A DNA stretch of 64,000 nt from Aeoliella mucimassa (lineage in GTDB: Bacteria; Planctomycetota; Planctomycetia; Pirellulales; Lacipirellulaceae), in contig NZ_CP036278.1 of NCBI RefSeq assembly GCF_007748035.1, forward strand, positions 6,324,001 to 6,388,000, written 5' to 3'. Position numbers and translations under genes: made by a program. Position 1 is the stretch's first letter. The number at the start of each line of letters is the position of its first letter. The notes under the pieces are model-generated. The model saw nothing but the letters and a program-made list of their open reading frames with translations. It made no database searches and was not told where the DNA came from. Shown one piece after another: positions 1-64,000 of the stretch.

Positions 1-720
1 GAGTGCACCGCCGAGCAGCGCACCGCCGAACTGCGATCGACGTTGTCGACAGCCGACGCGTGGAACTACGACTGGTATCGCGCTCAGTCGTTGCTTGACG
101 CCGATCGCCAGCAGCAGGCGTTGCCGTTGCTCGAGTCGTTGTTTCGTGAATTTCCAGAGCATGCTCTATTCAGTCAAACCCTTTTCCAAACGCAGTTGTC
201 GTTGGGACTCGTCGCCGAGGCCGAGGAAACGCTAGAAGTGCTGCTCGATGCGGTACCGCCGAGCATGGCACCGCTGCTGCGAGCCGAGCTGGCCTACGCT
301 GCCGGCGATCGGCAGCTAGCTCGGCAACAGGTCGACCTGTTACTGCAGCACCCGCCAGAGAGTTCGCTGGTGTGGTACCGCGTTGGCTTGTTGTTGATGG
401 CACTTCGGGAATGGACCAAGCTCGAGTCGTGCGCCCGCGCGGTGCTCGCTCAATCGGAGGACGAAGAGATCGCCTGGCTCGGGCTGGCTGAGGCCACGCT
501 TCGCCGAGGCGATGCCCAAACAGCCGAGCAAGCCGCTCAGCGGGCGATCTCGTTGCAGTTCTACCTGCCCGACGCCCACCTGGCACTCGCCCGCGCGCTG
601 GTCGCGCAAGGTCGCATTCTCGCGGCCACGCAGGCGCTCGACCGCTTGCTGCAGATCGACCCGCACAACCACCGCGCCCAAGCTTATCGGCGACGCATCG
701 GCGGTGCTCTGGTGGAGTAA
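1..720 (+). CDS. TPR-repeat protein, C-terminal part (5' end outside window)
   Basis: The reading frame is open from base 1 to the stop at 720, so the gene begins upstream of the window. The first possible start inside the window is a TTG at 43, but the frame has no stop before it. The visible part is about 239 residues of helical tetratricopeptide-like repeats rich in Ala, Leu and Gln. Typical repeat pieces are SLVWYRVGLLLMALREWTKL and AHLALARALVAQG, and the last repeat ends LLQIDPHNHRAQAYRRR. TPR arrays mediate protein-protein contacts. In planctomycetes such arrays often form the C-terminal half of larger enzymes, for example phosphodiesterase-type hydrolases, but nothing here identifies the N-terminal part. 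The TolB-like gene follows 163 bp downstream on the same strand. Confidence 0.75.
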   Translation, partial: ECTAEQRTAELRSTLSTADAWNYDWYRAQSLLDADRQQQALPLLESLFREFPEHALFSQTLFQTQLSLGLVAEAEETLEVLLDAVPPSMAPLLRAELAYAAGDRQLARQQVDLLLQHPPESSLVWYRVGLLLMALREWTKLESCARAVLAQSEDEEIAWLGLAEATLRRGDAQTAEQAAQRAISLQFYLPDAHLALARALVAQGRILAATQALDRLLQIDPHNHRAQAYRRRIGGALVE

Positions 721-883
721 TCGGGTTGCATTGCAGCAAAGCGGACCTCCAGTCGACACAGTCGGCATAACCCTTTCCTCCGTTCTGCGAATCATGAGCT
801 ACGCTTGTGAGATACCGGGCGCTACGCACACGTGCGTGGCGGAAACAGGCAACCTCACCAGCTGTCAGCGAGTAATACGAATC

Positions 884-1945
884 ATGGGTCAGCAACTCAG
901 CGGAACTATCGTGTTTGCCAGTGGCAAAACAGGCGACTACGACATTTGGACTTGCGACCTCGAGTCGGGCACAATGACCCAACTCACTTTCGGCACCGGC
1001 TGGAACGACAAGCCAAACTTCTCGCCCGACGGTCAGTGGGTGGTTTACGTGAGCGACCAAACCGGCAACCGCGAACTGTTCAAGGTTCCCACGACCGGCG
1101 GCGACCCGATTCAACTCACCAACCTCGGCAATCGCTGGGCCGACTCGCCGTCGTTCAGCCCCGACGGCAAAGCCATTGCCTACGTGTCGAACGAAACCGG
1201 TAACAACGAACTCTGGGTAATGGATGCCGAGGGTAACGAGCGCAAGCAAGTAACCGTGCACGAAGGCTCCGACGACACCGTGTCGTGGACTCCCGACGGC
1301 CACGGGCTGCTCTGGTCGAGCGACCGCGGCGACGACGCCGATATTTGGCACTACGATCTCCTTTCCGATACCAAGACCCAGCTCAACGAAGACCGCGGCG
1401 GCGACTATTCGCCAAAGCCGAGTCCCGATGGGTCGGTCATCGTGTTTGTTTCGAATCGCCAGGAAACGCCCGATCCCAGCCAACCTTACAAGGATCGCGA
1501 TAAAGACCTGTGGATGATGACCAGCCAGGGTGAACTGCTCGTGAAGCTCACCGAGAACCAGGGCGCCGACTACTCGCCGGCCTGGTCGCCGTGTGGCAAC
1601 TATCTGCTCTACACTGCCGACGATCACCGCAGCGATTGTCACCTGCGTGTGCTCGATGTCTCGCAGTTGGTCGAAGCGTACCAGTCGGGCGATCAGGCGA
1701 CCGTCGAGCAGGCGGCCAGTCGCTTGCGGACCGAAGCAGTGCAGCTCGACCGCGATCCCCTCAAGGCCGAAGTCAACGCCACCCGGCACGCCACGTTCCT
1801 CACCAGCTTGCTTCCGGATAGCTGGATGAAGTCGTGCTACCCAGCTGGTTACTTTGGACTCGAACGCAACCCCGACTGGACCGGCGTGCAAGTCGGCGCC
1901 GGCACTCTTGCAACCGACTCCAGCACCAGCGACTACGCCGGCTAA
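884..1945 (+). CDS. TolB-like PD40 beta-propeller protein
   Basis: This is a 353-residue protein from the ATG at 884. The frame is open further upstream, but the sequence there has no propeller character. From residue 5 it consists of repeated PD40/WD40-like blades: SPDGQWVVYVSDQTGNRELF, FSPDGKAIAYVSNETGNNEL, SPDGSVIVFVSNRQE and SPCGNYLLYTADD. There is no signal peptide at the chosen start, so unlike classical periplasmic TolB it is predicted to be cytoplasmic unless the upstream frame is used. The last 100 residues leave the propeller pattern. PD40 propellers bind proteins or serve as lids on peptidases, but no peptidase domain is present. It probably acts as a binding module; the partner is unknown. 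Confidence 0.8.
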   Translation: MGQQLSGTIVFASGKTGDYDIWTCDLESGTMTQLTFGTGWNDKPNFSPDGQWVVYVSDQTGNRELFKVPTTGGDPIQLTNLGNRWADSPSFSPDGKAIAYVSNETGNNELWVMDAEGNERKQVTVHEGSDDTVSWTPDGHGLLWSSDRGDDADIWHYDLLSDTKTQLNEDRGGDYSPKPSPDGSVIVFVSNRQETPDPSQPYKDRDKDLWMMTSQGELLVKLTENQGADYSPAWSPCGNYLLYTADDHRSDCHLRVLDVSQLVEAYQSGDQATVEQAASRLRTEAVQLDRDPLKAEVNATRHATFLTSLLPDSWMKSCYPAGYFGLERNPDWTGVQVGAGTLATDSSTSDYAG

Positions 1946-1990
1946 CCCTCGCAGCCGACGCTCGACCAAGCCTGCAAACCTGCGCTGGAC

Positions 1991-2010
1991 AATAGATTCC
2001 CACTGCTGGG
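1991..2010. repeat. Isolated AATAGATTCCCA half motif with small hairpin
   Basis: The motif AATAGATTCCCA (1991-2002) is followed by CTGC and TGGG, which can pair with the CCCA of the motif. It lies directly before the 223-bp element and is not present before the second copy, so it looks like a partial extra unit. Confidence 0.6.
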
Positions 2011-2012
2011 CA

Positions 2013-2235
2013 AATAGATTCCCAATTTACCCAACGATGGGAAAATTGAATCTTCGCCCACGCTATAAAACCAGTGGTTTTCGCACTGGAATAGATTCCC
2101 ATTCCCAAAAACGCGTCGAGTGGGAATCTATTTTCGCGGTGGGAATCAACCGCAAGTCGTTTGTTAGCAGTGAGTTGCATCAACACCTCCGCGATAGTTG
2201 CCCAAAATAGATTCCCACCCATGGGAAAGTATTTT
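2013..2235. repeat. 223-bp structured intergenic repeat, copy A
   Basis: The same sequence recurs without gaps at 14143-14365; I count 24 substitutions, about 89 percent identity. It contains four inverted repeats. SL1 (2016-2053) pairs CAATTTACCCA with TGGGAAAATTG around a 4-base loop, with outer AGATT/AATCT. A palindrome AAAACCA-G-TGGTTTT lies at 2067-2081. SL2 (2090-2132) pairs AATAGATTCCCA perfectly with TGGGAATCTATT across 19 bases. SL3 (2204-2235) pairs AAAATA..TTCCCA with TGGGAA..TATTTT. The two ends resemble terminal inverted repeats (AAATAGATTCCCA against AAATACTTTCCCA). No target-site duplication is evident. It may be a non-autonomous mobile element or a structured RNA. Confidence 0.9.
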
Positions 2236-2294
2236 GAGTTGGGAGTTGGATGTTGGGAGTTGGAAGTTAGAAAGGGCAGTAGGGTAGGTCCAGG

Positions 2295-2517
2295 AGCTTC
2301 CAGCGACGCAGCCCCACCACCGCATTACCAACACGCGCAGCAGCGAACGCCCACACACACGACCATTCACCTGCGTGTCGCCAGTCGTTCAAGTTCACAG
2401 CAAGCTTCACATCTGATTCACTTCCTTTCATAAAAAGCCAACAGCCGATAGCTGAAAGCCGATAGCCTTTGATACCTGTCCATTAGAACACCACAAGTGG
2501 CCAATTCCCAGCGAAAA
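2295..2517. repeat. Second intergenic repeat module, copy A
   Basis: This module shares its first 32 bases (2295-2326) exactly with 14500-14531. It also shares the downstream pieces GCGAACGCCCAC, AAAAGCC(A/G)ACAGCC and CCTGTCCATT(A/G)GAACAC through GTGGCCAATTCC with 14500-14700. The middle is diverged and differs in length by about 22 bases. It follows the 223-bp element in both places, so the two modules travel or persist together. No coding sense was found. Confidence 0.8.
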
Positions 2518-2915
2518 GTGGAATGATCAGAAAAATCGTTTAGCCCGCATCCGAAGGCGATGGCTGGCGATGTGGAACAAGTGCGACTCCTAATTTCTCG
2601 CGAAGAGCCGCAGAGTACAGAAGCACAACCGACGTCCAGTCGGCATCGACAGCCTATACGCCCTCTCTCTTCAGCATTCCCTGAAAGGGACTCTTCGCCC
2701 AGCAAATCCCTGCCCTGGTCGCATATTCAACCTGCAAAGCTGTCATCTGACTGGGGCCCAAGTACCACACCTCGACGTCTAGTCCAGCAGTAAACTACTA
2801 GTACTAAACAAGGAATGCAGTGACAACATCCCCCAAGTAGAATAGTGGTCATTCGTGCAACGCTAGATAGCACGACTTGCTGGTGAAGCACTCGCTTCTC
2901 TGAGGGGGAAGACAA

Positions 2916-4994
2916 TTGGATACTACTGGCTTTGATGCCTACTACAAATGGCTTGGCATACCTGCCCACGAACAACCACCGAATCACTATCGACTGCTGG
3001 GAGTCGAACTGTTCGAGGAAGACCCCGACGTCATTGCCGCTGCGGCAGACCGTCAAATGGGCCACGTTAAGTCGTTTGTCACAGGGCCCTACGCAGCTCA
3101 TTCGCAATTGTTGCTCAACGAACTCTCGAAAGCTCGGGTCTGCCTGCTGAATCCGAAGCTTAAACCGATCTACGACGAGCAACTTGCCAAAGAGCGGTCG
3201 ATGCGACTGAAGTCGACGATCGAACAACAAGGTACTCCCAATCCGCCACAGCCAGCCTTGGTACCGGTTGCCGCCCCCGCGCCGGCAATTGCAATGCCGG
3301 CCCCGATGCCGGGGCTGGAGCAGATTGCCGTACGCGCCAGCAGTCCTGCGGTTCGTCGCCGACGCAAGAAAGGTAATTCGCTTCTCTTCCAACTCAGCCT
3401 CCTGTTGGCCAGCAGTTCGGTACTCGCCGCACTGGTTTGGTACGCTATTCATCGAGCGCCGGCCACTCCGGTAGTGGTCGCCAGCCCCGAACCGAGTCGT
3501 GATACGCCCCCCCAACCAACTCAGGAGCAGCTGTTTCCTCAAGAAACAGCTCCGATAGCGGAGACCAAACCGCGACCGATCACAAGCGGGGGAGTCTCCA
3601 TTCCTACGAGTTCGACGCGCCCGAATATGGGTTCCAACGCAAATGCGATGAATGGTGGATTCACAATTCAACCGGGTGGGTTTGGCAGTTCGGCTCCAAT
3701 CGTGAACAACTCTCCCACCCGATCCCTCCGACCTTCGCCGAATCAACGTCCACCAGCTCCTCTTGGTACTCGTCCGTTCGCGGGCTTCACAAGAGTGGTG
3801 CCGCTGGAGGAAGTCTCAAGCCAGCCCTACCTCATTGGCACATTGCCGAGGCCAGTAGAAGGTTATGACGAGTTCCAAGTTGCGCTGTTAGTGCCTGAGT
3901 ATCTTCAACGAGGGAGCGGCATCGTGCTGCACGCCGAATCAGCAAGCGGCTCGAATGCAAAGTGGCTGGTTTACGAGCAGGCACCACCACTGGAAACGGG
4001 TTTTGCTATTGAAGCGGAGAATTCCTCGGCACCGCTCCCGGTCGCCGAGTTCTGCTTAACAAAAGAAGAGTTTACCCTTGCGCTGGTGGAAGAAGCAGAT
4101 AATCCCCGGCTGTTAGAAAAACTCAAACAATGCTTGCTACAGTTATCTTACGATAGCGACTCGCACTTCGTGCAACTGCAAGCCCCGACCGAAGACCCTG
4201 AACCAATCGTCATTGGCAACTGGGTCGAAGCGTATGAGCATCAGTTACCAATCGATTCGATTCCGAATCTCCCTCCCACTTCCGAACTCTATCTGAACCT
4301 CCATTTACTCAACGGCTTCCCCCGTACGAACTCCGTGAATGGCGAGACCGAGCGACTGCGTCACGAAGAGCGACTGCTCCTGCAGTTTACTTCCTCCGAC
4401 TACGCAGGCCTGGGACTCTACTGGGAACAGAAGGGCAAAGTAATTTCGGTGAATGTCGCCCCTGGATTTCGGCTGCTCTCCTATCCCAACGAACTGCAAG
4501 TGCTGTCGAGCAGCCGGCTCGATCGAGCCGAAAAGCGCATGACGAAAGACAAATCGTCGGCCACTAGAGAGTTGAACCGCCGACTTCGCGACCGCCCGAA
4601 ACTCAATGGCAACCTGGCGGCCGCCCGAAACATGAATATCCAACTCCCCGGTGGAGGAACCACTCCTCCGCTCCGCGCAAGGAAGAACGCAGCCATCAAC
4701 ACTGCACAAGCAGCGGTGAACCAGAACGAAGCCAGAATCAGAGCCATTCAGCAACTAGCACCATTGGTATCTCAGGACGAACGAACGCGAATACCCGCTT
4801 TGCGATCACTCGTCGCGCAACTGGAAGACAATGCTTCGCTGGGCTTCGAGTTGTTCACGCCCGTCGGCCGACACCCAGTGGTGATCTACCGCAAAGGGCT
4901 GCCACCGATCGAGGACCCAAGGATCACCGACAAGCCAACCCACGTCCCAGGTGAGTCGGGTGATGGGGACACGGATGCCATGGATCTGTTTTAA
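2916..4994 (+). CDS. J-domain-like membrane protein of planctomycete type
   Basis: This 692-residue protein starts at a TTG preceded by GAGGGGG (about 2902-2908). Residues 1-95 resemble a J domain in layout: AYYKWLGIPAHEQPPNHYRL with LLGV, a helix after EEDPDVI, then LNPKLKPIYDEQL. The HPD tripeptide needed to stimulate Hsp70 is absent. A Pro/Ala-rich linker follows, then one membrane span at about residues 156-178 (LLFQLSLLLASSSVLAALVW). The remaining 500 residues, probably outside the membrane, begin with a Pro/Ser/Asn-rich linker and contain no domain I recognise. Proteins with this degenerate J-like head and variable tails are frequent in planctomycetes. Function is unknown. Confidence 0.75.
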   Translation: MDTTGFDAYYKWLGIPAHEQPPNHYRLLGVELFEEDPDVIAAAADRQMGHVKSFVTGPYAAHSQLLLNELSKARVCLLNPKLKPIYDEQLAKERSMRLKSTIEQQGTPNPPQPALVPVAAPAPAIAMPAPMPGLEQIAVRASSPAVRRRRKKGNSLLFQLSLLLASSSVLAALVWYAIHRAPATPVVVASPEPSRDTPPQPTQEQLFPQETAPIAETKPRPITSGGVSIPTSSTRPNMGSNANAMNGGFTIQPGGFGSSAPIVNNSPTRSLRPSPNQRPPAPLGTRPFAGFTRVVPLEEVSSQPYLIGTLPRPVEGYDEFQVALLVPEYLQRGSGIVLHAESASGSNAKWLVYEQAPPLETGFAIEAENSSAPLPVAEFCLTKEEFTLALVEEADNPRLLEKLKQCLLQLSYDSDSHFVQLQAPTEDPEPIVIGNWVEAYEHQLPIDSIPNLPPTSELYLNLHLLNGFPRTNSVNGETERLRHEERLLLQFTSSDYAGLGLYWEQKGKVISVNVAPGFRLLSYPNELQVLSSSRLDRAEKRMTKDKSSATRELNRRLRDRPKLNGNLAAARNMNIQLPGGGTTPPLRARKNAAINTAQAAVNQNEARIRAIQQLAPLVSQDERTRIPALRSLVAQLEDNASLGFELFTPVGRHPVVIYRKGLPPIEDPRITDKPTHVPGESGDGDTDAMDLF

Positions 4995-5008
4995 GCTTCT
5001 CTGCCGAT

Positions 5009-5329
5009 TCACTCACGATACAACCGCAGGTAGCGAAAGCTCTTGGGCCATTCGTCGCGTGGTTTGAAGGCGATGGCTACTTCTTGGTCGTCGAGCGACG
5101 ATTCGGTCAGCACCACTTGGTCGGCGACGGCTTTCGCGTGTTCGAACTCTTGGTCCGTGACCTTGCAGACCACTTTGTGAAACGGGCCCGACAGCCACTG
5201 CTCGACTTCGGGGGTGTCGCGAAACTGCAGGTAGGCCGCCAGCGAGGCGTGGGCCACTGCGACCATGGCCTGGCCTAGCGGAACGGAATCCTTCACGAGA
5301 ATGTACATCTTTATGCGCTGACTGCTCAT
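5009..5329 (-). CDS. Peptidyl-tRNA hydrolase 2-like protein
   Basis: This 106-residue protein starts at an ATG whose last bases overlap the TGA of the upstream gene (ATGA, 5326-5329), which supports both the start and translational coupling. The N-terminal block KMYILVKDSVPLGQAMVAVA with HASLAAYLQF fits the PTH2 fold, where a loop and following helix carry the catalytic residues. KVVCKVTDQEFEHAKAVADQ matches the second half of the fold, and the length suits the family at about 110-120 residues. PTH2 enzymes release peptides from peptidyl-tRNA. Small PTH2-fold proteins such as this one may have diverged, so activity is inferred. It converges on the J-like gene with 14 bp between the stops. Confidence 0.7.
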   Translation of the reverse strand: MSSQRIKMYILVKDSVPLGQAMVAVAHASLAAYLQFRDTPEVEQWLSGPFHKVVCKVTDQEFEHAKAVADQVVLTESSLDDQEVAIAFKPRDEWPKSFRYLRLYRE

Positions 5330-6479
5330 TTCCAGTCGATGGTTGCTTGTTTCGTTTCGACGTCGACCCTCACCGCTGCGTGTTCGAACTCGCGGTGGAA
5401 GGTCCAGCCTTGGCGTGTGGCCGGGCCCTGGGGGCACCGAGCGGGTGGTCGAATTCCGGGTACCAGTCGAACGTGCCGTACTCGCCGAGCCAACCCCAGG
5501 TATAGCAGAAGTAGCAATGCTGCTCGGCGCCGACCAGGAAACAGGCGAGCGGAAACGTGATATTGTCACAGGCGACCTGGTACTGCTCTGCGTGAGGCTT
5601 CTGCATCAGCTCTTTATCGCTCCACCAGGTAAAGCCAGGCCAGGCTTTGAAGACGACGATGTTGCCATCGTTGGCCGCCTTGCGCATGGTTTCGATCGTG
5701 TTGGCCAGGTACTCGGGGCTTTGTTGACGAACGTTGGCCCCGCGGTCGAAGTCGTCGACCATCGCCCCGTCGGTAACCGGCAAGTACTGCTCGCCGAGGC
5801 CTGGGTGTTTTTGGTCGTACCCGTGCAGTGGGTTGAAAAGAATGAGTTTGCCGGGCCCCATTTTATCGCGTGCCTGGTCGAGCATGGCAAAGACGCCTTG
5901 GTCCATCGCGGCGGCTTGCTCGGCACCAAACAACCGACTCCACGGCCCCCGCGGCGATCCGGCGGTGAGACCATCGACAAAGATGCCGTCGCACTCGTAG
6001 TCGTGTACCGCTTTGCCGGCGATATCGGACCACCAGTCTTGCACGTCTTGCCGACGGACATCGAACTGCCGGGTGTCGCGTCCTCCCTTTTTCGCGTGCA
6101 GGTAACCACCCGAGGGGAACGTGGCGTTCGACAACTGCCATTGATGCTTCGGCATGTCCGACGCCCAATAGAACAGCACCTTGGCCTTTGGGTTGCGCAG
6201 CTTGATTGCCTTGGCGGCCGCGGCGATGTTCGGCTCGACCGGGGCGTTACGCAAGTTGCCGCCGGTAAACGTAATCAGCGAAAAGTGATCGGCCAGAAAC
6301 TCGTATTGCTTCGGCTCGAGCCCTTTGCCGATGCCGAGGTGGGCGTAGAGCGGTACGTGATTCCAGTCGAACTCAGGGTACCCCTCGTCGGCATGGCTCG
6401 GCTTGGCGGTCGCCGGCAGCAGAACGGTAACGAGCAACAAGCACAGCGGGAAAAGCAAGCCGCGGAAAAGGTATCGCAT
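5326..6479 (-). CDS. Exported glycosyl-hydrolase-like TIM-barrel protein, frameshifted near its 3' end
   Basis: Translation from the ATG at 6479 gives a signal peptide (LLFPLCLLLVTVLLPATA, cleavage near HADEG) and a barrel-like domain with AKVLFYWASDMPKHQWQLSN, ECDGIFVDGL and KLILFNPLHGYDQKHPG. This resembles putative planctomycete glycosyl hydrolases (GHL15-like). The uninterrupted frame ends at 5370 in an unnatural Arg/Pro-rich tail. Adding one base to the five-base G run at 5430-5434 (C run on the coding strand) restores a natural ending with GWTFHREFEHAAVRVDVETK and a TGA at 5326. That TGA overlaps the next start as ATGA. The corrected product is 384 residues. The shift is either a sequencing or assembly error or a recent mutation. 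Substrate unknown. Confidence 0.7.
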
Positions 6480-6731
6480 CGCAGCACCTGGGGTCGCAAG
6501 TAAGAAAGTAGCGAACAGTACCCTTGTCAGTATTGCCGGTCGCAGCGGGATTGCAATCGCACGCTTGGGCGAAGGAAAACCCGTAGTACGACCAAAGAAT
6601 TCGTTTGCAGGGAACCGCCCCGGTTCGATTCCAAAGCCTTTCTGCTGGAGTGCTCCCCATGTTCGGGTGATTGAAGTACACTGGAAGCATTGGTTGGTGG
6701 AGACTGTTTTCTTTCTGTTGTGGGGCGAGCC

Positions 6732-7529
6732 ATGTTTCGTGTTAATTGTCCGAACTGCGGAAATGCCATCGAGGCTCCTGACGACTACGCGGGGAAAGAG
6801 GCCAACTGCCCGCACTGCCGGCAACCGTTCACGTTGCCCGAAGCCGGCGCGGCCGCAGCAGGCGAAACGGTCGCCGAGCTGCCGATGCCCGGCCAGGCTT
6901 CCACGACTGGGCGAGCGAACCCGACGCAAGCGTCGTATCCACGTCCGCAAGCGACGAAGTCTTCCAACACTGGCACCAACATCCTCGTCGGTTGTCTGAT
7001 TGCGTTCTCGCTGATGTGCGTAGGTGGGTGCGTGGTGATTGGCTGGGTTAGCAATCGCTTTTTGGAGAACATGGTAGAATCGGTGGAGAGAATGGAGCAA
7101 CAAGCGCAGGCCCAGCACAAGGCTCGCATGGCGAAGCTGCAACCGGTATTCCGGCAAATAACGGTTACCAACCCGCGTATCGATGCGGTCGACGACGGGG
7201 CGTCGCCGAATCGTCTGTTCGCTACGTTCCAGAACGACTCGGACGTGGCCATCCAGACGATCACGGCGGAGTGCACCTATCAATCGGAGTCGCGAGAGAT
7301 CCCCTGGGCCGAGGGAGCGGTGTACTTCTCGTTCCCCGGTGGGCTCGAACCTGGCGAAACCAAAGAGGTCGAAGGTTTCGTGATGGACTATAATTCTGAG
7401 CTTGAGAACGTTGCGCTGGAGGAGGACGCCGAGCTGACGCTCGAGTTCACCGATGCCGAAGTACCGTCGCTGAACCTCCCGTCCGACGCGATCGACGCTG
7501 AGTTCTTTTTCGAGGAAGAATTCGAGTAG
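6732..7529 (+). CDS. MJ0042-type zinc-ribbon membrane protein
   Basis: This is a 265-residue protein from the ATG at 6732, preceded by GGGGCGA. The N-terminus is a zinc ribbon with two CxxC pairs (RVNCPNCGNAIEAPDD and ANCPHCRQPF), the MJ0042 finger type common in planctomycetes. A Pro/Ala-rich linker is followed by one membrane span (NILVGCLIAFSLMCVGGCVV) at about residues 82-105. The remainder is a small beta-rich domain (LFATFQNDSDVAIQTITAEC, GGLEPGETKEVEGFV) that resembles FxLYD-type extracytoplasmic domains. It ends very acidic (DAEFFFEEEFE). Role unknown; the topology puts the zinc ribbon in the cytoplasm and the beta domain outside. Confidence 0.8.
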   Translation: MFRVNCPNCGNAIEAPDDYAGKEANCPHCRQPFTLPEAGAAAAGETVAELPMPGQASTTGRANPTQASYPRPQATKSSNTGTNILVGCLIAFSLMCVGGCVVIGWVSNRFLENMVESVERMEQQAQAQHKARMAKLQPVFRQITVTNPRIDAVDDGASPNRLFATFQNDSDVAIQTITAECTYQSESREIPWAEGAVYFSFPGGLEPGETKEVEGFVMDYNSELENVALEEDAELTLEFTDAEVPSLNLPSDAIDAEFFFEEEFE

Positions 7530-7878
7530 GTCTTGCCCGATCGAAGGCTCGTGGTGAGAAACCCCGCACGCTAGCAGCGGTGCCTGGGGGCGGGATGGCC
7601 GATTTTCTGCCGTGTTTCCCGGTCGAATGGTGCGCAGGCCTTGCCGATCGTCGGATCGCAAGGTAGCCTTCATACTCCCAGGCGATAACCCTATAAACCC
7701 TACCACTCCATGACACACCTATCGCAGCCTGCCCGATCGTCGGTTTCCCCGCCCTAACGCACAGGGCGTTGATTTCTCGTGTGTCTCTGTTTGTGCCCTC
7801 CCGCGCCTGGCTTCCGGTACCGTTCTCGGTAGTGGAAGTTTGCCGTCGCTGTCCCTCCCCCGGAAGCTCCGTTTCTCT
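7530..7878. other. 349-bp gap before the SulP gene
   Basis: No gene is visible. The motif (C)CCGATCG recurs three times (near 7536, 7642 and 7732). A short inverted repeat AACGC..GCGTT sits near 7757-7771. These may be incidental in GC-rich sequence. The space presumably holds the promoter of the SulP gene. Confidence 0.4.
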
Positions 7879-9639
7879 ATGCTTGATTTATTTCGCTCGC
7901 AGCCGAAGAACCTGAAGAATGAATTGCTCTCGGGCCTGACGGTCGCCATTGCCCTGATGCCCGAAGCCATTGCGTTTGCGTTTGTCGCGGGTGTGTCGCC
8001 GATCATTGGTTTGTACTCCGCGTTTTTTATCGGACTCATCTGCGCAGTGCTGGGTGGTCGCCCGGGGATGATCTCGGGCGCGACCGGAGCGATGGCCGTG
8101 GTGGTGGTCGGACTCGTCGCGATCCATGGCATCGAGTACTTGTTTCCCACGGTCATTCTCTGCGGTCTGCTGCAACTGCTAGTCGGCGTCGCTCGACTCG
8201 GCGTATTGATTCGCATGGTGCCACACTCGGTGATGCTCGGCTTCGTCAACGGCCTGGCCATCGTCATTTGCATGGCCCAGTTCGGTAGCTTCAAAACCGT
8301 GAGCAACGTCGGCAACCTCGAGTACATGCAAGGCCCGGCCCTGTGGATCATGCTCGGTCTGGTGCTGCTTACCATGATCATCATCTGGGTGCTGCCGAAA
8401 CTCACCAAGGCGGTGCCGGCGTCGCTGGCGGCCATCCTGCTGGTGTCGGCCATTGGTATCAGCGCCAACCAGATGCTTCCCGACCACATGGCGGCCGAGA
8501 ACCAAAAGCACGTGGTGATGACCGTTGGCGACATGCTGGCGACCAATGCCAAGGTATCGGCAGCCAACGCGGTACTCGCTGACGAGCAGCCAGCGGCGGC
8601 CGACTCGCACGGAGCCGCTGCCATCGATGCCGAATCGCTCAGCACCGAGCAAACCGCCGCGATCACCGCGGCGATCGAGCACATCGACCCCAGCACCACC
8701 AGCATTCGCGCAGGGCTGCCGACACTGTTTTTCCAAACGTTCAGCCTGCCGCCGATGACACTCGAAACGCTTCGCATCATTTTTCCCTTCGCGGTCGTCC
8801 TGGCGGCAGTCGGTTTGATCGAGTCGCTGATGACGCTGACCGTGATCGACGAAATGACCGAAACCCAAGGCAACAGCAACCGCGAATGCCTGGGCCAAGG
8901 CATCGCGAACATCGTGTGCGGGCTGTTCGGCGGCATGGGGGGTTGTGCGATGGTCGGGCAGTCGCTCATTAATGTTGAGTCGGGCGGGCGAGGGCGAACC
9001 TCCGGGGCGTTTGCCGCTTGCTGTTTGTTGACGTTTGTCCTGTTCTTCTCGCAGTGGATTGAGATGATTCCCATGGCCGCGCTCGTCGGCGTGATGTTCA
9101 TGGTCGTGATCGGCACCTTCGAGTGGGCGTCGCTCAAGTTGTATCGCAAGGTACCGCTCACCGACTTCCTGGTGATGGTGATCGTGACGCTCTACACCGC
9201 GATTGTGCACGACCTGGCGTCGGCCGTGATCATCGGCGTGATCGTCTCGTCGCTGGCGTTTGCCTTTAAGCACGCGAAGAACGTGGATGCCGATGTGCAG
9301 TTCAACGAGTTCGGTGCCAAGATCTATCAGCTGCATGGGCCGCTGTTTTTCGCCTCGGTCGCGCAGTTCAAAGAGCTGTTCGACCCGCGCAACGACCCCG
9401 AAACAGTCGTCATCGACTTCTACTACACCCGTGTGTACGACCACTCGGGCATGGAGGCGATTCACGCGATCGCCGCACGGTACGAGCAGCTCGGCAAGAC
9501 CGTGCACCTTACGCACCTGAGCCCTGCGTGCCGGGAGATGCTGGCCAAGGCGAAGGACCTGGTGCACGTGTCGCTGTCGGACGAACCGCAGTTCCACGTT
9601 TCCACCGAGCGACTCCAAGGGCAAGCCGTCGAGGGTTAG
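7879..9639 (+). CDS. SulP family anion transporter with STAS domain
   Basis: This 586-residue protein is read from the ATG at 7879; an in-frame TTG at 7840 would add 13 residues. The N-terminal signature is [20 protein letters not shown] with [17 protein letters not shown] and [10 protein letters not shown], typical of SLC26/SulP carriers of sulfate, bicarbonate or other anions. About a dozen hydrophobic segments follow. Residues 194-288 include a long acidic, Ala-rich stretch ([20 protein letters not shown]) between membrane helices that looks like an extra loop. A STAS domain occupies about 478-575 ([15 protein letters not shown]). The substrate cannot be told from sequence; bicarbonate is possible given other carbon genes in the window, but this is inference. 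Confidence 0.88.
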
Positions 9640-9698
9640 GGCAACTTGCTCTCGCGTGGCGACTAATTGGCTCGGCATGTCGCTACGGCGATTGGTTT

Positions 9699-9737
9699 AT
9701 TAGAACGTGCTGGGTGGCCATTTCCCAATGGAAAATG
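9699..9737. repeat. Short relative of the module-2 tail between convergent genes
   Basis: ATTAGAACGTGC then GGTGGCCATTTCCCAATGGA matches the end of the module-2 repeats (2480-2517 and 14664-14700). In addition ATTTCC and GGAAAAT form a small hairpin here. It lies between the convergent ends of the SulP and DUF1501 genes, where it could help termination in both directions. Confidence 0.55.
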
Positions 9738-9750
9738 CCAACTTTCAGTA

Positions 9751-11169
9751 TTACGCCAGCAGGTCGTGGACCACGTTGCCATGCACGTCGGTCAGGCGGA
9801 AGTCGCGTCCTGCGTAGCGATACGTCAGTCGCGTGTGGTCGAAGCCCAGGCAGTGGAGCATCGTTGCGTGCAGGTCGTGCACGTGCAACGGGTTTTGCTC
9901 GGCGCGGAAGCCAAACTCGTCGGTCGAGCCGTAGACCTGCCCGCCTTGGATGCCGCCGCCAGCCATCCACACGGTGAACCCGTGATGGTTGTGATCGCGG
10001 CCGTTCATCTTGCCTTGGTTCGAGCCTTCCTTCGGTAGCTCGACCACCGGAGTGCGGCCAAACTCGCCGCCCCAGAGAATGAGTGTTTCGTCGAGCAGCC
10101 CGCGCTGCTTGAGATCGGTGAGCAGCGCGCCGATCGCCTGGTCGCTCTCCTTGGCCAGTCGGGCGTGCCCCACCGCGATGTCGTCGTGGTGATCCCATGG
10201 CTGACCGTCGCCGTGCCAGACCTGCACGAACCGCACTCCGCGTTCCACGAGGCGCCGGGCGACGAGCATCTGCCGCGCCTGCAGCCCGTCGCCGTACATG
10301 TCGAGAATGTGCTGCGGCTCGCGCGACACGTCGAACGCATCGGTCGCTTCGATTTGCATACGATACGCCAACTCGAACGATTGCATCTGCTGCTCGAGCT
10401 GAGGATCGTTGCCGCGTTGGTGGGCGTGCTGATCGTTCAGCGCGCTGAGCAAATCGAGTTGGCTCCGCTGGTCGCGGCGGGCGACGCGATTGTTCTTGAT
10501 GTTGTCGATCAACTGCTCGACCTGCTGATGCCGAGTGTTGACGTAGGTCGCCTGATACACGCCCGGCAGGAACCCCGATTGCCAGTTTTGCGATTCCTGA
10601 ATCGGAAAGCCCGGGCACAGCGAGACAAACGCCGGCAGGTTCTTGTTCATGCTTCCCAGGCCATAGGTGACCCACGAACCGACACTCGGGCGGATGAGTC
10701 GCCCGTCGCCACAGTTCATGAGCAGCAGCGACGGCTCGTGGTTCGGCACGTCGGCATGCATCGACCGCACGACGCAGATGTCGTCGATGCACTTGGCCAC
10801 GTGCGGAAACAGCTCGCTCACTTCAATGCCGCTTTCGCCATGTTTCTGGAACTTGAAAGGGGAGGGGAGCGCTCCGCCGGTCGGCCGCTCGGTCCCAAGG
10901 TTCGAATACGGCAGCGGCTTACCCGCGTAGCGATCGAGAATCGGCTTGGGATCGAACGTATCGACGTGCGACGGACCACCGTTCATGAACAAGTGGATGA
11001 CGTGCTTCGCCTTGCCCGGGAAGTGCGGCGCCCGGGCGGCGAACGGGTCGGTACTGCCTTGGGCGGTGCCAGCCAGCAGGCTGCTGGCCATGATCCCTCC
11101 CATGCCCATGCCGGCTCTGGCAAAGAACTCGCGCCGCGAAACGGTAGGGCTTGTCGGTTGGTGAGGCAT
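9751..11169 (-). CDS. DUF1501 protein, Tat-exported
   Basis: This is a 472-residue protein from the ATG at 11169; a GTG at 11178 would add three residues. A twin-arginine signal is clear (SRREFFARAGMGMGGIMASS). Downstream blocks are the DUF1501 hallmarks: HVIHLFMNGGPSHVDTFDPK, SWVTYGLGSMNKNLPAFVSL, GQPWDHHDDI, LILWGGEFGRTP and GRDHNHHGFTVW. DUF1501 belongs to the alkaline-phosphatase/sulfatase-like superfamily; its reaction is not established. It lies 55 bp downstream of the DUF1549 gene on the same strand, the usual planctomycete pairing, so the two exported proteins are probably co-transcribed and may act together outside the cytoplasmic membrane. Confidence 0.92.
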   Translation of the reverse strand: MPHQPTSPTVSRREFFARAGMGMGGIMASSLLAGTAQGSTDPFAARAPHFPGKAKHVIHLFMNGGPSHVDTFDPKPILDRYAGKPLPYSNLGTERPTGGALPSPFKFQKHGESGIEVSELFPHVAKCIDDICVVRSMHADVPNHEPSLLLMNCGDGRLIRPSVGSWVTYGLGSMNKNLPAFVSLCPGFPIQESQNWQSGFLPGVYQATYVNTRHQQVEQLIDNIKNNRVARRDQRSQLDLLSALNDQHAHQRGNDPQLEQQMQSFELAYRMQIEATDAFDVSREPQHILDMYGDGLQARQMLVARRLVERGVRFVQVWHGDGQPWDHHDDIAVGHARLAKESDQAIGALLTDLKQRGLLDETLILWGGEFGRTPVVELPKEGSNQGKMNGRDHNHHGFTVWMAGGGIQGGQVYGSTDEFGFRAEQNPLHVHDLHATMLHCLGFDHTRLTYRYAGRDFRLTDVHGNVVHDLLA

Positions 11170-11224
11170 AGAAGTCACACTTTTATTGAAGGCAGCGAAA
11201 GTTTTAAAAGCCGCAAACGGTCGA

Positions 11225-13810
11225 TCAATCCACGTACAAAAACTCGTTCGACATCAACAGCACCTGAGCTAACTGCGACCACAGGTCGAGCGGCTCCGCG
11301 GCCGGACCATGGAAACCTTGCTCGGTGTTCCAGGTCTGGCGGTCGCCGGGGGTTTCGAGGGTCACGGTCGCTCGCCATTGATAGCTGTCGAACGCATCGT
11401 TCTCGCGGCAAGCCACGACGAAGTCGACGTGCTCGCCAGGCATCACCTGCTCGAGCCGCACCGGGGTGTTCTGCGTTCCGTGCGCGACGCTCCAACGACC
11501 AACGATGCCTTGACGCGATGAGACGATCAGCCCATCCACCCCATCGCCTTGCTGTTCGGGCCGGTGCAGTTGACCTTCGATCACCAGCGTTCCCTCCCGT
11601 GGAGCAGTCCAGCGACGGATGGAACTCGTCTCGGGACTTTGCCCAGGATGCCCGCCGGTCGGGCTGATCGACAGGTAGCCAAAGCTCTGCGGCGCGGGAA
11701 ACGCCTGCTGCGCCTGCCAGCGATTCTCCTGGAAGTGCGGCAGCGGCTCGAACTGCACGTAGCCCGCGTCGATGCGACCGAACCCATAACTCCACTCATC
11801 GGGGGGCAAGGTCTCGGGCATCTGGCGGGCGATGAACTGCTGGGCGAGTTCCAGCTCGCCGGATGTTGGTTTGCGAGCCAGGATGCGCTCGTACAACTGC
11901 TCGATGCGATCCGCTTCCGACGGAGCATCCGCGGTCGCAGCACTCAACAGCATCGCGACGCGTTCGGCCAGCTGACCATTCATCAGGAACAACGCCTGCT
12001 GCGGCACCAGCGTGTGAGCCCGCTCGGGAGAGTGGGCGTCGGGGCTGGCGAAGTCGAACGTGCGGAATAGGTTGGGTAAATTCTGGCGGTCGATGTGAGC
12101 GTAGAGCGTACGCCGCGAACCACCGTTGCCAGCAGCAATCTCTTCCGACTCGCCACCGACGCGAGTATCGAGCTGACCGGCGACCTCGAGCAACCGATCG
12201 CGAAGCGACTCGAAGTCGAGCCGGCGACGATTCGCCCGGCCCCACAAGGCGTTCTCCGCATCGGCAGCCAGCAACTCGTCGCTCGCAAGGCTGGTTTGCT
12301 GGTAAGTGCTCGAGCCGACGATCTGCCGCACCAGTTGTTTGAGCGACCAACCGTTCTGCTGGAAGTCGACCGCCAGCAGGTCGAGCAGTTCCCGCTGCAC
12401 GGGAGCGTCGCACCGCAGCCCGAAATCGCTCGGGGTGCCGACCAGTTGCTCGCCGAGCAGGTGGCCCCACACGCGATTCACGAACACTCGCGAGGTGAGT
12501 GGATTCTGCGGATGCACAATCGCCTCGGCGAGCTCGAGTCGCCCGCTGCCCGCTTCTACGTCGGCCGCGAAACTGGTGAAGAACGTGGGGAAGCCCCGCT
12601 CGACAATCGGCCCTCGATTGTGCGTAGCACCGCGGATAAACACCCCAACATTCTCAGGAGTCTCTTTATCGACGAGTCGCAGTGGGTATTTGTCGTCTTG
12701 TTCCTCGCGCGAGCTTTGCAGGATTCCATACAACGCGTAGTAGTCTTCGTCGCTCACCGGATCGTACTTGTGATCGTGACACCGAGCGCAGGCGACCGAC
12801 AAGCCCATCATGCCGCGGAATACCACGTCGATGCGGTCGGCCACGATGTCGGGCTGGCTGTTCACGAACCGCCGGCCGAGGGTCACGTACCCCTCGGCGG
12901 CCAGGTGCCGCTTGTCTTCGGGCGTCTCAATCATGCGATCCGCTGCGAGTTGATACATCATGAACCGGTCGATCGGCATGTCGCTGTTTAGCGATTCGAT
13001 GACCCAGTCGCGATACTTGTACGCATTCGGAAAGGTACGATCCTCGGTAAACACGTAGCCTTTCGTATCGGCGAATCGCGCCAGGTCGAGCCAATGCCGC
13101 GCCCACCGCTCGCCAAACGCGGGCGAGTCGAGCAAGCGATCGACCAACTTCTCGTAGGCTTGTGGATCGTCGTCGGCGACGAACTGCTCAATCTCTTCCT
13201 GCGTCGGCGCCAGACCGACCAGGTCGAAGTACAAGCGTTCGATCAAGGTTCGCTTGCCCGCCTGCGGAGAGGGTTTGAGCCCCGCCGCACCCAGCTTGGC
13301 GACGATCAGTCGATCGATGTCGGTGCGACTCCAGCCGGTTGGGTCCTTGACCGGAGTCGGCCGCGTGGGTGGCTGGAACGCCCAGTGCGTTGCTGCCCGA
13401 CTGGCGATCGTATCCACCTGGGCGGCTGCTCCGTCGCGTGGGTCGGGCGCGCCGAGGGCGATCCATTGCCGGAACGCGGCAATCACCTCGTCCGAGAGTT
13501 TCTCGTCGGGCGGCATCTGCAGCGATTCGTCGTGATACTCCAGCGCCTGCAGCAAGCGACTCGCCTCGGGGTTGCCGGGCACGAGGATCGCCCCGCCGCG
13601 GCCACCCTGCAGCACACTCGCCCGATTGTCGAGCGCCAGCTCTCCTTCGGTCGCTCCGTCGGCCTGCGAATGGCAACTGTAGCACCGCTCGACCAGCACC
13701 GGCCGTATGTGTTGTTCGAAAAAGTCGACGCCTTCGTCCGCCAGTGCTGGACGTGCCAGCAGCGGAACAAAAGCCATCGCCGCAGCCGCAAGCTTCGGTA
13801 GACGATTCAT
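11225..13810 (-). CDS. DUF1549/DUF1553 protein with N-terminal cytochrome-like domain
   Basis: This 861-residue exported protein has a signal peptide (LAAAAMAFVPLLARPALA). A planctomycete cytochrome C domain follows with one haem-type motif CYSCH and MPPDEKLSDEVIAAFRQWIA. DUF1549 comes next (WSRTDIDRLIVAKLGAAGLK, FGERWARHWLDLARFADTKG, CARCHDHKYDP, which supplies a second CxxCH). DUF1553 follows (PQNPLTSRVFVNRVWGHLLG, GTPSDFGLRCDAPVQRELLD). The final 150 residues form an extra beta-rich part. The segment between DUF1549 and DUF1553 is short compared with relatives that carry a carbohydrate-binding insert. It is transcribed upstream of the DUF1501 gene. Biochemical role unknown; the two CxxCH motifs suggest covalent haem. 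Confidence 0.92.
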   Translation of the reverse strand: MNRLPKLAAAAMAFVPLLARPALADEGVDFFEQHIRPVLVERCYSCHSQADGATEGELALDNRASVLQGGRGGAILVPGNPEASRLLQALEYHDESLQMPPDEKLSDEVIAAFRQWIALGAPDPRDGAAAQVDTIASRAATHWAFQPPTRPTPVKDPTGWSRTDIDRLIVAKLGAAGLKPSPQAGKRTLIERLYFDLVGLAPTQEEIEQFVADDDPQAYEKLVDRLLDSPAFGERWARHWLDLARFADTKGYVFTEDRTFPNAYKYRDWVIESLNSDMPIDRFMMYQLAADRMIETPEDKRHLAAEGYVTLGRRFVNSQPDIVADRIDVVFRGMMGLSVACARCHDHKYDPVSDEDYYALYGILQSSREEQDDKYPLRLVDKETPENVGVFIRGATHNRGPIVERGFPTFFTSFAADVEAGSGRLELAEAIVHPQNPLTSRVFVNRVWGHLLGEQLVGTPSDFGLRCDAPVQRELLDLLAVDFQQNGWSLKQLVRQIVGSSTYQQTSLASDELLAADAENALWGRANRRRLDFESLRDRLLEVAGQLDTRVGGESEEIAAGNGGSRRTLYAHIDRQNLPNLFRTFDFASPDAHSPERAHTLVPQQALFLMNGQLAERVAMLLSAATADAPSEADRIEQLYERILARKPTSGELELAQQFIARQMPETLPPDEWSYGFGRIDAGYVQFEPLPHFQENRWQAQQAFPAPQSFGYLSISPTGGHPGQSPETSSIRRWTAPREGTLVIEGQLHRPEQQGDGVDGLIVSSRQGIVGRWSVAHGTQNTPVRLEQVMPGEHVDFVVACRENDAFDSYQWRATVTLETPGDRQTWNTEQGFHGPAAEPLDLWSQLAQVLLMSNEFLYVD

Positions 13811-14142
13811 CGCACTTTATGTTTGGCAGGAGGGAAGCCAGGAAGGGGAGGGCAGGGGCCCATGGCGAACTCAACGAGCACGTTTCGCCAATTGGTTTTG
13901 AGGAGGCATTACTACGAATCCCCAGAACCCCAGGCTGCTGCGCGTGAACACCTTCGCGCAACTCACCCAAGCGGCCGCCATGGTCGCAACATCTTAACGA
14001 TTGGTGAACGGGAATGCAAAATTCGCCAGGCAGATCTTCAAGCGGGTTACCCCTGGCAAACTAGGCAATTTTCGATCGATAGGCCCCCCTTCCTAGTATC
14101 TTACTCCCCCACTTTGGGTGGAACGGTGGCTGGATAGCAGGG

Positions 14143-14365
14143 AATAGATTCCCAATTTACCCACCGATGGGAAAATTGAATCTGCACCCACTCTACAAAA
14201 CCAGTGGTTTTCGCGCCCGAATAGATTCCCATTTCCCAAAACGCATCGAGTGGGAATCTATTTTCTCGGTGGGAATCAATCGCAAGTTGTTTGTTAGCAA
14301 TGAGTTGCATCTACACCTCCGCGGAAAGTGCCCAAAATAGATTCCCATGGGTGGGAAAGTATTTT
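14143..14365. repeat. 223-bp structured intergenic repeat, copy B
   Basis: This copy is gap-free against 2013-2235. The four inverted repeats are kept: SL1 at 14146-14183 (loop changed ACGA to CCGA), the palindrome at 14197-14211, SL2 at 14220-14262 and SL3 at 14334-14365 (loop rewritten from CCCA to TGGG-type bases). None of the 24 differences between copies lies in a stem arm. Confidence 0.9.
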
Positions 14366-14499
14366 GGGGAGGATTCAGGATTCGGGGATCAGGGCTCAGG
14401 GAAGTTCGGATTGGGGAATGGGGAATGTCATCTTGAGGGAGCTTCCAGCGACTGAAAGATCTAGCCTACCGCTTGCAGCCTAAAGCCTAGAGCCAATAA

Positions 14500-14700
14500 A
14501 GCTTCCAGCGACGCAGCCCCACCACCGCATTGCCATCCGCGCAGCGGCGAACGCCCACGCCGGCAACCATTCGCCTGCGCGTCGCTAGAAGTCGGACGTA
14601 AAAACCAGCGTTACATCTCCATCACCTCCAATCACTAAAAGCCGACAGCCTTTAACACCTGTCCATTGGAACACTTCAGGTGGCCAATTCCTAGCGAAAA
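14500..14700. repeat. Second intergenic repeat module, copy B
   Basis: The first 32 bases match 2295-2326 exactly and the end (14657-14700) matches 2474-2517 with few changes. It is about 22 bases shorter than copy A. It follows the 223-bp element with a longer spacer than copy A (134 against 59 bases). Confidence 0.8.
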
Positions 14701-14940
14701 CCGCTCAGAATCTCTCCTCAACATCGGTGCAACTAATATAAGTCGACCGAGAACAAACAAGAGTCCGCGGTCTTCAATTCACTAGAGAGTCATATCTCTA
14801 AGTGCTCCGTAGAAAACACCATCTTTGGCGCCCACGATTCTGCACGCGTAAGATAGCCCCCCCCACCAGCGGTACACTCTAGTTCTTTTTCACTGCGCAT
14901 CACCTCGGCAAACCACAACACAGAACGCCGTCTTAACCAC

Positions 14941-15180
14941 AACTTCATACTAGACGTTTTCATCCAATTTCGGACTACCACACTCTTCCCACAAATCCAG
15001 TAGTTTAGCACCACTCCCAACACTCACCACAAACCACTCGCAGTCTCACACCCCACCCAATCCATTCAATTAGCAGCCGTCCCGTGAATTTCCTGCACTC
15101 GCTCTATTGCACTACCCTCACACCCGTACCTACTATAGATCTAGCGCTTTATTACTACCCTAATTTTACGCTAGAACAGA
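14941..15180 (+). other. G-depleted leader region upstream of the dockerin gene
   Basis: By hand count this 240-base stretch has 24 G and 87 C on the + strand, unlike the surrounding GC-rich, balanced sequence. It ends 9 bases before the GTG start at 15190. If transcribed it would be a nearly unstructured, pyrimidine- and A-rich 5' leader. No open frame is credible here. Confidence 0.6.
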
Positions 15181-15189
15181 GAGCATCAG

Positions 15190-18100
15190 GTGGGGACCCC
15201 AAATCGGCAACGAAAGCTGCACTTCCAGCAGCTTGAGGCTAAGTGTCTACTCAGCAATTCGTCCATTTTCGATGGCTGGCACTCCGCCGTCTTCGACGAC
15301 GGCTATTCCGGTGATCTCACGTTTGAGTTTTCCCGGGACGTGGCAACGGTGACCCCGGACTCCACTTTGGTCGAGGCGAATGAGCCTCGCTATGGGGACG
15401 ACCGCCTGGTGGTAGGATCAGAGGGCTACACGGTCGTGCTCTCGAATCTCGGCAGTGCTCAGCTTACTGGATCGGGATGGGACCACGATGGAACAACCCC
15501 TTTGGCGGTACTCATCGATCATACCTCGAAACAGATTTACTTTGTAAAAGGCGATGACTTTCAGGTCGTGAGTAGGACGAGTTTCGGGTCGGATATTCTG
15601 AAAGGAAGCGTCTCCGGTTATTCGTACGAGCCACTAGTCTGCATCGTCCACGAAGGTCTCGTTGTGTTTTGCGCAACCCGGTTTCGCGAAGAAGCGGGCA
15701 GTTACATCGAAGAAGGCATTTCATTTATCTACACCCAAGACTATGGGCAAACCTACCATCGGGTGGCTCAAGTAGGTGGCGGATACGATGTACCGGCCAT
15801 TGAAGGAGGGGTGACGGATGGCCTCGACCGAGTGAATGACTGGTCGTTTTCCAATGCTTTTCCCGAAAAGTCGGCCGACGATCAACTAGGTGCTTGGTTC
15901 CCCTGGGCCGACTATCTGTACAAAGAAGGCAATCCACACGGGGGACAAATCGGGTTGTTTCGCGCCCGACGCGAAGCGGTCGGCGAACTATGGGTAGTCG
16001 AACCGAATGTTACCGTATACGAACGCTGGGAAGTGGCAGACTCTGGCGGGTTCCATGCCCACAGCGCTGGCATGTTCACCGATGGCATGGTTTCGTTCTG
16101 GGGCGATGTGGACTACCGAAACAACATGACGCGTCATGTGGCGGAAGATCTCGAAAACTATACGACAACCACCTGGACCACCGATACCGAGTTCCACGGG
16201 GGGTGGAGCGCCAGCGACGACAAAGAATACGTGGCTGGCAATCAGGGGGCTTCTACCGCGCCAGGACCGGTTTACGGAGAGGTGCTGGTCGCTGGAGACG
16301 TGCAGCCCGAGATCGTCATGAGCATTAACGCTCCCACCCAAGAGGGCGAGAATGTTACTATCGAAGGCCTGCTGGCGTCTTACCCCGGGCGAAAATCAGG
16401 CAATCAGTTCACAGGGCGCGAAGCAATCTGGATCCATTATCTCCCCGGACGGGGCTACGTGGTCCGGGAAACAGAGCGAGGTGGATTACTGGAAGGGGGT
16501 GGTGCCACCTATTACTCTTCCGATGGAGTGAATTGGACTACTCTGCTGAACTACAACCTTGCCAAGTCGTTCCTGTACGGCGACTACGTGATCCAAGGTG
16601 CTGTGGGAGAAGTCGTGGCCATGAGGCTCGAGTCGCGGGCCGAAGTGTTTTCGCCGTTGCTCATCAATCCAGGGGGCACCAACCTGATGGATTCGACCTG
16701 GGAAGCCTTGTCGCAGCCCAGCAGTGGCAACACGGTGCGGCAGGTGAACTACGTGGATGGATTGTACGTATATGCCGACAATGGTCAGGCACTGTCTCCC
16801 CAACCCGACACGCTGCCGCCGGTCATGTCGTCGTCGCCGATGTATGAGATCACGGTTACGAACACTTCGGTACGCTCCTCGCTCGGACGATTCGATATCG
16901 CGGGATTGGTCAGCGACAATGATGAGAACCATTGGTTTACGAGTTGGGTTTATCCGCTCGACAACAGCGGCGTCCTGCAGTCGGCTTATTTCCCAAGTAA
17001 CTCGGGTTCCGAACGTGGCGTTCGGTGGGTAGCCAACGACGATTGGTATCCCGCCTACACGTGGGGCGTGCCCAACTCGTCGTCCACAGGCGAGAGTGAA
17101 CAAACCATGCAGTTCATGGCAGCCGGCGCGTCGCGTTGGCTCGTTGCGGGCGAAGGCCTGGTCGAAGACATCTCGCCGACCTACCCGCTGGCTCCCGAGT
17201 CGACTGGTTCGGACGAGATTGCCACCGTCACCGGATTCACTACAAGCGACGCTTGGACCATCGGCATGGTGTTTGGGCTGCCGCAAGTTGCTTCGTTCTC
17301 GCTATACACCGAGTCGGCAGTGGCTGGTACGTATCGCCCCATCGCAACTCTGTACCAGGACGAGTTCAACTACATCGAGGTGAACTTTGTACGCTACTCG
17401 AAGTCGGAGTGCGTACTGACTCTCGATGTTTACTCTGATGGCACACTGGCCGGCAGCGTGGAGTTCGACCCCATCTACATGGACCTACTCGATCACGCTC
17501 AACTGGCGATCGCGTCGAGCGACTCAGGCGTAGAGGCCACGCTGTTTCTGCCCCGCTATACGTACGGGGTACAAAGTGCGAGCAACGCGAGCCTTCCTCA
17601 TATCAATCCCAATCAGGTAATGCTGAGTCGCAATGCCACTGGCGATGTGGTTTCGCCCTTGGAGTGGTTCTCGGTAAAAGTAGAACCCGACGACGCCCTC
17701 TCGCAGGAAATGCGTGAGCTGTTTGTGGTGGACGATGCCATCTACTCGGTCACACCTTGGCTCGCTGGTGACTTCAACCTGGATGGGGTCGTCAACCTGG
17801 GCGACTACACCTCGTGGCGCGACACGTTTGGCATGACGGTCACTCCTTGCTCCATGTCGGATTGCAACCTGAACGGAGTCATCGATTCCGGCGACTACGC
17901 GATCTGGAAGACAAATTATGGCAAACTGGAAACGGCAAGATTCTTGACTTCCCTCTCCAGCAGCGAATCGACGGACACCGATCCCGAAGCCTCGGCAGCG
18001 GTTGCCGCCGTGGTGGGGGGAACGACGGTGGCCGACACGTCTGCGGAAGATACTTCAGTGGCCGACACATCCGTTGCCGCCACGTCCATTGCTGACACAA

Positions 18101-18543
18101 CGGCAACTAACACCTCTGGCTCAGATACGTCGAACATGGAACCATCCATCATGGATGCTGGCGTTCCCGAGACCTCGGCAGCGGAGACTTCGGTGGCCGA
18201 TACCTCCGCTGTGGAGACTGCGGTGGGAGAGTCGTTTGTGGTGGACACAACGCTGGACGCGGTCGATGCACCTGTCGGTAGTGCTCTGCCGGGGCCATTG
18301 GATCTTGCTCATGCACGCTGGGAAAAGAGCACCTCGGACAATCAGTCGAGCATAGAAAAACGCCCCACAGTGTTCTCCGACGAAGACACCTGGCCGCTGC
18401 TGTTAGCTCCTTCGACTCGGCGGCAGATGCAACAAAGCCTCGCTTCGCTGAGCGAAGCTCGCGAGCTTGCTTTCGCCGAGCGCGATGATTCAGTGCTCGC
18501 CACCGAAGAGTTGTTGCCTGGCTTGCTGCCCGGCGTGTTGTAA
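15190..18543 (+). CDS. Large secreted dockerin protein with pentapeptide tandem repeats
   Basis: This 1117-residue protein starts at GTG 15190. Its start RKLHFQQLEAKCLLS resembles the LExxxLLS-type N-terminus found on many large exported planctomycete proteins. The long beta-rich body (residues about 20-850) has no domain I can name. A dockerin type I domain lies at about 858-917 with two calcium-binding repeats: GDFNLDGVVNLGDYTSWRDT and CNLNGVIDSGDYAIWKTNYG. Residues 947-1021 are 15 tandem pentapeptides of the form x-x-D/E-T-S. Dockerins bind cohesins; no cohesin gene is in the window. The Thr/Ser repeats look like an extended linker that could be glycosylated. Probably extracellular or surface-bound. 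Confidence 0.8.
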   Translation: MGTPNRQRKLHFQQLEAKCLLSNSSIFDGWHSAVFDDGYSGDLTFEFSRDVATVTPDSTLVEANEPRYGDDRLVVGSEGYTVVLSNLGSAQLTGSGWDHDGTTPLAVLIDHTSKQIYFVKGDDFQVVSRTSFGSDILKGSVSGYSYEPLVCIVHEGLVVFCATRFREEAGSYIEEGISFIYTQDYGQTYHRVAQVGGGYDVPAIEGGVTDGLDRVNDWSFSNAFPEKSADDQLGAWFPWADYLYKEGNPHGGQIGLFRARREAVGELWVVEPNVTVYERWEVADSGGFHAHSAGMFTDGMVSFWGDVDYRNNMTRHVAEDLENYTTTTWTTDTEFHGGWSASDDKEYVAGNQGASTAPGPVYGEVLVAGDVQPEIVMSINAPTQEGENVTIEGLLASYPGRKSGNQFTGREAIWIHYLPGRGYVVRETERGGLLEGGGATYYSSDGVNWTTLLNYNLAKSFLYGDYVIQGAVGEVVAMRLESRAEVFSPLLINPGGTNLMDSTWEALSQPSSGNTVRQVNYVDGLYVYADNGQALSPQPDTLPPVMSSSPMYEITVTNTSVRSSLGRFDIAGLVSDNDENHWFTSWVYPLDNSGVLQSAYFPSNSGSERGVRWVANDDWYPAYTWGVPNSSSTGESEQTMQFMAAGASRWLVAGEGLVEDISPTYPLAPESTGSDEIATVTGFTTSDAWTIGMVFGLPQVASFSLYTESAVAGTYRPIATLYQDEFNYIEVNFVRYSKSECVLTLDVYSDGTLAGSVEFDPIYMDLLDHAQLAIASSDSGVEATLFLPRYTYGVQSASNASLPHINPNQVMLSRNATGDVVSPLEWFSVKVEPDDALSQEMRELFVVDDAIYSVTPWLAGDFNLDGVVNLGDYTSWRDTFGMTVTPCSMSDCNLNGVIDSGDYAIWKTNYGKLETARFLTSLSSSESTDTDPEASAAVAAVVGGTTVADTSAEDTSVADTSVAATSIADTTATNTSGSDTSNMEPSIMDAGVPETSAAETSVADTSAVETAVGESFVVDTTLDAVDAPVGSALPGPLDLAHARWEKSTSDNQSSIEKRPTVFSDEDTWPLLLAPSTRRQMQQSLASLSEARELAFAERDDSVLATEELLPGLLPGVL

Positions 18544-18613
18544 TCGATCGAAGGTGTCCTTTCGCCTGCAACCAAGTTCAGCGTTCGCTCTCCACCATGG
18601 CGGGGGACAATCG

Positions 18614-18979
18614 TCACCCCTTGCGCTTGCGGGCCATCACTTCATCGGGATCGCGGGTGGTGTTGGGAAAGTGCTGCTCTCCCCAACGAGCAACGCTGGC
18701 GACTATTTTGCGCAGCGCCTGCCCTTGCTCGGTGAGCGTATAGATCGCCTGACGGCGGTCGCTTGGGTCTTGCTCACGCGTCAAATAGCCTAGCTCGGTG
18801 AGCATCTTCAAGCGGTTGGAGAGAATGTTCGACGCGATCCCTTCGGGCGAGTTCAGGAACTCGTCGAACCGCTGCTTGCCGAGCACCAGATCACGGACCA
18901 CCAGCAAGGTCCACTTGTCGCCGAGTAGATCGAGCGTGCAGGCAATCGGGCAATCGGAACGACGGGCGGAAGACGACAT
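18614..18979 (-). CDS. HxlR family transcriptional regulator
   Basis: This 121-residue winged-helix protein contains DCPIACTLDLLGDKWTLLVV, KQRFDEFLNSPEGIASNILS with NRLKMLTELGYLTRE, and TEQGQALRKIV, all HxlR hallmarks. It carries Cys10 and Cys14; in relatives such as YodB and HypR an N-terminal Cys senses quinones or disulfide stress. It is transcribed divergently from a cupin gene, and the 94-bp space between them holds two matching CTTGC-N5-GCAAG palindromes that are likely its binding sites. The expected model is autorepression together with control of the cupin gene. Confidence 0.9.
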   Translation of the reverse strand: MSSSARRSDCPIACTLDLLGDKWTLLVVRDLVLGKQRFDEFLNSPEGIASNILSNRLKMLTELGYLTREQDPSDRRQAIYTLTEQGQALRKIVASVARWGEQHFPNTTRDPDEVMARKRKG

Positions 18980-18988
18980 AAAACTTCA

Positions 18989-19003
18989 CTTGCATATCGC
19001 AAG
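18989..19003. promoter_or_regulatory. Probable HxlR operator 1
   Basis: CTTGCATATCGCAAG is an inverted repeat (CTTGC-N5-GCAAG) 10 bp upstream of the hxlR-type start. A second copy with one base changed in the spacer lies 41 bp away, centre to centre, about four helical turns. Confidence 0.65.
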
Positions 19004-19004
19004 C

Positions 19005-19014
19005 TATCTAGATA
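19005..19014. promoter_or_regulatory. Perfect 10-bp palindrome between the two operators
   Basis: TATCTAGATA, flanked by AGC and AGCT-like bases, lies between the two CTTGC-N5-GCAAG sites. It could be part of overlapping promoters or a third contact site. Confidence 0.35.
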
Positions 19015-19029
19015 AGCTGGATCACATCA

Positions 19030-19044
19030 CTTGCATTTCGCAAG
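19030..19044. promoter_or_regulatory. Probable HxlR operator 2
   Basis: CTTGCATTTCGCAAG repeats operator 1 with a single change in the spacer. It lies 29 bp upstream of the cupin start at 19074, in a position to block its promoter or ribosome binding site. Confidence 0.65.
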
Positions 19045-19073
19045 CGACTTTCCAGCCGATGGAGGTACCTTGT

Positions 19074-19505
19074 ATGCGACAATCCTACGAACATGTGACC
19101 GTGGGGCCAATGACCGATTGGATGCGATTTCGGTTTCAGCTCCGCGATTTGCCCCCTGCGCCAAAGCGTTTCCTGAAAAACGAGCTTTCGCTCTCGGCCA
19201 TGGAGATCTCGGTGAACTCGATGCCAGCCGGGGCGGCGATGCCGTTTTTGCATAAGCACCGCAAGAACGAGGAGGTGTTCCTATTCCTGACTGGCGAGGG
19301 GGAATTCCAGGCCGGCGACGATCTGCTGCCGGTGACTCCAGGGTTCTGCATCCGCTGCTCGCCCGAAACGCCGCGCTCGTTCCGCAATACCGGCGACGTG
19401 CCGATGGAGTACGTGGTGATCCAAGCCGAGTCGGATAGCTACACCGGGCAGGGCGAGACTAACGATGGCGAGCCGGTGGAGGCCAAGCCGGCGTGGATTT
19501 CGTAG
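19074..19505 (+). CDS. Cupin-domain protein
   Basis: This 143-residue protein starts at the ATG at 19074. GGAGG (19061-19065) at 8 bp decides this start over the ATG at 19059. The cupin core is visible: PAGAAMPFLHKHRKNEEVFL with FLTGEGEF (motif 1 with H-x-H and E), then PETPRSFRNTGDVPMEYVVI (motif 2 region, lacking a clear second metal His). It is a small cytoplasmic metal-binding beta-barrel whose substrate is unknown. Divergence from an HxlR gene with shared palindromes suggests induction by the same signal, possibly electrophile or redox stress. Confidence 0.82.
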   Translation: MRQSYEHVTVGPMTDWMRFRFQLRDLPPAPKRFLKNELSLSAMEISVNSMPAGAAMPFLHKHRKNEEVFLFLTGEGEFQAGDDLLPVTPGFCIRCSPETPRSFRNTGDVPMEYVVIQAESDSYTGQGETNDGEPVEAKPAWIS

Positions 19506-19835
19506 CCAGATCCATCCGGGCGTTCGTTGCGGATGACCGATGAGTAGAAAAGGTTTCTCCCCACACACTTGGGGGGTCGAGCTGCCAGGCATGCTATCGC
19601 CTGGCGGCTTGTTTCATGCGCGTCGCGTGTCGAGCAGCTGGACTCGTCTGTCGCCTGGTTCGACACCTTGGCTCTGTGCTAGCGGGGGCTAGCGAGGGGG
19701 TGCTATTCGCAAAACCCACACGTCTAGGCGACTCCGGACAACCGCACCATCTGGCACGCAAATTGCTGAGGGAGCTGTTCCTCCAATTAGCCGAGCAAAA
19801 CGGCTCCTACCGCGATAGAGACGAAAGGAACAGTA
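19506..19835. other. 330-bp gap before the DUF1559-importer operon
   Basis: The gap contains a probable terminator (19581-19614) and then about 220 bp that presumably carry the promoter of the following seven-gene run. A TTGCT..AGCAA inverted repeat spans about 19763-19799. I see no cobalamin-riboswitch box and no clear Fur box. Confidence 0.5.
19581..19614 (+). terminator. Probable intrinsic terminator after the cupin gene
   Basis: GCTGCCAGGC pairs with GCCTGGCGGC (10 bp, one G-U) around an 8-base loop and is followed by TTGTTT. The T tract is short. It lies 75 bp after the cupin stop. Confidence 0.55.
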
Positions 19836-20825
19836 GTGTCGTCCACCAAAAGAGGATTCACCTTAGTTGAGTTGCTGGTCGTGATTGCGATCATCGGCAT
19901 CCTGGTTGCCCTGTTGCTTCCAGCGGTACAAGCCGCCCGCGAAGCGGCCCGGCGCGTCCAGTGTACCAATAATCTCAAGCAGCTTGGCTTGGGCTTCATG
20001 AATTACGAGTCGGCCCACGGCGGGTTCCCCCCGCGTCGCTGGCAACGAGCCGACGAAGGCCGCACCGGCTGGGGCACCTTCATTCTGCCGTTCATGGAAG
20101 AGCAAGCGATCTACGATCAGTACCAGTGGGAGTACCACTTCTACGATCCCCAGAATAAAGCAGTGGTCGAAACTCCGCTTGAGACGTTTGTCTGTCCTAG
20201 CGTGTCGCGCGACGAGCCTATCGTGTGCGGCTCAGGCGACAATCTTGTGAATGGCTGGATCGACTACCTGGTGCCCAACGGCATTCGCACGCCCGAGAAT
20301 GGCTTTGCAGTAAACTTCCCGCAGTGGGAAAGCTCCGGCAACGCCCACCAGGCGCTGCTCGATAGCACCAACACCGCCGCGCTGGCCAATGGCAACGAAG
20401 GCCGCGCCCCGCGCAAGTTGCGCCAGATCACCGATGGCTTGTCGCACACGCTGCTGGTGAACGAGACCGCGGGCTGGCCACAACAATGGCACGCCAACAC
20501 CCGCCTGGAGGACTTCGCGAGCATGGGCACCCGCGGCAGCTGGGCCGCCTGGCAATCGTTTGTGTACTCCACATCGACCCACGATGGCGAAACCAATGCG
20601 TTCCAAGGCGACAGCGGTAGCTTCTCGACCATGGGCGACTTGGCCGACTGCGGTATCAACTGCAACAACAAGTTTGCTGTTTACAGTTTTCATCCCGGTG
20701 GTGCTTTGATTGGTTTCTGCGACGGCTCGGTCCGCTACGTCAGCGAAGAACTCAGCGGACTAGCGTTCGCTCAGATCGTGGCAATCGACGACGGACTTGT
20801 GATCAGCGACACGAACGTGCAGTAG
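19836..20825 (+). CDS. DUF1559 pseudopilin-like protein
   Basis: This 329-residue protein starts at GTG 19836 after GAAAGGA. It opens with a type IV pilin-like leader and helix (KRGFTLVELLVVIAIIGILV then ALLLPAVQAAREAARR), cut after Gly by a prepilin peptidase. The DUF1559 body follows with NNLKQLGLGFMNYESAHGGF and the C-terminal FHPGGALIGFCDGSVRYVSE. Planctomycetes encode many of these proteins; they are thought to be surface or envelope proteins of pseudopilus type. This one heads a compact gene run: the lipoprotein gene begins 16 bp downstream and the importer genes follow, suggesting a role in cell-surface access to the imported compound. Confidence 0.92.
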   Translation: MSSTKRGFTLVELLVVIAIIGILVALLLPAVQAAREAARRVQCTNNLKQLGLGFMNYESAHGGFPPRRWQRADEGRTGWGTFILPFMEEQAIYDQYQWEYHFYDPQNKAVVETPLETFVCPSVSRDEPIVCGSGDNLVNGWIDYLVPNGIRTPENGFAVNFPQWESSGNAHQALLDSTNTAALANGNEGRAPRKLRQITDGLSHTLLVNETAGWPQQWHANTRLEDFASMGTRGSWAAWQSFVYSTSTHDGETNAFQGDSGSFSTMGDLADCGINCNNKFAVYSFHPGGALIGFCDGSVRYVSEELSGLAFAQIVAIDDGLVISDTNVQ

Positions 20826-20841
20826 GAAACGCGAAGACACC

Positions 20842-21306
20842 ATGATGGAACCTTCATTGAAAATGACCCGCCGACCAGCGGTGGCGCTGCTTGCTTGCGT
20901 GACGCTGCTGGGATGGATTAGTGGATGCTCCACACCGGAACCACCTCCCGGGCCGGAACCTTATCCCGTGAGCGGTAAGGTGCTCTACAAAAACAAACCA
21001 GCGGTCGGTTTCTCGGTGGCCTTTCACCCGATGGATAAATGGGAGGGGGCACAGTTCGCCCCTTCGGCCATGACCGACGCCGAGGGGAACTATACGCTGC
21101 ACTCCTACGGAGAGAACGATGGGGCCCCCGCAGGGGAGTACCTGGTGACCTTCACGTGGCCCAAGGAGATACCAGCCGAACTGTCAGACGACCCTCCCGA
21201 GACGATCGACCAGCTCAGGGGAGCCTACAGCCGCAAGGGCCGCTCGAAGTTCATGGTCACCGTTGAGCCTGGCGAGAATCAGCTCGAACCTTTTGAGTTG
21301 AAGTAA
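20842..21306 (+). CDS. Small lipoprotein with carboxypeptidase-regulatory-like domain
   Basis: This 154-residue protein has a lipoprotein signal (LLACVTLLGWISGC, lipidated Cys at about residue 29). After a Pro-rich spacer comes a transthyretin/carboxypeptidase-regulatory-like beta domain: PYPVSGKVLYKNKPAVGFSV, AMTDAEGNYTLHSYGENDGA and PAGEYLVTFTWP. In planctomycetes this kind of lipoprotein commonly follows a DUF1559 gene, as here (16 bp). Function unknown. It sits between the DUF1559 gene and the substrate-binding protein of an ABC importer, 12 bp before the latter. Confidence 0.85.
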   Translation: MMEPSLKMTRRPAVALLACVTLLGWISGCSTPEPPPGPEPYPVSGKVLYKNKPAVGFSVAFHPMDKWEGAQFAPSAMTDAEGNYTLHSYGENDGAPAGEYLVTFTWPKEIPAELSDDPPETIDQLRGAYSRKGRSKFMVTVEPGENQLEPFELK

Positions 21307-21318
21307 ACGATCGCTGCC

Positions 21319-22338
21319 ATGAAAACTAAGGTCATTGTCGCTGTACTGCTGTTGCTGTTCGGTTGGGCGTTTGTCGAAACGGGGCAGCTTGCGGATCTGG
21401 CGAGTCGATTCGTCCGCCCGCCGGTGAAGACCACCGAGCGGCAAGTCGAGATCGTCGAACAGACGCCCGAGTACCGGTTGGTAAAACACCCGCTCGGCGA
21501 AACGCGCGTCCCGCTCCGGCCGCAGCGTATCGTTAGTCTGACGAACTCGGCGACCGACAGTCTCTGTGCGCTCGGCGTGAAGCCGGTGCTGATTACCATG
21601 TCGCTGCGACTCGATAGTCGCACTCCGTACCTGGCCGAGCAACTCGCCGACATCCCCAAGCTTCGCTACGGCGAGGCGGTCGACCTCGAAGCGGTGCTGG
21701 CGGCCAAGCCCGATTTGATCTTCGCAGGCACCTCGCGCGACGGGCGGTTGTACAACCAGCTTTCGAAGATCGCCCCCACGGTTTGCGTGGCCTCGAGCAC
21801 CGCGGCCGACCGTGAGATTCGCCTGCTCGACGTCGGCGAGACCATCGGCATGGCCAGCGAAGCACAGCAGCGGCTCGACCAGTACTACGAGCACGTTGCA
21901 ACCGCCCGCGAACAACTAGCGGTGCAAACCGCGGGTCAGCCAGTGAGCTTCTTGCGTTTCCGCCGCAACACGTGCGTCATCTACACCCGCACCACGATGT
22001 TCGGGCCGCTGTTGTTCGACCAACTGCAACTCACGCCCGATCCCGAGATGCCGCAGGTCATGACCGGCGGCGGGTGGGACGTGCTATCGGTCGAGCGACT
22101 CTCGAAGCTACGCTCCGAATACATTTTTATGGTGGTCGACCGCGATAGCGAGATCTATCTGGGTCGCGTGAGCGATACGCCGATCTGGAAGAACATTCCC
22201 GCGGCGGAAAAGGGACAGGTGCATCGCGTCGCTTCCGGCACCTGGCTGAGCGGCGACGGGGTGCTGGGGTGCGAGGCGATTATCGACGACGTCATCCACG
22301 GTGCTACGAAAGGGCAGGGGACCGATGCCAACAAGTAA
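21319..22338 (+). CDS. Siderophore/cobalamin-type periplasmic binding protein
   Basis: This 339-residue protein belongs to the Peripla_BP_2 (FecB/BtuF-like) family. An N-terminal hydrophobic segment (KVIVAVLLLLFGWAFVETG) anchors or exports it; no lipobox Cys is seen. The binding fold starts with PQRIVSLTNSATDSLCALGV, followed by DLEAVLAAKPDLIFAGTS, LSKIAPTVCV and a C-terminal lobe. The next gene starts 14 bp before this stop, so translation is coupled to the permeases. The ligand is probably an iron chelate: the two distinct permease genes that follow match the FecCD/FepDG pattern, whereas BtuC works as a homodimer. Confidence 0.87.
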   Translation: MKTKVIVAVLLLLFGWAFVETGQLADLASRFVRPPVKTTERQVEIVEQTPEYRLVKHPLGETRVPLRPQRIVSLTNSATDSLCALGVKPVLITMSLRLDSRTPYLAEQLADIPKLRYGEAVDLEAVLAAKPDLIFAGTSRDGRLYNQLSKIAPTVCVASSTAADREIRLLDVGETIGMASEAQQRLDQYYEHVATAREQLAVQTAGQPVSFLRFRRNTCVIYTRTTMFGPLLFDQLQLTPDPEMPQVMTGGGWDVLSVERLSKLRSEYIFMVVDRDSEIYLGRVSDTPIWKNIPAAEKGQVHRVASGTWLSGDGVLGCEAIIDDVIHGATKGQGTDANK

Positions 22339-23374
22339 CGCCCACCCGACCGTCGCCTCGCGAATCGCAATGAACTGGACCACGGTCCCGCTCGGGCTGC
22401 TCGCCATGCTGCTCGGCATTGGCATGTTTCTGCTCGTCGGCGATGTCTCGATCGACGCCCGCACCACGTTCGACGCGTTGTTTGCTCACGACTCGCAACA
22501 AACTGCCCACGTGCTGATCCGCGACTGGCGACTTCCTCGGGCGATAGCCGACCTGCTGGTCGGCGCGTCGCTGGCCATCGCGGGGGCAATCATGCAATCG
22601 ATGACTCGCAACCCACTCGCCAGCCCTGGCATCATGGGACTCAACACCGGTGCCAGCTTCGCAACAATTGTGGCCGTGGTCACCGCTCCCACCATCGGCC
22701 GACCGGGGCTAATGGTTGCCGCCGTGGCTGGGGCGACGCTCGGCGCCGCGCTAGTGTATGGCATTGGTTCGCTCTCGCGCGGGGGACTCACTCCGGTGCG
22801 ACTCGCACTGACCGGCGTCGCCGTGTCGACGTTGCTCGGCTCGATCGGTAGCGGCGTGATGATCTACTTCGAACTCGGCCAAGACCTCACGCTCTGGTAC
22901 GCCCGCGGAACGCAAAACGTGCAGTGGGACGACGTCGCCATGCTGCTTCCTCTGTTCGCGATCGGGCTGGTGGGCTCGCTTGCGTTAGCGCCGACGCTCA
23001 GCGTGCTGGCGCTCGGCGAGGAGGTGGCTCGCAGCCTTGGCCAGCGCACCATGCTGGCCAAGCTGGCAGGCACGGTGATCGTGCTGATGCTGGCCGGCGG
23101 CAGTGTGGCGGTCGCTGGCTCTGTGGGTTTTGTCGGGCTGATGGTACCTCACATCGTTCGCATGCTGGTTGGTCACGATCAACGCGTGGTGCTGCCGATG
23201 GCCGCGCTTTCGGGCGGGTTGTTCCTGCTGGCGGCCGATATCGTCGCCCGACTCGCCACTTCGCCCTATCGAGCCGCGGTGCCGGTGAGCGTGGTGACTT
23301 CGCTGCTGGGGGTACCGTTCTTCCTCTATCTGGCTTGCCGGCGCAACGCTTCCGCGCGAGGAGGCACCCTGTGA
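22325..23374 (+). CDS. FecCD-family ABC permease, first subunit
   Basis: This 349-residue protein starts at ATG 22325 and overlaps the binding-protein gene. Family motifs include RDWRLPRAIADLLVGASLAI with AGAIMQSMTRNPLASPGIMG, and in the last third GSVGFVGLMVPHIVRMLVGH, the cytoplasmic loop that docks on the ATPase. About nine to ten membrane helices are expected. It should form a heterodimer with the second permease, whose GTG start overlaps this TGA (GTGA at 23371-23374). Confidence 0.9.
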   Translation: MPTSNAHPTVASRIAMNWTTVPLGLLAMLLGIGMFLLVGDVSIDARTTFDALFAHDSQQTAHVLIRDWRLPRAIADLLVGASLAIAGAIMQSMTRNPLASPGIMGLNTGASFATIVAVVTAPTIGRPGLMVAAVAGATLGAALVYGIGSLSRGGLTPVRLALTGVAVSTLLGSIGSGVMIYFELGQDLTLWYARGTQNVQWDDVAMLLPLFAIGLVGSLALAPTLSVLALGEEVARSLGQRTMLAKLAGTVIVLMLAGGSVAVAGSVGFVGLMVPHIVRMLVGHDQRVVLPMAALSGGLFLLAADIVARLATSPYRAAVPVSVVTSLLGVPFFLYLACRRNASARGGTL

Positions 23375-24378
23375 CCCGTGCCACGCGATTGCAACCGCTG
23401 CTGCTCCTGGCACTCATGGCCGCCGCCCTGGTGGTGGTGTTTGTCGTCGGCCTGCACCTCGGCACCACCGAGCTGAGCATGTCGCAGGTGATCGGCGCCC
23501 TGCTGCACCAAGGGGAATGGACCGAGCAACTCGTGGTGCTCGAAATGCGCCTGCCAAGGCTGGTGCTGAGCTGTTTGATCGGGGCAACGCTCTCGGTCTC
23601 CGGCGTGCTGCTGCAGGGGCTCAGCCGCAACGAGCTGGCGAGCCCCACCACGGTAGGCGTCAACGCCGGCTCAGGGCTCGGCATCATGCTCGCGTTGGTG
23701 CTCGCTCCGATGACCGCCTTACGACAACCATGGATTATGCCGCTCGCTTCGGTAGGGGGGGCGATGCTGATCACGCTGCTCGTGTTCGCACTGGCCTATC
23801 GCCGCGGCTCGGTGCTCCCTTCGCGATTGCTCTTGGTCGGTATCGCGATGAGCTATGGCTCGAGTGCGGCGATGCTGCTGCTGTCGCTTCGCATGGACTT
23901 CGTGACCCACAGTCGAGTGGTGTCGTGGATGTCGGGCAGCATTTCCGGCGGCAATTGGAAGTCGATCTACTGGCTCGCTCCTACGTGCCTGGTGCTGATG
24001 GTTGTTGCGTTCAGCCGCGCCAGGGTGCTCAACGTGATGTCGCTCGGCGACTACACGGCCAAGGGGCTCGGCGTGGGAGTCGAACGCCAGCGGCTAGCCG
24101 CGCTCACCCTGGCGACGATGATGACCAGCGCGTGCGCAGGAGTCGCGGGACAGATTGGCTTCCTCGGGCTGGCCGCGCCGCACCTGGCCCGGCGACTCGT
24201 TGGGCACGACCATCGGGTGCTGTTGCCAGCGGCCGCGCTTAGCGGGGCGTTCCTATTGGTGCTGGCCGATAGCTTGGGTCGCCATTTGTTCTCTCCGGTC
24301 GAGATTCCCGCAGGCGTGTTGGTCGGCATTCTCGGCGGCAGCTACTTCCTTTACTTACTGGCCAAGACCAAAGGTTAA
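23371..24378 (+). CDS. FecCD-family ABC permease, second subunit
   Basis: This 335-residue protein starts at GTG 23371, with GAGGAGG seven bases upstream and a 4-bp overlap with the first permease. Motifs: EMRLPRLVLSCLIGATLSVS with GVLLQGLSRNELASPTTVGV, and GQIGFLGLAAPHLARRLVGH. It has diverged from the first subunit but keeps the same fold, as in heterodimeric siderophore importers. The ATPase gene starts 6 bp downstream. Confidence 0.9.
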   Translation: MTRATRLQPLLLLALMAAALVVVFVVGLHLGTTELSMSQVIGALLHQGEWTEQLVVLEMRLPRLVLSCLIGATLSVSGVLLQGLSRNELASPTTVGVNAGSGLGIMLALVLAPMTALRQPWIMPLASVGGAMLITLLVFALAYRRGSVLPSRLLLVGIAMSYGSSAAMLLLSLRMDFVTHSRVVSWMSGSISGGNWKSIYWLAPTCLVLMVVAFSRARVLNVMSLGDYTAKGLGVGVERQRLAALTLATMMTSACAGVAGQIGFLGLAAPHLARRLVGHDHRVLLPAAALSGAFLLVLADSLGRHLFSPVEIPAGVLVGILGGSYFLYLLAKTKG

Positions 24379-24384
24379 CCTGCG

Positions 24385-25170
24385 ATGACGCTACTGGAAG
24401 CCCAGGATCTGTCGCTTGCTTACGAAGACGTGCAAGTGATTCATGAACTGTCGCTGCAGATTCCGCCGCAACAGATTACCGCGCTGATCGGACCCAACGG
24501 TTCGGGCAAGTCGACCCTGCTTCGCGGGCTGGCCAGACTCATGCGTCCGCAGCAAGGGTGCGTTTACCTGGATGGCCATGCGATCCATACCCAACCAACA
24601 AAGCAAGTCGCGCGACAACTCGCCATGTTGCCGCAACGCGCCAGCGCACCGGGCGGGCTGACGGTTCGCGAACTAGTGGCCTACGGGCGGTTTCCCTACC
24701 AAGGATTCCTCGGCGGGCTCTCGGCCGACGACGAGCAGCAAATCGACGACGCCCTGCACCAAACCGGTATCGATTCGCTCCGCGATTGCTGCCTGGGCGA
24801 GCTGTCGGGCGGGCAGCGGCAACTGGCGTTGATCGCCATGGCGCTAGCGCAAGACACCGAGCTGTTGCTGCTCGACGAGCCGACCACCTTCCTCGACATG
24901 GCCCATCAGCTCGAAGTGCTCGAAGTACTCGAGAAGCTGCACGCGGAGCAACAGCGAACCATCGTGATGGTGCTGCACGACATCAATCAGGCAGCACGTT
25001 ACGCCAGCCATATGATTGCGCTGGTCGATGGGCAAATCGCCGCGAGTGGTTCGCCCACCGAGATCCTCACCCCTGAGGTGCTCGCCCGCGTGTTTCGCAT
25101 CGAAGCGATGGTGACGCGTCGCGAAGACACAAGCACCCCGTATTGCATCCCGCTGAGAAATCTCAGTTAG
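24385..25170 (+). CDS. FecE-type ABC transporter ATPase
   Basis: This 261-residue ATPase has a Walker A motif at 36-44 (GPNGSGKST), a Q-loop in LAMLPQRASAPGGLTV, the signature LSGGQRQLALIAMALAQD, Walker B LLLLDEPTTFLD and the H-loop in VMVLHDINQAARYASHM. The C-terminal ILTPEVLARVFRIEAMV is typical of iron-siderophore and cobalamin ATPases. It completes a full importer (binding protein, two permeases, ATPase) with gaps of -14, -4 and 6 bp. Confidence 0.93.
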   Translation: MTLLEAQDLSLAYEDVQVIHELSLQIPPQQITALIGPNGSGKSTLLRGLARLMRPQQGCVYLDGHAIHTQPTKQVARQLAMLPQRASAPGGLTVRELVAYGRFPYQGFLGGLSADDEQQIDDALHQTGIDSLRDCCLGELSGGQRQLALIAMALAQDTELLLLDEPTTFLDMAHQLEVLEVLEKLHAEQQRTIVMVLHDINQAARYASHMIALVDGQIAASGSPTEILTPEVLARVFRIEAMVTRREDTSTPYCIPLRNLS

Positions 25171-25200
25171 CCTTTGTTTCCTTTTGAATCGCGACTACCG

Positions 25201-25992
25201 ATGGCAACCTTGAAAACGGCCGACGAACTAAAGAGCATCTTCCAGGAGGGCTGGAACATTCCCGAGCGGGTCGAAAACTACTCGCGGGGCGTGAAAGAGT
25301 TTACCGAGGGACCAACGCACGTTGCCTGGCGCGACACGCTGGCCGCCGCAGCCGGCGGCACCGCCCCGCTCGACGTGCTCGACGTCGGCACTGGGCCAGG
25401 CATCTACGCTTGCTTGTACGCGCAAATGGGGCATCGCGCCGTGGGGCTCGACTTCTCGGAACGCATGCTCACGGTCGCCCGCCAGCGAAAGGCCGAGCTG
25501 CAGCTCGACTGCGAGTTCCTGATGGGTGATGCCGAGGCCCCTCCGTTCGACGCGGAGAGCTTCGACGTGGTGTCGAGCCGCCATGTGCTGTTCACGCTGC
25601 CGCGCCCAGGCGTAGCGATTCGCGAGTGGGTTCGCGTGCTGAAACCAGGAGGACGACTCATCCTGATGGGCAACGACCACGACGAGTCGCCGAACACCCC
25701 ACCGCGCCGGCGGGCTACGCAGCTTTGGAATCAGCTCCGGCGACGGTTCACCAAACGCCCCGCCCGCCGCTGGAGTCCCGCCACAGGGTACACCGACGCG
25801 CTGGCCCAATGCCCGCTCCGCCGACATGGTTCGCTAACGCTGCGGGCGGTGATGGAAGCGGCCGGCCTCGACGACATCCACCTGCACCCGACCGATTCGA
25901 TCGAGCAAGCCCGTCGGCAAAGCCCCACCAGCAAGACCCGGCAATTCGTCGCCGCTGGCAAGTTCTTTATCCTTGTCGGTCGCAAGCCGTAG
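25201..25992 (+). CDS. Class I SAM-dependent methyltransferase in the importer operon
   Basis: This 263-residue protein is read from the ATG at 25201; an in-frame TTG at 25174 would add nine residues. Motif I is LDVLDVGTGPGIYACLYAQM, followed by GLDFSERMLTVARQR, the acidic LMGDAEAPPFDAESFDVVSS, and RVLKPGGRLILMGND. It starts 30 bp after the ATPase stop and is last in the run. The substrate is unknown. Its position suggests methylation of, or release of metal from, the imported chelate or a related metabolite, but that is inference. Confidence 0.82.
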   Translation: MATLKTADELKSIFQEGWNIPERVENYSRGVKEFTEGPTHVAWRDTLAAAAGGTAPLDVLDVGTGPGIYACLYAQMGHRAVGLDFSERMLTVARQRKAELQLDCEFLMGDAEAPPFDAESFDVVSSRHVLFTLPRPGVAIREWVRVLKPGGRLILMGNDHDESPNTPPRRRATQLWNQLRRRFTKRPARRWSPATGYTDALAQCPLRRHGSLTLRAVMEAAGLDDIHLHPTDSIEQARRQSPTSKTRQFVAAGKFFILVGRKP

Positions 25993-26156
25993 CACTTGCT
26001 TCAGCGGCCAGCCTACTTGCAGATTGCCGCCATGCTTGCCAGGCGAGCGAGGTTGCGGTCTAGTGCTATATTCTTTCGTCCCCCTCGCGATCGTGCCGGG
26101 GGCGAATTTATTGACGCGCTGTTTGCCCTGTTGCTGTCCGAGCTTGTATTCGCCCG

Positions 26157-27404
26157 ATGATTGTCCGCTTTTGCCTGTACTCGGTTCTCAAGAACCTGCG
26201 ATTCTCCGATCCGTTCCTGGCCATCTATCTGATTGAGCTGGGATTCTCGTACGCGGAGATTGGCGGGCTGCTCGGCTTCGAGAAGTTGGTGACCGCGCTG
26301 CTCGAGATTCCCTCGGGCTACATGGCCGATCATTGGGGGCGGCGGCGGATACTCGCCATTTCGTTCTTTTCGCATGCGGTGGGCCTCTCGATCCTGGCGC
26401 TCGGCGCCCTGTCGGACGTGCCCGCGTTGCTGTGGTTCTTCCTGGGACTCGGCATCTACGGCGTCGGCGAGGCGTTTCGCACCGGCAGCCACAAAGCGAT
26501 CATGCTCGACTATCTCGACGTCGCCGGGCGGGGGAGCGAATCGACTGCGGTGCTCTCGCTCACTCGCACGTTCTCAAAAGGGTCGTCGGCCCTGGCTGGC
26601 GTCGTGGCCGGTGGACTACTTTACCTGCTGAACGACTACAGTGCGCTGTTCTGGCTCTCGGCCGTCGCGGCTTTGTTCGGCTGTGGGCTGGTTCTCAGCT
26701 ACCCCAAGTACCTCGAAGGCGAAACGGCCCGCCAGCGCAAGGAACCCGAGAAAACCATCGACCCGCACGAGTACAAACTGGGGGCCATGCTCCGCAACCC
26801 AAAAATGTGGCCGCTGTTGGTTCGCTCGGTGGTTTACGAAAGCCAGGTCGAGGTACTGCTGAAACTGTTCTTGCAGCCGTTTCTGTACCAGGGGCTGACC
26901 GCCGCAGGGTTGCCGATCGGAGGAGTCGACGCGGCAGCGAAACGTGGCACCGGTTCGCTACTGGTCGGCGTGAACGAATTGTTTCGCGATAGCCTGGGTG
27001 CCGTGGGAGCGAAGAACAGCGCCCGCGCCGAACGACGCTTTGCCGATCGCCGGAGCGTGCTACGGATCATCTACTTGCTCACCACTGTTGCGGTAGCAGT
27101 GCTCACCCTGGCTGCAGTCGACGCTTCGCGGTTCTCGCTGGTGCTGGTGGGACTCGCAACGGTGGGGGCCCTCACTTTTTTGCAGAACTTGCGGCGACCG
27201 ATCTTTGTCAGCGAACTGAACGAGGTGGCCAACAAGCCATTGCGGGCGACCATCCTGTCGATCGACAGCCAGGCCCGCAGTTTCATGGTCGCTGCCCAAT
27301 TACCGCTGCTCGGTCTTGCGGCCGACCACTGGGGGCTGTGGACCGTCGGGGCGATCACCGGCGTGCTGATGCTGGTCGGGGCGTTGTTCTACAGCCGAGG
27401 CTAG
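26157..27404 (+). CDS. MFS transporter
   Basis: This 415-residue membrane protein has major facilitator features: an N-terminal half with LEIPSGYMADHWGRRRILAI (the loop 2-3 motif A, DxxGRR), an acidic helix pair (GIYGVGEAFRTGSHKAIMLD), a cytoplasmic central loop (ETARQRKEPEKTID) and a second bundle ending WTVGAITGVLMLVGALFYS. The substrate cannot be inferred. It lies 164 bp after the methyltransferase gene, so it need not belong to the importer operon. Confidence 0.85.
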   Translation: MIVRFCLYSVLKNLRFSDPFLAIYLIELGFSYAEIGGLLGFEKLVTALLEIPSGYMADHWGRRRILAISFFSHAVGLSILALGALSDVPALLWFFLGLGIYGVGEAFRTGSHKAIMLDYLDVAGRGSESTAVLSLTRTFSKGSSALAGVVAGGLLYLLNDYSALFWLSAVAALFGCGLVLSYPKYLEGETARQRKEPEKTIDPHEYKLGAMLRNPKMWPLLVRSVVYESQVEVLLKLFLQPFLYQGLTAAGLPIGGVDAAAKRGTGSLLVGVNELFRDSLGAVGAKNSARAERRFADRRSVLRIIYLLTTVAVAVLTLAAVDASRFSLVLVGLATVGALTFLQNLRRPIFVSELNEVANKPLRATILSIDSQARSFMVAAQLPLLGLAADHWGLWTVGAITGVLMLVGALFYSRG

Positions 27405-27725
27405 CACCAGCAGCGATGCCGCCATGGCTTGCACCGCTTCCCCGCGCGGAGCTTCGAGAACCCAAGTCCACGAAATAGCCCGAAACGAGGGAATTTCAGG
27501 CAAAGTCGACAGATTTTTGCCCCCTTTTGCCAACCGCCGGCACTTGCAGACGTAGGAAACGGTCGCAAGTTTAATTGGCAGTTTCTCGGAACTATTGCGG
27601 CCGACGCCGCGTCTAGATTCCAGTGGCCCCTTCAAGGGCTACACTTGGGGGTGTCCCCTCCTAAACCTACCTGCGACGCTTCTCCCCACCAGCTTGGCAC
27701 GTGTCGATCGGAAAGAACCTATCTC
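27405..27725. other. 321-bp gap before the giant exported protein
   Basis: No gene is visible. A short inverted repeat (CCCTTCAAGGG) lies near 27629-27639, followed by GGGGGTGTCCCC-type sequence. The gap presumably contains the promoter and leader of the gene at 27726. Confidence 0.4.
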
Positions 27726-30700
27726 ATGAGAACATTCACGCTACTAGCGACTCTAGCCGCGGTGACCTTTGCCGGTTTATCGACGGCCACTTCGGCAACA
27801 GCGGAAGACGAAATCGGCTACGTCGAAACCTTCGCCCTGGCCGAAGACCGCGAGAAGGTGCTCGAACAACTCATCCCAGGCACCGAAGAGTATTACTTCT
27901 ATCACACGCTCCATTACCAGCTCACCGGGCAGCACGAAGCCCTCGAGCAGATCATGGCTAAATGGCGCAACCGCATGCGCAACTCGCAGCTTCGCGATTT
28001 GATCGTGCGTCGCGAGCAGATGCTGGCCTACGACGAGAATCCTCAGCAGACACTCGCTTGGCTGCAACGGGAACTGAACCTGCACTTCAGCCATCAGCGT
28101 GATCGCGAACCGGGACAGAAGCCCGACTTGCCGACCGTGCTCGATCCCAAGCTCATCGATCGCGATGCGTTCATCGAGCGGGCGATCCAAAATCAAGACA
28201 ACTTGAGCCAGTTTCAAGACTCGGCGTTCGACTGGCTGCTTCGCGAGGGAGGTGTCGAGCTGACATCGAATCGCCGCCGGGCGTTGCTGTCGCGTCTCGA
28301 CCGCCCCGACTACGATGGCCTAGTCGGCCTGGTGCTGGCCGATCTGCAAACCAAAGAGAGTCGTGGCTTCGGCGAGTTTCCGATCCACGGCCAATTGCTA
28401 CAAGCGCAACTCGATCAATTGGTAAAGAAGAAGCCCGACCTGCTGAACAACAGCAACTTCATTCAAACCTATCTCAGCAAGCTCGCCCCTTCGGCCGACG
28501 CCGATCCGAACGATCCCGAAGTAATGCTAGCCCACTTGCAGCGTTTGTGGACCGTGGTCAGCAAGCTCGCCCCTGCGCACAACTCGCTCAAAGCACACGT
28601 GCTGTACGCACTGCTCGACCAGCAACGCGAAGCGGGCAACTACGATCGCCAGTTGTTCGAGACCTACTTGCAACTGCCTCGCCCGCTGCCGTACATGGAG
28701 CCAAAGTTTCTGAATCGCGACGAGATCCGGCGGAACATGGTGAACCTGAACCAGGACTTCGCCCAGGTGACCTTCTGTCCTCCGATCGGCGACGACACCG
28801 AGTTAGTCCGCGACTTCCTGCTGCATTTCCTACTCAAGCAGGATAGCATCGCCCCCTGGGACCAATGGGTCCGCGACACGTTCCTGAAGCCGCTGCTCGC
28901 CGAAGCCAAGATCGTTGCTGGAGCCGAGGATCGCGAACGCTGGGCGTCGATGCTCTCGCCGGCTGCTTACCAGGAGCTGAAAGATCGGGTCGATATCGAT
29001 CTGGTCGTGACCAACCCGCTACGCTTCGAAGTAGACGACGACGTCACGCTGGTGGCCGACATCAAGAACGTCGACAAGCTACTGGTGAAGGTCTACGAAA
29101 TCAACGCGCTCAACGTCTACCTGGCAACCTCGCAAGAAGTTAGCACCGGGCTGGAGCTCGACGGGTTGGTAGCCGGCGCTGAGCAGCAGTACGAATACAA
29201 AGAGACACCATTCCGGCGGGTCCGCCGCGAGTTTACGTTCCCTGAACTCAAGGATCGCCGCGGTGTGTGGATGATCGAGTTCATCGGTGGCGGCCGCAGC
29301 AGTCGAGCCCTCGTGCGCAAAGGGGGGCTGCACTACCTGTCTCGTCCTGGTGTGGCCGGCACCGTGCTCACGATCCTCGACGAGCACGATCAACCGGTCG
29401 AAGGAGCCACCGCCTGGCTCGGCGGAAGCGAATACAAGCCCGACGAACATGGCACCGTGCTGATTCCCTATTCCACTTCGCCTGGACGCCGGGCGATGAT
29501 CCTGCGAGCAGAGGATGGCTTCGCCTCGCTGGCCTTCTTCCAACACCCGGTCGAAAAGTACACGCTCGATGCAGGGTTCTTCGTCGATCGCGAAGCACTC
29601 CGGGTAGGTGGCGAAGCACTGCTGCTGGTGCGCCCCGACTTCCGCGTGAATGGAGTCGCGGCTCCGCTCGACATCCTCGAGCAAGTGAAGCTGTCGATCA
29701 CCTCGACCAACCTCGATGGCGTTTCGACCACCATGGAGGTGCCCAACTTCGAGCTGCATGCCGACAAGGAAAGCGAATACAAGCTTGCGGTACCTCCGCA
29801 GCTGAAGACGCTATCGTTCCAGTTGTCGGCAACTGTCGAGCAAGTGAGCACCGGCCAGAAAGTGAATCTGGCGGCCGGGGCGAATCGCATGCTGAACGAG
29901 ATCGACCAGCAGATGCCAACCTACGACCTGCACTTGAGCTGGCTCGAAGGCAACGCGGTGATCGAAGTGCTCGGCAAAAACGGCGAATGGCTGTCCGACC
30001 GCCCAGTGCGATTCACGCTGGAACATCGCGACTTCAAACAACCTTTCGGCATCATGCTGAAGTCCGACGAAGCAGGTCGCATCGATCTCGGCCCGCTGCC
30101 TGGCATCGTGAAGGTAAAGGCCTCGGCCGACGGAACGCAGAACAGCGAATGGGACCTGACGCAAGTGAAAGATTCGCACAGCCGACCGGTGGTGCTCAAC
30201 GCGATTGCTGGCGAACTGCTGCAGATTCCGCACGTTGGTAGCAGCGATCGACTCACGCGGGCCGACTACTCGCTGCTGAGCAATCACGGCACGTTCGTTG
30301 CCGACGAGTTCGGCAAGCTGTCGCTCGTCGGTGGCTTCCTGGTAATCGAGGGACTCGAACCAGGCGATTACAGCCTGAAAATCAAACGCGAAAACCGCGT
30401 GATTCCCATCCACATCGTCGCTGGCAAGCAGGTCGGTCCGTTCGCGGCCGGCGATCGTCGGATCCTCGAGACCGCCCATCACATGCCGCTGCACATCATC
30501 GCCGTGGTTGAGGACGAAGACGACTTGGTGATCAAGCTGGCCAACGCCGGCCCCGAGACCCGCGTGCACCTGCTCGCGTCGCGGTTCGATCCCGCGTACC
30601 CGCTACGGGGAGCACTCGGCGGCGCCTACGATCCTCCGCTCAGCATGATTACTCGCTCGTCGCAGCGCAACGTCTACCTGAGCGGCCGCGACATCGGCGA

Positions 30701-33700
30701 CGAGTATCGCTACATCCTCGAACGCCGGAGCGAAACGCCCTACCCGGGCAATATGCTCGAGCGTCCCGGGCTGCTGCTGAACCCGTGGGAAATCCGCGAC
30801 ACCAGCACCGGCAAACAACAAGCCCAACAAGGGGGTGACTACGCCGACAAATCGGAAGCCGAAGCCGCCATGGAAGAAATGGCCCGCTCAAACCAAGGCA
30901 TTGCTTCGCAGAATTTGGCCGATTGGTCGAATCTCGACTTCCTGAAGAGCGCCGGCGTCGTGCTGGCGAACCTCAAGCCCGAGAAGGGTGGCACGCTGCG
31001 AATTGCCAAGTCGCAACTCGGCGATCGTCAGGACCTGCACGTGGTAGCGATCGGCGCTACCGACATGGCGTTCCGTCACGTGTCGATGCCGGACGCCGAA
31101 GCGAAGTTCCGCGACCTGCGTCTGGCAACCACTTTGGAGCTCGACAAGCACTTTACCGAGCGCAAGGAAGTCGCCCTGCTAGCACCTGGCGACACGCTGA
31201 AGATTCCCGACGTGCGTGCTGCCGAAATGCAGGAGTACGATACATTGGAATCGATCTACAGCTTGTACGTGACCAAAACCCACGACTCGGTGCTGAATGA
31301 GTTTGCCTTTGTGCTGAAGTGGGATTCGCTCACTACGGAGCAGCAGCGTGCGAAGTACTCGAAGTACGCATCGCACGAACTGAACTTCTTCCTCAGTCGC
31401 AAAGATCCCGAGTTCTTCAAGCAAGTGGTACTCCCGTACCTGGCGAACAAGAAGGATAAGACCTTCCTCGACCATTACCTGCTGGAAGACGACCTGAGCA
31501 CCTTCACCGAACCCTGGCAGTACAGCCGGCTGAACATCGCCGAACGGGTGTTGCTGGCCGACCGCCTGGGGGGCGACGAGCGCGACGCGACCAAGCGGGC
31601 GCTCAAAGAGCTATTGGATATGATTCGCCCGAATACCGAGCAGCAGGAAGCCGACTTCTTTATGGCATTACGAGGTCGCTCGCTGTCGAGCGGTGGAGTC
31701 GCTGGCCAGTTTGAAGAAGCGAAAGCCGAAGCATCGTTGGTAATGAGAGATGGAGATGCCGATGAAATTACCAGATTCCGCAGCAGCCTTTCCCGCGGTC
31801 AGGCGGCAATCAACAGGCCTGAACCAACTGCTGGGGCTGCGCTCGCTACCGTGAGACCGATGGACGCTCCTGCGGTGAACGCGATGGAGCGACTCGTAGA
31901 GTCTCGTGATCGAATTGCCGATGCCGAAGCACTGGCAGATCGCAAGCTCGCCCTCGCCAAGAAAGACTCAGGTGTCGTCGCCTTCGACGGAGCGGAGGGA
32001 GCGTTCTTCGGGTATGGCGGTTTTGGCGGCGGTGGTCGTGGAGCAGAGTTCGACATCGCTCGACGCAGCCAAGTGCGTGGTTTCTATCGCAAGATGTCTC
32101 CTGTGAAGGAGTGGGCCGAAAACAACTACTACCATGTGCTCATCGAAAACCAGGGAGCCGACCGGGTGCTGATGAACGCTTTCTGGTACGACTACGCGAA
32201 GTACCTGGCCGAAGGCAAACAGGGCCCGTTCCTCTCGGAGCATATCGCCAAGCCGACGAACAACTTCACCGAGATGATGCTCGCCCTGACGGTGATCGAT
32301 CTTCCGACCAAGGCGGATAAGCACGAAGTCACCACCGACACGGCCGCACTGGAGCTCAAGGCCGGCTCGCCGATGATCGTGTTCCATAAGCAAATCGAAA
32401 CGGCACCGATCAGCGACGACAAAACACCTGTGCTGGTTGGGCAGAACTTCTTCCGTCAAGACGATCGCTTCATCCAAGTCGATGGGCAGCGTCGCGACAA
32501 GTACGTGACCGACGAGTTCCTGCCAGGCGTCGTGTACGGCTGCCAGGTGGTGGTCACCAACCCGACCTCCGCCACGCAGAAGCTCGACGTGCTGCTGCAG
32601 ATTCCCGAGAAAGCCCTGCCAGTCGCCGGTAGCAAACGTTCGCAAAGCGTGTCGATGCAACTCGAACCGTACGCGACGAACAAACGGGAGTACTATTTCT
32701 ACTTCCCCCGCACGGGCGACTTTGCTCACTATCCCGTGCATGTCGCTCGCGACGAAGCCCTGGCCGCCTGGGCCGATGCGTTCAAGTTCCACGTCGTGGA
32801 GCAACTGAGCCAGATCGACAAGGCGTCGTGGGACTACGTGTCGCAATGGGCGACCCCGGCCGAGGTGATGACGTATCTCGAGCAGCACAATCTGCAGCAA
32901 ATCGATTTGAATCGAATTGCCTGGCGGATGCGCGACCTCGATTTCTTCAACCAAACCATCGACCTGCTCGCCGACCGGCACGTCTACAACCCGCTGCTGT
33001 GGAGCTACTCGATTCACCACAACCAGCTCGGTCGCTTGCAAGAGTACTTGCGGATGAACGACGTGCTGCTCCGCCGACTCGGCGATCGCATCGACTGCAC
33101 GCTGGTGACCGTCGATCCCGTCGACCGGCGGTGGATCCAGCACCTTGAGTATAGCCCGCTCGTCAACGCTCGGGCGCATCGCTTGGGTCGCGATCGCAAG
33201 ATCGTGAACAGCTCGTTCCGCGAGCAATACCAGCGAGTGCTGAACGTCTTGAAGTACAAGGCGGAGCTTACCAACGAGGACAAGCTCGACATCGTGTATT
33301 ACCTGTTCCTGCAAGACCGCATCGGCGAAGCCCTCACCTGGCTCGACAAGGTCGACCTGAAGCAGGCAACTCCGCAGTTGCAGCTTGATTACCTGCAGTG
33401 CTATGCCGACTTCTATCGCGAGCAACCGGAGGAAGCCGCCACGATCGCGAAGAAGTACGTCGACTACCCCGTGGATAAATGGCGCGAGCGATTCGCCAAC
33501 GTGCTATCGCAAGCCGGCGAGATCAGCGGGGCACAAGTGGCCGATAGCGATCGCGAGGAAGACGATCGCGAAACGCTGCAGGATCAGCTTGCTTCCACCG
33601 AACCCGCTTTGTCGGTAAAGGTCGAGCAAGGTCAGGTCGCGATTACCTACCAGAATCTGCAAGAAGCCACGGTGAACTATTACGAGATGGACCTCGAGTT

Positions 33701-34172
33701 CCTGTTTAGCTCGAACCCGTTCGTCGAAAGCGAAGGACAACGGTTCGGGGTGATCAAACCAAATCACACCCAAACCGTTTCGCTCGAAGCCAATGGCGAC
33801 TTGGAGAAGGTTGAGATCCCGCAGCAATTCGCCGGCAAGAACGTGCTGGTCGAAGTGGTTGCCGCGGGTCGACGCGTCGCTCAGCCGTACTACGCGAACA
33901 ACCTGAAGGTGCAGATGGTCGAGCAATACGGCCGCCTGCAAGTTCGCCATGCGGAGAGCAACCAACCGCTGTCGAAGGTCTACGTTAAAGTCTACGCCCG
34001 CACGCCGGAAGGTCCGCGGTTCTATAAGGATGGCTACACCGACTTGCGAGGCAAGTTCGACTACACCAGCCTGAACACCGACGACATGGGGGGCGTCAGC
34101 GAGTTCGCGGTGCTCGTGATGAGCAACGAACATGGGGCGATCGTGAAGACCGCCAAACCACCGCAGCAGTAA
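27726..34172 (+). CDS. Giant exported protein (2148 aa), possibly alpha-2-macroglobulin-like
   Basis: The ATG at 27726 opens with a signal peptide (LLATLAAVTFAGLSTATSATA). Residues 30-430 are helical and charged. From about 430 beta-sandwich-like segments dominate: NPLRFEVDDDVTLVADIKNV, GVAGTVLTILDEHDQPVEGA, GFFVDREALRVGGEALLLVR and GDYSLKIKRENRVIPIHIVA, similar in style to macroglobulin domains. A Gly-rich segment (FFGYGGFGGGGRGAEFD) sits at about 1426-1443. Helical repeats lie around 1700-1930, and the tail is a beta domain (SKVYVKVYARTPEGPRFYKD). I see no thioester CxEQ motif. It is soluble or periplasmic with no clear membrane anchor. The family is conserved-looking but unknown to me; a protease-trap or structural envelope role is conjecture. 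Confidence 0.75.
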   Translation: MRTFTLLATLAAVTFAGLSTATSATAEDEIGYVETFALAEDREKVLEQLIPGTEEYYFYHTLHYQLTGQHEALEQIMAKWRNRMRNSQLRDLIVRREQMLAYDENPQQTLAWLQRELNLHFSHQRDREPGQKPDLPTVLDPKLIDRDAFIERAIQNQDNLSQFQDSAFDWLLREGGVELTSNRRRALLSRLDRPDYDGLVGLVLADLQTKESRGFGEFPIHGQLLQAQLDQLVKKKPDLLNNSNFIQTYLSKLAPSADADPNDPEVMLAHLQRLWTVVSKLAPAHNSLKAHVLYALLDQQREAGNYDRQLFETYLQLPRPLPYMEPKFLNRDEIRRNMVNLNQDFAQVTFCPPIGDDTELVRDFLLHFLLKQDSIAPWDQWVRDTFLKPLLAEAKIVAGAEDRERWASMLSPAAYQELKDRVDIDLVVTNPLRFEVDDDVTLVADIKNVDKLLVKVYEINALNVYLATSQEVSTGLELDGLVAGAEQQYEYKETPFRRVRREFTFPELKDRRGVWMIEFIGGGRSSRALVRKGGLHYLSRPGVAGTVLTILDEHDQPVEGATAWLGGSEYKPDEHGTVLIPYSTSPGRRAMILRAEDGFASLAFFQHPVEKYTLDAGFFVDREALRVGGEALLLVRPDFRVNGVAAPLDILEQVKLSITSTNLDGVSTTMEVPNFELHADKESEYKLAVPPQLKTLSFQLSATVEQVSTGQKVNLAAGANRMLNEIDQQMPTYDLHLSWLEGNAVIEVLGKNGEWLSDRPVRFTLEHRDFKQPFGIMLKSDEAGRIDLGPLPGIVKVKASADGTQNSEWDLTQVKDSHSRPVVLNAIAGELLQIPHVGSSDRLTRADYSLLSNHGTFVADEFGKLSLVGGFLVIEGLEPGDYSLKIKRENRVIPIHIVAGKQVGPFAAGDRRILETAHHMPLHIIAVVEDEDDLVIKLANAGPETRVHLLASRFDPAYPLRGALGGAYDPPLSMITRSSQRNVYLSGRDIGDEYRYILERRSETPYPGNMLERPGLLLNPWEIRDTSTGKQQAQQGGDYADKSEAEAAMEEMARSNQGIASQNLADWSNLDFLKSAGVVLANLKPEKGGTLRIAKSQLGDRQDLHVVAIGATDMAFRHVSMPDAEAKFRDLRLATTLELDKHFTERKEVALLAPGDTLKIPDVRAAEMQEYDTLESIYSLYVTKTHDSVLNEFAFVLKWDSLTTEQQRAKYSKYASHELNFFLSRKDPEFFKQVVLPYLANKKDKTFLDHYLLEDDLSTFTEPWQYSRLNIAERVLLADRLGGDERDATKRALKELLDMIRPNTEQQEADFFMALRGRSLSSGGVAGQFEEAKAEASLVMRDGDADEITRFRSSLSRGQAAINRPEPTAGAALATVRPMDAPAVNAMERLVESRDRIADAEALADRKLALAKKDSGVVAFDGAEGAFFGYGGFGGGGRGAEFDIARRSQVRGFYRKMSPVKEWAENNYYHVLIENQGADRVLMNAFWYDYAKYLAEGKQGPFLSEHIAKPTNNFTEMMLALTVIDLPTKADKHEVTTDTAALELKAGSPMIVFHKQIETAPISDDKTPVLVGQNFFRQDDRFIQVDGQRRDKYVTDEFLPGVVYGCQVVVTNPTSATQKLDVLLQIPEKALPVAGSKRSQSVSMQLEPYATNKREYYFYFPRTGDFAHYPVHVARDEALAAWADAFKFHVVEQLSQIDKASWDYVSQWATPAEVMTYLEQHNLQQIDLNRIAWRMRDLDFFNQTIDLLADRHVYNPLLWSYSIHHNQLGRLQEYLRMNDVLLRRLGDRIDCTLVTVDPVDRRWIQHLEYSPLVNARAHRLGRDRKIVNSSFREQYQRVLNVLKYKAELTNEDKLDIVYYLFLQDRIGEALTWLDKVDLKQATPQLQLDYLQCYADFYREQPEEAATIAKKYVDYPVDKWRERFANVLSQAGEISGAQVADSDREEDDRETLQDQLASTEPALSVKVEQGQVAITYQNLQEATVNYYEMDLEFLFSSNPFVESEGQRFGVIKPNHTQTVSLEANGDLEKVEIPQQFAGKNVLVEVVAAGRRVAQPYYANNLKVQMVEQYGRLQVRHAESNQPLSKVYVKVYARTPEGPRFYKDGYTDLRGKFDYTSLNTDDMGGVSEFAVLVMSNEHGAIVKTAKPPQQ

Positions 34173-34181
34173 ATCGCTTTG

Positions 34182-35555
34182 CTATCGTGCGGAGGGAGCA
34201 TCCTTCGCACGCTCCACCTGGTACCGTTCGATCATCTCGGCCAATCGGTCGGGATGATCGTCGGCCAGGTTGGTGGATTCGTTTGGGTCGTTCGACAAGT
34301 CGTACAACTGCCATGGCTGGTTGCGCCGGCGGACGATCTTCCAATCGCCATGCCGTACTGCTTCCCAGACTCTAGCGGAGTTCGATCCCCACACCCAGTA
34401 CAGTGTGCGAGGCTCCAAGTTGGCTGGGGGACTCTTCCCCATGAGGAGCGGCCAAACATCGCGGCCATCCACCTCCTCGGGCACAGCCGCTGGGGCCTCG
34501 CCACCTACCAAGTTGGCAAACGTCGGCATCCAGTCGACCACGTGCATCGGAGTCGTCATCTTCTGCGGCTTCAGCACGCCTGGCCAGCTAGCCAGGGCCG
34601 GCACCCGCATGCCCCCTTCGAAGGCTTCAGTCTTGCCGCCGCGAAGCGGCAGGTTCGAACTAAAGCCAGCTTCGAGTCGTGGGTCGGGCGGGGGATAGTT
34701 GCCGCCGGAGTAGGTGCCGTGGATGCCACCGTTGTCGGAAGTGAACACGATGAGTGTGTTGTCGCGCTGCCCGGTCTCTTCGAGGGCGGTGACCATTTCG
34801 CCTATCGCGGAGTCCATGTGCGACAGGGCAGCGGCAAAGAATCGCCGATCGATATTCTCGATGTGCTCGTTCATCGCGTGCCATTTCGGGTCGCCTTCGA
34901 CAATCGGCGCGTGCACTGCATTCAGGGGAACATAAAAGAACCAGGGCCCTGATTCTTTGTGCTCGCGAATCCACTTCACGGTTTCGCCGCAGGTGAGGTC
35001 GGTCGCGTGACCGGTTTCTTCGATGAACTCGAGATTGCGATGCCAGGTTTGCGTGTACTTGGGATTGTTCAGCCGGTAGCGATGGTCGTACATGCCGATC
35101 GCCCCGGCCAGTGCGCCGTGCGAGTAATCAAAGCCATGATGGTTGGGTCCCCACTTCGGCAGCGAGCCCATGTGCCATTTGCCCGACATGCCGGTCGAGT
35201 AGCCCGCCTGCTTGAACATGCGAGCCATGGTCGGGGTGCCGATCGCGTAGGCCTGGTCGTTGCTGGCATGCGTCGCATGCAACCCAAAGCGACTCGGATA
35301 CCGCCCGGTCATCAGCGCAACGCGCGTGGGAGTGCATTGGGGCTGCACGTAATGGCAATCGAGTTCGACCCCTTCGCGGGCCAATCGGTCGAGGTGCGGC
35401 GTACGCAGCTCCGAGTTGTGATAGCCTACGTCGTTCCAGCCTTGATCGTCGGAGACGATCACCAGCACGTTCGGCCGCTGAGGTTCGGTCGCCGCGGCCC
35501 CCAATAGTGCAGGGAGGGCAACGGTTAGTAAGATTGCAGGTGCGATCGAATGCAT
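34182..35555 (-). CDS. Exported FGly-type sulfatase
   Basis: This 457-residue protein is read from the ATG at 35555, preceded by GAAGGCG; the longer upstream frame is not protein-like. A signal peptide is followed by RPNVLVIVSDDQGWNDVGYH (metal-binding Asp pair) and the sulfatase signature CTPTRVALMTGRYPSRFG with Cys74, which is converted to formylglycine in this class. Also seen are GKWHMGS, DNTLIVFTSDNGG, RGGKTEAFEGGMRVP and a C-terminal arylsulfatase-type end (WQLYDLSNDPNESTNLADDH). Planctomycetes carry many such enzymes against sulfated algal polysaccharides; the exact substrate is unknown. It converges on the giant gene with 9 bp between stops. Confidence 0.93.
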   Translation of the reverse strand: MHSIAPAILLTVALPALLGAAATEPQRPNVLVIVSDDQGWNDVGYHNSELRTPHLDRLAREGVELDCHYVQPQCTPTRVALMTGRYPSRFGLHATHASNDQAYAIGTPTMARMFKQAGYSTGMSGKWHMGSLPKWGPNHHGFDYSHGALAGAIGMYDHRYRLNNPKYTQTWHRNLEFIEETGHATDLTCGETVKWIREHKESGPWFFYVPLNAVHAPIVEGDPKWHAMNEHIENIDRRFFAAALSHMDSAIGEMVTALEETGQRDNTLIVFTSDNGGIHGTYSGGNYPPPDPRLEAGFSSNLPLRGGKTEAFEGGMRVPALASWPGVLKPQKMTTPMHVVDWMPTFANLVGGEAPAAVPEEVDGRDVWPLLMGKSPPANLEPRTLYWVWGSNSARVWEAVRHGDWKIVRRRNQPWQLYDLSNDPNESTNLADDHPDRLAEMIERYQVERAKDAPSAR

Positions 35556-35853
35556 GCGTTCGCCTTCGTACGGAGAACCCGGCACCGAGCTTCCGCACAA
35601 AGAACAGCGGAATCGCTCACCGAGTGAATGGCCATGAGTCGCTAGCCAATTGTAAGCCCTGGAATCAGCCGCGGCGGACCGTTTTGGCTCTGAAGTGAGC
35701 GATGAAGCCGAAAAATGGGCCAAAAAGTAGTATTCCACATTCCACTAATTCGACAAGTCGTTTTGACTCGCACTGCTATAGTGTTTTGCTGTGGAGACAG
35801 GGACCACCGCACGAAGAGGAACCGAGATCCCTGGCCATCGATGGAGCAAGTTT

Positions 35854-36498
35854 ATGCGTGTACTGCCTGAACTGATCGAAAACAACAAGATGTGGGCCGC
35901 CAGCGTGAACGACGCCGACCCCACGTTTTTCGAACGTCTGAGCAAGAATCAATCGCCGGAGTACCTGTGGATTGGTTGTTCCGATAGTCGCGTGCCGGCC
36001 AATCAGATCGTGGGACTCGACCCGGGCGAGGTGTTCGTTCATCGAAATATCGCCAACGTGGTGGTCCATACCGACTTCAATTGCCTGAGCGTGCTGGAAT
36101 ACGCGGTCGCTGTACTCAAGGTGAAACACATTATTGTTTGTGGCCATTACGGCTGCGGCGGCGTGAAAGCGGCCAGCGAAAATCATCACCTGGGCCTCAT
36201 CGATAACTGGCTGCGCCATGTGCGCGACGTGCGTCAGAAGCACGAAGCGTTGCTCACCACCTTTCAGCCCGACAGCGTGCGGCTCGATCGTATGTGCGAA
36301 CTGAATGTGGTGGAACAGGTAAACAACGTCTGCCATACCTCGGTCGTGCAAGGCGCCTGGGAAGCAGGTCAGGAGCTAGCCGTGCATGGCTGGATTTATC
36401 GCCTGGAAACCGGTTTGATCAGCGACATGAATGTCACGGTTACCAGCCGCGATGAAATTGCCGATGCGTACCGCGTGGCCACCAATCCCGTGGCCTAG
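35854..36498 (+). CDS. can: Beta-class carbonic anhydrase
   Basis: This 214-residue enzyme interconverts CO2 and bicarbonate. Zinc ligands and catalytic pair are visible: Cys42 with Asp44 and Arg46 (GCSDSRVPANQIVGLDPGEV), then His98 and Cys101 (CGHYGCGGVKAA). The start at 35854 (MRVLPELIENNKMW) matches the usual family N-terminus; the frame is open further upstream to a GTG at 35791. The C-terminal VHGWIYRLETGLISDMNV fits the Can/CynT type. It is followed by a strong intrinsic terminator and lies divergent from the sulfatase, so it is probably a single-gene unit. Confidence 0.93.
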   Translation: MRVLPELIENNKMWAASVNDADPTFFERLSKNQSPEYLWIGCSDSRVPANQIVGLDPGEVFVHRNIANVVVHTDFNCLSVLEYAVAVLKVKHIIVCGHYGCGGVKAASENHHLGLIDNWLRHVRDVRQKHEALLTTFQPDSVRLDRMCELNVVEQVNNVCHTSVVQGAWEAGQELAVHGWIYRLETGLISDMNVTVTSRDEIADAYRVATNPVA

Positions 36499-36903
36499 CG
36501 CAACACCCTCCATCGGGTGGTGGCCAAAAAACGTTGTGGTAATCGCCTGCAGATATGATCTAATAGTCCGTAGTCGATCGCGAGTGATCGACTACGGGCT
36601 GTTTTTTTTGGCAGCTCGCCGTGTAAGTCGGTAAAGTCGTGGTCGGTGTTCAACCTCGACTTGCCAAACAATCGACGTGATCGACCTCCACAGGGAGTGA
36701 TGGGGTCCGAAGCGACGATCGCGTTGCAGCGGTAACCAGCCTCGCCATCGCCGGCGAGTAGCTGGCACTCACGTTGCGCGATGCGTCACGATCGGCATCC
36801 CTGCACCCCCAGCGGTGGAGTGGTGTCGCCCGAGGGGGGCAATGGAAACCTTGGTTTCTCCATGGCTTCTCCCTACGGTCCTCCACCCTGACTCGAAAAA
36901 GCC
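36499..36903. other. 405-bp gap with terminator and upstream hairpin
   Basis: The gap contains the carbonic anhydrase terminator (36565-36609) and, near the next gene, an inverted repeat ATGGAAACC..GGTTTCTCCAT (36842-36863). Nothing else was recognised; the short frames on either strand are not supported. Confidence 0.5.
36565..36609 (+). terminator. Strong intrinsic terminator after carbonic anhydrase
   Basis: A 15-bp stem (36565-36579 with 36586-36600, one G-U pair) closes a six-base loop GCGAGT and is followed after one G by eight T (36602-36609). It lies 67 bp after the carbonic anhydrase stop. Confidence 0.92.
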
Positions 36904-36927
36904 ATGCATCGCACAAGTTTAACCATC

Positions 36928-38595
36928 ATGAAAACGCTCGCCCTGCTCGCCATGACGTTCACGTTGGTCGTCGGCAGCCACTCCATCAGTCTAGCGGCCG
37001 ACAACTCCGCTGCCATCGAAGCCGAACTGGTAGTCTATGGCGATACTTCCGGGGGAGTCTCCGCGGCCGTGCAAGCGGCTCGCATGGGACATCGCGTGGT
37101 GCTGGTCTCTCCGTATGGCCATCTCGGCGGCATGTCGAGCAGCGGCCTCGGTTGGACCGACATCGGCAACAAAGCCATCCTGGGGGGCATTTGCCACGAG
37201 TTTTACCACCGCATCTATCAGCATTACCAACAAGAATCGGCCTGGAACCATCAGCCGCGAGAGAAGTTCAACAACGTCGGGCAGGGGGTCCCTGCGCTCG
37301 ACGAGAAGACCGAGTTGGCCTCGACGTTCGAACCCAAAATCGCCGAGCAGGTATTCGACCAACTGATCGCCGAGGCTGGCGTGACCGTCGTCGACGGGCG
37401 ACTCGCCGAGCAGCAAGGCGCGGTGATGAGCGACAACCGTCTCACCGCGATTCGCCTGGAGGATGGGCGCGTGCTGGCTGGCCGGGTGTTTGTGGATGCC
37501 ACCTACGAAGGCGATCTGTACGCCCAGGCGGGCGTGTCGTTCTTTGTCGGGCGGGAATCCAACGAGCAGTACAACGAAACCGGCAACGGCATCACCGGCC
37601 CACTCGGCGGCAATCAACTGCCCGACGGCATCGATCCCTACATCGTGCCTGGCGACGCATCGAGCGGCCTGATCGCCGGCGTGAACCCCACGATGGGTGG
37701 CCCCGTCGGCAGCGGCGACCAACGCCTGCAAGCGTACTGCTACCGGTTGGTGCTCACCGACTTGCCGCGAAATCGGGTGCCGATTGAAAAGCCGGCGGAC
37801 TACGACGAAGCAGCGTACGAGATCCTGTTTCGAGCAATCGAAGTGGGGCAAACAAGCCGCTTCTTCAAGTTGGATTGGGTACCGAATCGCAAAACCGACT
37901 CGAACAACGCCAGTGGTATTTCGTTCGACTACATCGGCGGCAACTACGGCGACGACTGGAACTGGACCACGCTCAGCTACGCCGAGCGGGAGGAAAACGC
38001 GGCCAAGCATCGCGATTGGCAGCTCGGCCTGATCTGGACCTTGCAACATCACCCGCGGGTGCCGGAGTCGGTCCGCCGGCGATACCTACCGGTGGGACTC
38101 TCCAAGGACGAATTCGCCGACAACAACCACATACCCTATAACCTTTACATCCGTGAAGGCCGGCGCATGGTGTCCGAGATGGTGATGACCGAAAACCACT
38201 GCCGCAACAAGCTACCGATCGACGATTCGATCGGCATGGGTGGCTACACGCTCGACTCGCACAACATCCAGCGATTCGTGCATAACGGGATGGTCAAGAA
38301 CGAAGGGGACATCCAAAGCCGGATCAGCGGCCCCTATCGCATCTCTTACCGCGCGATTACCCCCCGCAGAACCGAGTGCGACAACCTGCTCGTGCCAGTC
38401 GCCCTATCGGCTTCGCACATCGCCTACGGTTCGATTCGCATGGAGCCAGTGTTCATGATCCTCGGCCAATCGGCCGGTACCGCCGCTTCGATGGCCATTC
38501 GCGACGACCTACCGGTGCAAGAAGTGCCTTACACACAGCTTCGCGAGCGGTTGTTGCAGGACGACCAGCGACTCGAACTGCCCAACAAGAAGTAA
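36928..38595 (+). CDS. Exported FAD-dependent oxidoreductase
   Basis: Starting at ATG 36928 (an in-frame ATG at 36904 adds eight residues), this protein of about 555 residues has a signal peptide (LALLAMTFTLVVGSHSISLA). A Rossmann entry in the FAD-dependent oxidoreductase style of PF12831 follows: ELVVYGDTSGGVSAAVQAAR with MGHRVVLVSPYGHLGGMSSS. Other pieces are GRVFVDATYEGDLYAQAGVS, SYRAITPRRTECDNLLVPVA and a C-terminal GQSAGTAASMAI. Such proteins are abundant in planctomycetes, often near sulfatases, and are thought to act outside the cytoplasm on sugars or other polyols. Substrate unknown. Its stop is 4 bp from the convergent DUF368 stop. Confidence 0.88.
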   Translation: MKTLALLAMTFTLVVGSHSISLAADNSAAIEAELVVYGDTSGGVSAAVQAARMGHRVVLVSPYGHLGGMSSSGLGWTDIGNKAILGGICHEFYHRIYQHYQQESAWNHQPREKFNNVGQGVPALDEKTELASTFEPKIAEQVFDQLIAEAGVTVVDGRLAEQQGAVMSDNRLTAIRLEDGRVLAGRVFVDATYEGDLYAQAGVSFFVGRESNEQYNETGNGITGPLGGNQLPDGIDPYIVPGDASSGLIAGVNPTMGGPVGSGDQRLQAYCYRLVLTDLPRNRVPIEKPADYDEAAYEILFRAIEVGQTSRFFKLDWVPNRKTDSNNASGISFDYIGGNYGDDWNWTTLSYAEREENAAKHRDWQLGLIWTLQHHPRVPESVRRRYLPVGLSKDEFADNNHIPYNLYIREGRRMVSEMVMTENHCRNKLPIDDSIGMGGYTLDSHNIQRFVHNGMVKNEGDIQSRISGPYRISYRAITPRRTECDNLLVPVALSASHIAYGSIRMEPVFMILGQSAGTAASMAIRDDLPVQEVPYTQLRERLLQDDQRLELPNKK

Positions 38596-38599
38596 CCCA

Positions 38600-39547
38600 C
38601 TAGCCCTTCGCCGATTTGCGATTTTGCGCCAGATAGTCGGCCACCAACACAAACGCGAAAGAACCAACCGCCAGCGCTAAGCAATAGATCACCTGGGTAT
38701 TAAACTCAGCAGGCCAATCGGGGCGAGTAATGCCCTCCGGCGCGTCGGCTACCTGATTTTGCCAGGGCCAGATTTTGGCCAGCGAACCGAGCATGAATCC
38801 ACCTAACAACGAGATGGTTGGCACATAGAACCGCGAGAGTAACGCCTTGAGAATCTTGCTAAACACCAGTAGCCCAATCAGACATCCCGACGCAAACACC
38901 ACCAGCGTGGTGAGTTCGTCGCGAGTTAGTTGACCAGCTTTCAGGTGATGCACGATCTCGATGATTTGATGATATTTACCCAAGAGCAAGAGGATATACG
39001 AACCGCTGATACCTGGCAGAATCATCGCACAGATGCCCACGGCCCCACATCCAAACACGTAGAGCAGGTTGTCCTGCGGTTGGAGATACCCACCCAGTAC
39101 CAGCCAGGTGGCCAGACAAGCACCGATGATCGCCATGATCACGCACTGCGTTTGCTGTGCGGGGGTCTTCGGCCCCACGAGTCGTAACACCAGAATGCCA
39201 GAAGCGAGAATAAGCCCGAAGAAAACCGACATGGTTAGCTCGGGATATTCATCGAGCAAGTGATGAATCACGCCGGAGAGCAGTAACACACTAGAACCAA
39301 TCCCCAAGACCAACGTGAGGAGAAAACGCAGATCGAGGTACTCGGCCGCTTCCCGCCACTTGGCGGACTTTAGCAAGCCGAAAAGAGTACCGTCTACATG
39401 GCTAATAGCCGTAAGCAGACGAGGATAGATACCCAACAACAGCGCGACAGTCCCCCCCGAAACGCCGGGTACGATGTCGGCAGCCCCCATACACAACCCA
39501 CGCAGTACGTTCGCGACGTCTTTGATTATCGAATGTTTATCGGCCAT
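38600..39547 (-). CDS. DUF368 membrane protein, probable undecaprenyl-phosphate translocase
   Basis: This 315-residue polytopic protein carries the DUF368 hallmark LRGLCMGAADIVPGVSGGTV near the N-terminus and its internal repeat AMILPGISGSYILLLLGKYH, giving an inverted-repeat topology. Recent work assigns DUF368 proteins (PopT) to recycling of undecaprenyl phosphate across the membrane for wall and polysaccharide synthesis. It is divergent from ispE, which supplies isoprenoid precursors, with 245 bp between the starts. The shared theme of polyprenyl lipid supply is suggestive but not proof of co-regulation. Confidence 0.9.
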   Translation of the reverse strand: MADKHSIIKDVANVLRGLCMGAADIVPGVSGGTVALLLGIYPRLLTAISHVDGTLFGLLKSAKWREAAEYLDLRFLLTLVLGIGSSVLLLSGVIHHLLDEYPELTMSVFFGLILASGILVLRLVGPKTPAQQTQCVIMAIIGACLATWLVLGGYLQPQDNLLYVFGCGAVGICAMILPGISGSYILLLLGKYHQIIEIVHHLKAGQLTRDELTTLVVFASGCLIGLLVFSKILKALLSRFYVPTISLLGGFMLGSLAKIWPWQNQVADAPEGITRPDWPAEFNTQVIYCLALAVGSFAFVLVADYLAQNRKSAKG

Positions 39548-39631
39548 GTCGTTTTCGGGACAAATGGTGGATGTAGGTGTGACCGTAGGGGGTTTAGAGG
39601 AATCGGTCGGGCGAGGTCGAAATCTTTTAGA

Positions 39632-39660
39632 TTGACCGCAGCCGAGAAACGATATAAAAT
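39632..39660 (+). promoter_or_regulatory. Possible sigma70-type promoter for ispE
   Basis: TTGACC (39632-39637) and TAAAAT (39655-39660) are spaced by 17 bases in an AT-richer patch 133 bp upstream of the ispE start. Planctomycete promoters are poorly defined by sequence alone, so this is tentative. Confidence 0.3.
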
Positions 39661-39792
39661 CCTACGCCATCATAGTTTACGATTATTGAGTCATTAAATC
39701 CGGGCGGTAGCAGTATTGTCAATTTCCCGAGCTGTAACGGCAGGGAAATCACTTAGCCACATGTCGAACACGCCGTTTCCACCAGTGAGAGC

Positions 39793-40704
39793 ATGTTTTT
39801 TGAGTGCAGCAACAATGGATGCGTGGTTCATACTTCCGCCAAAATAAACCTGGGTCTGGAAGTCTTGGGTCGACTATCCGACGGATATCACCAAGTCGAG
39901 ACGCTACTAATTCCTGTGCGTCTGTGCGATACACTTGTCTACTCGCCGACCGCTAATCCGCTGCAACTCAAGCTGATTGGCACCCCAAGCTGCCCTGCTA
40001 GCTCGCTTGCTTGCGATCCTGAGCAAAATCTGGTGACCAAGGCCGCAGAGCTGCTGGCAGACGAGACCGGCCGCACGGCTACCGGCATGCTGCAACTGCA
40101 CAAACGCATTCCGACGCAAGCCGGTTTGGGAGGTGGTTCGAGCGACGCGGCAGCGACGCTGGCTCTGCTCAATCGGGCGTGGAAACTCAACCTTCCCACC
40201 TCGCGACTGGTGGAACTCGCTAAGCAACTGGGGACCGATGTGCCGTTCTTCCTGACTCCTGGAGCCGCGTTCGGCACCGGACGAGGGGAACAGCTCGAGC
40301 CGGTCCCCTTCCCCGCGGGGGTGCCGCTGGTGCTCGTAAAACCGCCGGTCGGTTTGTCGACGCCCGAGGTGTTCGCCGCGTTGGGACTCGCGCCAGGCGA
40401 GTCGGCCAGCCAGGCTTCGGGTTACTGCAAACGCCTTGTGGATCATCTGAGGCGACATGCTCCCATCACTCAATGGCGGAACTTGGTACGTAACTCGCTT
40501 CAGCCGGCAGCGATTCGGCTGAGCGATTGGATAGATAAAATCGCCGACGCATTTCATCGTCTTCCGGTGGTCCTCCACCAGATGACGGGCAGTGGCAGCG
40601 GCTATTATGCTGTATGTCGATCGTGGCGCGAGGCACGTTGCATCGCATCGCGCTTGAGGGGGCAACATGGGCAGTTCGCGTTGGCGACTCGCACCTGCCT
40701 GTAG
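39793..40704 (+). CDS. ispE: 4-diphosphocytidyl-2-C-methyl-D-erythritol kinase
   Basis: This 303-residue GHMP kinase performs the ATP-dependent phosphorylation step of the MEP pathway to isopentenyl diphosphate. Lys17 ([20 protein letters not shown]) and Asp149 ([20 protein letters not shown]) are the catalytic pair positions, and the GHMP ATP-binding loop [12 protein letters not shown] is at 111-122. The N-terminal ten residues ([10 protein letters not shown]) are atypical; no later in-frame ATG precedes the core. The spoVG-like gene follows 28 bp downstream, the same gene neighbourhood seen in Firmicutes, where ispE, purR, yabJ and spoVG are adjacent. Confidence 0.93.
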
Positions 40705-40732
40705 TCGTGCTGGTTCGCAAGGAGATCTGGCA

Positions 40733-41350
40733 GTGGAAATCACCGAAGTTCGCATCAAACTCATGGACGAACCTGGGGAACGTCTCAAGGCGTTCTGTTC
40801 CATAACGTTTGACGATTGTTTCGTTATCCGCGATCTGAAAATCATCGAAGGCACCACCGGGCCTTTCGTTGCCATGCCCAGTCGCAAACTCACCGCACAC
40901 TGTCCTGGCTGCGGCATGAAGAACCACCTGCGGAGCAACTATTGCAACCAGTGTGGTCGAAAGCTCGACGCCAACCAGGCCATTCGGCAGGCAGATGGTC
41001 GGGCGAAGCTGTACGCCGACATCGCCCATCCGATTAATTCGGAGTGCCGGGAGCAGATTCAGGAAGTCGTCATTCGAGAGTTCACCGAAGAGATTGAACG
41101 CTCGAAACTCCCCGGCTACGTCTCGCGGTACGACGATTACGACGAAGAGTACTCGGCGCCGCCGAATCGTACGACTCGCGTGGACGAAGCCCACGATGGG
41201 CATTCGAGTGCCACGCCGCATCATCCACCACCATCGTCGCCGGCGACGCAGTCGGTTTCGGCCAAGCCCTCCGGCGGGGGGCACCAGCCGGCTCCCAAAC
41301 CACCGCAACAAGGTAGCGATGGTTTCGGTGCTGGTATTTTCGGCGACTGA
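40733..41350 (+). CDS. spoVG: SpoVG-family protein with inserted zinc ribbon
   Basis: Start GTG 40733, with AAGGAG eight bases upstream; 205 residues. Residues 1-51 ([11 protein letters not shown] to [10 protein letters not shown]) and about 95-123 ([20 protein letters not shown]) are the two halves of SpoVG. In Bacillus these are joined by a short loop of about six residues. Here the loop is replaced by a zinc ribbon with Cys57, Cys60, Cys71 and Cys74 ([20 protein letters not shown]). A low-complexity Pro/Ser/Gly tail of about 75 residues follows. SpoVG proteins bind nucleic acids and act as global regulators. The planctomycete form presumably keeps binding, with an added zinc module. Confidence 0.9.
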
Positions 41351-41371
41351 TTCCGGCAGCTCGCTGCTTTG

Positions 41372-42763
41372 TTACTCGGTGCGATAGGTTTCGCCCTGGC
41401 GGAATCGCTTTAGCCGCTCACGGTATTCGCGTTTGTCGTTGGCGTCGGTCGCCAGTACGATGGCTTGCTCCTCGTACGCAATCGCTTGCTGAAAGTCGCC
41501 TGCGGTCGCGTGGGCGACGGCCAGCGTATCGAGCACCATCGGGTCTTCGTTGCCAAGCAAGCGAGCCAGGCGACTGGCTGCTTCGATGGCCTGCTGGCCG
41601 TTGCGGTAGCGATCGAGCGGGCAGGTTGCCAGCAACCAGGCGGTGCTGTGGTACGCCCGCGCCGAGCGCGGATTCAACCGCAACGAACGCTCGAAGTCGG
41701 CGGCCGCTTGCTCGTACAACGCCTGGCTGGCAAACAGGTTGCCCCGGCCCAGGTAGGCTTCGCTCGATCCGGGATCGATACGCAGCGCGGTGTTAAAGTC
41801 GCTGGCCGCTTCGTTCGCTTTTCCCATCTGGGTGTAGGCGGCTCCGCGGGCGGAGTACAAATCGGCCTCGTTCGGCATGGCCTGGATGGCCACGTTGTAG
41901 TCGTCGACCGCTTCGGGCCACCGCTCCATCTGGCTCAGCAGCTCCGCTCGGTTGTAGCGAGCGACCGCAAAACCGGGCGCCAGGTCGACCACCCGATTGA
42001 AGTCCGACAGGGCTTCGGTGTGCTTTGCATAACGGGCGAGGGTTACCCCGCGGTTGTGCATCGCTTGCCAGCAGGTGCCATCCAGCAGAATGGCTTCCTG
42101 AAAGTCATCAAACGCGTCGTGTTCGTTGCCACCGGCGACGAGCAGCTCGCCCCGGCGGTTGTAGGCCCAGGCACCTAGGCGGGCGAGGGCCTGCCCGGTC
42201 GACTGGTCGGGCCCGGCGTCGATCGCCCGATGGCACTGGTCGATCACGTCGCCGTAGTCGCCGACCGAGGTCGCATCGACCGCCAGCTCGCGGGCGACTA
42301 CTAGCAGCGCGGCCGACCGCGACGGAACATGCTCCATCTTGGCCATGGCCAGCTGAATGACCTGCTCGGCGGTCTTGGGAGGGGTCTGATCGTCGACCAC
42401 CACGGCCGGACCCTCAGGCTCCACCGGTTCGATTTTCTGCAGCTCCACCGGCTCGGGAAGCAGCCAGGCAGGCTGCCCGAGTTCGGCCATGGCGGCCGGT
42501 TCCGGCGGGTTTTCAGCGTCCGGCGCTGCGGATGCTGGCACCGTGACCGGCGTCGCGGCTGGCTTCTCCGGCTTGGCGGCTCGCCAGTAGCTGGCAAGCT
42601 CCACGCCGGGTAGTTGCTGCGGTAACTCCACCCGCTCAACAGCGGGTGGAGCAACCGGGTTCACGATTTGGTCGGGTATCGCAACAGGTGGCTCCGCACC
42701 TGCGGGGGCGCACCCCCACGCGAGTACCGGGACTGTCAGCAGCCAGTGTTTCATCATCCCCAT
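41372..42763 (-). CDS. Exported TPR protein
   Basis: This 463-residue protein has an N-terminal hydrophobic signal (HWLLTVPVLAWGCAPAGA). The Cys at 18 sits in an atypical lipobox, so lipidation is uncertain. A Pro/Ala/Glu-rich linker (residues 25-140) precedes at least eight tetratricopeptide repeats: TCWQAMHNRGVTLARYAKHT, PGFAVARYNRAELLSQMERW, NEADLYSARGAAYTQMGKAN, PGSSEAYLGRGNLFASQALY and PRSARAYHSTAWLLATCPLD. It probably scaffolds an envelope complex. It converges on the spoVG gene with 21 bp between stops, and its start is 71 bp from the fumarase stop on the same strand. Confidence 0.85.
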   Translation of the reverse strand: MGMMKHWLLTVPVLAWGCAPAGAEPPVAIPDQIVNPVAPPAVERVELPQQLPGVELASYWRAAKPEKPAATPVTVPASAAPDAENPPEPAAMAELGQPAWLLPEPVELQKIEPVEPEGPAVVVDDQTPPKTAEQVIQLAMAKMEHVPSRSAALLVVARELAVDATSVGDYGDVIDQCHRAIDAGPDQSTGQALARLGAWAYNRRGELLVAGGNEHDAFDDFQEAILLDGTCWQAMHNRGVTLARYAKHTEALSDFNRVVDLAPGFAVARYNRAELLSQMERWPEAVDDYNVAIQAMPNEADLYSARGAAYTQMGKANEAASDFNTALRIDPGSSEAYLGRGNLFASQALYEQAAADFERSLRLNPRSARAYHSTAWLLATCPLDRYRNGQQAIEAASRLARLLGNEDPMVLDTLAVAHATAGDFQQAIAYEEQAIVLATDANDKREYRERLKRFRQGETYRTE

Positions 42764-42833
42764 GTTCCACGCATCCTTTCGTGGGCCAAAAGGTTATCGT
42801 CAGCAGTCGTCCACCCAACGGGGGGAGTGAGGC

Positions 42834-44246
42834 TTACGCCTCGGGGCGGGTCATGCTGTCGTAGTTCATTAGTTCTTCCAAGCGAGCCGGCGGCATCAAT
42901 TCCAATTCGCCAACCAGTTGCTTGATGGTCTTGTTCTCTTTGTGAGCCTGCTTCGCCAGCGCGGCACACTTTTCGTAGCCAACTTCGGGAGCCAGCGCGG
43001 TGATCGTCATCAGCGAGCTGTCCAGCAACTCGGCACAACGCTCTTCGTTCACTTCCAAGCCCTTCAGCAGCTTGTCGACGAACACGTTGGCCACGTTGGC
43101 CATGAGCGAAACCGATTCGAGGAACGCTTCGATCATCACTGGCATCGCGACATTCAGTTCGAAGATCGATCCGACACCGCCCAGGGCCGAGGCCATCACG
43201 GTGCCATCGTTGCCGATCACCCGGCAAGCGACCTGCATCATGCTCTCGCAAATCACCGGATTCACCTTGCCTGGCATGATGGACGAGCCGGGCTGAATGG
43301 CGGGCAGGTTGAGTTCGCCGATGCCGCAACGAGGGCCGCTACCAAGGTGGCGAATGTCGTTGGCGATCTTGGTCATCGACACGGCAATCGTCTTCAGTTC
43401 GCCGTGAGCTTCCACGAACGAGTCTTTGGCCGCCTGGGCTTCGCAGTGGTTTTCGGCCTCGGTGAACAGCACGCCGAGCTTGGTGGTAAGCGACTTGCAG
43501 ACCCGGCCCGAGAAGTCGGGGTGGGTGTTGATGCCGGTACCGACGGCGGTGCCGCCGATCGGCATGTTCTCGAGAATCCGCTCTTTCGCCCGGTCGGCAC
43601 GCACGGCCGCGTTCTTAGCCTGGGCGGCGTAGCCGTGGAACATCTGGCCGACGCGAATCGGCGTGGCGTCCATCAGGTGGGTGCGACCCACTTTGATGAT
43701 CTTGTCCCACTCGTCGCCCCGCTTGGCGAGCTCTTTGGCCAGGTACTCAAGGCCCGGCTGCAGCTGCTGATCGATCTCCACCGCCGCGGCAATGTGCATG
43801 GCCGTGGGGAAGGTATCGTTCGAGCTTTGGCCCATGTTCACGTGGTCGTTCGGGTGAACGCCGCCGTCGGCCTTGGTGGTAGCACCGAGACCGAGCTTTT
43901 CGTTCGCCAGCGAGGCAATCACCTCGTTCGCGTTCATGTTGGTGCTGGTACCGCTACCCGTTTGGTAGATATCGACGGGAAAATGCTGGTCGTGCTTTCC
44001 TTCGGCCACTTCCGTGGCCGCGGCGATAATCACGTCGGCCAGCTTAGCGTCGAGCTTGCCGAGATCCTTGTTCGCTTGCGCGCAAGCGGCCTTCAGGTGA
44101 CCAAAGGCGTGGATCACCGCAGCTGGGACAGGACGCTTGGCAATGGGGAAATTTTCGACCGCCCGGCCCGTGCTCGCGCCGTACAGCGCGTCGGCCGGAA
44201 CTTGCATTTCGCCCATTGTGTCACGTTCAATTCGGTTGTCGGTCAT
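42834..44246 (-). CDS. fumC: Class II fumarate hydratase
   Basis: This 470-residue enzyme interconverts fumarate and malate in the TCA cycle. Key motifs are IYQTGSGTSTNMNANEVIAS, HPNDHVNMGQSSNDTFPTAM, KVGRTHLMDATPIRVGQ and the superfamily signature GSSIMPGKVNP at about 318-328, which carries the catalytic Ser. The start MTDNRIERDTMGEMQVPADA at 44246 matches the family; the frame is open further upstream but has no family similarity. Length is normal for homotetrameric class II fumarases (about 460). Confidence 0.96.
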   Translation of the reverse strand: MTDNRIERDTMGEMQVPADALYGASTGRAVENFPIAKRPVPAAVIHAFGHLKAACAQANKDLGKLDAKLADVIIAAATEVAEGKHDQHFPVDIYQTGSGTSTNMNANEVIASLANEKLGLGATTKADGGVHPNDHVNMGQSSNDTFPTAMHIAAAVEIDQQLQPGLEYLAKELAKRGDEWDKIIKVGRTHLMDATPIRVGQMFHGYAAQAKNAAVRADRAKERILENMPIGGTAVGTGINTHPDFSGRVCKSLTTKLGVLFTEAENHCEAQAAKDSFVEAHGELKTIAVSMTKIANDIRHLGSGPRCGIGELNLPAIQPGSSIMPGKVNPVICESMMQVACRVIGNDGTVMASALGGVGSIFELNVAMPVMIEAFLESVSLMANVANVFVDKLLKGLEVNEERCAELLDSSLMTITALAPEVGYEKCAALAKQAHKENKTIKQLVGELELMPPARLEELMNYDSMTRPEA

Positions 44247-44515
44247 GGTTCGAGCTTTCGCTGTTGGGGGTGTATGGGGCAATGGTAGCGATACACATGT
44301 GCTAGCAACCCGCCACATACGCGCGGCGATCATAGGGCCTAACCCGTATCCGCGACAATGGCGATTCCCACACGCAGACGACTAGCACCGGGCTACCACC
44401 TGTTTAGTGTACCGCGACACCGGCGATGCGCCATGAGTCCGGTACCTGGTAACCAGCACCAGGGTCAGGGAGTTTTGCGAGCACTCGCTCCGACGTAGTT
44501 TGTCACACGTGCACC

Positions 44516-44536
44516 CGATCGCGCACCGCGCGATCG
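44516..44536. repeat. Perfect short inverted repeat
   Basis: CGATCGCGC, ACC, GCGCGATCG: nine paired bases on each side of a 3-base loop, in the gap upstream of fumC. No T tract follows on either strand, so it is not an obvious terminator. Confidence 0.5.
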
Positions 44537-44738
44537 ACGTCTGCTAGCAGTCGAGTGGCTTTAATTTTCGCGACCTCGCGTCGATCGATTGTGCCCCCAA
44601 AAGCCGGAAAACGATCGGTGGGGGCAATTCTTACGTCGAACGCAATGGTCGTAAGCTGTTATTGAGTCGTGGTTTGCATGATGAGCGATGCTCCTAAGTC
44701 GATTTGAATGGCCCCCGGGGTGGGGGCTTTATCCTGCC

Positions 44739-44778
44739 GGCCTGCTGACCCCTGCTACTGGCAGGGGCGCAGCAGGCC
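44739..44778. repeat. Long GC-rich two-part hairpin
   Basis: GGCCTGCTG pairs with CAGCAGGCC (outer nine pairs) and CCCCTGC with GCAGGGG (inner seven pairs), separated by 1- and 2-base bulges, around a 5-base loop TACTG. It lies 160 bp past the gamma-glutamylcyclotransferase-like stop (read on the minus strand). There is no T tract. Confidence 0.6.
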
Positions 44779-44938
44779 AGACAACGCGATCACCCGGCGA
44801 GCGAATTCGCACAACGCCCGCCCGCTTAGTGATACGTCTGTACACCTACCCATTAGACCAAACCACGAGCCAAATTCAAGCGAAATTTTTGGCCACTTGG
44901 CCCACCTTGCCTCTCACCGCAGCGGCAGTCGCCGCCTG

Positions 44939-45580
44939 TTATTCGATGCGAATGCTGGCAAACTCGGCAGGCGAGCGGTGCTGCAGCAGCTTGTCGATTT
45001 GGTGGGCTTCGGGCACCTGGCGAAAGGGCGAGCGGGGAAACACCCGGTCGTTCACCCAGTGGTGGCTCCAACTATCGGTCGATGCCAGAAACTCGCTGGC
45101 GAACGCGTCGGCCGTGTCGAGCAGGCGGTCGACCTCCAGACACCCCTGCAGGCAGATGTCGATATACGACTGCACCAGCGGGAACTTCTCGGTCGCTTCG
45201 CGGGGTTCGAGCGTTTGGTAGGTAATCACCTCGGCGGTTGCCAGGTCGATCGCGGTGGTGTCGCCTAGCAGTTCGATCTGCCCCAGTTCCACCGGCACCC
45301 GGCGATACTCCGATTCCCGCTGATCGAGCGCGGGAATCTCCTCCGGCTCGTAGGCCAGCAGCACCCCGTTGGTCGTGGCCGACCGATCGGGCACGATGCC
45401 GAGGTAGGTGCAGGAGAAGCCGATGTCGCGGCCCCGGGTAATCCACCCTCGGCGAAATCCATGCACCCGCACCGGCACGGGAGGCTGCGTGCTCTTCAGG
45501 TTTCTCAAACGCGAGTTCGCCTGAATCAGCGAACCATAGCCAAACACGTACGCGGTGGGAGCTTCCATACAATCACTCAT
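44939..45580 (-). CDS. Gamma-glutamylcyclotransferase-like protein
   Basis: This 213-residue protein opens with YVFGYGSLIQANSRLRN, the YGSL substrate-binding loop of the gamma-glutamylcyclotransferase fold. It has a conserved-looking glutamate region in LLAYEPEEIPALDQRESEYR, where the family catalytic Glu lies. The last third (YIDICLQGCLEVDRLLDTAD) is a helical extension not present in the smallest family members. Enzymes of this fold cleave gamma-glutamyl amino acids or amines to 5-oxoproline; the substrate here is unknown. Start is ATG 45580, with a second in-frame ATG at 45568. It lies 63 bp downstream of the SulP-carbonic anhydrase gene on the same strand. Confidence 0.8.
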   Translation of the reverse strand: MSDCMEAPTAYVFGYGSLIQANSRLRNLKSTQPPVPVRVHGFRRGWITRGRDIGFSCTYLGIVPDRSATTNGVLLAYEPEEIPALDQRESEYRRVPVELGQIELLGDTTAIDLATAEVITYQTLEPREATEKFPLVQSYIDICLQGCLEVDRLLDTADAFASEFLASTDSWSHHWVNDRVFPRSPFRQVPEAHQIDKLLQHRSPAEFASIRIE

Positions 45581-45620
45581 CGTCGCTCAAGTTGCCGAAT
45601 CTATAGCCGTGTTGTCAAAC

Positions 45621-45643
45621 AGAGAGAGAGGGGGGAGAGGGAG
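45621..45643. repeat. Pure purine tract
   Basis: Twenty-three consecutive purines (mainly GA repeats and a six-G run) lie directly beside the stop codon of the SulP-carbonic anhydrase gene. In the message this is a C/U-only tract. It may be a simple-sequence tract without function. Confidence 0.5.
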
Positions 45644-47938
45644 TTACGGATGGTGGGCGATTTTCACCTGGCCTTGCTCGTTGAGCGGGCGGACCTCGCC
45701 GGTGACGATATCGTACAGCAGCCCAACCACCTGCACCCGATCTTCGGCGACCGCTTCGCGAATCACCCGGCTACGGTCGATGATCTCGTGCACGGTACGC
45801 ATCACGTTTCTGGCAGCGATTTCGTCGGCCAGGTAATGGCGGCTCTCGTCGGTCCCTTCGCGATACAGGCCGACTTCGCCTTCGTTCACGCTTTGCTGCA
45901 CCTCGGTCACCACGGCCCCTAGATGCTCGCAGCCGGTTGCCTCGTGGGCGTCGTGATTTTCGACCAACAACTCGAGCGACGACTTCACCGCTCCGCAGCG
46001 AGTGTGCCCAAGCACGACGACCAGCTTCACCTGGGCGACGGCCACGCCGTACTCGATGCTACCGAGGCTCTTCGTGCCGATCACGTTGCCAGCGACACGG
46101 ACACAAAGGATGTCGCCGATGCCGAGGTCGAAGATAATCTCGGCCGGCACTCGCGAGTCGATGCACCCCAGCACCACGGCCAACGGGCTTTGTTCGCGCG
46201 AGGTGCCATCGATCTGCCGCGTGTAGTCGCGCGAGATCTGCTCGCCCCGCAGGAAGCGTCGATTGCCCTCGAGCAATAGGTCGATCGCCTGCTGGGGAGT
46301 AATGCGATCGAGCAAGTCGCGTGTCGAGAAGTCGGCGTACTGAATGTGGTCTTCGAGTTGGTACTTGGTGCGGAAGCCGCGCAGGCTCACTCGCACGTTG
46401 TGCGCTGGGGCGATCTGATCTTTGAACTCGCGGATCAGGCTAAGCACGTCGGGGTCGATGTAGTCGGTTCCGCGGGCGTCGATCAACAAGTCGCTACCAG
46501 GGGCAACTTCCTCGAACAGCTTATTGAGGGCCGCCTTGTTGAGGAAGCTCACCTGGTTGGCAAGTTCGATGTGCAGTACCTCGCCATCGACATGGGTCTC
46601 GACGATCCGCTTGATCGGCCGCCGAACGTTGCTGTTGAGAATAAAGAGCACCGAAATGCCGAGCCCGATGAGAATGCCAATCAGCAGGTCGCTAAACACG
46701 ATGGCGACGAGCGTGACAATGAACGGCACGAACTGGTAGCGGCCTTCGCTCCACATGTCGCCGAACAGCTTGGGACTGGCCAGCTTGATACCTGTGACCA
46801 GCAGGATGGCTGCCAGCGCCGAGAGGGGAATCATATTCAGGTAGGTCGGTAAGAAAGCGACGCAGACCAACAGCAGCAACCCATGAAACAGGGTGGAACG
46901 TTTGGTTTTGCAGCCGTTGTTCGCGTTCACCGAACCACGAACGATGACCGACGTGATGGGGAGCCCGCCGATGAGACCCGAAACGATATTGCCGGCCCCT
47001 TGAGCCCACAGCTCGCGACTCGGCGGGGAGTGCCGCCGGTCGGGGTCGATTTTGTCGACCGCTTCCAAGTTGAGCAACGTTTCGAGCGATGCAACGATGG
47101 CAATGGTCGCCCCGGCGGTGTAGACCGCGGGATCGGCCAGCGCTCCCAGGTCGGGAAGCGTGAGGTAACCAAAGAAGTCGCTGGCCGATTCGGCGACCGG
47201 TATCTTGCTCACCAGATGATCTTTGGAGATCGCCCAGGTATCGCCCAGTCGGGCAAACCAGCGCTGCAGGCCGACGCCGGCCAGCACTACGATGAGTTGT
47301 GGAGGAATGGGCAAACTGCGAATGCCTTTGATTTTTGGCCACGCCACGAGCAATGCGATGGAGGCCAACCCGATCACGGTAGCGCCGAGGTGCAAGTCGC
47401 CTTCGACGATCATCGTGTAGATTTCGCTGAAGGTATTGTGTTCATCCGGCTGCACGTATCCCATATCGCCTTCGGGATCGGAGTCGCGGCCGAGCAAGTG
47501 AGGGATTTGCTTGAGGATCAGAATCACTCCGATCGCGGCCAACAGTCCTTTGATCACGCTGGAGGGAAAGAACGCCGAGAGGGCACCCGCTTTCAGCACC
47601 CCGAGGCCCACTTGCAGCACCCCGGCAATCACCACGGCCATCAAGAACGCCTGGTACGAGCCGAGCGACGCAATGCTAGCGGCGACAATGGTGGTGAGTC
47701 CCGCCGCGGGACCGCTGACACTGGTGTGCGATCCGCTGAGCCCCCCCACGACCAGCCCCCCCAGAGTGCCGGCCAGCAATCCCGCAAACGGCGGCGCATC
47801 GGAAGCTAGCGCAATGCCCAAACAAAGCGGCAACGCGACGAGAAACACGACCAAACCACTCGATAAGTCGGCCGGAAGTGTCTTCGGGTCGGAGATGGAG
47901 TAGAGCGGATGGCTGTAGGTGGTCGCGGTACTGGGCAT
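45644..47938 (-). CDS. SulP transporter fused to beta-carbonic anhydrase
   Basis: This 764-residue protein starts at ATG 47938. Residues 1-430 are a SulP/SLC26 carrier: LPADLSSGLVVFLVALPLCL, GSHTSVSGPAAGLTTIVAAS, GAGNIVSGLIGGLPITSVIV and SVNANNGCKTKRSTLFHGLL. Residues about 440-530 are STAS-like (HIELANQVSFLNKAALNKLF, LIDARGTDYIDPDVLSLIRE). Residues about 555-764 are a beta-carbonic anhydrase with LGCIDSRVPAEIIFDLGIGD (Cys near 592) and VVVLGHTRCGAVKSS (His and Cys near 645 and 648). Such fusions are known and are taken as bicarbonate transporters with linked hydration activity, as in BicA-like proteins. It should couple CO2/bicarbonate interconversion to membrane transport. Confidence 0.94.
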   Translation of the reverse strand: MPSTATTYSHPLYSISDPKTLPADLSSGLVVFLVALPLCLGIALASDAPPFAGLLAGTLGGLVVGGLSGSHTSVSGPAAGLTTIVAASIASLGSYQAFLMAVVIAGVLQVGLGVLKAGALSAFFPSSVIKGLLAAIGVILILKQIPHLLGRDSDPEGDMGYVQPDEHNTFSEIYTMIVEGDLHLGATVIGLASIALLVAWPKIKGIRSLPIPPQLIVVLAGVGLQRWFARLGDTWAISKDHLVSKIPVAESASDFFGYLTLPDLGALADPAVYTAGATIAIVASLETLLNLEAVDKIDPDRRHSPPSRELWAQGAGNIVSGLIGGLPITSVIVRGSVNANNGCKTKRSTLFHGLLLLVCVAFLPTYLNMIPLSALAAILLVTGIKLASPKLFGDMWSEGRYQFVPFIVTLVAIVFSDLLIGILIGLGISVLFILNSNVRRPIKRIVETHVDGEVLHIELANQVSFLNKAALNKLFEEVAPGSDLLIDARGTDYIDPDVLSLIREFKDQIAPAHNVRVSLRGFRTKYQLEDHIQYADFSTRDLLDRITPQQAIDLLLEGNRRFLRGEQISRDYTRQIDGTSREQSPLAVVLGCIDSRVPAEIIFDLGIGDILCVRVAGNVIGTKSLGSIEYGVAVAQVKLVVVLGHTRCGAVKSSLELLVENHDAHEATGCEHLGAVVTEVQQSVNEGEVGLYREGTDESRHYLADEIAARNVMRTVHEIIDRSRVIREAVAEDRVQVVGLLYDIVTGEVRPLNEQGQVKIAHHP

Positions 47939-48145
47939 GGCAACGCAGGGGATAAGGGAGTTCGAGCCCCTCCATCGGCTCACGGGTCAGGATACCGTAT
48001 CGAACCCCACAACAAGAGAGAATCCTCGCAAAAACAGGAAGACGGGTGCGGAGAAACGCGGTTTATGCATAGAATGCGGCATGTCCCCCTGCGACACCAC
48101 GGCGTGTCGACAAGCGAAAGAAGAACGAAGAGAGCAAATCCAGCG

Positions 48146-49540
48146 ATGTCGCGACGCAATCTTGCCTGGCTATTACTATCGGTCGTGTTCTGCCTGCTGT
48201 GTTACTACCGCGGCGATCAAGATCCCTACGCCCGCTACGCGCTGGAGGGATACAAGATGATCGACCGCATGGCGTACGAAGAGGTACCCGACCGCGAGCT
48301 GTTCGAAGGGGCCATGCGGGGCATGGTGGATGTGCTGCATCGCAAGGGGGACGAGCACTCGGCTTTTCTACCAGAACAAAGCGCGAAGCGCATGCAGTCG
48401 CAGATTGCGCAAGAGATCGACGGAGTCGGAGTGATTCTGCACGTCGACGGCGAGCCCCCCATGCTCAAAGTGGCCGGACCACCGCTACCGGGAAAACCAG
48501 CCGACCGTGCGGGCGTGCGCGAGAACGATGCCATCCTGGCGATCGACGGCAAGCTGCTCGGCGAGATGTCGGTCAGAGAACTCCAACTAGCGATCGACAT
48601 GATTCGCGGCCGCGCTGGGGAGTCGCTCGAACTAACCGTGCTGCACGAAGGGGAAAACGAACCCGAGACACTCACGCTGGTTCGCGAGCGGATCGAAATC
48701 GACTCGCTCCGTGGCGATCGCCTGCTGCCCGACTATACCTGGCAATACCTGCTCGACGACGACTCGAGAATCGCCTTGGTGCGGCTCGTGACATTCGGCA
48801 TTAAATCGTCGGGCGAGCTCGAGAAGCTGCTCCCCAAACTCAAAGCTCAAGGCATGCAGGCTATGATCCTCGACCTGCGAACCAACCCAGGCGGCGTGCT
48901 CGGCGGTGCGGTGGAGACCTGCGAGCTGTTCCTGCCGGCCAACGAGTTGGTGGTGGAGACCCGCGACCGACTAGACCGAGTGCGGGCGAGCGACTACACG
49001 AGCGCCGATGGCCCTTACGTCGACTTGCCACTGGTGGTGCTGATCGACCACAACAGCGCGAGCGCCAGCGAGATCGTGGCCGCCTGCCTGCAGGACCATA
49101 AGCAAGCCGTTGTGATCGGCGAGCGAAGCTACGGCAAAGGAACCGTGCAGGAGCTGCATCCCATGCAAGCGGGCCGCAGCACGTTGAAGCTCACCTGCGC
49201 GAGCTTCTGGCGTCCGAGCGGCAAGAACATCCATCGGCTGAACCCCGATCGTCAGGCCGCGCTGGTCGACGACAACTGGGGCGTGTCGCCGAACGAAGGG
49301 TTCACGGTGCCGATGTCGGAAGTGGAATACGAGCGGCTGCTCAAAGCCCGCGCAAAACGCGACGTCACGGTCTATCATCCCGAGACTCCCCCTTCGGACG
49401 ACGAGCTGCTGTTCTACGACCCCGTGGTCGAGACAGCCGTGGCTTACTTCCAGGAACTACTCGACCGCTTGCCGGAAGAATCGCTGGATCCACCCGCTAC
49501 GACGCAGCCCAGCGAGTCGGCCGAACCGCTAGCACCCTAA
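48146..49540 (+). CDS. S41 family carboxy-terminal processing protease
   Basis: This 464-residue protein has an N-terminal membrane anchor (RRNLAWLLLSVVFCLLCYYR). A PDZ domain lies at about 95-185 (GPPLPGKPADRAGVRENDAI, LAIDGKLLGEMSVRELQLAI). The peptidase S41 core follows with LDLRTNPGGVLGGAVETCEL, the Ser region VVLIDHNSASASEIVAACLQ near 303, and the Lys region GERSYGKGTVQELHPMQAGR, giving the Ser-Lys dyad. These Tsp/CtpA-type enzymes trim C-termini of envelope proteins. The first 95 residues include a helical segment typical of the family. It is divergent from the SulP-carbonic anhydrase gene with 207 bp between starts. Confidence 0.92.
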   Translation: MSRRNLAWLLLSVVFCLLCYYRGDQDPYARYALEGYKMIDRMAYEEVPDRELFEGAMRGMVDVLHRKGDEHSAFLPEQSAKRMQSQIAQEIDGVGVILHVDGEPPMLKVAGPPLPGKPADRAGVRENDAILAIDGKLLGEMSVRELQLAIDMIRGRAGESLELTVLHEGENEPETLTLVRERIEIDSLRGDRLLPDYTWQYLLDDDSRIALVRLVTFGIKSSGELEKLLPKLKAQGMQAMILDLRTNPGGVLGGAVETCELFLPANELVVETRDRLDRVRASDYTSADGPYVDLPLVVLIDHNSASASEIVAACLQDHKQAVVIGERSYGKGTVQELHPMQAGRSTLKLTCASFWRPSGKNIHRLNPDRQAALVDDNWGVSPNEGFTVPMSEVEYERLLKARAKRDVTVYHPETPPSDDELLFYDPVVETAVAYFQELLDRLPEESLDPPATTQPSESAEPLAP

Positions 49541-50034
49541 CCAAGTCATTGGGGTGAGCGTGCTAGCGAGTGGGTGATCGGTCGCCCACCACTGCGATGT
49601 CTCGCTGCGCATGATAGCTTTGCTAGCTTCTGTAATCGGAAGGTCGTTACGTTCTGTTTTGCAAAGTTTGCAAAGCTGACAACCAACCTGCCTAAACGTC
49701 ATCGAACGAAAAACACCGGCGTTTTCAGGCGTTGGTTTTTTTTCTGGCAAACATCTGCCAATTGGCACGCGGGCTGCAATAAGGTTTCCCCGTCGAAGCA
49801 TCTAACCTTTGGCAACATGGGATGGGTTGATCGGACGCAACGAGGACACGAGTACCCGCCGCGGGTCCACCTCACCGCCCGACTCACTCAACCAGCGAAG
49901 CGGGCTCTTGCCCGGCAAGAGCCACCGACGTGGCGGGTGGAAATCCTGAATCTCCTCCCCCACCATAGCCGCGTATCGGTGTCCCCCCGACTTTTCCAGA
50001 TTTCTTATCCGCTACATTTCGAGGCACCTTTACG
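49541..50034. other. 494-bp gap with a near-perfect hairpin and short direct repeats
   Basis: The gap contains TTTGCAAAG repeated in tandem (49659-49676), a T8 run near 49735, a strong inverted repeat at 49903-49923 and GC-rich GCCACC/GGCGGGTGG sequence just after it. No credible gene. The right part is the likely leader of the 94-residue protein gene at 50035. Confidence 0.5.
49903..49923. repeat. Near-perfect inverted repeat in leader region
   Basis: GGCTCTTGCC and GGCAAGAGCC are exact reverse complements separated by one base. It lies about 110 bp upstream of the start at 50035. It could form a hairpin in the leader RNA or be a dimeric protein site. Confidence 0.55.
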
Positions 50035-50319
50035 ATGAATATTCCACGCCGCATTCGTACCGTTGTTGTTTCTGTTCCCGTCGACAACGATTGGCTGACC
50101 AACAAGTCGGCTAGCCGTTCGCGAGTGAAGCCGAGCGACCTTCTGCCATGGTCGGATCCCACGATCGCCAAGCTGGTTCGCAAGCTGCAACACGAAGTAC
50201 GCACCGAGCAAAGCCGAGTGGTTGCCGAGGCCGAGATGCCTTGGAACGAGCCCTTCGAGTACGAGTTCGACGACCACAACGGGTTCTCGATCGATACCGA
50301 CGCGCTACTCAATCGTTGA
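50035..50319 (+). CDS. Small conserved-looking hypothetical protein
   Basis: This 94-residue protein starts at ATG 50035, with GAGG 11 bases upstream. It is charged and soluble, with SRVKPSDLLPWSDPTIAKLV, a helical middle (RKLQHEVRTEQSRVVAEAEM) and an acidic C-terminus (FEYEFDDHNGFSIDTDALL). No domain is recognised and no membrane segment is present. Its end overlaps the end of folC tail to tail by 15 bp, and it has a long GC-rich structured leader. It is supported as a gene by codon-like composition and the ribosome-site position only. Confidence 0.6.
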   Translation: MNIPRRIRTVVVSVPVDNDWLTNKSASRSRVKPSDLLPWSDPTIAKLVRKLQHEVRTEQSRVVAEAEMPWNEPFEYEFDDHNGFSIDTDALLNR

Positions 50320-51699
50320 TCGCTCACCGGCCAGTAGCTGCTCGCGAACCAACGGTCGCAACTCGGCCGCCAGGAAGAACGAACCAGCGATGGCTACCAA
50401 TCCCTCCGGCGGGGTGACTTCCAGCGCCCGCTGCCAGGCTTGGGTGGGGGTTTCCAACAGCTCCAGTGTGTGCTGCTCGGTTGCCAGCTCGCCGAATACT
50501 TGCCGCAGTTCCTCGTGCGGCACCGTGCGGGGGTTCGATAGGTACTCGGTCACAAGCACCCGCTCGAAAGCGGGCAGCAGCTCACGAGCGATGGCCGCCA
50601 CGTCTTTGTCGCGGCTGCAAGCGACGATCAGCGTGCGAGGTTGCTCGCGACGGTCGAGCAACGTGCCTGCCAGGGCGCGAGCGCTTGCTTCGTTGTGGGC
50701 GGTGTCGATCACCACCAACGGCTTGGCAGCAATCAGCTCGATCCGCCCGGCCAACTGCAGGTTGGCCAGCGCCGCGCGGCGCGGCTGCTCCGGCACGTGC
50801 CAGCCTTGCTTTACCAGTTCGTCGATCGTGGCCAGCGCTACTGCTGCGTTGGCTGTTTGATGCACGCCGGCCAGCGAAAGCTCCACGTCGGTGAGTAGCG
50901 GTGCGCCGTCCACCAGGTAGTCGAAGCACTGCCCGTGGTACTGGTAGTGGAATTGCTCGCCGCACTGAATGAGCCGGCAACCATGCTCGCGGGCGACCTC
51001 GGCAATCACTTCGCGCGGTTCGTCGAGAACGACGCCCGAGACCACCGGCACGCCCGACTTGATGATGCCAGCCTTCTCGCCAGCGATGCTCGCCAGGGTG
51101 TTGCCGAGTTGTCGGGTGTGGTCGAGGCTGATGCTGGTGATCACGCTCACCGCAGGCAAGCAGACATTCGTCGAATCGAGCCGCCCACCGAGTCCGACCT
51201 CGAGCACCATCGCGTCGCACTGTTGCTGCGCAAAGTACACCAGGGCCAAGGCGGTGGTGATGTCGAAGAACGTCAGCCCTTCGTCATCGTCGGTCGATGC
51301 CGCGCGGCGATCGAACTCGTCGACCATCGGCCGCAGTTGATCCACCAGGTCGGCCAACGTTTCGCCGGGAATCGGCACCCCGTTAATCGCAAACCGCTCT
51401 TCCAATCGCTCCAAATGGGGCGAGCTGAACACCCCCACGCGGTATCCGGCCGCCGTCAACATGGCGGCAATCATCGCAGCGGTCGAGCCTTTGCCCTTGG
51501 TGCCTGCGATGTGCACGATCGGGGCCGCCGTGTCGGGGCTACCCAGCGCGGTGACGAACTGCCGCATGCGGTCGAGCTTCAGTTGCCGCTCGCCGTACGG
51601 TACGTGCCGCACCCGCTCATAATTGATACGACCCAACAACCACTCCACCGCCAAGTCGCGGCGCGTCGTCGGTTCAGGCGTAGAGGCGGGCTCGTTCAT
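50305..51699 (-). CDS. folC: Folylpolyglutamate synthase / dihydrofolate synthase
   Basis: This 464-residue Mur-ligase-family enzyme adds glutamate to folates. The P-loop HIAGTKGKGSTAAMIAAMLT (GTKGKGST at 66-73) is exact. It is followed by VGVFSSPHLERLEERFAING, EVGLGGRLDSTNVCLPAVSV with ITSISLDHTRQLGNTLASIA, and GEKAGIIKSGVPVV. The C-terminal domain has VVIDTAHNEASARALAGTLL. It has a somewhat long loop around residues 125-140 (RRAASTDDDEGLTFFDITTA). Whether it also makes dihydrofolate cannot be settled by sequence alone. Confidence 0.95.
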   Translation of the reverse strand: MNEPASTPEPTTRRDLAVEWLLGRINYERVRHVPYGERQLKLDRMRQFVTALGSPDTAAPIVHIAGTKGKGSTAAMIAAMLTAAGYRVGVFSSPHLERLEERFAINGVPIPGETLADLVDQLRPMVDEFDRRAASTDDDEGLTFFDITTALALVYFAQQQCDAMVLEVGLGGRLDSTNVCLPAVSVITSISLDHTRQLGNTLASIAGEKAGIIKSGVPVVSGVVLDEPREVIAEVAREHGCRLIQCGEQFHYQYHGQCFDYLVDGAPLLTDVELSLAGVHQTANAAVALATIDELVKQGWHVPEQPRRAALANLQLAGRIELIAAKPLVVIDTAHNEASARALAGTLLDRREQPRTLIVACSRDKDVAAIARELLPAFERVLVTEYLSNPRTVPHEELRQVFGELATEQHTLELLETPTQAWQRALEVTPPEGLVAIAGSFFLAAELRPLVREQLLAGERSTIE

Positions 51700-51851
51700 A
51701 GCTGTTTAGCATCGCAGTTTCAGCTTTTTGTCGCTAGCCGGCCTCCCCCCGCTTACGGGGCCAACCAACAGGTAGTTGGTGGCCACTAGTCCGACCAGAA
51801 GATAGAATAGAGCAGTAAGTTTCCCACCCTGGTTTTAGGAGCCCCCTCATC

Positions 51852-52121
51852 ATGGCCGATCCCGAAGATCCTTATGTTGTGACCCATGCCCATTCCGTGA
51901 TGGAAGCCGCACCCATTGTGGCCGCGCTCGAGCGTGCCGGCATCAAAGCGACGACCAACAACGCCGAGTCGGCCACGATTCTTCCCGAAGCCATGGGCGA
52001 GGTCGAAATCGTCGTCGCCACGCGCGATGCTCCCCGGGCCGAAACCTTGTTGCAGCTGATCGAAGAACATGGCACCGATGTCGATTGGGATCAAGTCGAC
52101 GTCGGCGAGCCCGAAGAGTAA
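51852..52121 (+). CDS. DUF2007-type putative signal-transducing protein
   Basis: This 89-residue protein contains YVVTHAHSVMEAAPIVAALE with RAGIKATTNN, and VEIVVATRDAPRAETLLQLI, the compact ferredoxin-like layout of DUF2007 proteins, a family described only as putative signal transducers. The acidic tail (DWDQVDVGEPEE) is extra. It lies between divergent folC and the SMP-30 gene; the gap to the latter is 79 bp. Confidence 0.78.
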   Translation: MADPEDPYVVTHAHSVMEAAPIVAALERAGIKATTNNAESATILPEAMGEVEIVVATRDAPRAETLLQLIEEHGTDVDWDQVDVGEPEE

Positions 52122-52200
52122 TCGCTCGCTCACCTCGACGGACGATTGCCGAGCGAAGCCACCTTGCTGACCGCTTACCTCGACCATACGAAGGACAACC

Positions 52201-53235
52201 ATGCGTATTGAGCTACTTGCGGCCACGTTCATCCTCTGTTGCGTCGCTCCGACTTGGAGCCTGGCCCAACAAGATGTTTCCCCGATCGAAACCATCGGCA
52301 CCATCGAGATCCTCGACCCGGCGGCCGATTCACTCATCGACTCCGAAGCCAAGATCGAACGACTCGCGACCGGTTTCAAGTGGAGCGAAGGACCTGTTTG
52401 GATCAGCGAGGGTGGCTTCCTTGTCTTCTCCGACGTGCCGCAGAACACTGTGTTCAAATGGCAAGAAGGCAAGGGACTCGGTGTTTACCTGAAACCTTCC
52501 GGCTACACCGGCGAGCCGATCGAGAATCGCGAACCGGGCTCCAACGGCTTGGCCCTCGATGGCGAAGGGCGACTGCTGCTTTGCCAGCATGGCGACCATC
52601 GTGTCGCGATGATGGACGCGCCGGTCACGAGCCCCGAGCCCAAGTTCATCACCATCGCTGGCGACATCGACGGCAAAACGTTCAACAGCCCGAACGACCT
52701 TACCGTGCATTCGTCGGGAGCGATCTACTTTACCGATCCCCCGTACGGTCGGCCTCAAGGCTTCGACGATCCCGATCGCCCGCTCGACTACCAAGGGGTC
52801 TATCGCGTGATGCCGGGCGAGCCAGCCCAACTGATGACCAAAGAACTGCGGGCGCCGAATGGCATTGCCTTGTCGCCCGACGAAAAAACGCTGTACGTCG
52901 CCCAGAGCGATCGCGACCGTCCTTTGTACATGGCTTATCCCGTGCAGGACGATGGCACGCTGGGTACCGGGCGCGTGCTGCTGAACGTCAAACGCCTGGC
53001 CGACGAACGTCCCGGTAGCGCCGATGGCATGAAGCTCGACTCCAACGGCAACCTGTTTGCCACCGGCCCGGGCGGCGTGCTCATCATCTCGCCCGAGGGC
53101 AAGCACCTGGCGACCATCAGCACCGGCGATCGCATTGCCAACTGCGCGTTCGGCGACGATGGTCACACGTTGTACATGACCTCGAACCACGACCTTTGCC
53201 GGGTGCGAGTCAAGGCCAAGGGGCTCGGCTTCTAG
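52201..53235 (+). CDS. Exported SMP-30/gluconolactonase family protein
   Basis: This 344-residue protein has a signal peptide (LAATFILCCVAPTWSLAQ). A six-bladed propeller follows: ATGFKWSEGPVWISEGGFLV (metal-binding Glu), NREPGSNGLALDGEGRLLLC, FNSPNDLTVHSSGAIYFTDP (Asn and Asp ligands), APNGIALSPDEKTLYVAQSD and SADGMKLDSNGNLFATGPGG. These are the four metal-site loops of SMP-30 lactonases. It probably hydrolyses a sugar lactone outside the cytoplasm; the substrate is not determined. A strong terminator follows 49 bp downstream. Confidence 0.92.
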   Translation: MRIELLAATFILCCVAPTWSLAQQDVSPIETIGTIEILDPAADSLIDSEAKIERLATGFKWSEGPVWISEGGFLVFSDVPQNTVFKWQEGKGLGVYLKPSGYTGEPIENREPGSNGLALDGEGRLLLCQHGDHRVAMMDAPVTSPEPKFITIAGDIDGKTFNSPNDLTVHSSGAIYFTDPPYGRPQGFDDPDRPLDYQGVYRVMPGEPAQLMTKELRAPNGIALSPDEKTLYVAQSDRDRPLYMAYPVQDDGTLGTGRVLLNVKRLADERPGSADGMKLDSNGNLFATGPGGVLIISPEGKHLATISTGDRIANCAFGDDGHTLYMTSNHDLCRVRVKAKGLGF

Positions 53236-53283
53236 CAGCCCCCAGAACCGACACCCGCCCGACACCCTGGCAACCGCTCTCTC

Positions 53284-53320
53284 GCCTGGCCGCCCACGCG
53301 CGGCCAGGCCCTTTTGATTT
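53284..53320 (+). terminator. Strong intrinsic terminator after the SMP-30 gene
   Basis: GCCTGGCCGC pairs perfectly with GCGGCCAGGC around the loop CCACGC, followed by CC, TTTT, GA, TTT. It ends 28 bp before the next start, separating the two genes. Confidence 0.82.
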
Positions 53321-53347
53321 CACCGCTTCGACGAAACTGATTTAGAT

Positions 53348-54259
53348 ATGGATATCGCTCCCGACTCGACTCGTATTGGATGGATCGGCACCGGCGTCAT
53401 GGGTGCGAGCATGTGTGGCCATTTGCTCGCAGCCGGGTATCGCTGCACGGTCTTCAACCGCACCCGGGCGAAGGCCGAACCGCTGCTCGCCAGCGGTGCC
53501 GAGTGGGCCGACACGCCGCGCGCGGTGGCCGAAGCCGCCGACGTGGTGTTCTCGATCGTCGGCATGCCCGAAGACGTGCGAAACGTGCTGATCGAAGGGG
53601 ATGATTGCGCGCTCGCGGGAGCCAAGCCGGGAACGGTACTGGTCGACATGACCACCAGCCAGCCTTCGCTCGCCATCGAGATTGCCGAACTGGCTGCCAA
53701 GCAAGACGTCACCAGCATCGACGCACCGGTCTCGGGGGGCGACGTTGGTGCCAAGAACGCCGCGCTGTCGATCATGATCGGCGGCGACGCCACTACAGTC
53801 CAACAACTCGAACCGCTCTGGTCGCTCATGGGAAAAACGTGGGTTCACCAAGGAGGCCCCGGCGCCGGGCAGCATACCAAGATGGTGAACCAAACACTGA
53901 TCGCCACCAACATGATCGGCGTGTGCGAAGCCTTGGTCTACGGCTACCAGGCAGGGCTCGACCTGCCGACGGTCATGCAATCGGTCTCCAGTGGAGCGGC
54001 CGGCAGTTGGTCGCTGTCGAACCTCGGCCCTCGGATGATCGAAAACAACTTCGATCCCGGCTTCTTCATCGAACACTTTCTCAAAGACCTCGGCATCGTG
54101 CTCGACGAAGCCCGGCAAATGAAGCTATCGCTTCCCGGCGTCGCCCTGGCCGAACAACTCTACCGAGCAGCGGCCGCCCAAGGGCACTCCAAAGATGGCA
54201 CCCACGCACTGATGCTCGCCATCGCCCAACTATCGGCCATCGACTGGAATAACCGCTAG
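53348..54259 (+). CDS. Beta-hydroxyacid dehydrogenase (3-hydroxyisobutyrate dehydrogenase family)
   Basis: This 303-residue NAD(P)-dependent enzyme has a dinucleotide site at 10-19 ([10 protein letters not shown]), the substrate motif [20 protein letters not shown], and catalytic Lys178 with Asn181 in [20 protein letters not shown]. Family members oxidise 3-hydroxyisobutyrate, tartronate semialdehyde, or reduce succinic semialdehyde or glyoxylate; sequence alone does not decide. It follows the SMP-30 gene but is separated by a terminator, so it probably has its own promoter in the short gap or is partly read through. Confidence 0.92.
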
Positions 54260-54313
54260 GAGCGAGTGGGGAAGGGGAGTCCTCAGGCCATCGCGCCCCG
54301 AAGGGACAACCAC

Positions 54314-54763
54314 CTATTCGCTGAACTCAGCGGCGGCGAATTTCCGGAAGTCGCTCTCTGACAGCGTGACTCCTTCGTGCACCAGTTGGAACACCATGGG
54401 GCACTCGGGCCAGCCGAAGCAGCTGAGCAGCTCGTCGAGTTTCTCTTCGCTGCACGAGCCGTGCATTTCGACGCGGTGCATCTTGCCGTGGTACTCGAAC
54501 AGATGGCCATCGATCTGCCACCGGCAACCTTGTTGTTCGCCGCCGGCGACCAGGAAGTAGCCGTCGGGCTCGATGTCCATGCGGTCGATCTTCAGCAGTC
54601 GCTGCTGCACTTCTTCGAAACGAACCGGCAAGATCGCGTCGAACATCGGGGGACCGCCCGCGGGGGCTGCGTAGGTGGACAAGGCGACTTCGCGGAGAGT
54701 CATCTCGGGCCCTGCGGTTAGCTGACTTGGCACCGCAAAAACGTTGGCATGAAAATTGAGCAT
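54314..54763 (-). CDS. Hypothetical protein, 149 residues
   Basis: Start is ATG 54763; a second in-frame ATG at 54703 would give a shorter form. No signal peptide or membrane span. It contains a beta-rich middle (DGYFLVAGGEQQGCRWQIDG, LFEYHGKMHRVEMHGSC) and a helical end (EEKLDELLSCFGWPECPMVF). I do not recognise the family. It converges on the dehydrogenase and is divergent from the serine dehydratase gene, with 73 bp between starts. Confidence 0.65.
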   Translation of the reverse strand: MLNFHANVFAVPSQLTAGPEMTLREVALSTYAAPAGGPPMFDAILPVRFEEVQQRLLKIDRMDIEPDGYFLVAGGEQQGCRWQIDGHLFEYHGKMHRVEMHGSCSEEKLDELLSCFGWPECPMVFQLVHEGVTLSESDFRKFAAAEFSE

Positions 54764-54836
54764 CTCGACTTACCGCGGCAGGTAGATTAAAGGTAGTGGT
54801 TGCAGATGCTTCACACTTTCCGGACGACTTGCCCAC

Positions 54837-56219
54837 ATGCTCAGCATTCTCGATTTCTTTACGATTGGTATCGGCCCTTCCAGCTCGCACAGCGTCGGGC
54901 CGATGCGGGCGGCCAAGTCGTTTGTCGACCATCTTACCGCAGCCGGGGTGCTGGAGCGGGTCGAGCAGGTCGAAGTTACACTCTATGGCTCGCTGGCCCT
55001 TACAGGCAAGGGGCACGGCACCGACAAGGCGGTGATGCTCGGCCTGGCGGGCGAAACCCCCGACGGGGTCGACGTCGACTCGATCGAGCCGAAGCTGGCC
55101 GCGGTGGCCAGTAGCAAGCAATTGCACCTCGGCGGCACCCGACTGCTAGCGTTCAACCCTGAAAAACAGTTGAAATTCGACCGTAAGACCAAATGCCGGG
55201 TGCATCCGAACCAGATGCGGCTGGTGGCCCACGACGCGGCCGGAACCCTGCTTGCCGAGGAGGTGGTGTACTCCGTCGGCGGCGGCTTCGTGCTGACCGC
55301 GGCCGACATCGAGGCCGCCCAGGTCGATTCGTCCCCCGTGGCCGACGACCGCCCGTTCCCGTTCCGCACAGGGGTCGAACTGTTTGAGCATTGCCAGTCG
55401 GAGGGATCGTCGGTCAGCCGCATCGTGATGGCCAACGAGCTGCACACCCGCAGCGAAGCTGAACTGCGCGATGGAGTCATGCAGCGGTGGCAGGTAATGC
55501 AGGAATGCGTGAAACGCGGGTGCCGGTGCGAAGGCATCCTGCCCGGTGGGCTGAAAGTTCGCCGCCGCGCGCCGGCCCTGTACCAGAAGCTCAAGTCGCG
55601 GCACGAAACCACCGATCCGCTGGCCGCGCTCGACTGGGTCGACCTGTACGCCCTGGCGGTGAACGAAGAGAACGCGGCCGGCAGCCGAGTGGTCACCGCC
55701 CCCACGAACGGCGCGGCCGGCATCATTCCCGCGGTGCTGCACTACTTCATGAAGTTTGGCCGCGAGGCCACCGACGACGACGTGGTGCGATTCTTCCTGG
55801 TCGCCGGAGCGATGGCCATGCTGTATAAGGAGAACGCTTCGATCTCCGGCGCGGAAGTCGGCTGCCAGGGCGAGGTCGGCGTGGCCGCCTCGATGGCCGC
55901 GGCCGCGCTCACCGAGGTCCAGGGAGGTTCGGTCGCCCAGGTGCTACAGGCCGCCGAGATTGCCATGGAGCATCACCTGGGTCTCACCTGCGATCCCATC
56001 GGTGGACTGGTGCAGGTACCGTGCATCGAACGCAACGCGGTCGCCTCGGTGACTGCGATCAATAGCTCGCGACTCGCTTTGGCAGGCGACGGGAGCCATC
56101 GCGTGTCGCTCGATAAAGTCATCGCGACGATGCGGCGGACCGGCGCGGACATGTCGGCCAAGTACAAGGAAACCGCCCGCGGCGGCCTGGCGATCGAAGT
56201 GAACGTGATTGAGTGCTAG
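54837..56219 (+). CDS. sdaA: L-serine ammonia-lyase, single-chain iron-sulfur type
   Basis: This 460-residue enzyme deaminates L-serine to pyruvate. The N-terminal beta domain begins [20 protein letters not shown] with PMRAAKSF, the alpha/beta signature of bacterial serine dehydratases. The catalytic half has [20 protein letters not shown] and the cysteines of a [4Fe-4S] cluster in [12 protein letters not shown] and [20 protein letters not shown]. Both domains are in one chain, as in the SdaA/SdaB type, and length is normal (about 455). Confidence 0.95.
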
Positions 56220-56351
56220 CGCGGGCGAAAGCTGCCCAATCTGCCGCTTAGCTATTGCGAAACCAGCGGATGGCCACGTACCATAAGACCCAGCGGGTCG
56301 ACCGACCGCCATTGCCACGAACTACTTTTCTCGCCCCTAGAGACTTCGACC

Positions 56352-56606
56352 ATGGTTTGGTTGTTTGAACGCACTGTCGAAATCGCCGCCTGGTTGGCCA
56401 TGATTGTCTGCTGGATTTCGATCGGCATGACCATCTACTTCTTCGTTCGCTGGGTGGGAACGCTGCAGGCCGACGAGGTCGACTTCTACCTGCTCCGCGA
56501 CGCGGCCAAGAGCGCCGGTGCGGCGGTCGGCTTTGCCTTGGGCCTGGGTGGACTGGCCTGCGTCGATCGGTTTCTGTTCGACGCCGACGAGTATCCGCAA
56601 AAGTAA
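56352..56606 (+). CDS. Small two-span membrane protein
   Basis: This 84-residue protein has two hydrophobic segments (IAAWLAMIVCWISIGMTIYF and AGAAVGFALGLGGLACV) joined by a short charged loop (RWVGTLQADEVDFYLLRDAA). Family unknown. It is followed 18 bp downstream by another small unknown gene, and the two are probably co-transcribed. Confidence 0.65.
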   Translation: MVWLFERTVEIAAWLAMIVCWISIGMTIYFFVRWVGTLQADEVDFYLLRDAAKSAGAAVGFALGLGGLACVDRFLFDADEYPQK

Positions 56607-56624
56607 GTTGCCACGGCCCCTCCC

Positions 56625-57110
56625 ATGGCTCGCCACGAACACGATCGCGAAGACCTGCTGCGCGACGCAGTTGCCATGGTCGAGCGGATTGCTTGGCGCG
56701 ACTTGGCGGGGCGCGAACGGTTTGTCGGCTTTCGCTCCACTGGTGCGGTGAGCGTTTATCTCGATCAGGATCCAGCGTATCACTTTAACTCGGCCGACCA
56801 GCTCCGCCGCGGCTACGTCGACGGGCAGCTACTCAAAGCCGAACGCGGCCAACTACGCGCAATGCGTCGCGAGCGCCCAGGCGGCGAGGTGCAGCTCGTT
56901 TCGCGACTGCTCTCGGCCAGCGAAGCCGAAGCGCTCGTCGCCCGAATGCGGGACGATCTCACACAACTGGCCGACCAACTGGCTGGCGATCAGCTAACGC
57001 TCGTGGGCCAGGTGCCTGCCGACCAACCAGTCGCCAAGCGGGTCGCCGACTGGCTGGAGCAGCTGTTGCTCAAGCCGCTTAGCATCGCCCGCTCGCCGCA
57101 CGCCAAATAG
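56625..57110 (+). CDS. Hypothetical protein, 161 residues
   Basis: ATG 56625 lies 18 bp after the previous gene. The protein is soluble and charged: a helical start (REDLLRDAVAMVERIAW), a beta-rich piece (RERFVGFRSTGAVSVYLDQD), and a C-terminal helical half (LSASEAEALVARMRDDLTQL). No family is recognised. The short spacing suggests it works with the small membrane protein before it. Confidence 0.62.
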   Translation: MARHEHDREDLLRDAVAMVERIAWRDLAGRERFVGFRSTGAVSVYLDQDPAYHFNSADQLRRGYVDGQLLKAERGQLRAMRRERPGGEVQLVSRLLSASEAEALVARMRDDLTQLADQLAGDQLTLVGQVPADQPVAKRVADWLEQLLLKPLSIARSPHAK

Positions 57111-57139
57111 TTTGTCGTGGGGAGAGTAGGGCAGGGGGT

Positions 57140-58150
57140 TTATCCTATGGCTGGTTGCCGGCGAGGGTTACGGTACAAAATGTCGGCCAGCAGTTCTGGC
57201 GAGCCGGGCTCGCCGGTGCGGTCGTAGTGCCAGTTGCGGTCGGTCGGAATCCATTTTGGGTCGAGCGGCCACGGGTCGAATGGCAAGTACCCCACCAGAT
57301 CGGCCAGCCGATCGGAGCTCATCGCCACGTTGCCCGCCCGCGGCGGCATCGGCCCCGCGTCGAGTCGCGGACATCCCTGTAGCAGATCGGGATTGTAACC
57401 ACCTACGCGATTCACCACCTGGGCGATCTCGTACAGGCTCAGCCGCACCGGCCCCCCGGCGTGATACAGCCCCGACGCGTCGCTGGTCAGCAAGTCTTCG
57501 AACAACAAGTTCAGGCAATCGGTGTAGGTCGGCGTACGAATCTCGTCGAAGTACAACGTCGCCGGCCGGCCACCAGCGAAGCGTGACTGAATCCAATCGA
57601 TCGCGCCGGCGTGGCCGTTGAAGCTCACCCCCATCGGTAGCGAGATGCGGAGCACGCACGCCTGAGGGTACCAGTCGTCGACCAATTGCTCGGCGCTCAC
57701 CATGGTCTTGCCATACACGGTCACCGGATCGGGGCGATCGGTTTCGACATGGCCATCGCGCTCGGGATCGTCGCCCGAGAAGACCAGGTCGATCGAGCAA
57801 TGCACAAGCCGCGCCTGGCATTCGACGACGTGCGAGAGCAGGTTCACCAGCCCTTCGACATTCGTGCGCCAGGCGAGTCGCGAGTCGAGTTCGCACGCTT
57901 TGAGCGCACAGTTGCCAGCGCAGTTGAGGACCGAGCGGAATTGATGCTGCTCGAACAGCTTCGCCAGCCCTGCGTGATCCTCCGCGTTGCAGGCGACCAC
58001 GTGCAGACCTTGCAGCCGCCAGTTGTCCTCCTGGCGGATCCCAATCACCTGACCGGGATAGCGGGCGGAGAAGTAGTCGAGCGCGTTGTAGCCAGCCACT
58101 CCGGCTACTCCGGTAATCAGCAGCGGCAGGTGTTCGTCGGATAGCATCAT
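57140..58150 (-). CDS. RmlD-like NAD-dependent sugar reductase/epimerase
   Basis: This 336-residue protein is of the extended short-chain dehydrogenase type. The dinucleotide site is LLITGVAGVAGYNALDYFSA, with NCAGNCALKACELDSRLAWR and TNVEGLVNL, and a catalytic region with YGKTMVSAEQLVDDWYPQAC, the YxxxK motif. SIDLVFSGDDPERDGHVETD and TPTYTDCLNLLFEDLLTSDA resemble dTDP-4-dehydrorhamnose reductase. The substrate is probably a nucleotide sugar. It lies next to two glycosyltransferase-like genes on the opposite strand, fitting a role in surface glycan synthesis. Confidence 0.82.
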   Translation of the reverse strand: MMLSDEHLPLLITGVAGVAGYNALDYFSARYPGQVIGIRQEDNWRLQGLHVVACNAEDHAGLAKLFEQHQFRSVLNCAGNCALKACELDSRLAWRTNVEGLVNLLSHVVECQARLVHCSIDLVFSGDDPERDGHVETDRPDPVTVYGKTMVSAEQLVDDWYPQACVLRISLPMGVSFNGHAGAIDWIQSRFAGGRPATLYFDEIRTPTYTDCLNLLFEDLLTSDASGLYHAGGPVRLSLYEIAQVVNRVGGYNPDLLQGCPRLDAGPMPPRAGNVAMSSDRLADLVGYLPFDPWPLDPKWIPTDRNWHYDRTGEPGSPELLADILYRNPRRQPAIG

Positions 58151-58317
58151 CGATTCGCGGGTCTCATTGGGTAGGCAGCAGGTCAGGATTTTCCTGTCCT
58201 ACGTTCGCAGGTTCTGCCAATTCTAACGAAAAGGCCGACAATTTTTGCCCCTCTGTTTTCTGTGAGCTAGGGTTGGGCGGAATTCGTACACACACTCCTG
58301 CGTCTGACTCAAAAACC

Positions 58318-59634
58318 ATGGCTGATACACTCGAACTCACTGCCCCCACGACAACCCGCACCCCTTCGACCGATTTCCCGGTTCTCGACCGGCTCAAGGC
58401 AGCTGAGCAGGCGATTCGCGAATGCATGGCCAGCGTGCAAGGCGAGCCCGATGTTTCGCTCGTGCAGCCGGTGACCGAGACGCTGGAGCTATCGGTCGTG
58501 ATGCCCTGCTTGAACGAAGAAGACACTCTAGGCATCTGCATCGAAAAAGCCCAGCGGGCGATGCGTGAGCATCAAATCCGCGGCGAGGTAATCGTCGCCG
58601 ACAACGGCAGTACCGACCGCAGCATCGAAATCGCTACCGAGCTCGGCGCCCGCGTCGTGAACGTCGAGGCCAAAGGCTACGGCAACGCCCTGATGGGTGG
58701 CATCGAAGCAGCCCGCGGTCAGTACGTGATCATGGGCGACGCCGACGACAGCTACGATTTTCTCGAGATCCCCAAGTTCGTCGACCAACTCCGCAACGGG
58801 CACGACCTCGTGCAGGGGTGCCGACTGCCGTCGGGTGGCGGAACCGTGCTGCCGGGGGCGATGCCTCCGCTGCATCGCTGGTGGGGCAATCCGATGTTTA
58901 CCTGGATGGTCCGCAACATGTTCTCGGCTCCTGTGCACGACGTGTACTGTGGGCTTCGTGGATTCACTCGCGAACACTACGACCGACTCGACCTACGTTC
59001 GACCGGCATGGAGTTCGCCACCGAAATGATTATTAAGAGCAGCCTGTTCCAGGCCGACATCGCCGAGGTGCCGACCACGCTGCACCCCGATGGTCGCAAG
59101 GCCCACGCGCCGCACCTGCGGACGTTCCGCGACGGTTGGCGCACCCTGCGGTTCTTCTTGATGTACAGCCCCCGCTGGTGCTTCCTGGTGCCCGGCGTCC
59201 TGCTGGCGGTGCTCGGCATCTTGGGCTACGCCCTGGCATTGCCGGCCACGCAGGTTGCCGGCGTGACGCTCGACGCTCACACCTTGCTGGTCGCCAGCCT
59301 GGCGATGCTCGTTGGCACCCAGTTGGTGCAGCTGGCTTTGTTCGCCAAGACATTTGCGATTAGCGAACGCCTGGTACCCGAGAGTCCCAAGATGCGGTGG
59401 TTCCGTCAGGTGGCCACCCTCGAACGAGGTTTGGTATCCGGACTCGCGCTGGCCGCTGGGGGAACTGCGTTGATCGGAGTCGCGTTCGCCAGTTGGCAAG
59501 CGGTCGACTTCGGAGCGCTCGACTATGCGACCACCATGCGGTGGGTAATTCCCGGCGTTACCGCGGTAGCCTTGGGTTGCCAGACGATGTTCGCGAGTTT
59601 CTTCCTGAGCGTGCTGCGAATGGCTCGCAAGTAA
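58318..59634 (+). CDS. Family 2 glycosyltransferase with C-terminal membrane domain
   Basis: Start ATG 58318; 438 residues. The GT-A core is ELSVVMPCLNEEDTLGICIE, GEVIVADNGSTDRSIEIATE, GYGNALMGGIEAARGQYVIM and the metal-binding DADDSYDF. This resembles dolichyl- or undecaprenyl-phosphate sugar synthases. The C-terminal 170 residues hold about four membrane helices (FLVPGVLLAVLGILGYALAL, TLLVASLAMLVGTQLVQLAL, ATLERGLVSGLALAAGG). It probably makes a lipid-linked sugar donor. The polytopic GT39-like gene follows 78 bp downstream and could use that donor. Confidence 0.9.
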   Translation: MADTLELTAPTTTRTPSTDFPVLDRLKAAEQAIRECMASVQGEPDVSLVQPVTETLELSVVMPCLNEEDTLGICIEKAQRAMREHQIRGEVIVADNGSTDRSIEIATELGARVVNVEAKGYGNALMGGIEAARGQYVIMGDADDSYDFLEIPKFVDQLRNGHDLVQGCRLPSGGGTVLPGAMPPLHRWWGNPMFTWMVRNMFSAPVHDVYCGLRGFTREHYDRLDLRSTGMEFATEMIIKSSLFQADIAEVPTTLHPDGRKAHAPHLRTFRDGWRTLRFFLMYSPRWCFLVPGVLLAVLGILGYALALPATQVAGVTLDAHTLLVASLAMLVGTQLVQLALFAKTFAISERLVPESPKMRWFRQVATLERGLVSGLALAAGGTALIGVAFASWQAVDFGALDYATTMRWVIPGVTAVALGCQTMFASFFLSVLRMARK

Positions 59635-59712
59635 CGCCGGCGCAGATCGCGCGACCGCAACACCCCGGCCTGGCCAATCCCACGACTCACGCTTTCCCCG
59701 ACTTGTTGCCTT

Positions 59713-61269
59713 ATGTTTCGGTCCCGAATTACCATCGCCATTTTGCTGGCCTGCGCAACGCTGGCCATCTCGGCCCTGGTATCGTACTTGCGCCCGCCAC
59801 TGCCGAGAGTGCACGACGAGTTCAGTTACCTGCTGGCTGGCGACACTTACGCGCATGGCCGGATGACGAATCCCACGCATCCCATGTGGCGACACTTTGA
59901 GACGATGCACGTCATCCACCAGCCGAGCTACGCGTCGAAGTACCCACCGGGACAAGGACTCGCTTTGGCCGTGGGACAACGCTTTTTTGGCTGGCCGATC
60001 GTTGGTGTCTGGATTAGCTCGGTGCTGGCGGTGCTGGCCTGCTACTGGATGCTGCTCGGCATGACTCCGCCGAAGTGGGCCGCCGTGGGTGCGGCCTGCC
60101 TGATCCTGCATCCCGGTTTCGAAATCATTTGGGGACAGAGTTTCTGGGGTGGTTCGGTCGCGTTCATCGGCGGCGCGCTCGTGCTGGGCGCGGCGGCGCG
60201 GATGCTCCGCCCTGCAGCGACGCTCCGCGTAGCGGATGCGACTGCCATGGCGGTCGGCACCCTGGTGCTGGCCAACACCCGCCCTTTCGAAGGGGCGCTC
60301 TACTGCCTGCTGGTCGGGGTGTGGATGGTGGTGCACTGGACTCGTCATGGCTGGCCGACGTTGCCGGCGCTCTCGACTCGCGTGCTGTTGCCGCAACTGC
60401 TGATCCTGGGGGCCGGCTTCCTGGTGATGACGGCTCACAACAGGGCGGTCACCGGTAGCTCGCTCACCATGCCTTACCAAGTGCACGAGCGGACGTACGC
60501 ACTGTGCCCGGTATTTCTGTTCGAAGCACCGATCACCGGCAAGCATTACCTGCACGACGCGATTCGTAAGTTCCACGAAGAGTGGTCGATGAAGTGGTAC
60601 AACGATCAATGGACGCTCCATGGTTTGCTGATGACGAAATGGCGATTCTTCTATTGGTCGACCGACGTGCTATTGCCTTACGTGGTGCTGGTGCCGGTGC
60701 TCATGCTCCCCTGGTGGCGGGGCAGTAAATGGCGATGGCCGCTGGCTTTGCTGATTGCGGTGTGGGCGTTAACCCAGGCGACCGTGTGGAACTGGCCTCA
60801 CTACATTGCTCCGGTCGCCCCGGTCGTCTACTTGTTGGTCGTCGATGGACTGCGCAACCTGCGTGTTGCGACGCGACGCTTTGCCTGGAGTCGCTCGAGC
60901 ATTGCGCTGCTGATCGGTTTCCAAGCGCTGCTCTGCGGTACCGCGATTGCCACATGGGTGAACGAATCGACCGCCGACTGGCATTGGTATCGCAACGCGA
61001 TGCAGCAACACCTGGAAGATGAACCGGGCAAGCACCTGGTGCTGGTGGAATACTCGCCGGAGCATCACCCTCATGCAGAATGGGTGTGGAACGAAGCCGA
61101 CATCGATGCGGCCAAAGTGGTATGGGCCCACTCGATGAGCGATGAGGAGAATGCGGAGCTGATTGATTATTTTCAGGATCGTCATGTCTGGCACGTCGCG
61201 GCCGACCTGCCACAGCCACCGCTAGCACCCTACAAAGCACCGAGCGAGCCGAAGCCCCACGATCCCTAG
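59713..61269 (+). CDS. Polytopic GT39/ArnT-like membrane glycosyltransferase
   Basis: This 518-residue protein has about ten membrane spans. The first outside loop carries an acidic pair (PRVHDEFSYLLAGDTYAHGR), the DE/DD motif position of PMT/ArnT-type enzymes that use polyprenyl-phosphate sugars. Later features are YPPGQGLALAVGQRFFGWPI, GQSFWGGSVAFIGGALVLGA and a C-terminal soluble tail (residues 425-518) with HLVLVEYSPEHHPHAEWVWN. Substrate unknown. The likely donor partner is the preceding GT2 protein; the assignment is from topology and motif position. Confidence 0.72.
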   Translation: MFRSRITIAILLACATLAISALVSYLRPPLPRVHDEFSYLLAGDTYAHGRMTNPTHPMWRHFETMHVIHQPSYASKYPPGQGLALAVGQRFFGWPIVGVWISSVLAVLACYWMLLGMTPPKWAAVGAACLILHPGFEIIWGQSFWGGSVAFIGGALVLGAAARMLRPAATLRVADATAMAVGTLVLANTRPFEGALYCLLVGVWMVVHWTRHGWPTLPALSTRVLLPQLLILGAGFLVMTAHNRAVTGSSLTMPYQVHERTYALCPVFLFEAPITGKHYLHDAIRKFHEEWSMKWYNDQWTLHGLLMTKWRFFYWSTDVLLPYVVLVPVLMLPWWRGSKWRWPLALLIAVWALTQATVWNWPHYIAPVAPVVYLLVVDGLRNLRVATRRFAWSRSSIALLIGFQALLCGTAIATWVNESTADWHWYRNAMQQHLEDEPGKHLVLVEYSPEHHPHAEWVWNEADIDAAKVVWAHSMSDEENAELIDYFQDRHVWHVAADLPQPPLAPYKAPSEPKPHDP

Positions 61270-61474
61270 ACCTTTCCTGGGGAGCGGACGGATCGTCATT
61301 ATTATTTGTGCGAACCTCCCCGAATACCAAGGTTGTCCCGTTTGCGGCTGCTGCTGGCGTTTTTGCCCGTTGCGGCCAGCGATACGTGCTATTTCCCAGT
61401 TTTCTATTGCTTGCATGCTCGGCGGTGGTGACGGATAATAGCAAGACTCGCCTTTCCGCCGTCGAGAAGTCGCC

Positions 61475-62353
61475 TTGCCTGATCCACACCACCAGATCGA
61501 TACCCACATTCGTGTTGTTACGCCCGAGAACATTGGGTTCGAATACCGCGTCGCCAGTCCATTCGAGCGACTGATAGCGTATTTGCTCGATACGTTGGTG
61601 ATGGGGATCACCATCTTTCTGCTGTCGCTGATCATCATGTTTACGACCGGCATGGTGGGGTTGCCCGAAGTGGGCATGGGCGCCTGGCTGATTGTTACCT
61701 TTCTGATCACCTGGTTCTATGGTGGGTTCTTCGAAACCTACATGAACGGACAAACCCCTGGCAAACGTGCCATGGGACTCCGCGTGGTCCGCACCAATGG
61801 TGGGCCGATCAACGCGGGGCAAGCAGTGCTGCGAAACTTCCTGCGGGTCGCCGATGGTTTGCCGACCTGGTCGATCTTCATCCCCACGTACCTGGTGGGT
61901 CTCGTGGCTACCTCGCTCAACACCCGCTATCAGCGACTCGGCGATCTGGCATGCGGCACCATGGTGATCGTCGAAGAGCGGACACTCGCTTCGCGCTTCA
62001 ACGAGATGAAAGACGTGATGCTCACCCCAATCGAGAACATGCTGCCGCTCGATGCGATGCCGAGTCGCTCGCTGGCCAAGGCGATCTCGCAGTACGTCGA
62101 CCGCCGACGCTACTTCGGACCCGCGCGGCGAGCCGAGATTGCTCGCCATGTCGGTGAAGTGTTCGCCGAAAAATACAACTTGCCGCAAGGCATCGATTAC
62201 GACGCGCTGCTGTGCGTGCTGTATCGTCGCACGTTCCTCTCGCACCAGGAAGAAGAACTGGTCGAGGAACTTCCCCTGCCGCCGCCACCCCGGCCGATCA
62301 CTGGGCCGAACGTCCCGCGCGATTTCGAAATCCCTCAGGCGCCAACTCAGTAA
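61475..62353 (+). CDS. RDD-family membrane protein
   Basis: Start TTG 61475 after GAGAAG; 292 residues. An RDD domain is at about 25-165: ASPFERLIAYLLDTLVMGIT (the Arg-Asp-Asp-like first helix), FFETYMNGQTPGKRAMGLRV and NTRYQRLGDLACGTMVIVEE. The C-terminal 120 residues are soluble (SKAISQYVDRRR-like stretch, HQEEELVEELPLPPPPRP). It is followed by a SpoIIM-family gene and another membrane protein, a grouping frequently seen in planctomycetes and actinobacteria. Function unknown. Confidence 0.87.
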   Translation: MPDPHHQIDTHIRVVTPENIGFEYRVASPFERLIAYLLDTLVMGITIFLLSLIIMFTTGMVGLPEVGMGAWLIVTFLITWFYGGFFETYMNGQTPGKRAMGLRVVRTNGGPINAGQAVLRNFLRVADGLPTWSIFIPTYLVGLVATSLNTRYQRLGDLACGTMVIVEERTLASRFNEMKDVMLTPIENMLPLDAMPSRSLAKAISQYVDRRRYFGPARRAEIARHVGEVFAEKYNLPQGIDYDALLCVLYRRTFLSHQEEELVEELPLPPPPRPITGPNVPRDFEIPQAPTQ

Positions 62354-62437
62354 CCCCCTGCGATCATCGCCAGGGCGTTTAGCCTGCTCACTCCATCGCT
62401 CTCGTATTCGCCATTCCTTTGAACTCCGCATAGTCCT

Positions 62438-63427
62438 GTGAAAGCTGCCGAACTCATCGAATCGCGAATGGCCGACTGGCGGAAGCTCGAGCAAGCTTGC
62501 TTGCGGCTCGAGAGTTCCGACAGCTATAAGCTGAAGGCCCAGCACCGGCTGGAGTTCGCTACGTTGTACCGAGCTGCTTGTGCCGATCTGGCGCTGGCCG
62601 ACTCGTACCAGTTGCCAATCGCGACGGTTCGCTATCTGCACCAACTCGTCGGTCGAGCGCATAACCAGCTCTATCGCACGGGGCGCTTTGAAGTATCGCA
62701 GTGGAGCGACGAACTGTTTCGCAAAGTGCCCAGGCGGTTGTTTCACGACCAGTACCTGCGGGTAGCGTTCGCCATTTTTTGGGGTGGTTTTCTGCTGGCG
62801 ATGTTCCTCTCCAGCAAATGGACCCCGGTGCACAACTTCAAAGAAATCGTGATGACGCCCGATCAAATGGCGGCACTCGAAGCATCGTTCAGCCAAGAGA
62901 TTGGTGGCCAAGGCCGAGCCTCGGGCGGCGAAGCGATGATGATGGGCTTCTACATCAATCACAATACTACGATCGGGCTCCGTTGTTTCGCCATGGGTTT
63001 GCTCCTGGGGATCGGCGGGCTGTTTGAAACGATCTTTAACAGTATCTATCTGGGGGCCGCGTTCGGTCACATGACCACGGTTCCGCAGGCCGATAACTTC
63101 TTTCAGTTTGTTACCGCCCATGGTCCGTTCGAACTGACCGCGATCGTGCTCTCGGCAGCGGCCGGCATGAGGCTTGGTTTCTCGATCGTATTCACTCGCG
63201 GGTACCGGCGTGTCGATTCGCTCATTCGCGCGGCGATCGAGAGCATTCCGATCATGATGCTGGCGGTCGTGATGTTCTTTCTGGCCGCGATCATCGAAGG
63301 GTTCCTGTCCCCCTCGCCGGCTCCGTACGCATTCAAGGCAGCGGTCGCGATGATTTCGAGCATGAGCATCATGTTCTACATCGTCGTGCTTGGTTACTCC
63401 TCCGAACCGCTCGAGGACGAACAGTAA
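62438..63427 (+). CDS. SpoIIM-family membrane protein (DUF95)
   Basis: Start GTG 62438; 329 residues. A soluble N-terminus (MADWRKLEQACLRLESSDSY, ATLYRAACADLALADSY) precedes the SpoIIM/DUF95 membrane domain: FYINHNTTIGLRCFAMGLLL with GIGGLFETIFNSIYLGAAFG, then HGPFELTAIVLSAAAGMRLG. This organism type does not form endospores, so the SpoIIM name only marks the family; the protein probably has a general envelope role with its RDD neighbour. Confidence 0.88.
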   Translation: MKAAELIESRMADWRKLEQACLRLESSDSYKLKAQHRLEFATLYRAACADLALADSYQLPIATVRYLHQLVGRAHNQLYRTGRFEVSQWSDELFRKVPRRLFHDQYLRVAFAIFWGGFLLAMFLSSKWTPVHNFKEIVMTPDQMAALEASFSQEIGGQGRASGGEAMMMGFYINHNTTIGLRCFAMGLLLGIGGLFETIFNSIYLGAAFGHMTTVPQADNFFQFVTAHGPFELTAIVLSAAAGMRLGFSIVFTRGYRRVDSLIRAAIESIPIMMLAVVMFFLAAIIEGFLSPSPAPYAFKAAVAMISSMSIMFYIVVLGYSSEPLEDEQ

Positions 63428-63485
63428 CCACGCCAACGTTTCGCTAAGTTTTGTTTCCACCCATCGCCTTAACCAGCCTTTCTTC

Positions 63486-64000
63486 ATGCAACTAGACCAA
63501 ACACGCATTGCGATTCGCGAACGTGGCTTCGGCGAGATCATGGGTCTTGCGCTGCAGGTCATTCGGGCGTGGTTTGGTTGGTGGTTCGGGCTGATGCTGC
63601 TGGGAAGCGTGCCGTTTTTCTTTCTGAATTGGCTACTTACCGACAATCTGCTCATTGAGGAGCTCGAGTACGAAGAAGGTTTTGGCGGGTACTGGACGCT
63701 GCTGCTGCTGCTCGTGGCGATCGAAACTCCGCTGGCGACCGCGTTTATCACCATCTTCATGGGCAAGATGATGTTCGGCGGCGAATTTCGTTTTCGCGAA
63801 ATGGTGATCGATTTCATTCGGAGCTTGCCTCAGTTAGTGCTGTACCAGGTGGTGTTGCGGTCGGTGATGATGATGATCGTGCTGCTGCCTTACTGGTTGA
63901 TGCCGTACACGGGCGAACTGATTTTGCTGGAACGCAATCCGTTGTTTTCGGGCAAGAAAGGGCGGCTCACGACGAATCGCCGGAGTCGGAATTTGCACAC
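63486..64000 (+). CDS. Membrane protein, cut by the window end
   Basis: ATG 63486 opens a frame that stays open to the last base. The visible 171 residues read QLDQTRIAIRERGFGEIMGL then at least three hydrophobic segments (WWFGLMLLGSVPFFFLNWLL, YWTLLLLLVAIETPLATAFI, VVLRSVMMMIVLLPYWLMPY). It lies 58 bp after the SpoIIM-like gene on the same strand. In comparable clusters the third member is often a DUF4129-containing or similar membrane protein; the visible part does not decide. Confidence 0.72.
   Translation, partial: MQLDQTRIAIRERGFGEIMGLALQVIRAWFGWWFGLMLLGSVPFFFLNWLLTDNLLIEELEYEEGFGGYWTLLLLLVAIETPLATAFITIFMGKMMFGGEFRFREMVIDFIRSLPQLVLYQVVLRSVMMMIVLLPYWLMPYTGELILLERNPLFSGKKGRLTTNRRSRNLH

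Follow-up and report, generated by a model that had tools for sequence, protein, structure and literature searches.

A high-copy, fixed-length palindromic repeat of Aeoliella mucimassa built on conserved 12-bp sites

High-copy intergenic palindromes are common, and their purpose and mode of spread can rarely be tested. The window analysed here, a stretch of 64,000 nucleotides from Aeoliella mucimassa (NZ_CP036278.1, positions 6,324,001 to 6,388,000 of the forward strand) whose gene content includes planctomycete cytochrome C, DUF1553, DUF1549 and DUF1501 domains, contains one 223-bp block twice and raises the question of what this block belongs to, how it was dispersed and what holds its form constant. 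In this single genome we found about 100 full-length copies of equal length, which contain conserved 12-bp sites, have nearly unlinked alleles and avoid one another, and these properties would predict a cognate protein that binds the sites, gene conversion, and either immunity or domain spacing.

Results and Discussion

Two Copies of a Folded Block

Realignment of positions 2013-2235 and 14143-14365 gave the gap-free match of 223 bp with 24 differences that the first-pass annotation had described. In copy 1 numbering, the differences lie at 2034, 2054, 2056, 2062, 2066, 2085, 2087, 2088, 2104, 2107, 2115 and 2136 in the first half and at 2150, 2158, 2170, 2182, 2194, 2195, 2197, 2198 and 2218-2221 in the second. 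The annotation had also seen no change in the arms of the four hairpins (S1 to S4), which is correct for S1, S2, S4 and the 14 outer bases of S3 (0 differences between the copies) but not for position 2104, which closes the S3 loop when the hairpin is predicted with arms 2090-2104 and 2118-2132; there a C to T change opposite a G leaves a G-T pair. Three of the four loops differ, as had been noted, namely those of S1 (2034), S3 (2107, 2115) and S4 (2218-2221), while the S2 loop is the same; the S4 difference is an exact reverse complement (CCCA/TGGG). With an even spread of changes and the annotation's own count of 101 arm bases in 223, plain arithmetic puts the chance of finding 0 of 24 in the arms at about 5e-7 and of finding 1 of 24 at about 1e-5. 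The single-strand fold is much stronger than that of shuffled sequence, with z values of -6.8 for copy 1 as DNA and -4.7 for copy 2 as RNA. The features in the window, all on the plus strand, are the following.

1991..2012, plus strand: further AATAGATTCCCA 12-mer upstream in direct orientation, at an iteron-like distance of 22 bp from the one that follows (from sequence)
2013..2235, plus strand: copy 1 of the fixed-length 223-bp block with four hairpins, S1 to S4 (from alignment)
2016..2053, plus strand: hairpin S1, with an internal A.A mismatch and a CC bulge (alignment and fold)
2067..2081, plus strand: hairpin S2, AAAACCAGTGGTTTT (98-copy alignment)
2090..2132, plus strand: hairpin S3, formed by two inverted 12-mers, its loop mostly conserved (pattern search, alignment and fold)
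2121..2217, plus strand: 97-bp core between inverted 12-mers, variable in sequence and fixed in length in 119 of 124 distinct cores
2204..2235, plus strand: hairpin S4, with a 4-base loop in two mutually inverted states, CCCA and TGGG
2236..2515, plus strand: 3' part of copy 1, comprising a length-variable G-rich tract, a GGAGCTTCCAGCGAC block, a CGCGCAGCAGCGAACGCC-like block and the 3' block CCATTAGAACACCACAAGTGGCCAATTCCCAGCG
9690..9745, plus strand: possible solo 3' block (TTATTAGAACGTGCTGGGTGGCCATTTCCCA) near a gene boundary, possibly a remnant, with no 5' block nearby in the window
14143..14365, plus strand: copy 2 of the 223-bp block
14366..14700, plus strand: 3' part of copy 2, made up of the blocks listed for copy 1

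Copy Number and Absence from Relatives

The expectation of further copies was confirmed in the genome itself (6.6 Mb, one contig). The core hairpin pattern, allowing up to three mismatches, matched at least 120 places (0 for the reversed-pattern control), the bare inverted pair at least 135 sites, and the 12-mer AATAGATTCCCA occurs 586 times, again with 0 for its reversed control. A DNA search, in which the best 40 of 169 candidates were scored, returned 40 full- or near-full-length places together with ten short reverse-strand matches. The element is a high-copy extragenic palindromic repeat. For the analysis of placement we used 139 positions, comprising the hairpin places and divergent or partial relatives, one of which (near 1,419,983) has the 3' block only; the total is at least 139. 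For sequence comparison 107 entries from 107 distinct places were extracted, of which 98 full-length copies were aligned and nine interrupted or partial ones were left out of the column statistics; some divergent copies lie outside the 98-copy alignment.

Many as the copies are in their own genome, none was found in the related genomes searched. The core hairpin is absent from all 42 other genomes of the family, including three of the same genus; one half of the outcome that the annotation had named as speaking against its reading thus came true. Searched at the DNA level, 58 other genomes yielded a single 42-bp match (in G032), which lies within a 230-codon open frame without inverted repeats and was judged to be chance. 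In wider genome contigs the hairpin pattern matched two lone hairpins, in Peptoniphilus faecalis and Dyadobacter arcticus, whose flanks of 80 bp show no further similarity, and we set these aside. Viral contigs gave two matches to the hairpin pattern and 0 to the 3' block, plasmids and phages gave no match to the element, and a literature search by two motif strings and by planctomycete interspersed repeats found no account of it. By its absence from the relatives searched, the element is species-private.

Architecture of the Repeat Unit

In element positions, S1 occupies 4-41, S2 55-69, S3 78-120 and S4 192-223. Block length is identical in 97 of the 98 copies, the remaining one being one base longer. 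The five distinct cores that depart from 97 bp measure 98, 99, 118, 119 and 121 bp, a count which excludes 14 further rows of 78 bp whose start appears to be a secondary site 19 bp farther in.

The annotation had taken the ends of the block for imperfect terminal inverted repeats. The ends of the 223-bp block are indeed imperfectly inverted, but the repeat itself extends past both 2013 and 2235, with similarity continuing downstream and direct repeats of the 12-mer lying upstream. A longer unit, about 0.5-0.6 kb where uninterrupted, has the block as its 5' part. The next shared block, located in 86 copies, lies 36-116 bp farther on, and the 3' parts consist of the G-rich tract, two blocks marked by GGAGCTTCCAGCGAC and CGCGCAGCAGCGAACGCC, and the 3' block in two pieces, with downstream parts found in 97, 103, 89 and 91 of the 107 entries. 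On the upstream side, 60 of the 98 copies carry one to four extra direct 12-mers (up to two mismatches), spaced by 20-22 bp in 81 of 83 cases.

These features lead us to read the element, tentatively and at a little short of an even chance, as a dispersed intergenic protein-binding DNA array that was likely spread by past transposition and whose resident copies are now constrained. Its working part would be a fixed-geometry array of the 12-bp site AATAGATTCCCA, in which zero to four direct upstream copies at a spacing of two helical turns (20-22 bp) are followed by inverted pairs (S1 in part, S3 and S4). The array would most likely be bound by a sequence-specific, self-associating protein, for which a transposase, a recombinase or an architectural protein are candidates, and it might serve either mobility with immunity or the organisation of the chromosome. 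Against this reading, no binding protein and no target-site duplication were found, and absence from three genomes of the same genus is odd for a useful chromosomal site.

The right arm of S3 and the left arm of S4 are perfectly complementary over 15 bp, so that this stretch could form either two hairpins or one long stem. The S4 loop occurs in its CCCA and TGGG states in a ratio of 39:41 among the 98 copies, with other forms in 18, which suggests templating through the hairpin. The flip also suggests that S4 sometimes forms, and the element may be used as a DNA cruciform or as single-stranded DNA. Three divergent copies (L151, L149 and L165) show a second perfect palindrome in the core, of the GACTTACG / CGTAAGTC type, which is nearly lost in the main family; its perfect inner inverted repeat measures 12 bp in L151 and 8 bp in L149 and L165. 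As a general feature this inner palindrome (CGACTTACG/CGTAAGTC) was rejected, since over all cores the inner inverted repeats are no longer than in shuffles.

Conservation and Base Pairing

The avoidance of the arms by changes, first seen between the two window copies, also holds over the 98 full copies, where the mean minor-allele frequency is 0.023 in 100 stem columns versus 0.156 in the 123 others (2.3% versus 15.6%). Among stem columns 59 of 96 are invariant and 16 more have one change, as compared with 13 and 12 of the 108 columns outside the stems and the S3 loop. In columns 90-108, seven of 19 are invariant and another seven have one change, and the S3 loop itself (columns 93-105) shows at most one change in 11 of its 13 columns.

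In order to separate conservation of sequence from conservation of pairing, we counted departures from the commonest pair at 45 arm pairs in the 98 copies, omitting three end pairs (4/41, 76/122 and 77/121) and two that are mismatched (17/30 and 199/216). There are 120 such departures in 4,409 cells. Close to half (59) are frequent and break pairing at three S4 pairs (A-C 23, G-G 27, T-T 9), 58 are rare single changes that leave no Watson-Crick pair (15 G-T, 10 A-C, 33 other), two are compensated, both at 193/222, and one further departure is of another kind. The rare changes in the arms show no clear wobble bias, and mismatches within the helices are common, with A.A at 199/216 in 93 of 98 copies and at 17/30 in 63 of 98. 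Covariation of helix partners, to which the annotation had looked, did not appear: each of the 60 column pairs with the strongest covariation joins close neighbours, and none are helix partners. Of the annotation's interpretation, a structured element with conserved arms is borne out, but two compensated as against 58 rare mispairing cells do not demonstrate selection on base pairing as such. Constraint would appear to act mainly on sequence and register, with pairing possible in addition. The best sign of selected pairing that we found is the pairing-compatible variation at the three loop-proximal S3 pairs (90/108, 91/107 and 92/106), which have a standard or G-T pair in 290 of 294 cells, each with a one-sided polymorphism. 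This variation would suit a paired RNA or single-stranded DNA form and counts against the protein-binding array.

The strong folds, the fixed length and the conserved S3 loop would also fit a structured non-coding RNA family expressed from many loci, and the pairing kept through one-sided changes at these three pairs, with G-T counted, speaks in its favour. We nevertheless regard such a family as very improbable. The element matches no Rfam model at the gathering threshold, compensated changes are far outnumbered by mispairing ones, the strongest column pairs show no helix-partner covariation, there is no fixed relation to neighbouring genes, and the upstream direct-repeat sites at helical spacing suit DNA better.

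Variation among Copies

The annotation's suggestion of a recently active element found no support, because even the closest two of the 98 copies differ at 12 positions. Pairwise differences range from 12 to 52 of 223 positions with a mean of 31, and nearest neighbours differ at 12-29. No identical copies occur at different places; a check by genomic place showed that none had been merged, which disposes of merging of identical copies as the cause of the lack of recent pairs.

Alleles are shuffled among the copies and nearly unlinked beyond about 20 bp. For pairs of variable columns the linkage r2 is 0.21 at distances of 1-2 bp and has dropped to 0.015 by 16-20 bp, where shuffled data give 0.011; farther out it lies at 0.011-0.013 (shuffled 0.010), a small excess that persists. 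The longest shared tracts show no excess over block permutation, which leaves recent long conversion unsupported, while old or short exchange, or independent change between a few allowed states, remain as explanations. Sequence and chromosomal distance are very weakly correlated (rho 0.033, P 0.006), with no visible effect among close pairs. The folded frequency spectrum, in minor-count classes of 1, 2, 3-4, 5-9, 10-19, 20-39 and at least 40, gave observed versus neutral expected numbers of 35/28, 11/14, 15/17, 25/22, 13/23, 27/28 and 18/11.

This spectrum resembles fairly well the one expected of a neutral population with recombination and, with linkage near background beyond about 16-20 bp, would fit a neutral relic, namely a dead miniature transposon whose copies gene conversion alone has homogenised, with conservation by chance. 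We consider a relic of this kind quite improbable, as invariant columns cluster in the sites and are few outside the stems and S3 loop, the block has a single length in all but one copy, long shared tracts show no excess and the copies avoid each other. Under the protein-binding array that we favour, the resident copies would be kept by constraint on the sites, and the spacer alleles would be shuffled by recombination or gene conversion.

Placement, Spacing and Orientation

Only three of the 107 entries overlap a gene as called by a simple gene caller made for this analysis. Neighbouring genes are convergent at 26 entries, divergent at 23 and in tandem at 37, with one side uncalled at 21, and this lack of preference, together with the rarity of gene overlap, argues against a terminator or leader.

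Density along the chromosome is even (chi-square P 0.91 over 12 bins), and short gaps are strongly depleted. With the 139 positions, we counted 1, 4 and 23 gaps below 5, 10 and 20 kb versus 13.8, 26.3 and 47.6 expected, and none of 10,000 simulations had so few short gaps; the stricter set of 120 positions gave 0, 2 and 18 versus 10.3, 19.9 and 36.4. In the null model copies were placed anywhere in the genome rather than in extragenic space alone, which should matter little at such a scale. Gaps below 10 kb separate three of 83 neighbours in the same orientation and one of 56 in opposite orientation, and deletion between direct repeats is an unlikely cause of the spacing because oppositely oriented neighbours also avoid each other. 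A downstream module was unusable as an independent control of spacing, as 22 of its 29 matches lie downstream of placed elements. Twelve spacings fall at 12.0-14.0 kb, followed by none up to 17.5 kb.

The spacing of the copies resembles that which transposition target immunity would leave, and the probable history of the element is an old spread as a non-autonomous mobile element. The ends of transposons of the Tn7, Mu and Tn3 type carry several transposase sites, and these transposons show target immunity. Like them, the element carries one site several times, in either orientation, towards one of its ends, and its copies avoid each other. Unlike them, it shows no target duplication, no transposase of these types was found, and no autonomous copy was noticed in an unsystematic reading of the units' open frames. 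No target-site duplication was seen in 81 copies, where the top matches are an internal ATTCCCA; old copies could have lost a duplication. A search with PF09299, the Mu/TnsB-type transposase domain, gave no match, but its control matched nowhere either.

The even density, the avoidance of short spacing, the fixed geometry and a constraint without recent copying would be expected as well if the arrays were chromosome-organising sites that bind a nucleoid or topology protein and whose spacing is functional. This we regard as rather unlikely: sequence searches did not turn up the sites in three further species of the genus, no known factor is at hand, and orientation ignores the skew halves. We would give the same low credence to the broader proposal that some 140 evenly spread arrays, mostly at least 10-12 kb apart, organise the chromosome and evolve as one freely recombining population within a single genome. 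As to orientation, 89 of the 139 copies (64%) lie on the plus strand (P 0.001), with a plus majority in 12 of 12 bins; the plus excess, which counts against the protein-binding array, is present in both skew halves, no orientation by replication strand was seen, and the excess is possibly a chance result after many looks.

Relation to Known Palindromic Repeats

REPINs of Pseudomonas fluorescens SBW25 are intergenic, high-copy REP doublets that form hairpins, with conserved inverted ends, a less conserved spacer of constrained length, common compensatory changes and a random distribution in extragenic space (PMC3116915). Our element resembles them in being intergenic, high in copy number and hairpin-forming, with conserved inverted ends and a variable spacer of fixed length. 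It differs in being longer (a 223-bp block within a larger unit), in showing no linkage to a RAYT and in having hardly any compensatory changes, mutually avoiding copies and no near-identical ones.

For GTAG- and CGTC-tagged REPs, PMC3733652 gives a length of 20-40 bp, a tag at one end, species specificity in some cases and, for the CGTC class, the lack of a dedicated transposase. The element is likewise palindromic, extragenic and species-specific, but it has arms of 12-14 bp and several palindromes in fixed register, and no GTAG or CGTC tag, as defined there, was seen by eye at the stem foot in the 98-copy consensus. BIMEs are described in PMC2817692 as regularly spaced palindromes of alternating orientation and as protein-binding sites; they are combinations of REPs, whereas the element is one composite block of fixed length.

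An element of REPIN type, in which a Y1 (HUH) transposase, for instance a RAYT, moves the hairpin in single-stranded form, appears unlikely to us. A constant-length core, inverted 12-mer ends and a variable interior are the REPIN plan, as laid out in PMC3116915, and the lack of target duplication, the intergenic location, the more than 100 copies and the presence of two RAYTs above the NCBIfam cut-off (L122, L126) in the genome agree with it. However, AATAGATTCCCA (up to two mismatches) is absent within 1.5 kb of both RAYT genes and of an IS200/IS605-type Y1 gene (L121), no tag was seen, compensation is nearly absent, copies avoid each other and near-identical copies are lacking. In plan the element is REP-, BIME- or REPIN-like, yet it fails several of the defining tests of these families and is unlinked to the REP transposases of the genome. 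Other flanking palindromes are visible by eye at L122, L126 and L121, and additional REP families may exist in this genome.

Mobile Genes near the Copies

Transposases among the clusters of flanking proteins are of the DDE_Tnp_1_5 type in ten loci, of the IS110 type in five and of the IS200 type in three, and none of these, nor the two RAYTs or the IS200/IS605-type gene, seems well suited to mobilise the element. In about seven copies the DDE_Tnp_1_5 transposon follows the block, its start no more than about 0.2 kb away; in three (L014, L022, L054) it lies about 1 kb farther downstream and is incomplete in the extracted sequence. Six loci (L029, L035, L074, L096, L100, L104) share at least 1,037 bp of it with L043 at 99.5-100% identity.

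Since insertion sequences lie within the 3' part of several copies, this part seems dispensable. A 585-bp IS200-type element is present in six near-identical copies (L116, L118, L119 and L120, also L115 and L117), four of which are inserted at AATAGA of the repeat family, which suggests that it has a target preference for AATAGA in the repeat. An IS110-type element in L002, L003 and L008 is placed after AAAGG(GC or AT)AGTAG of the G-rich tract, and its position resembles the reported insertions of IS110-family members into REP sequences (ISPpu9).
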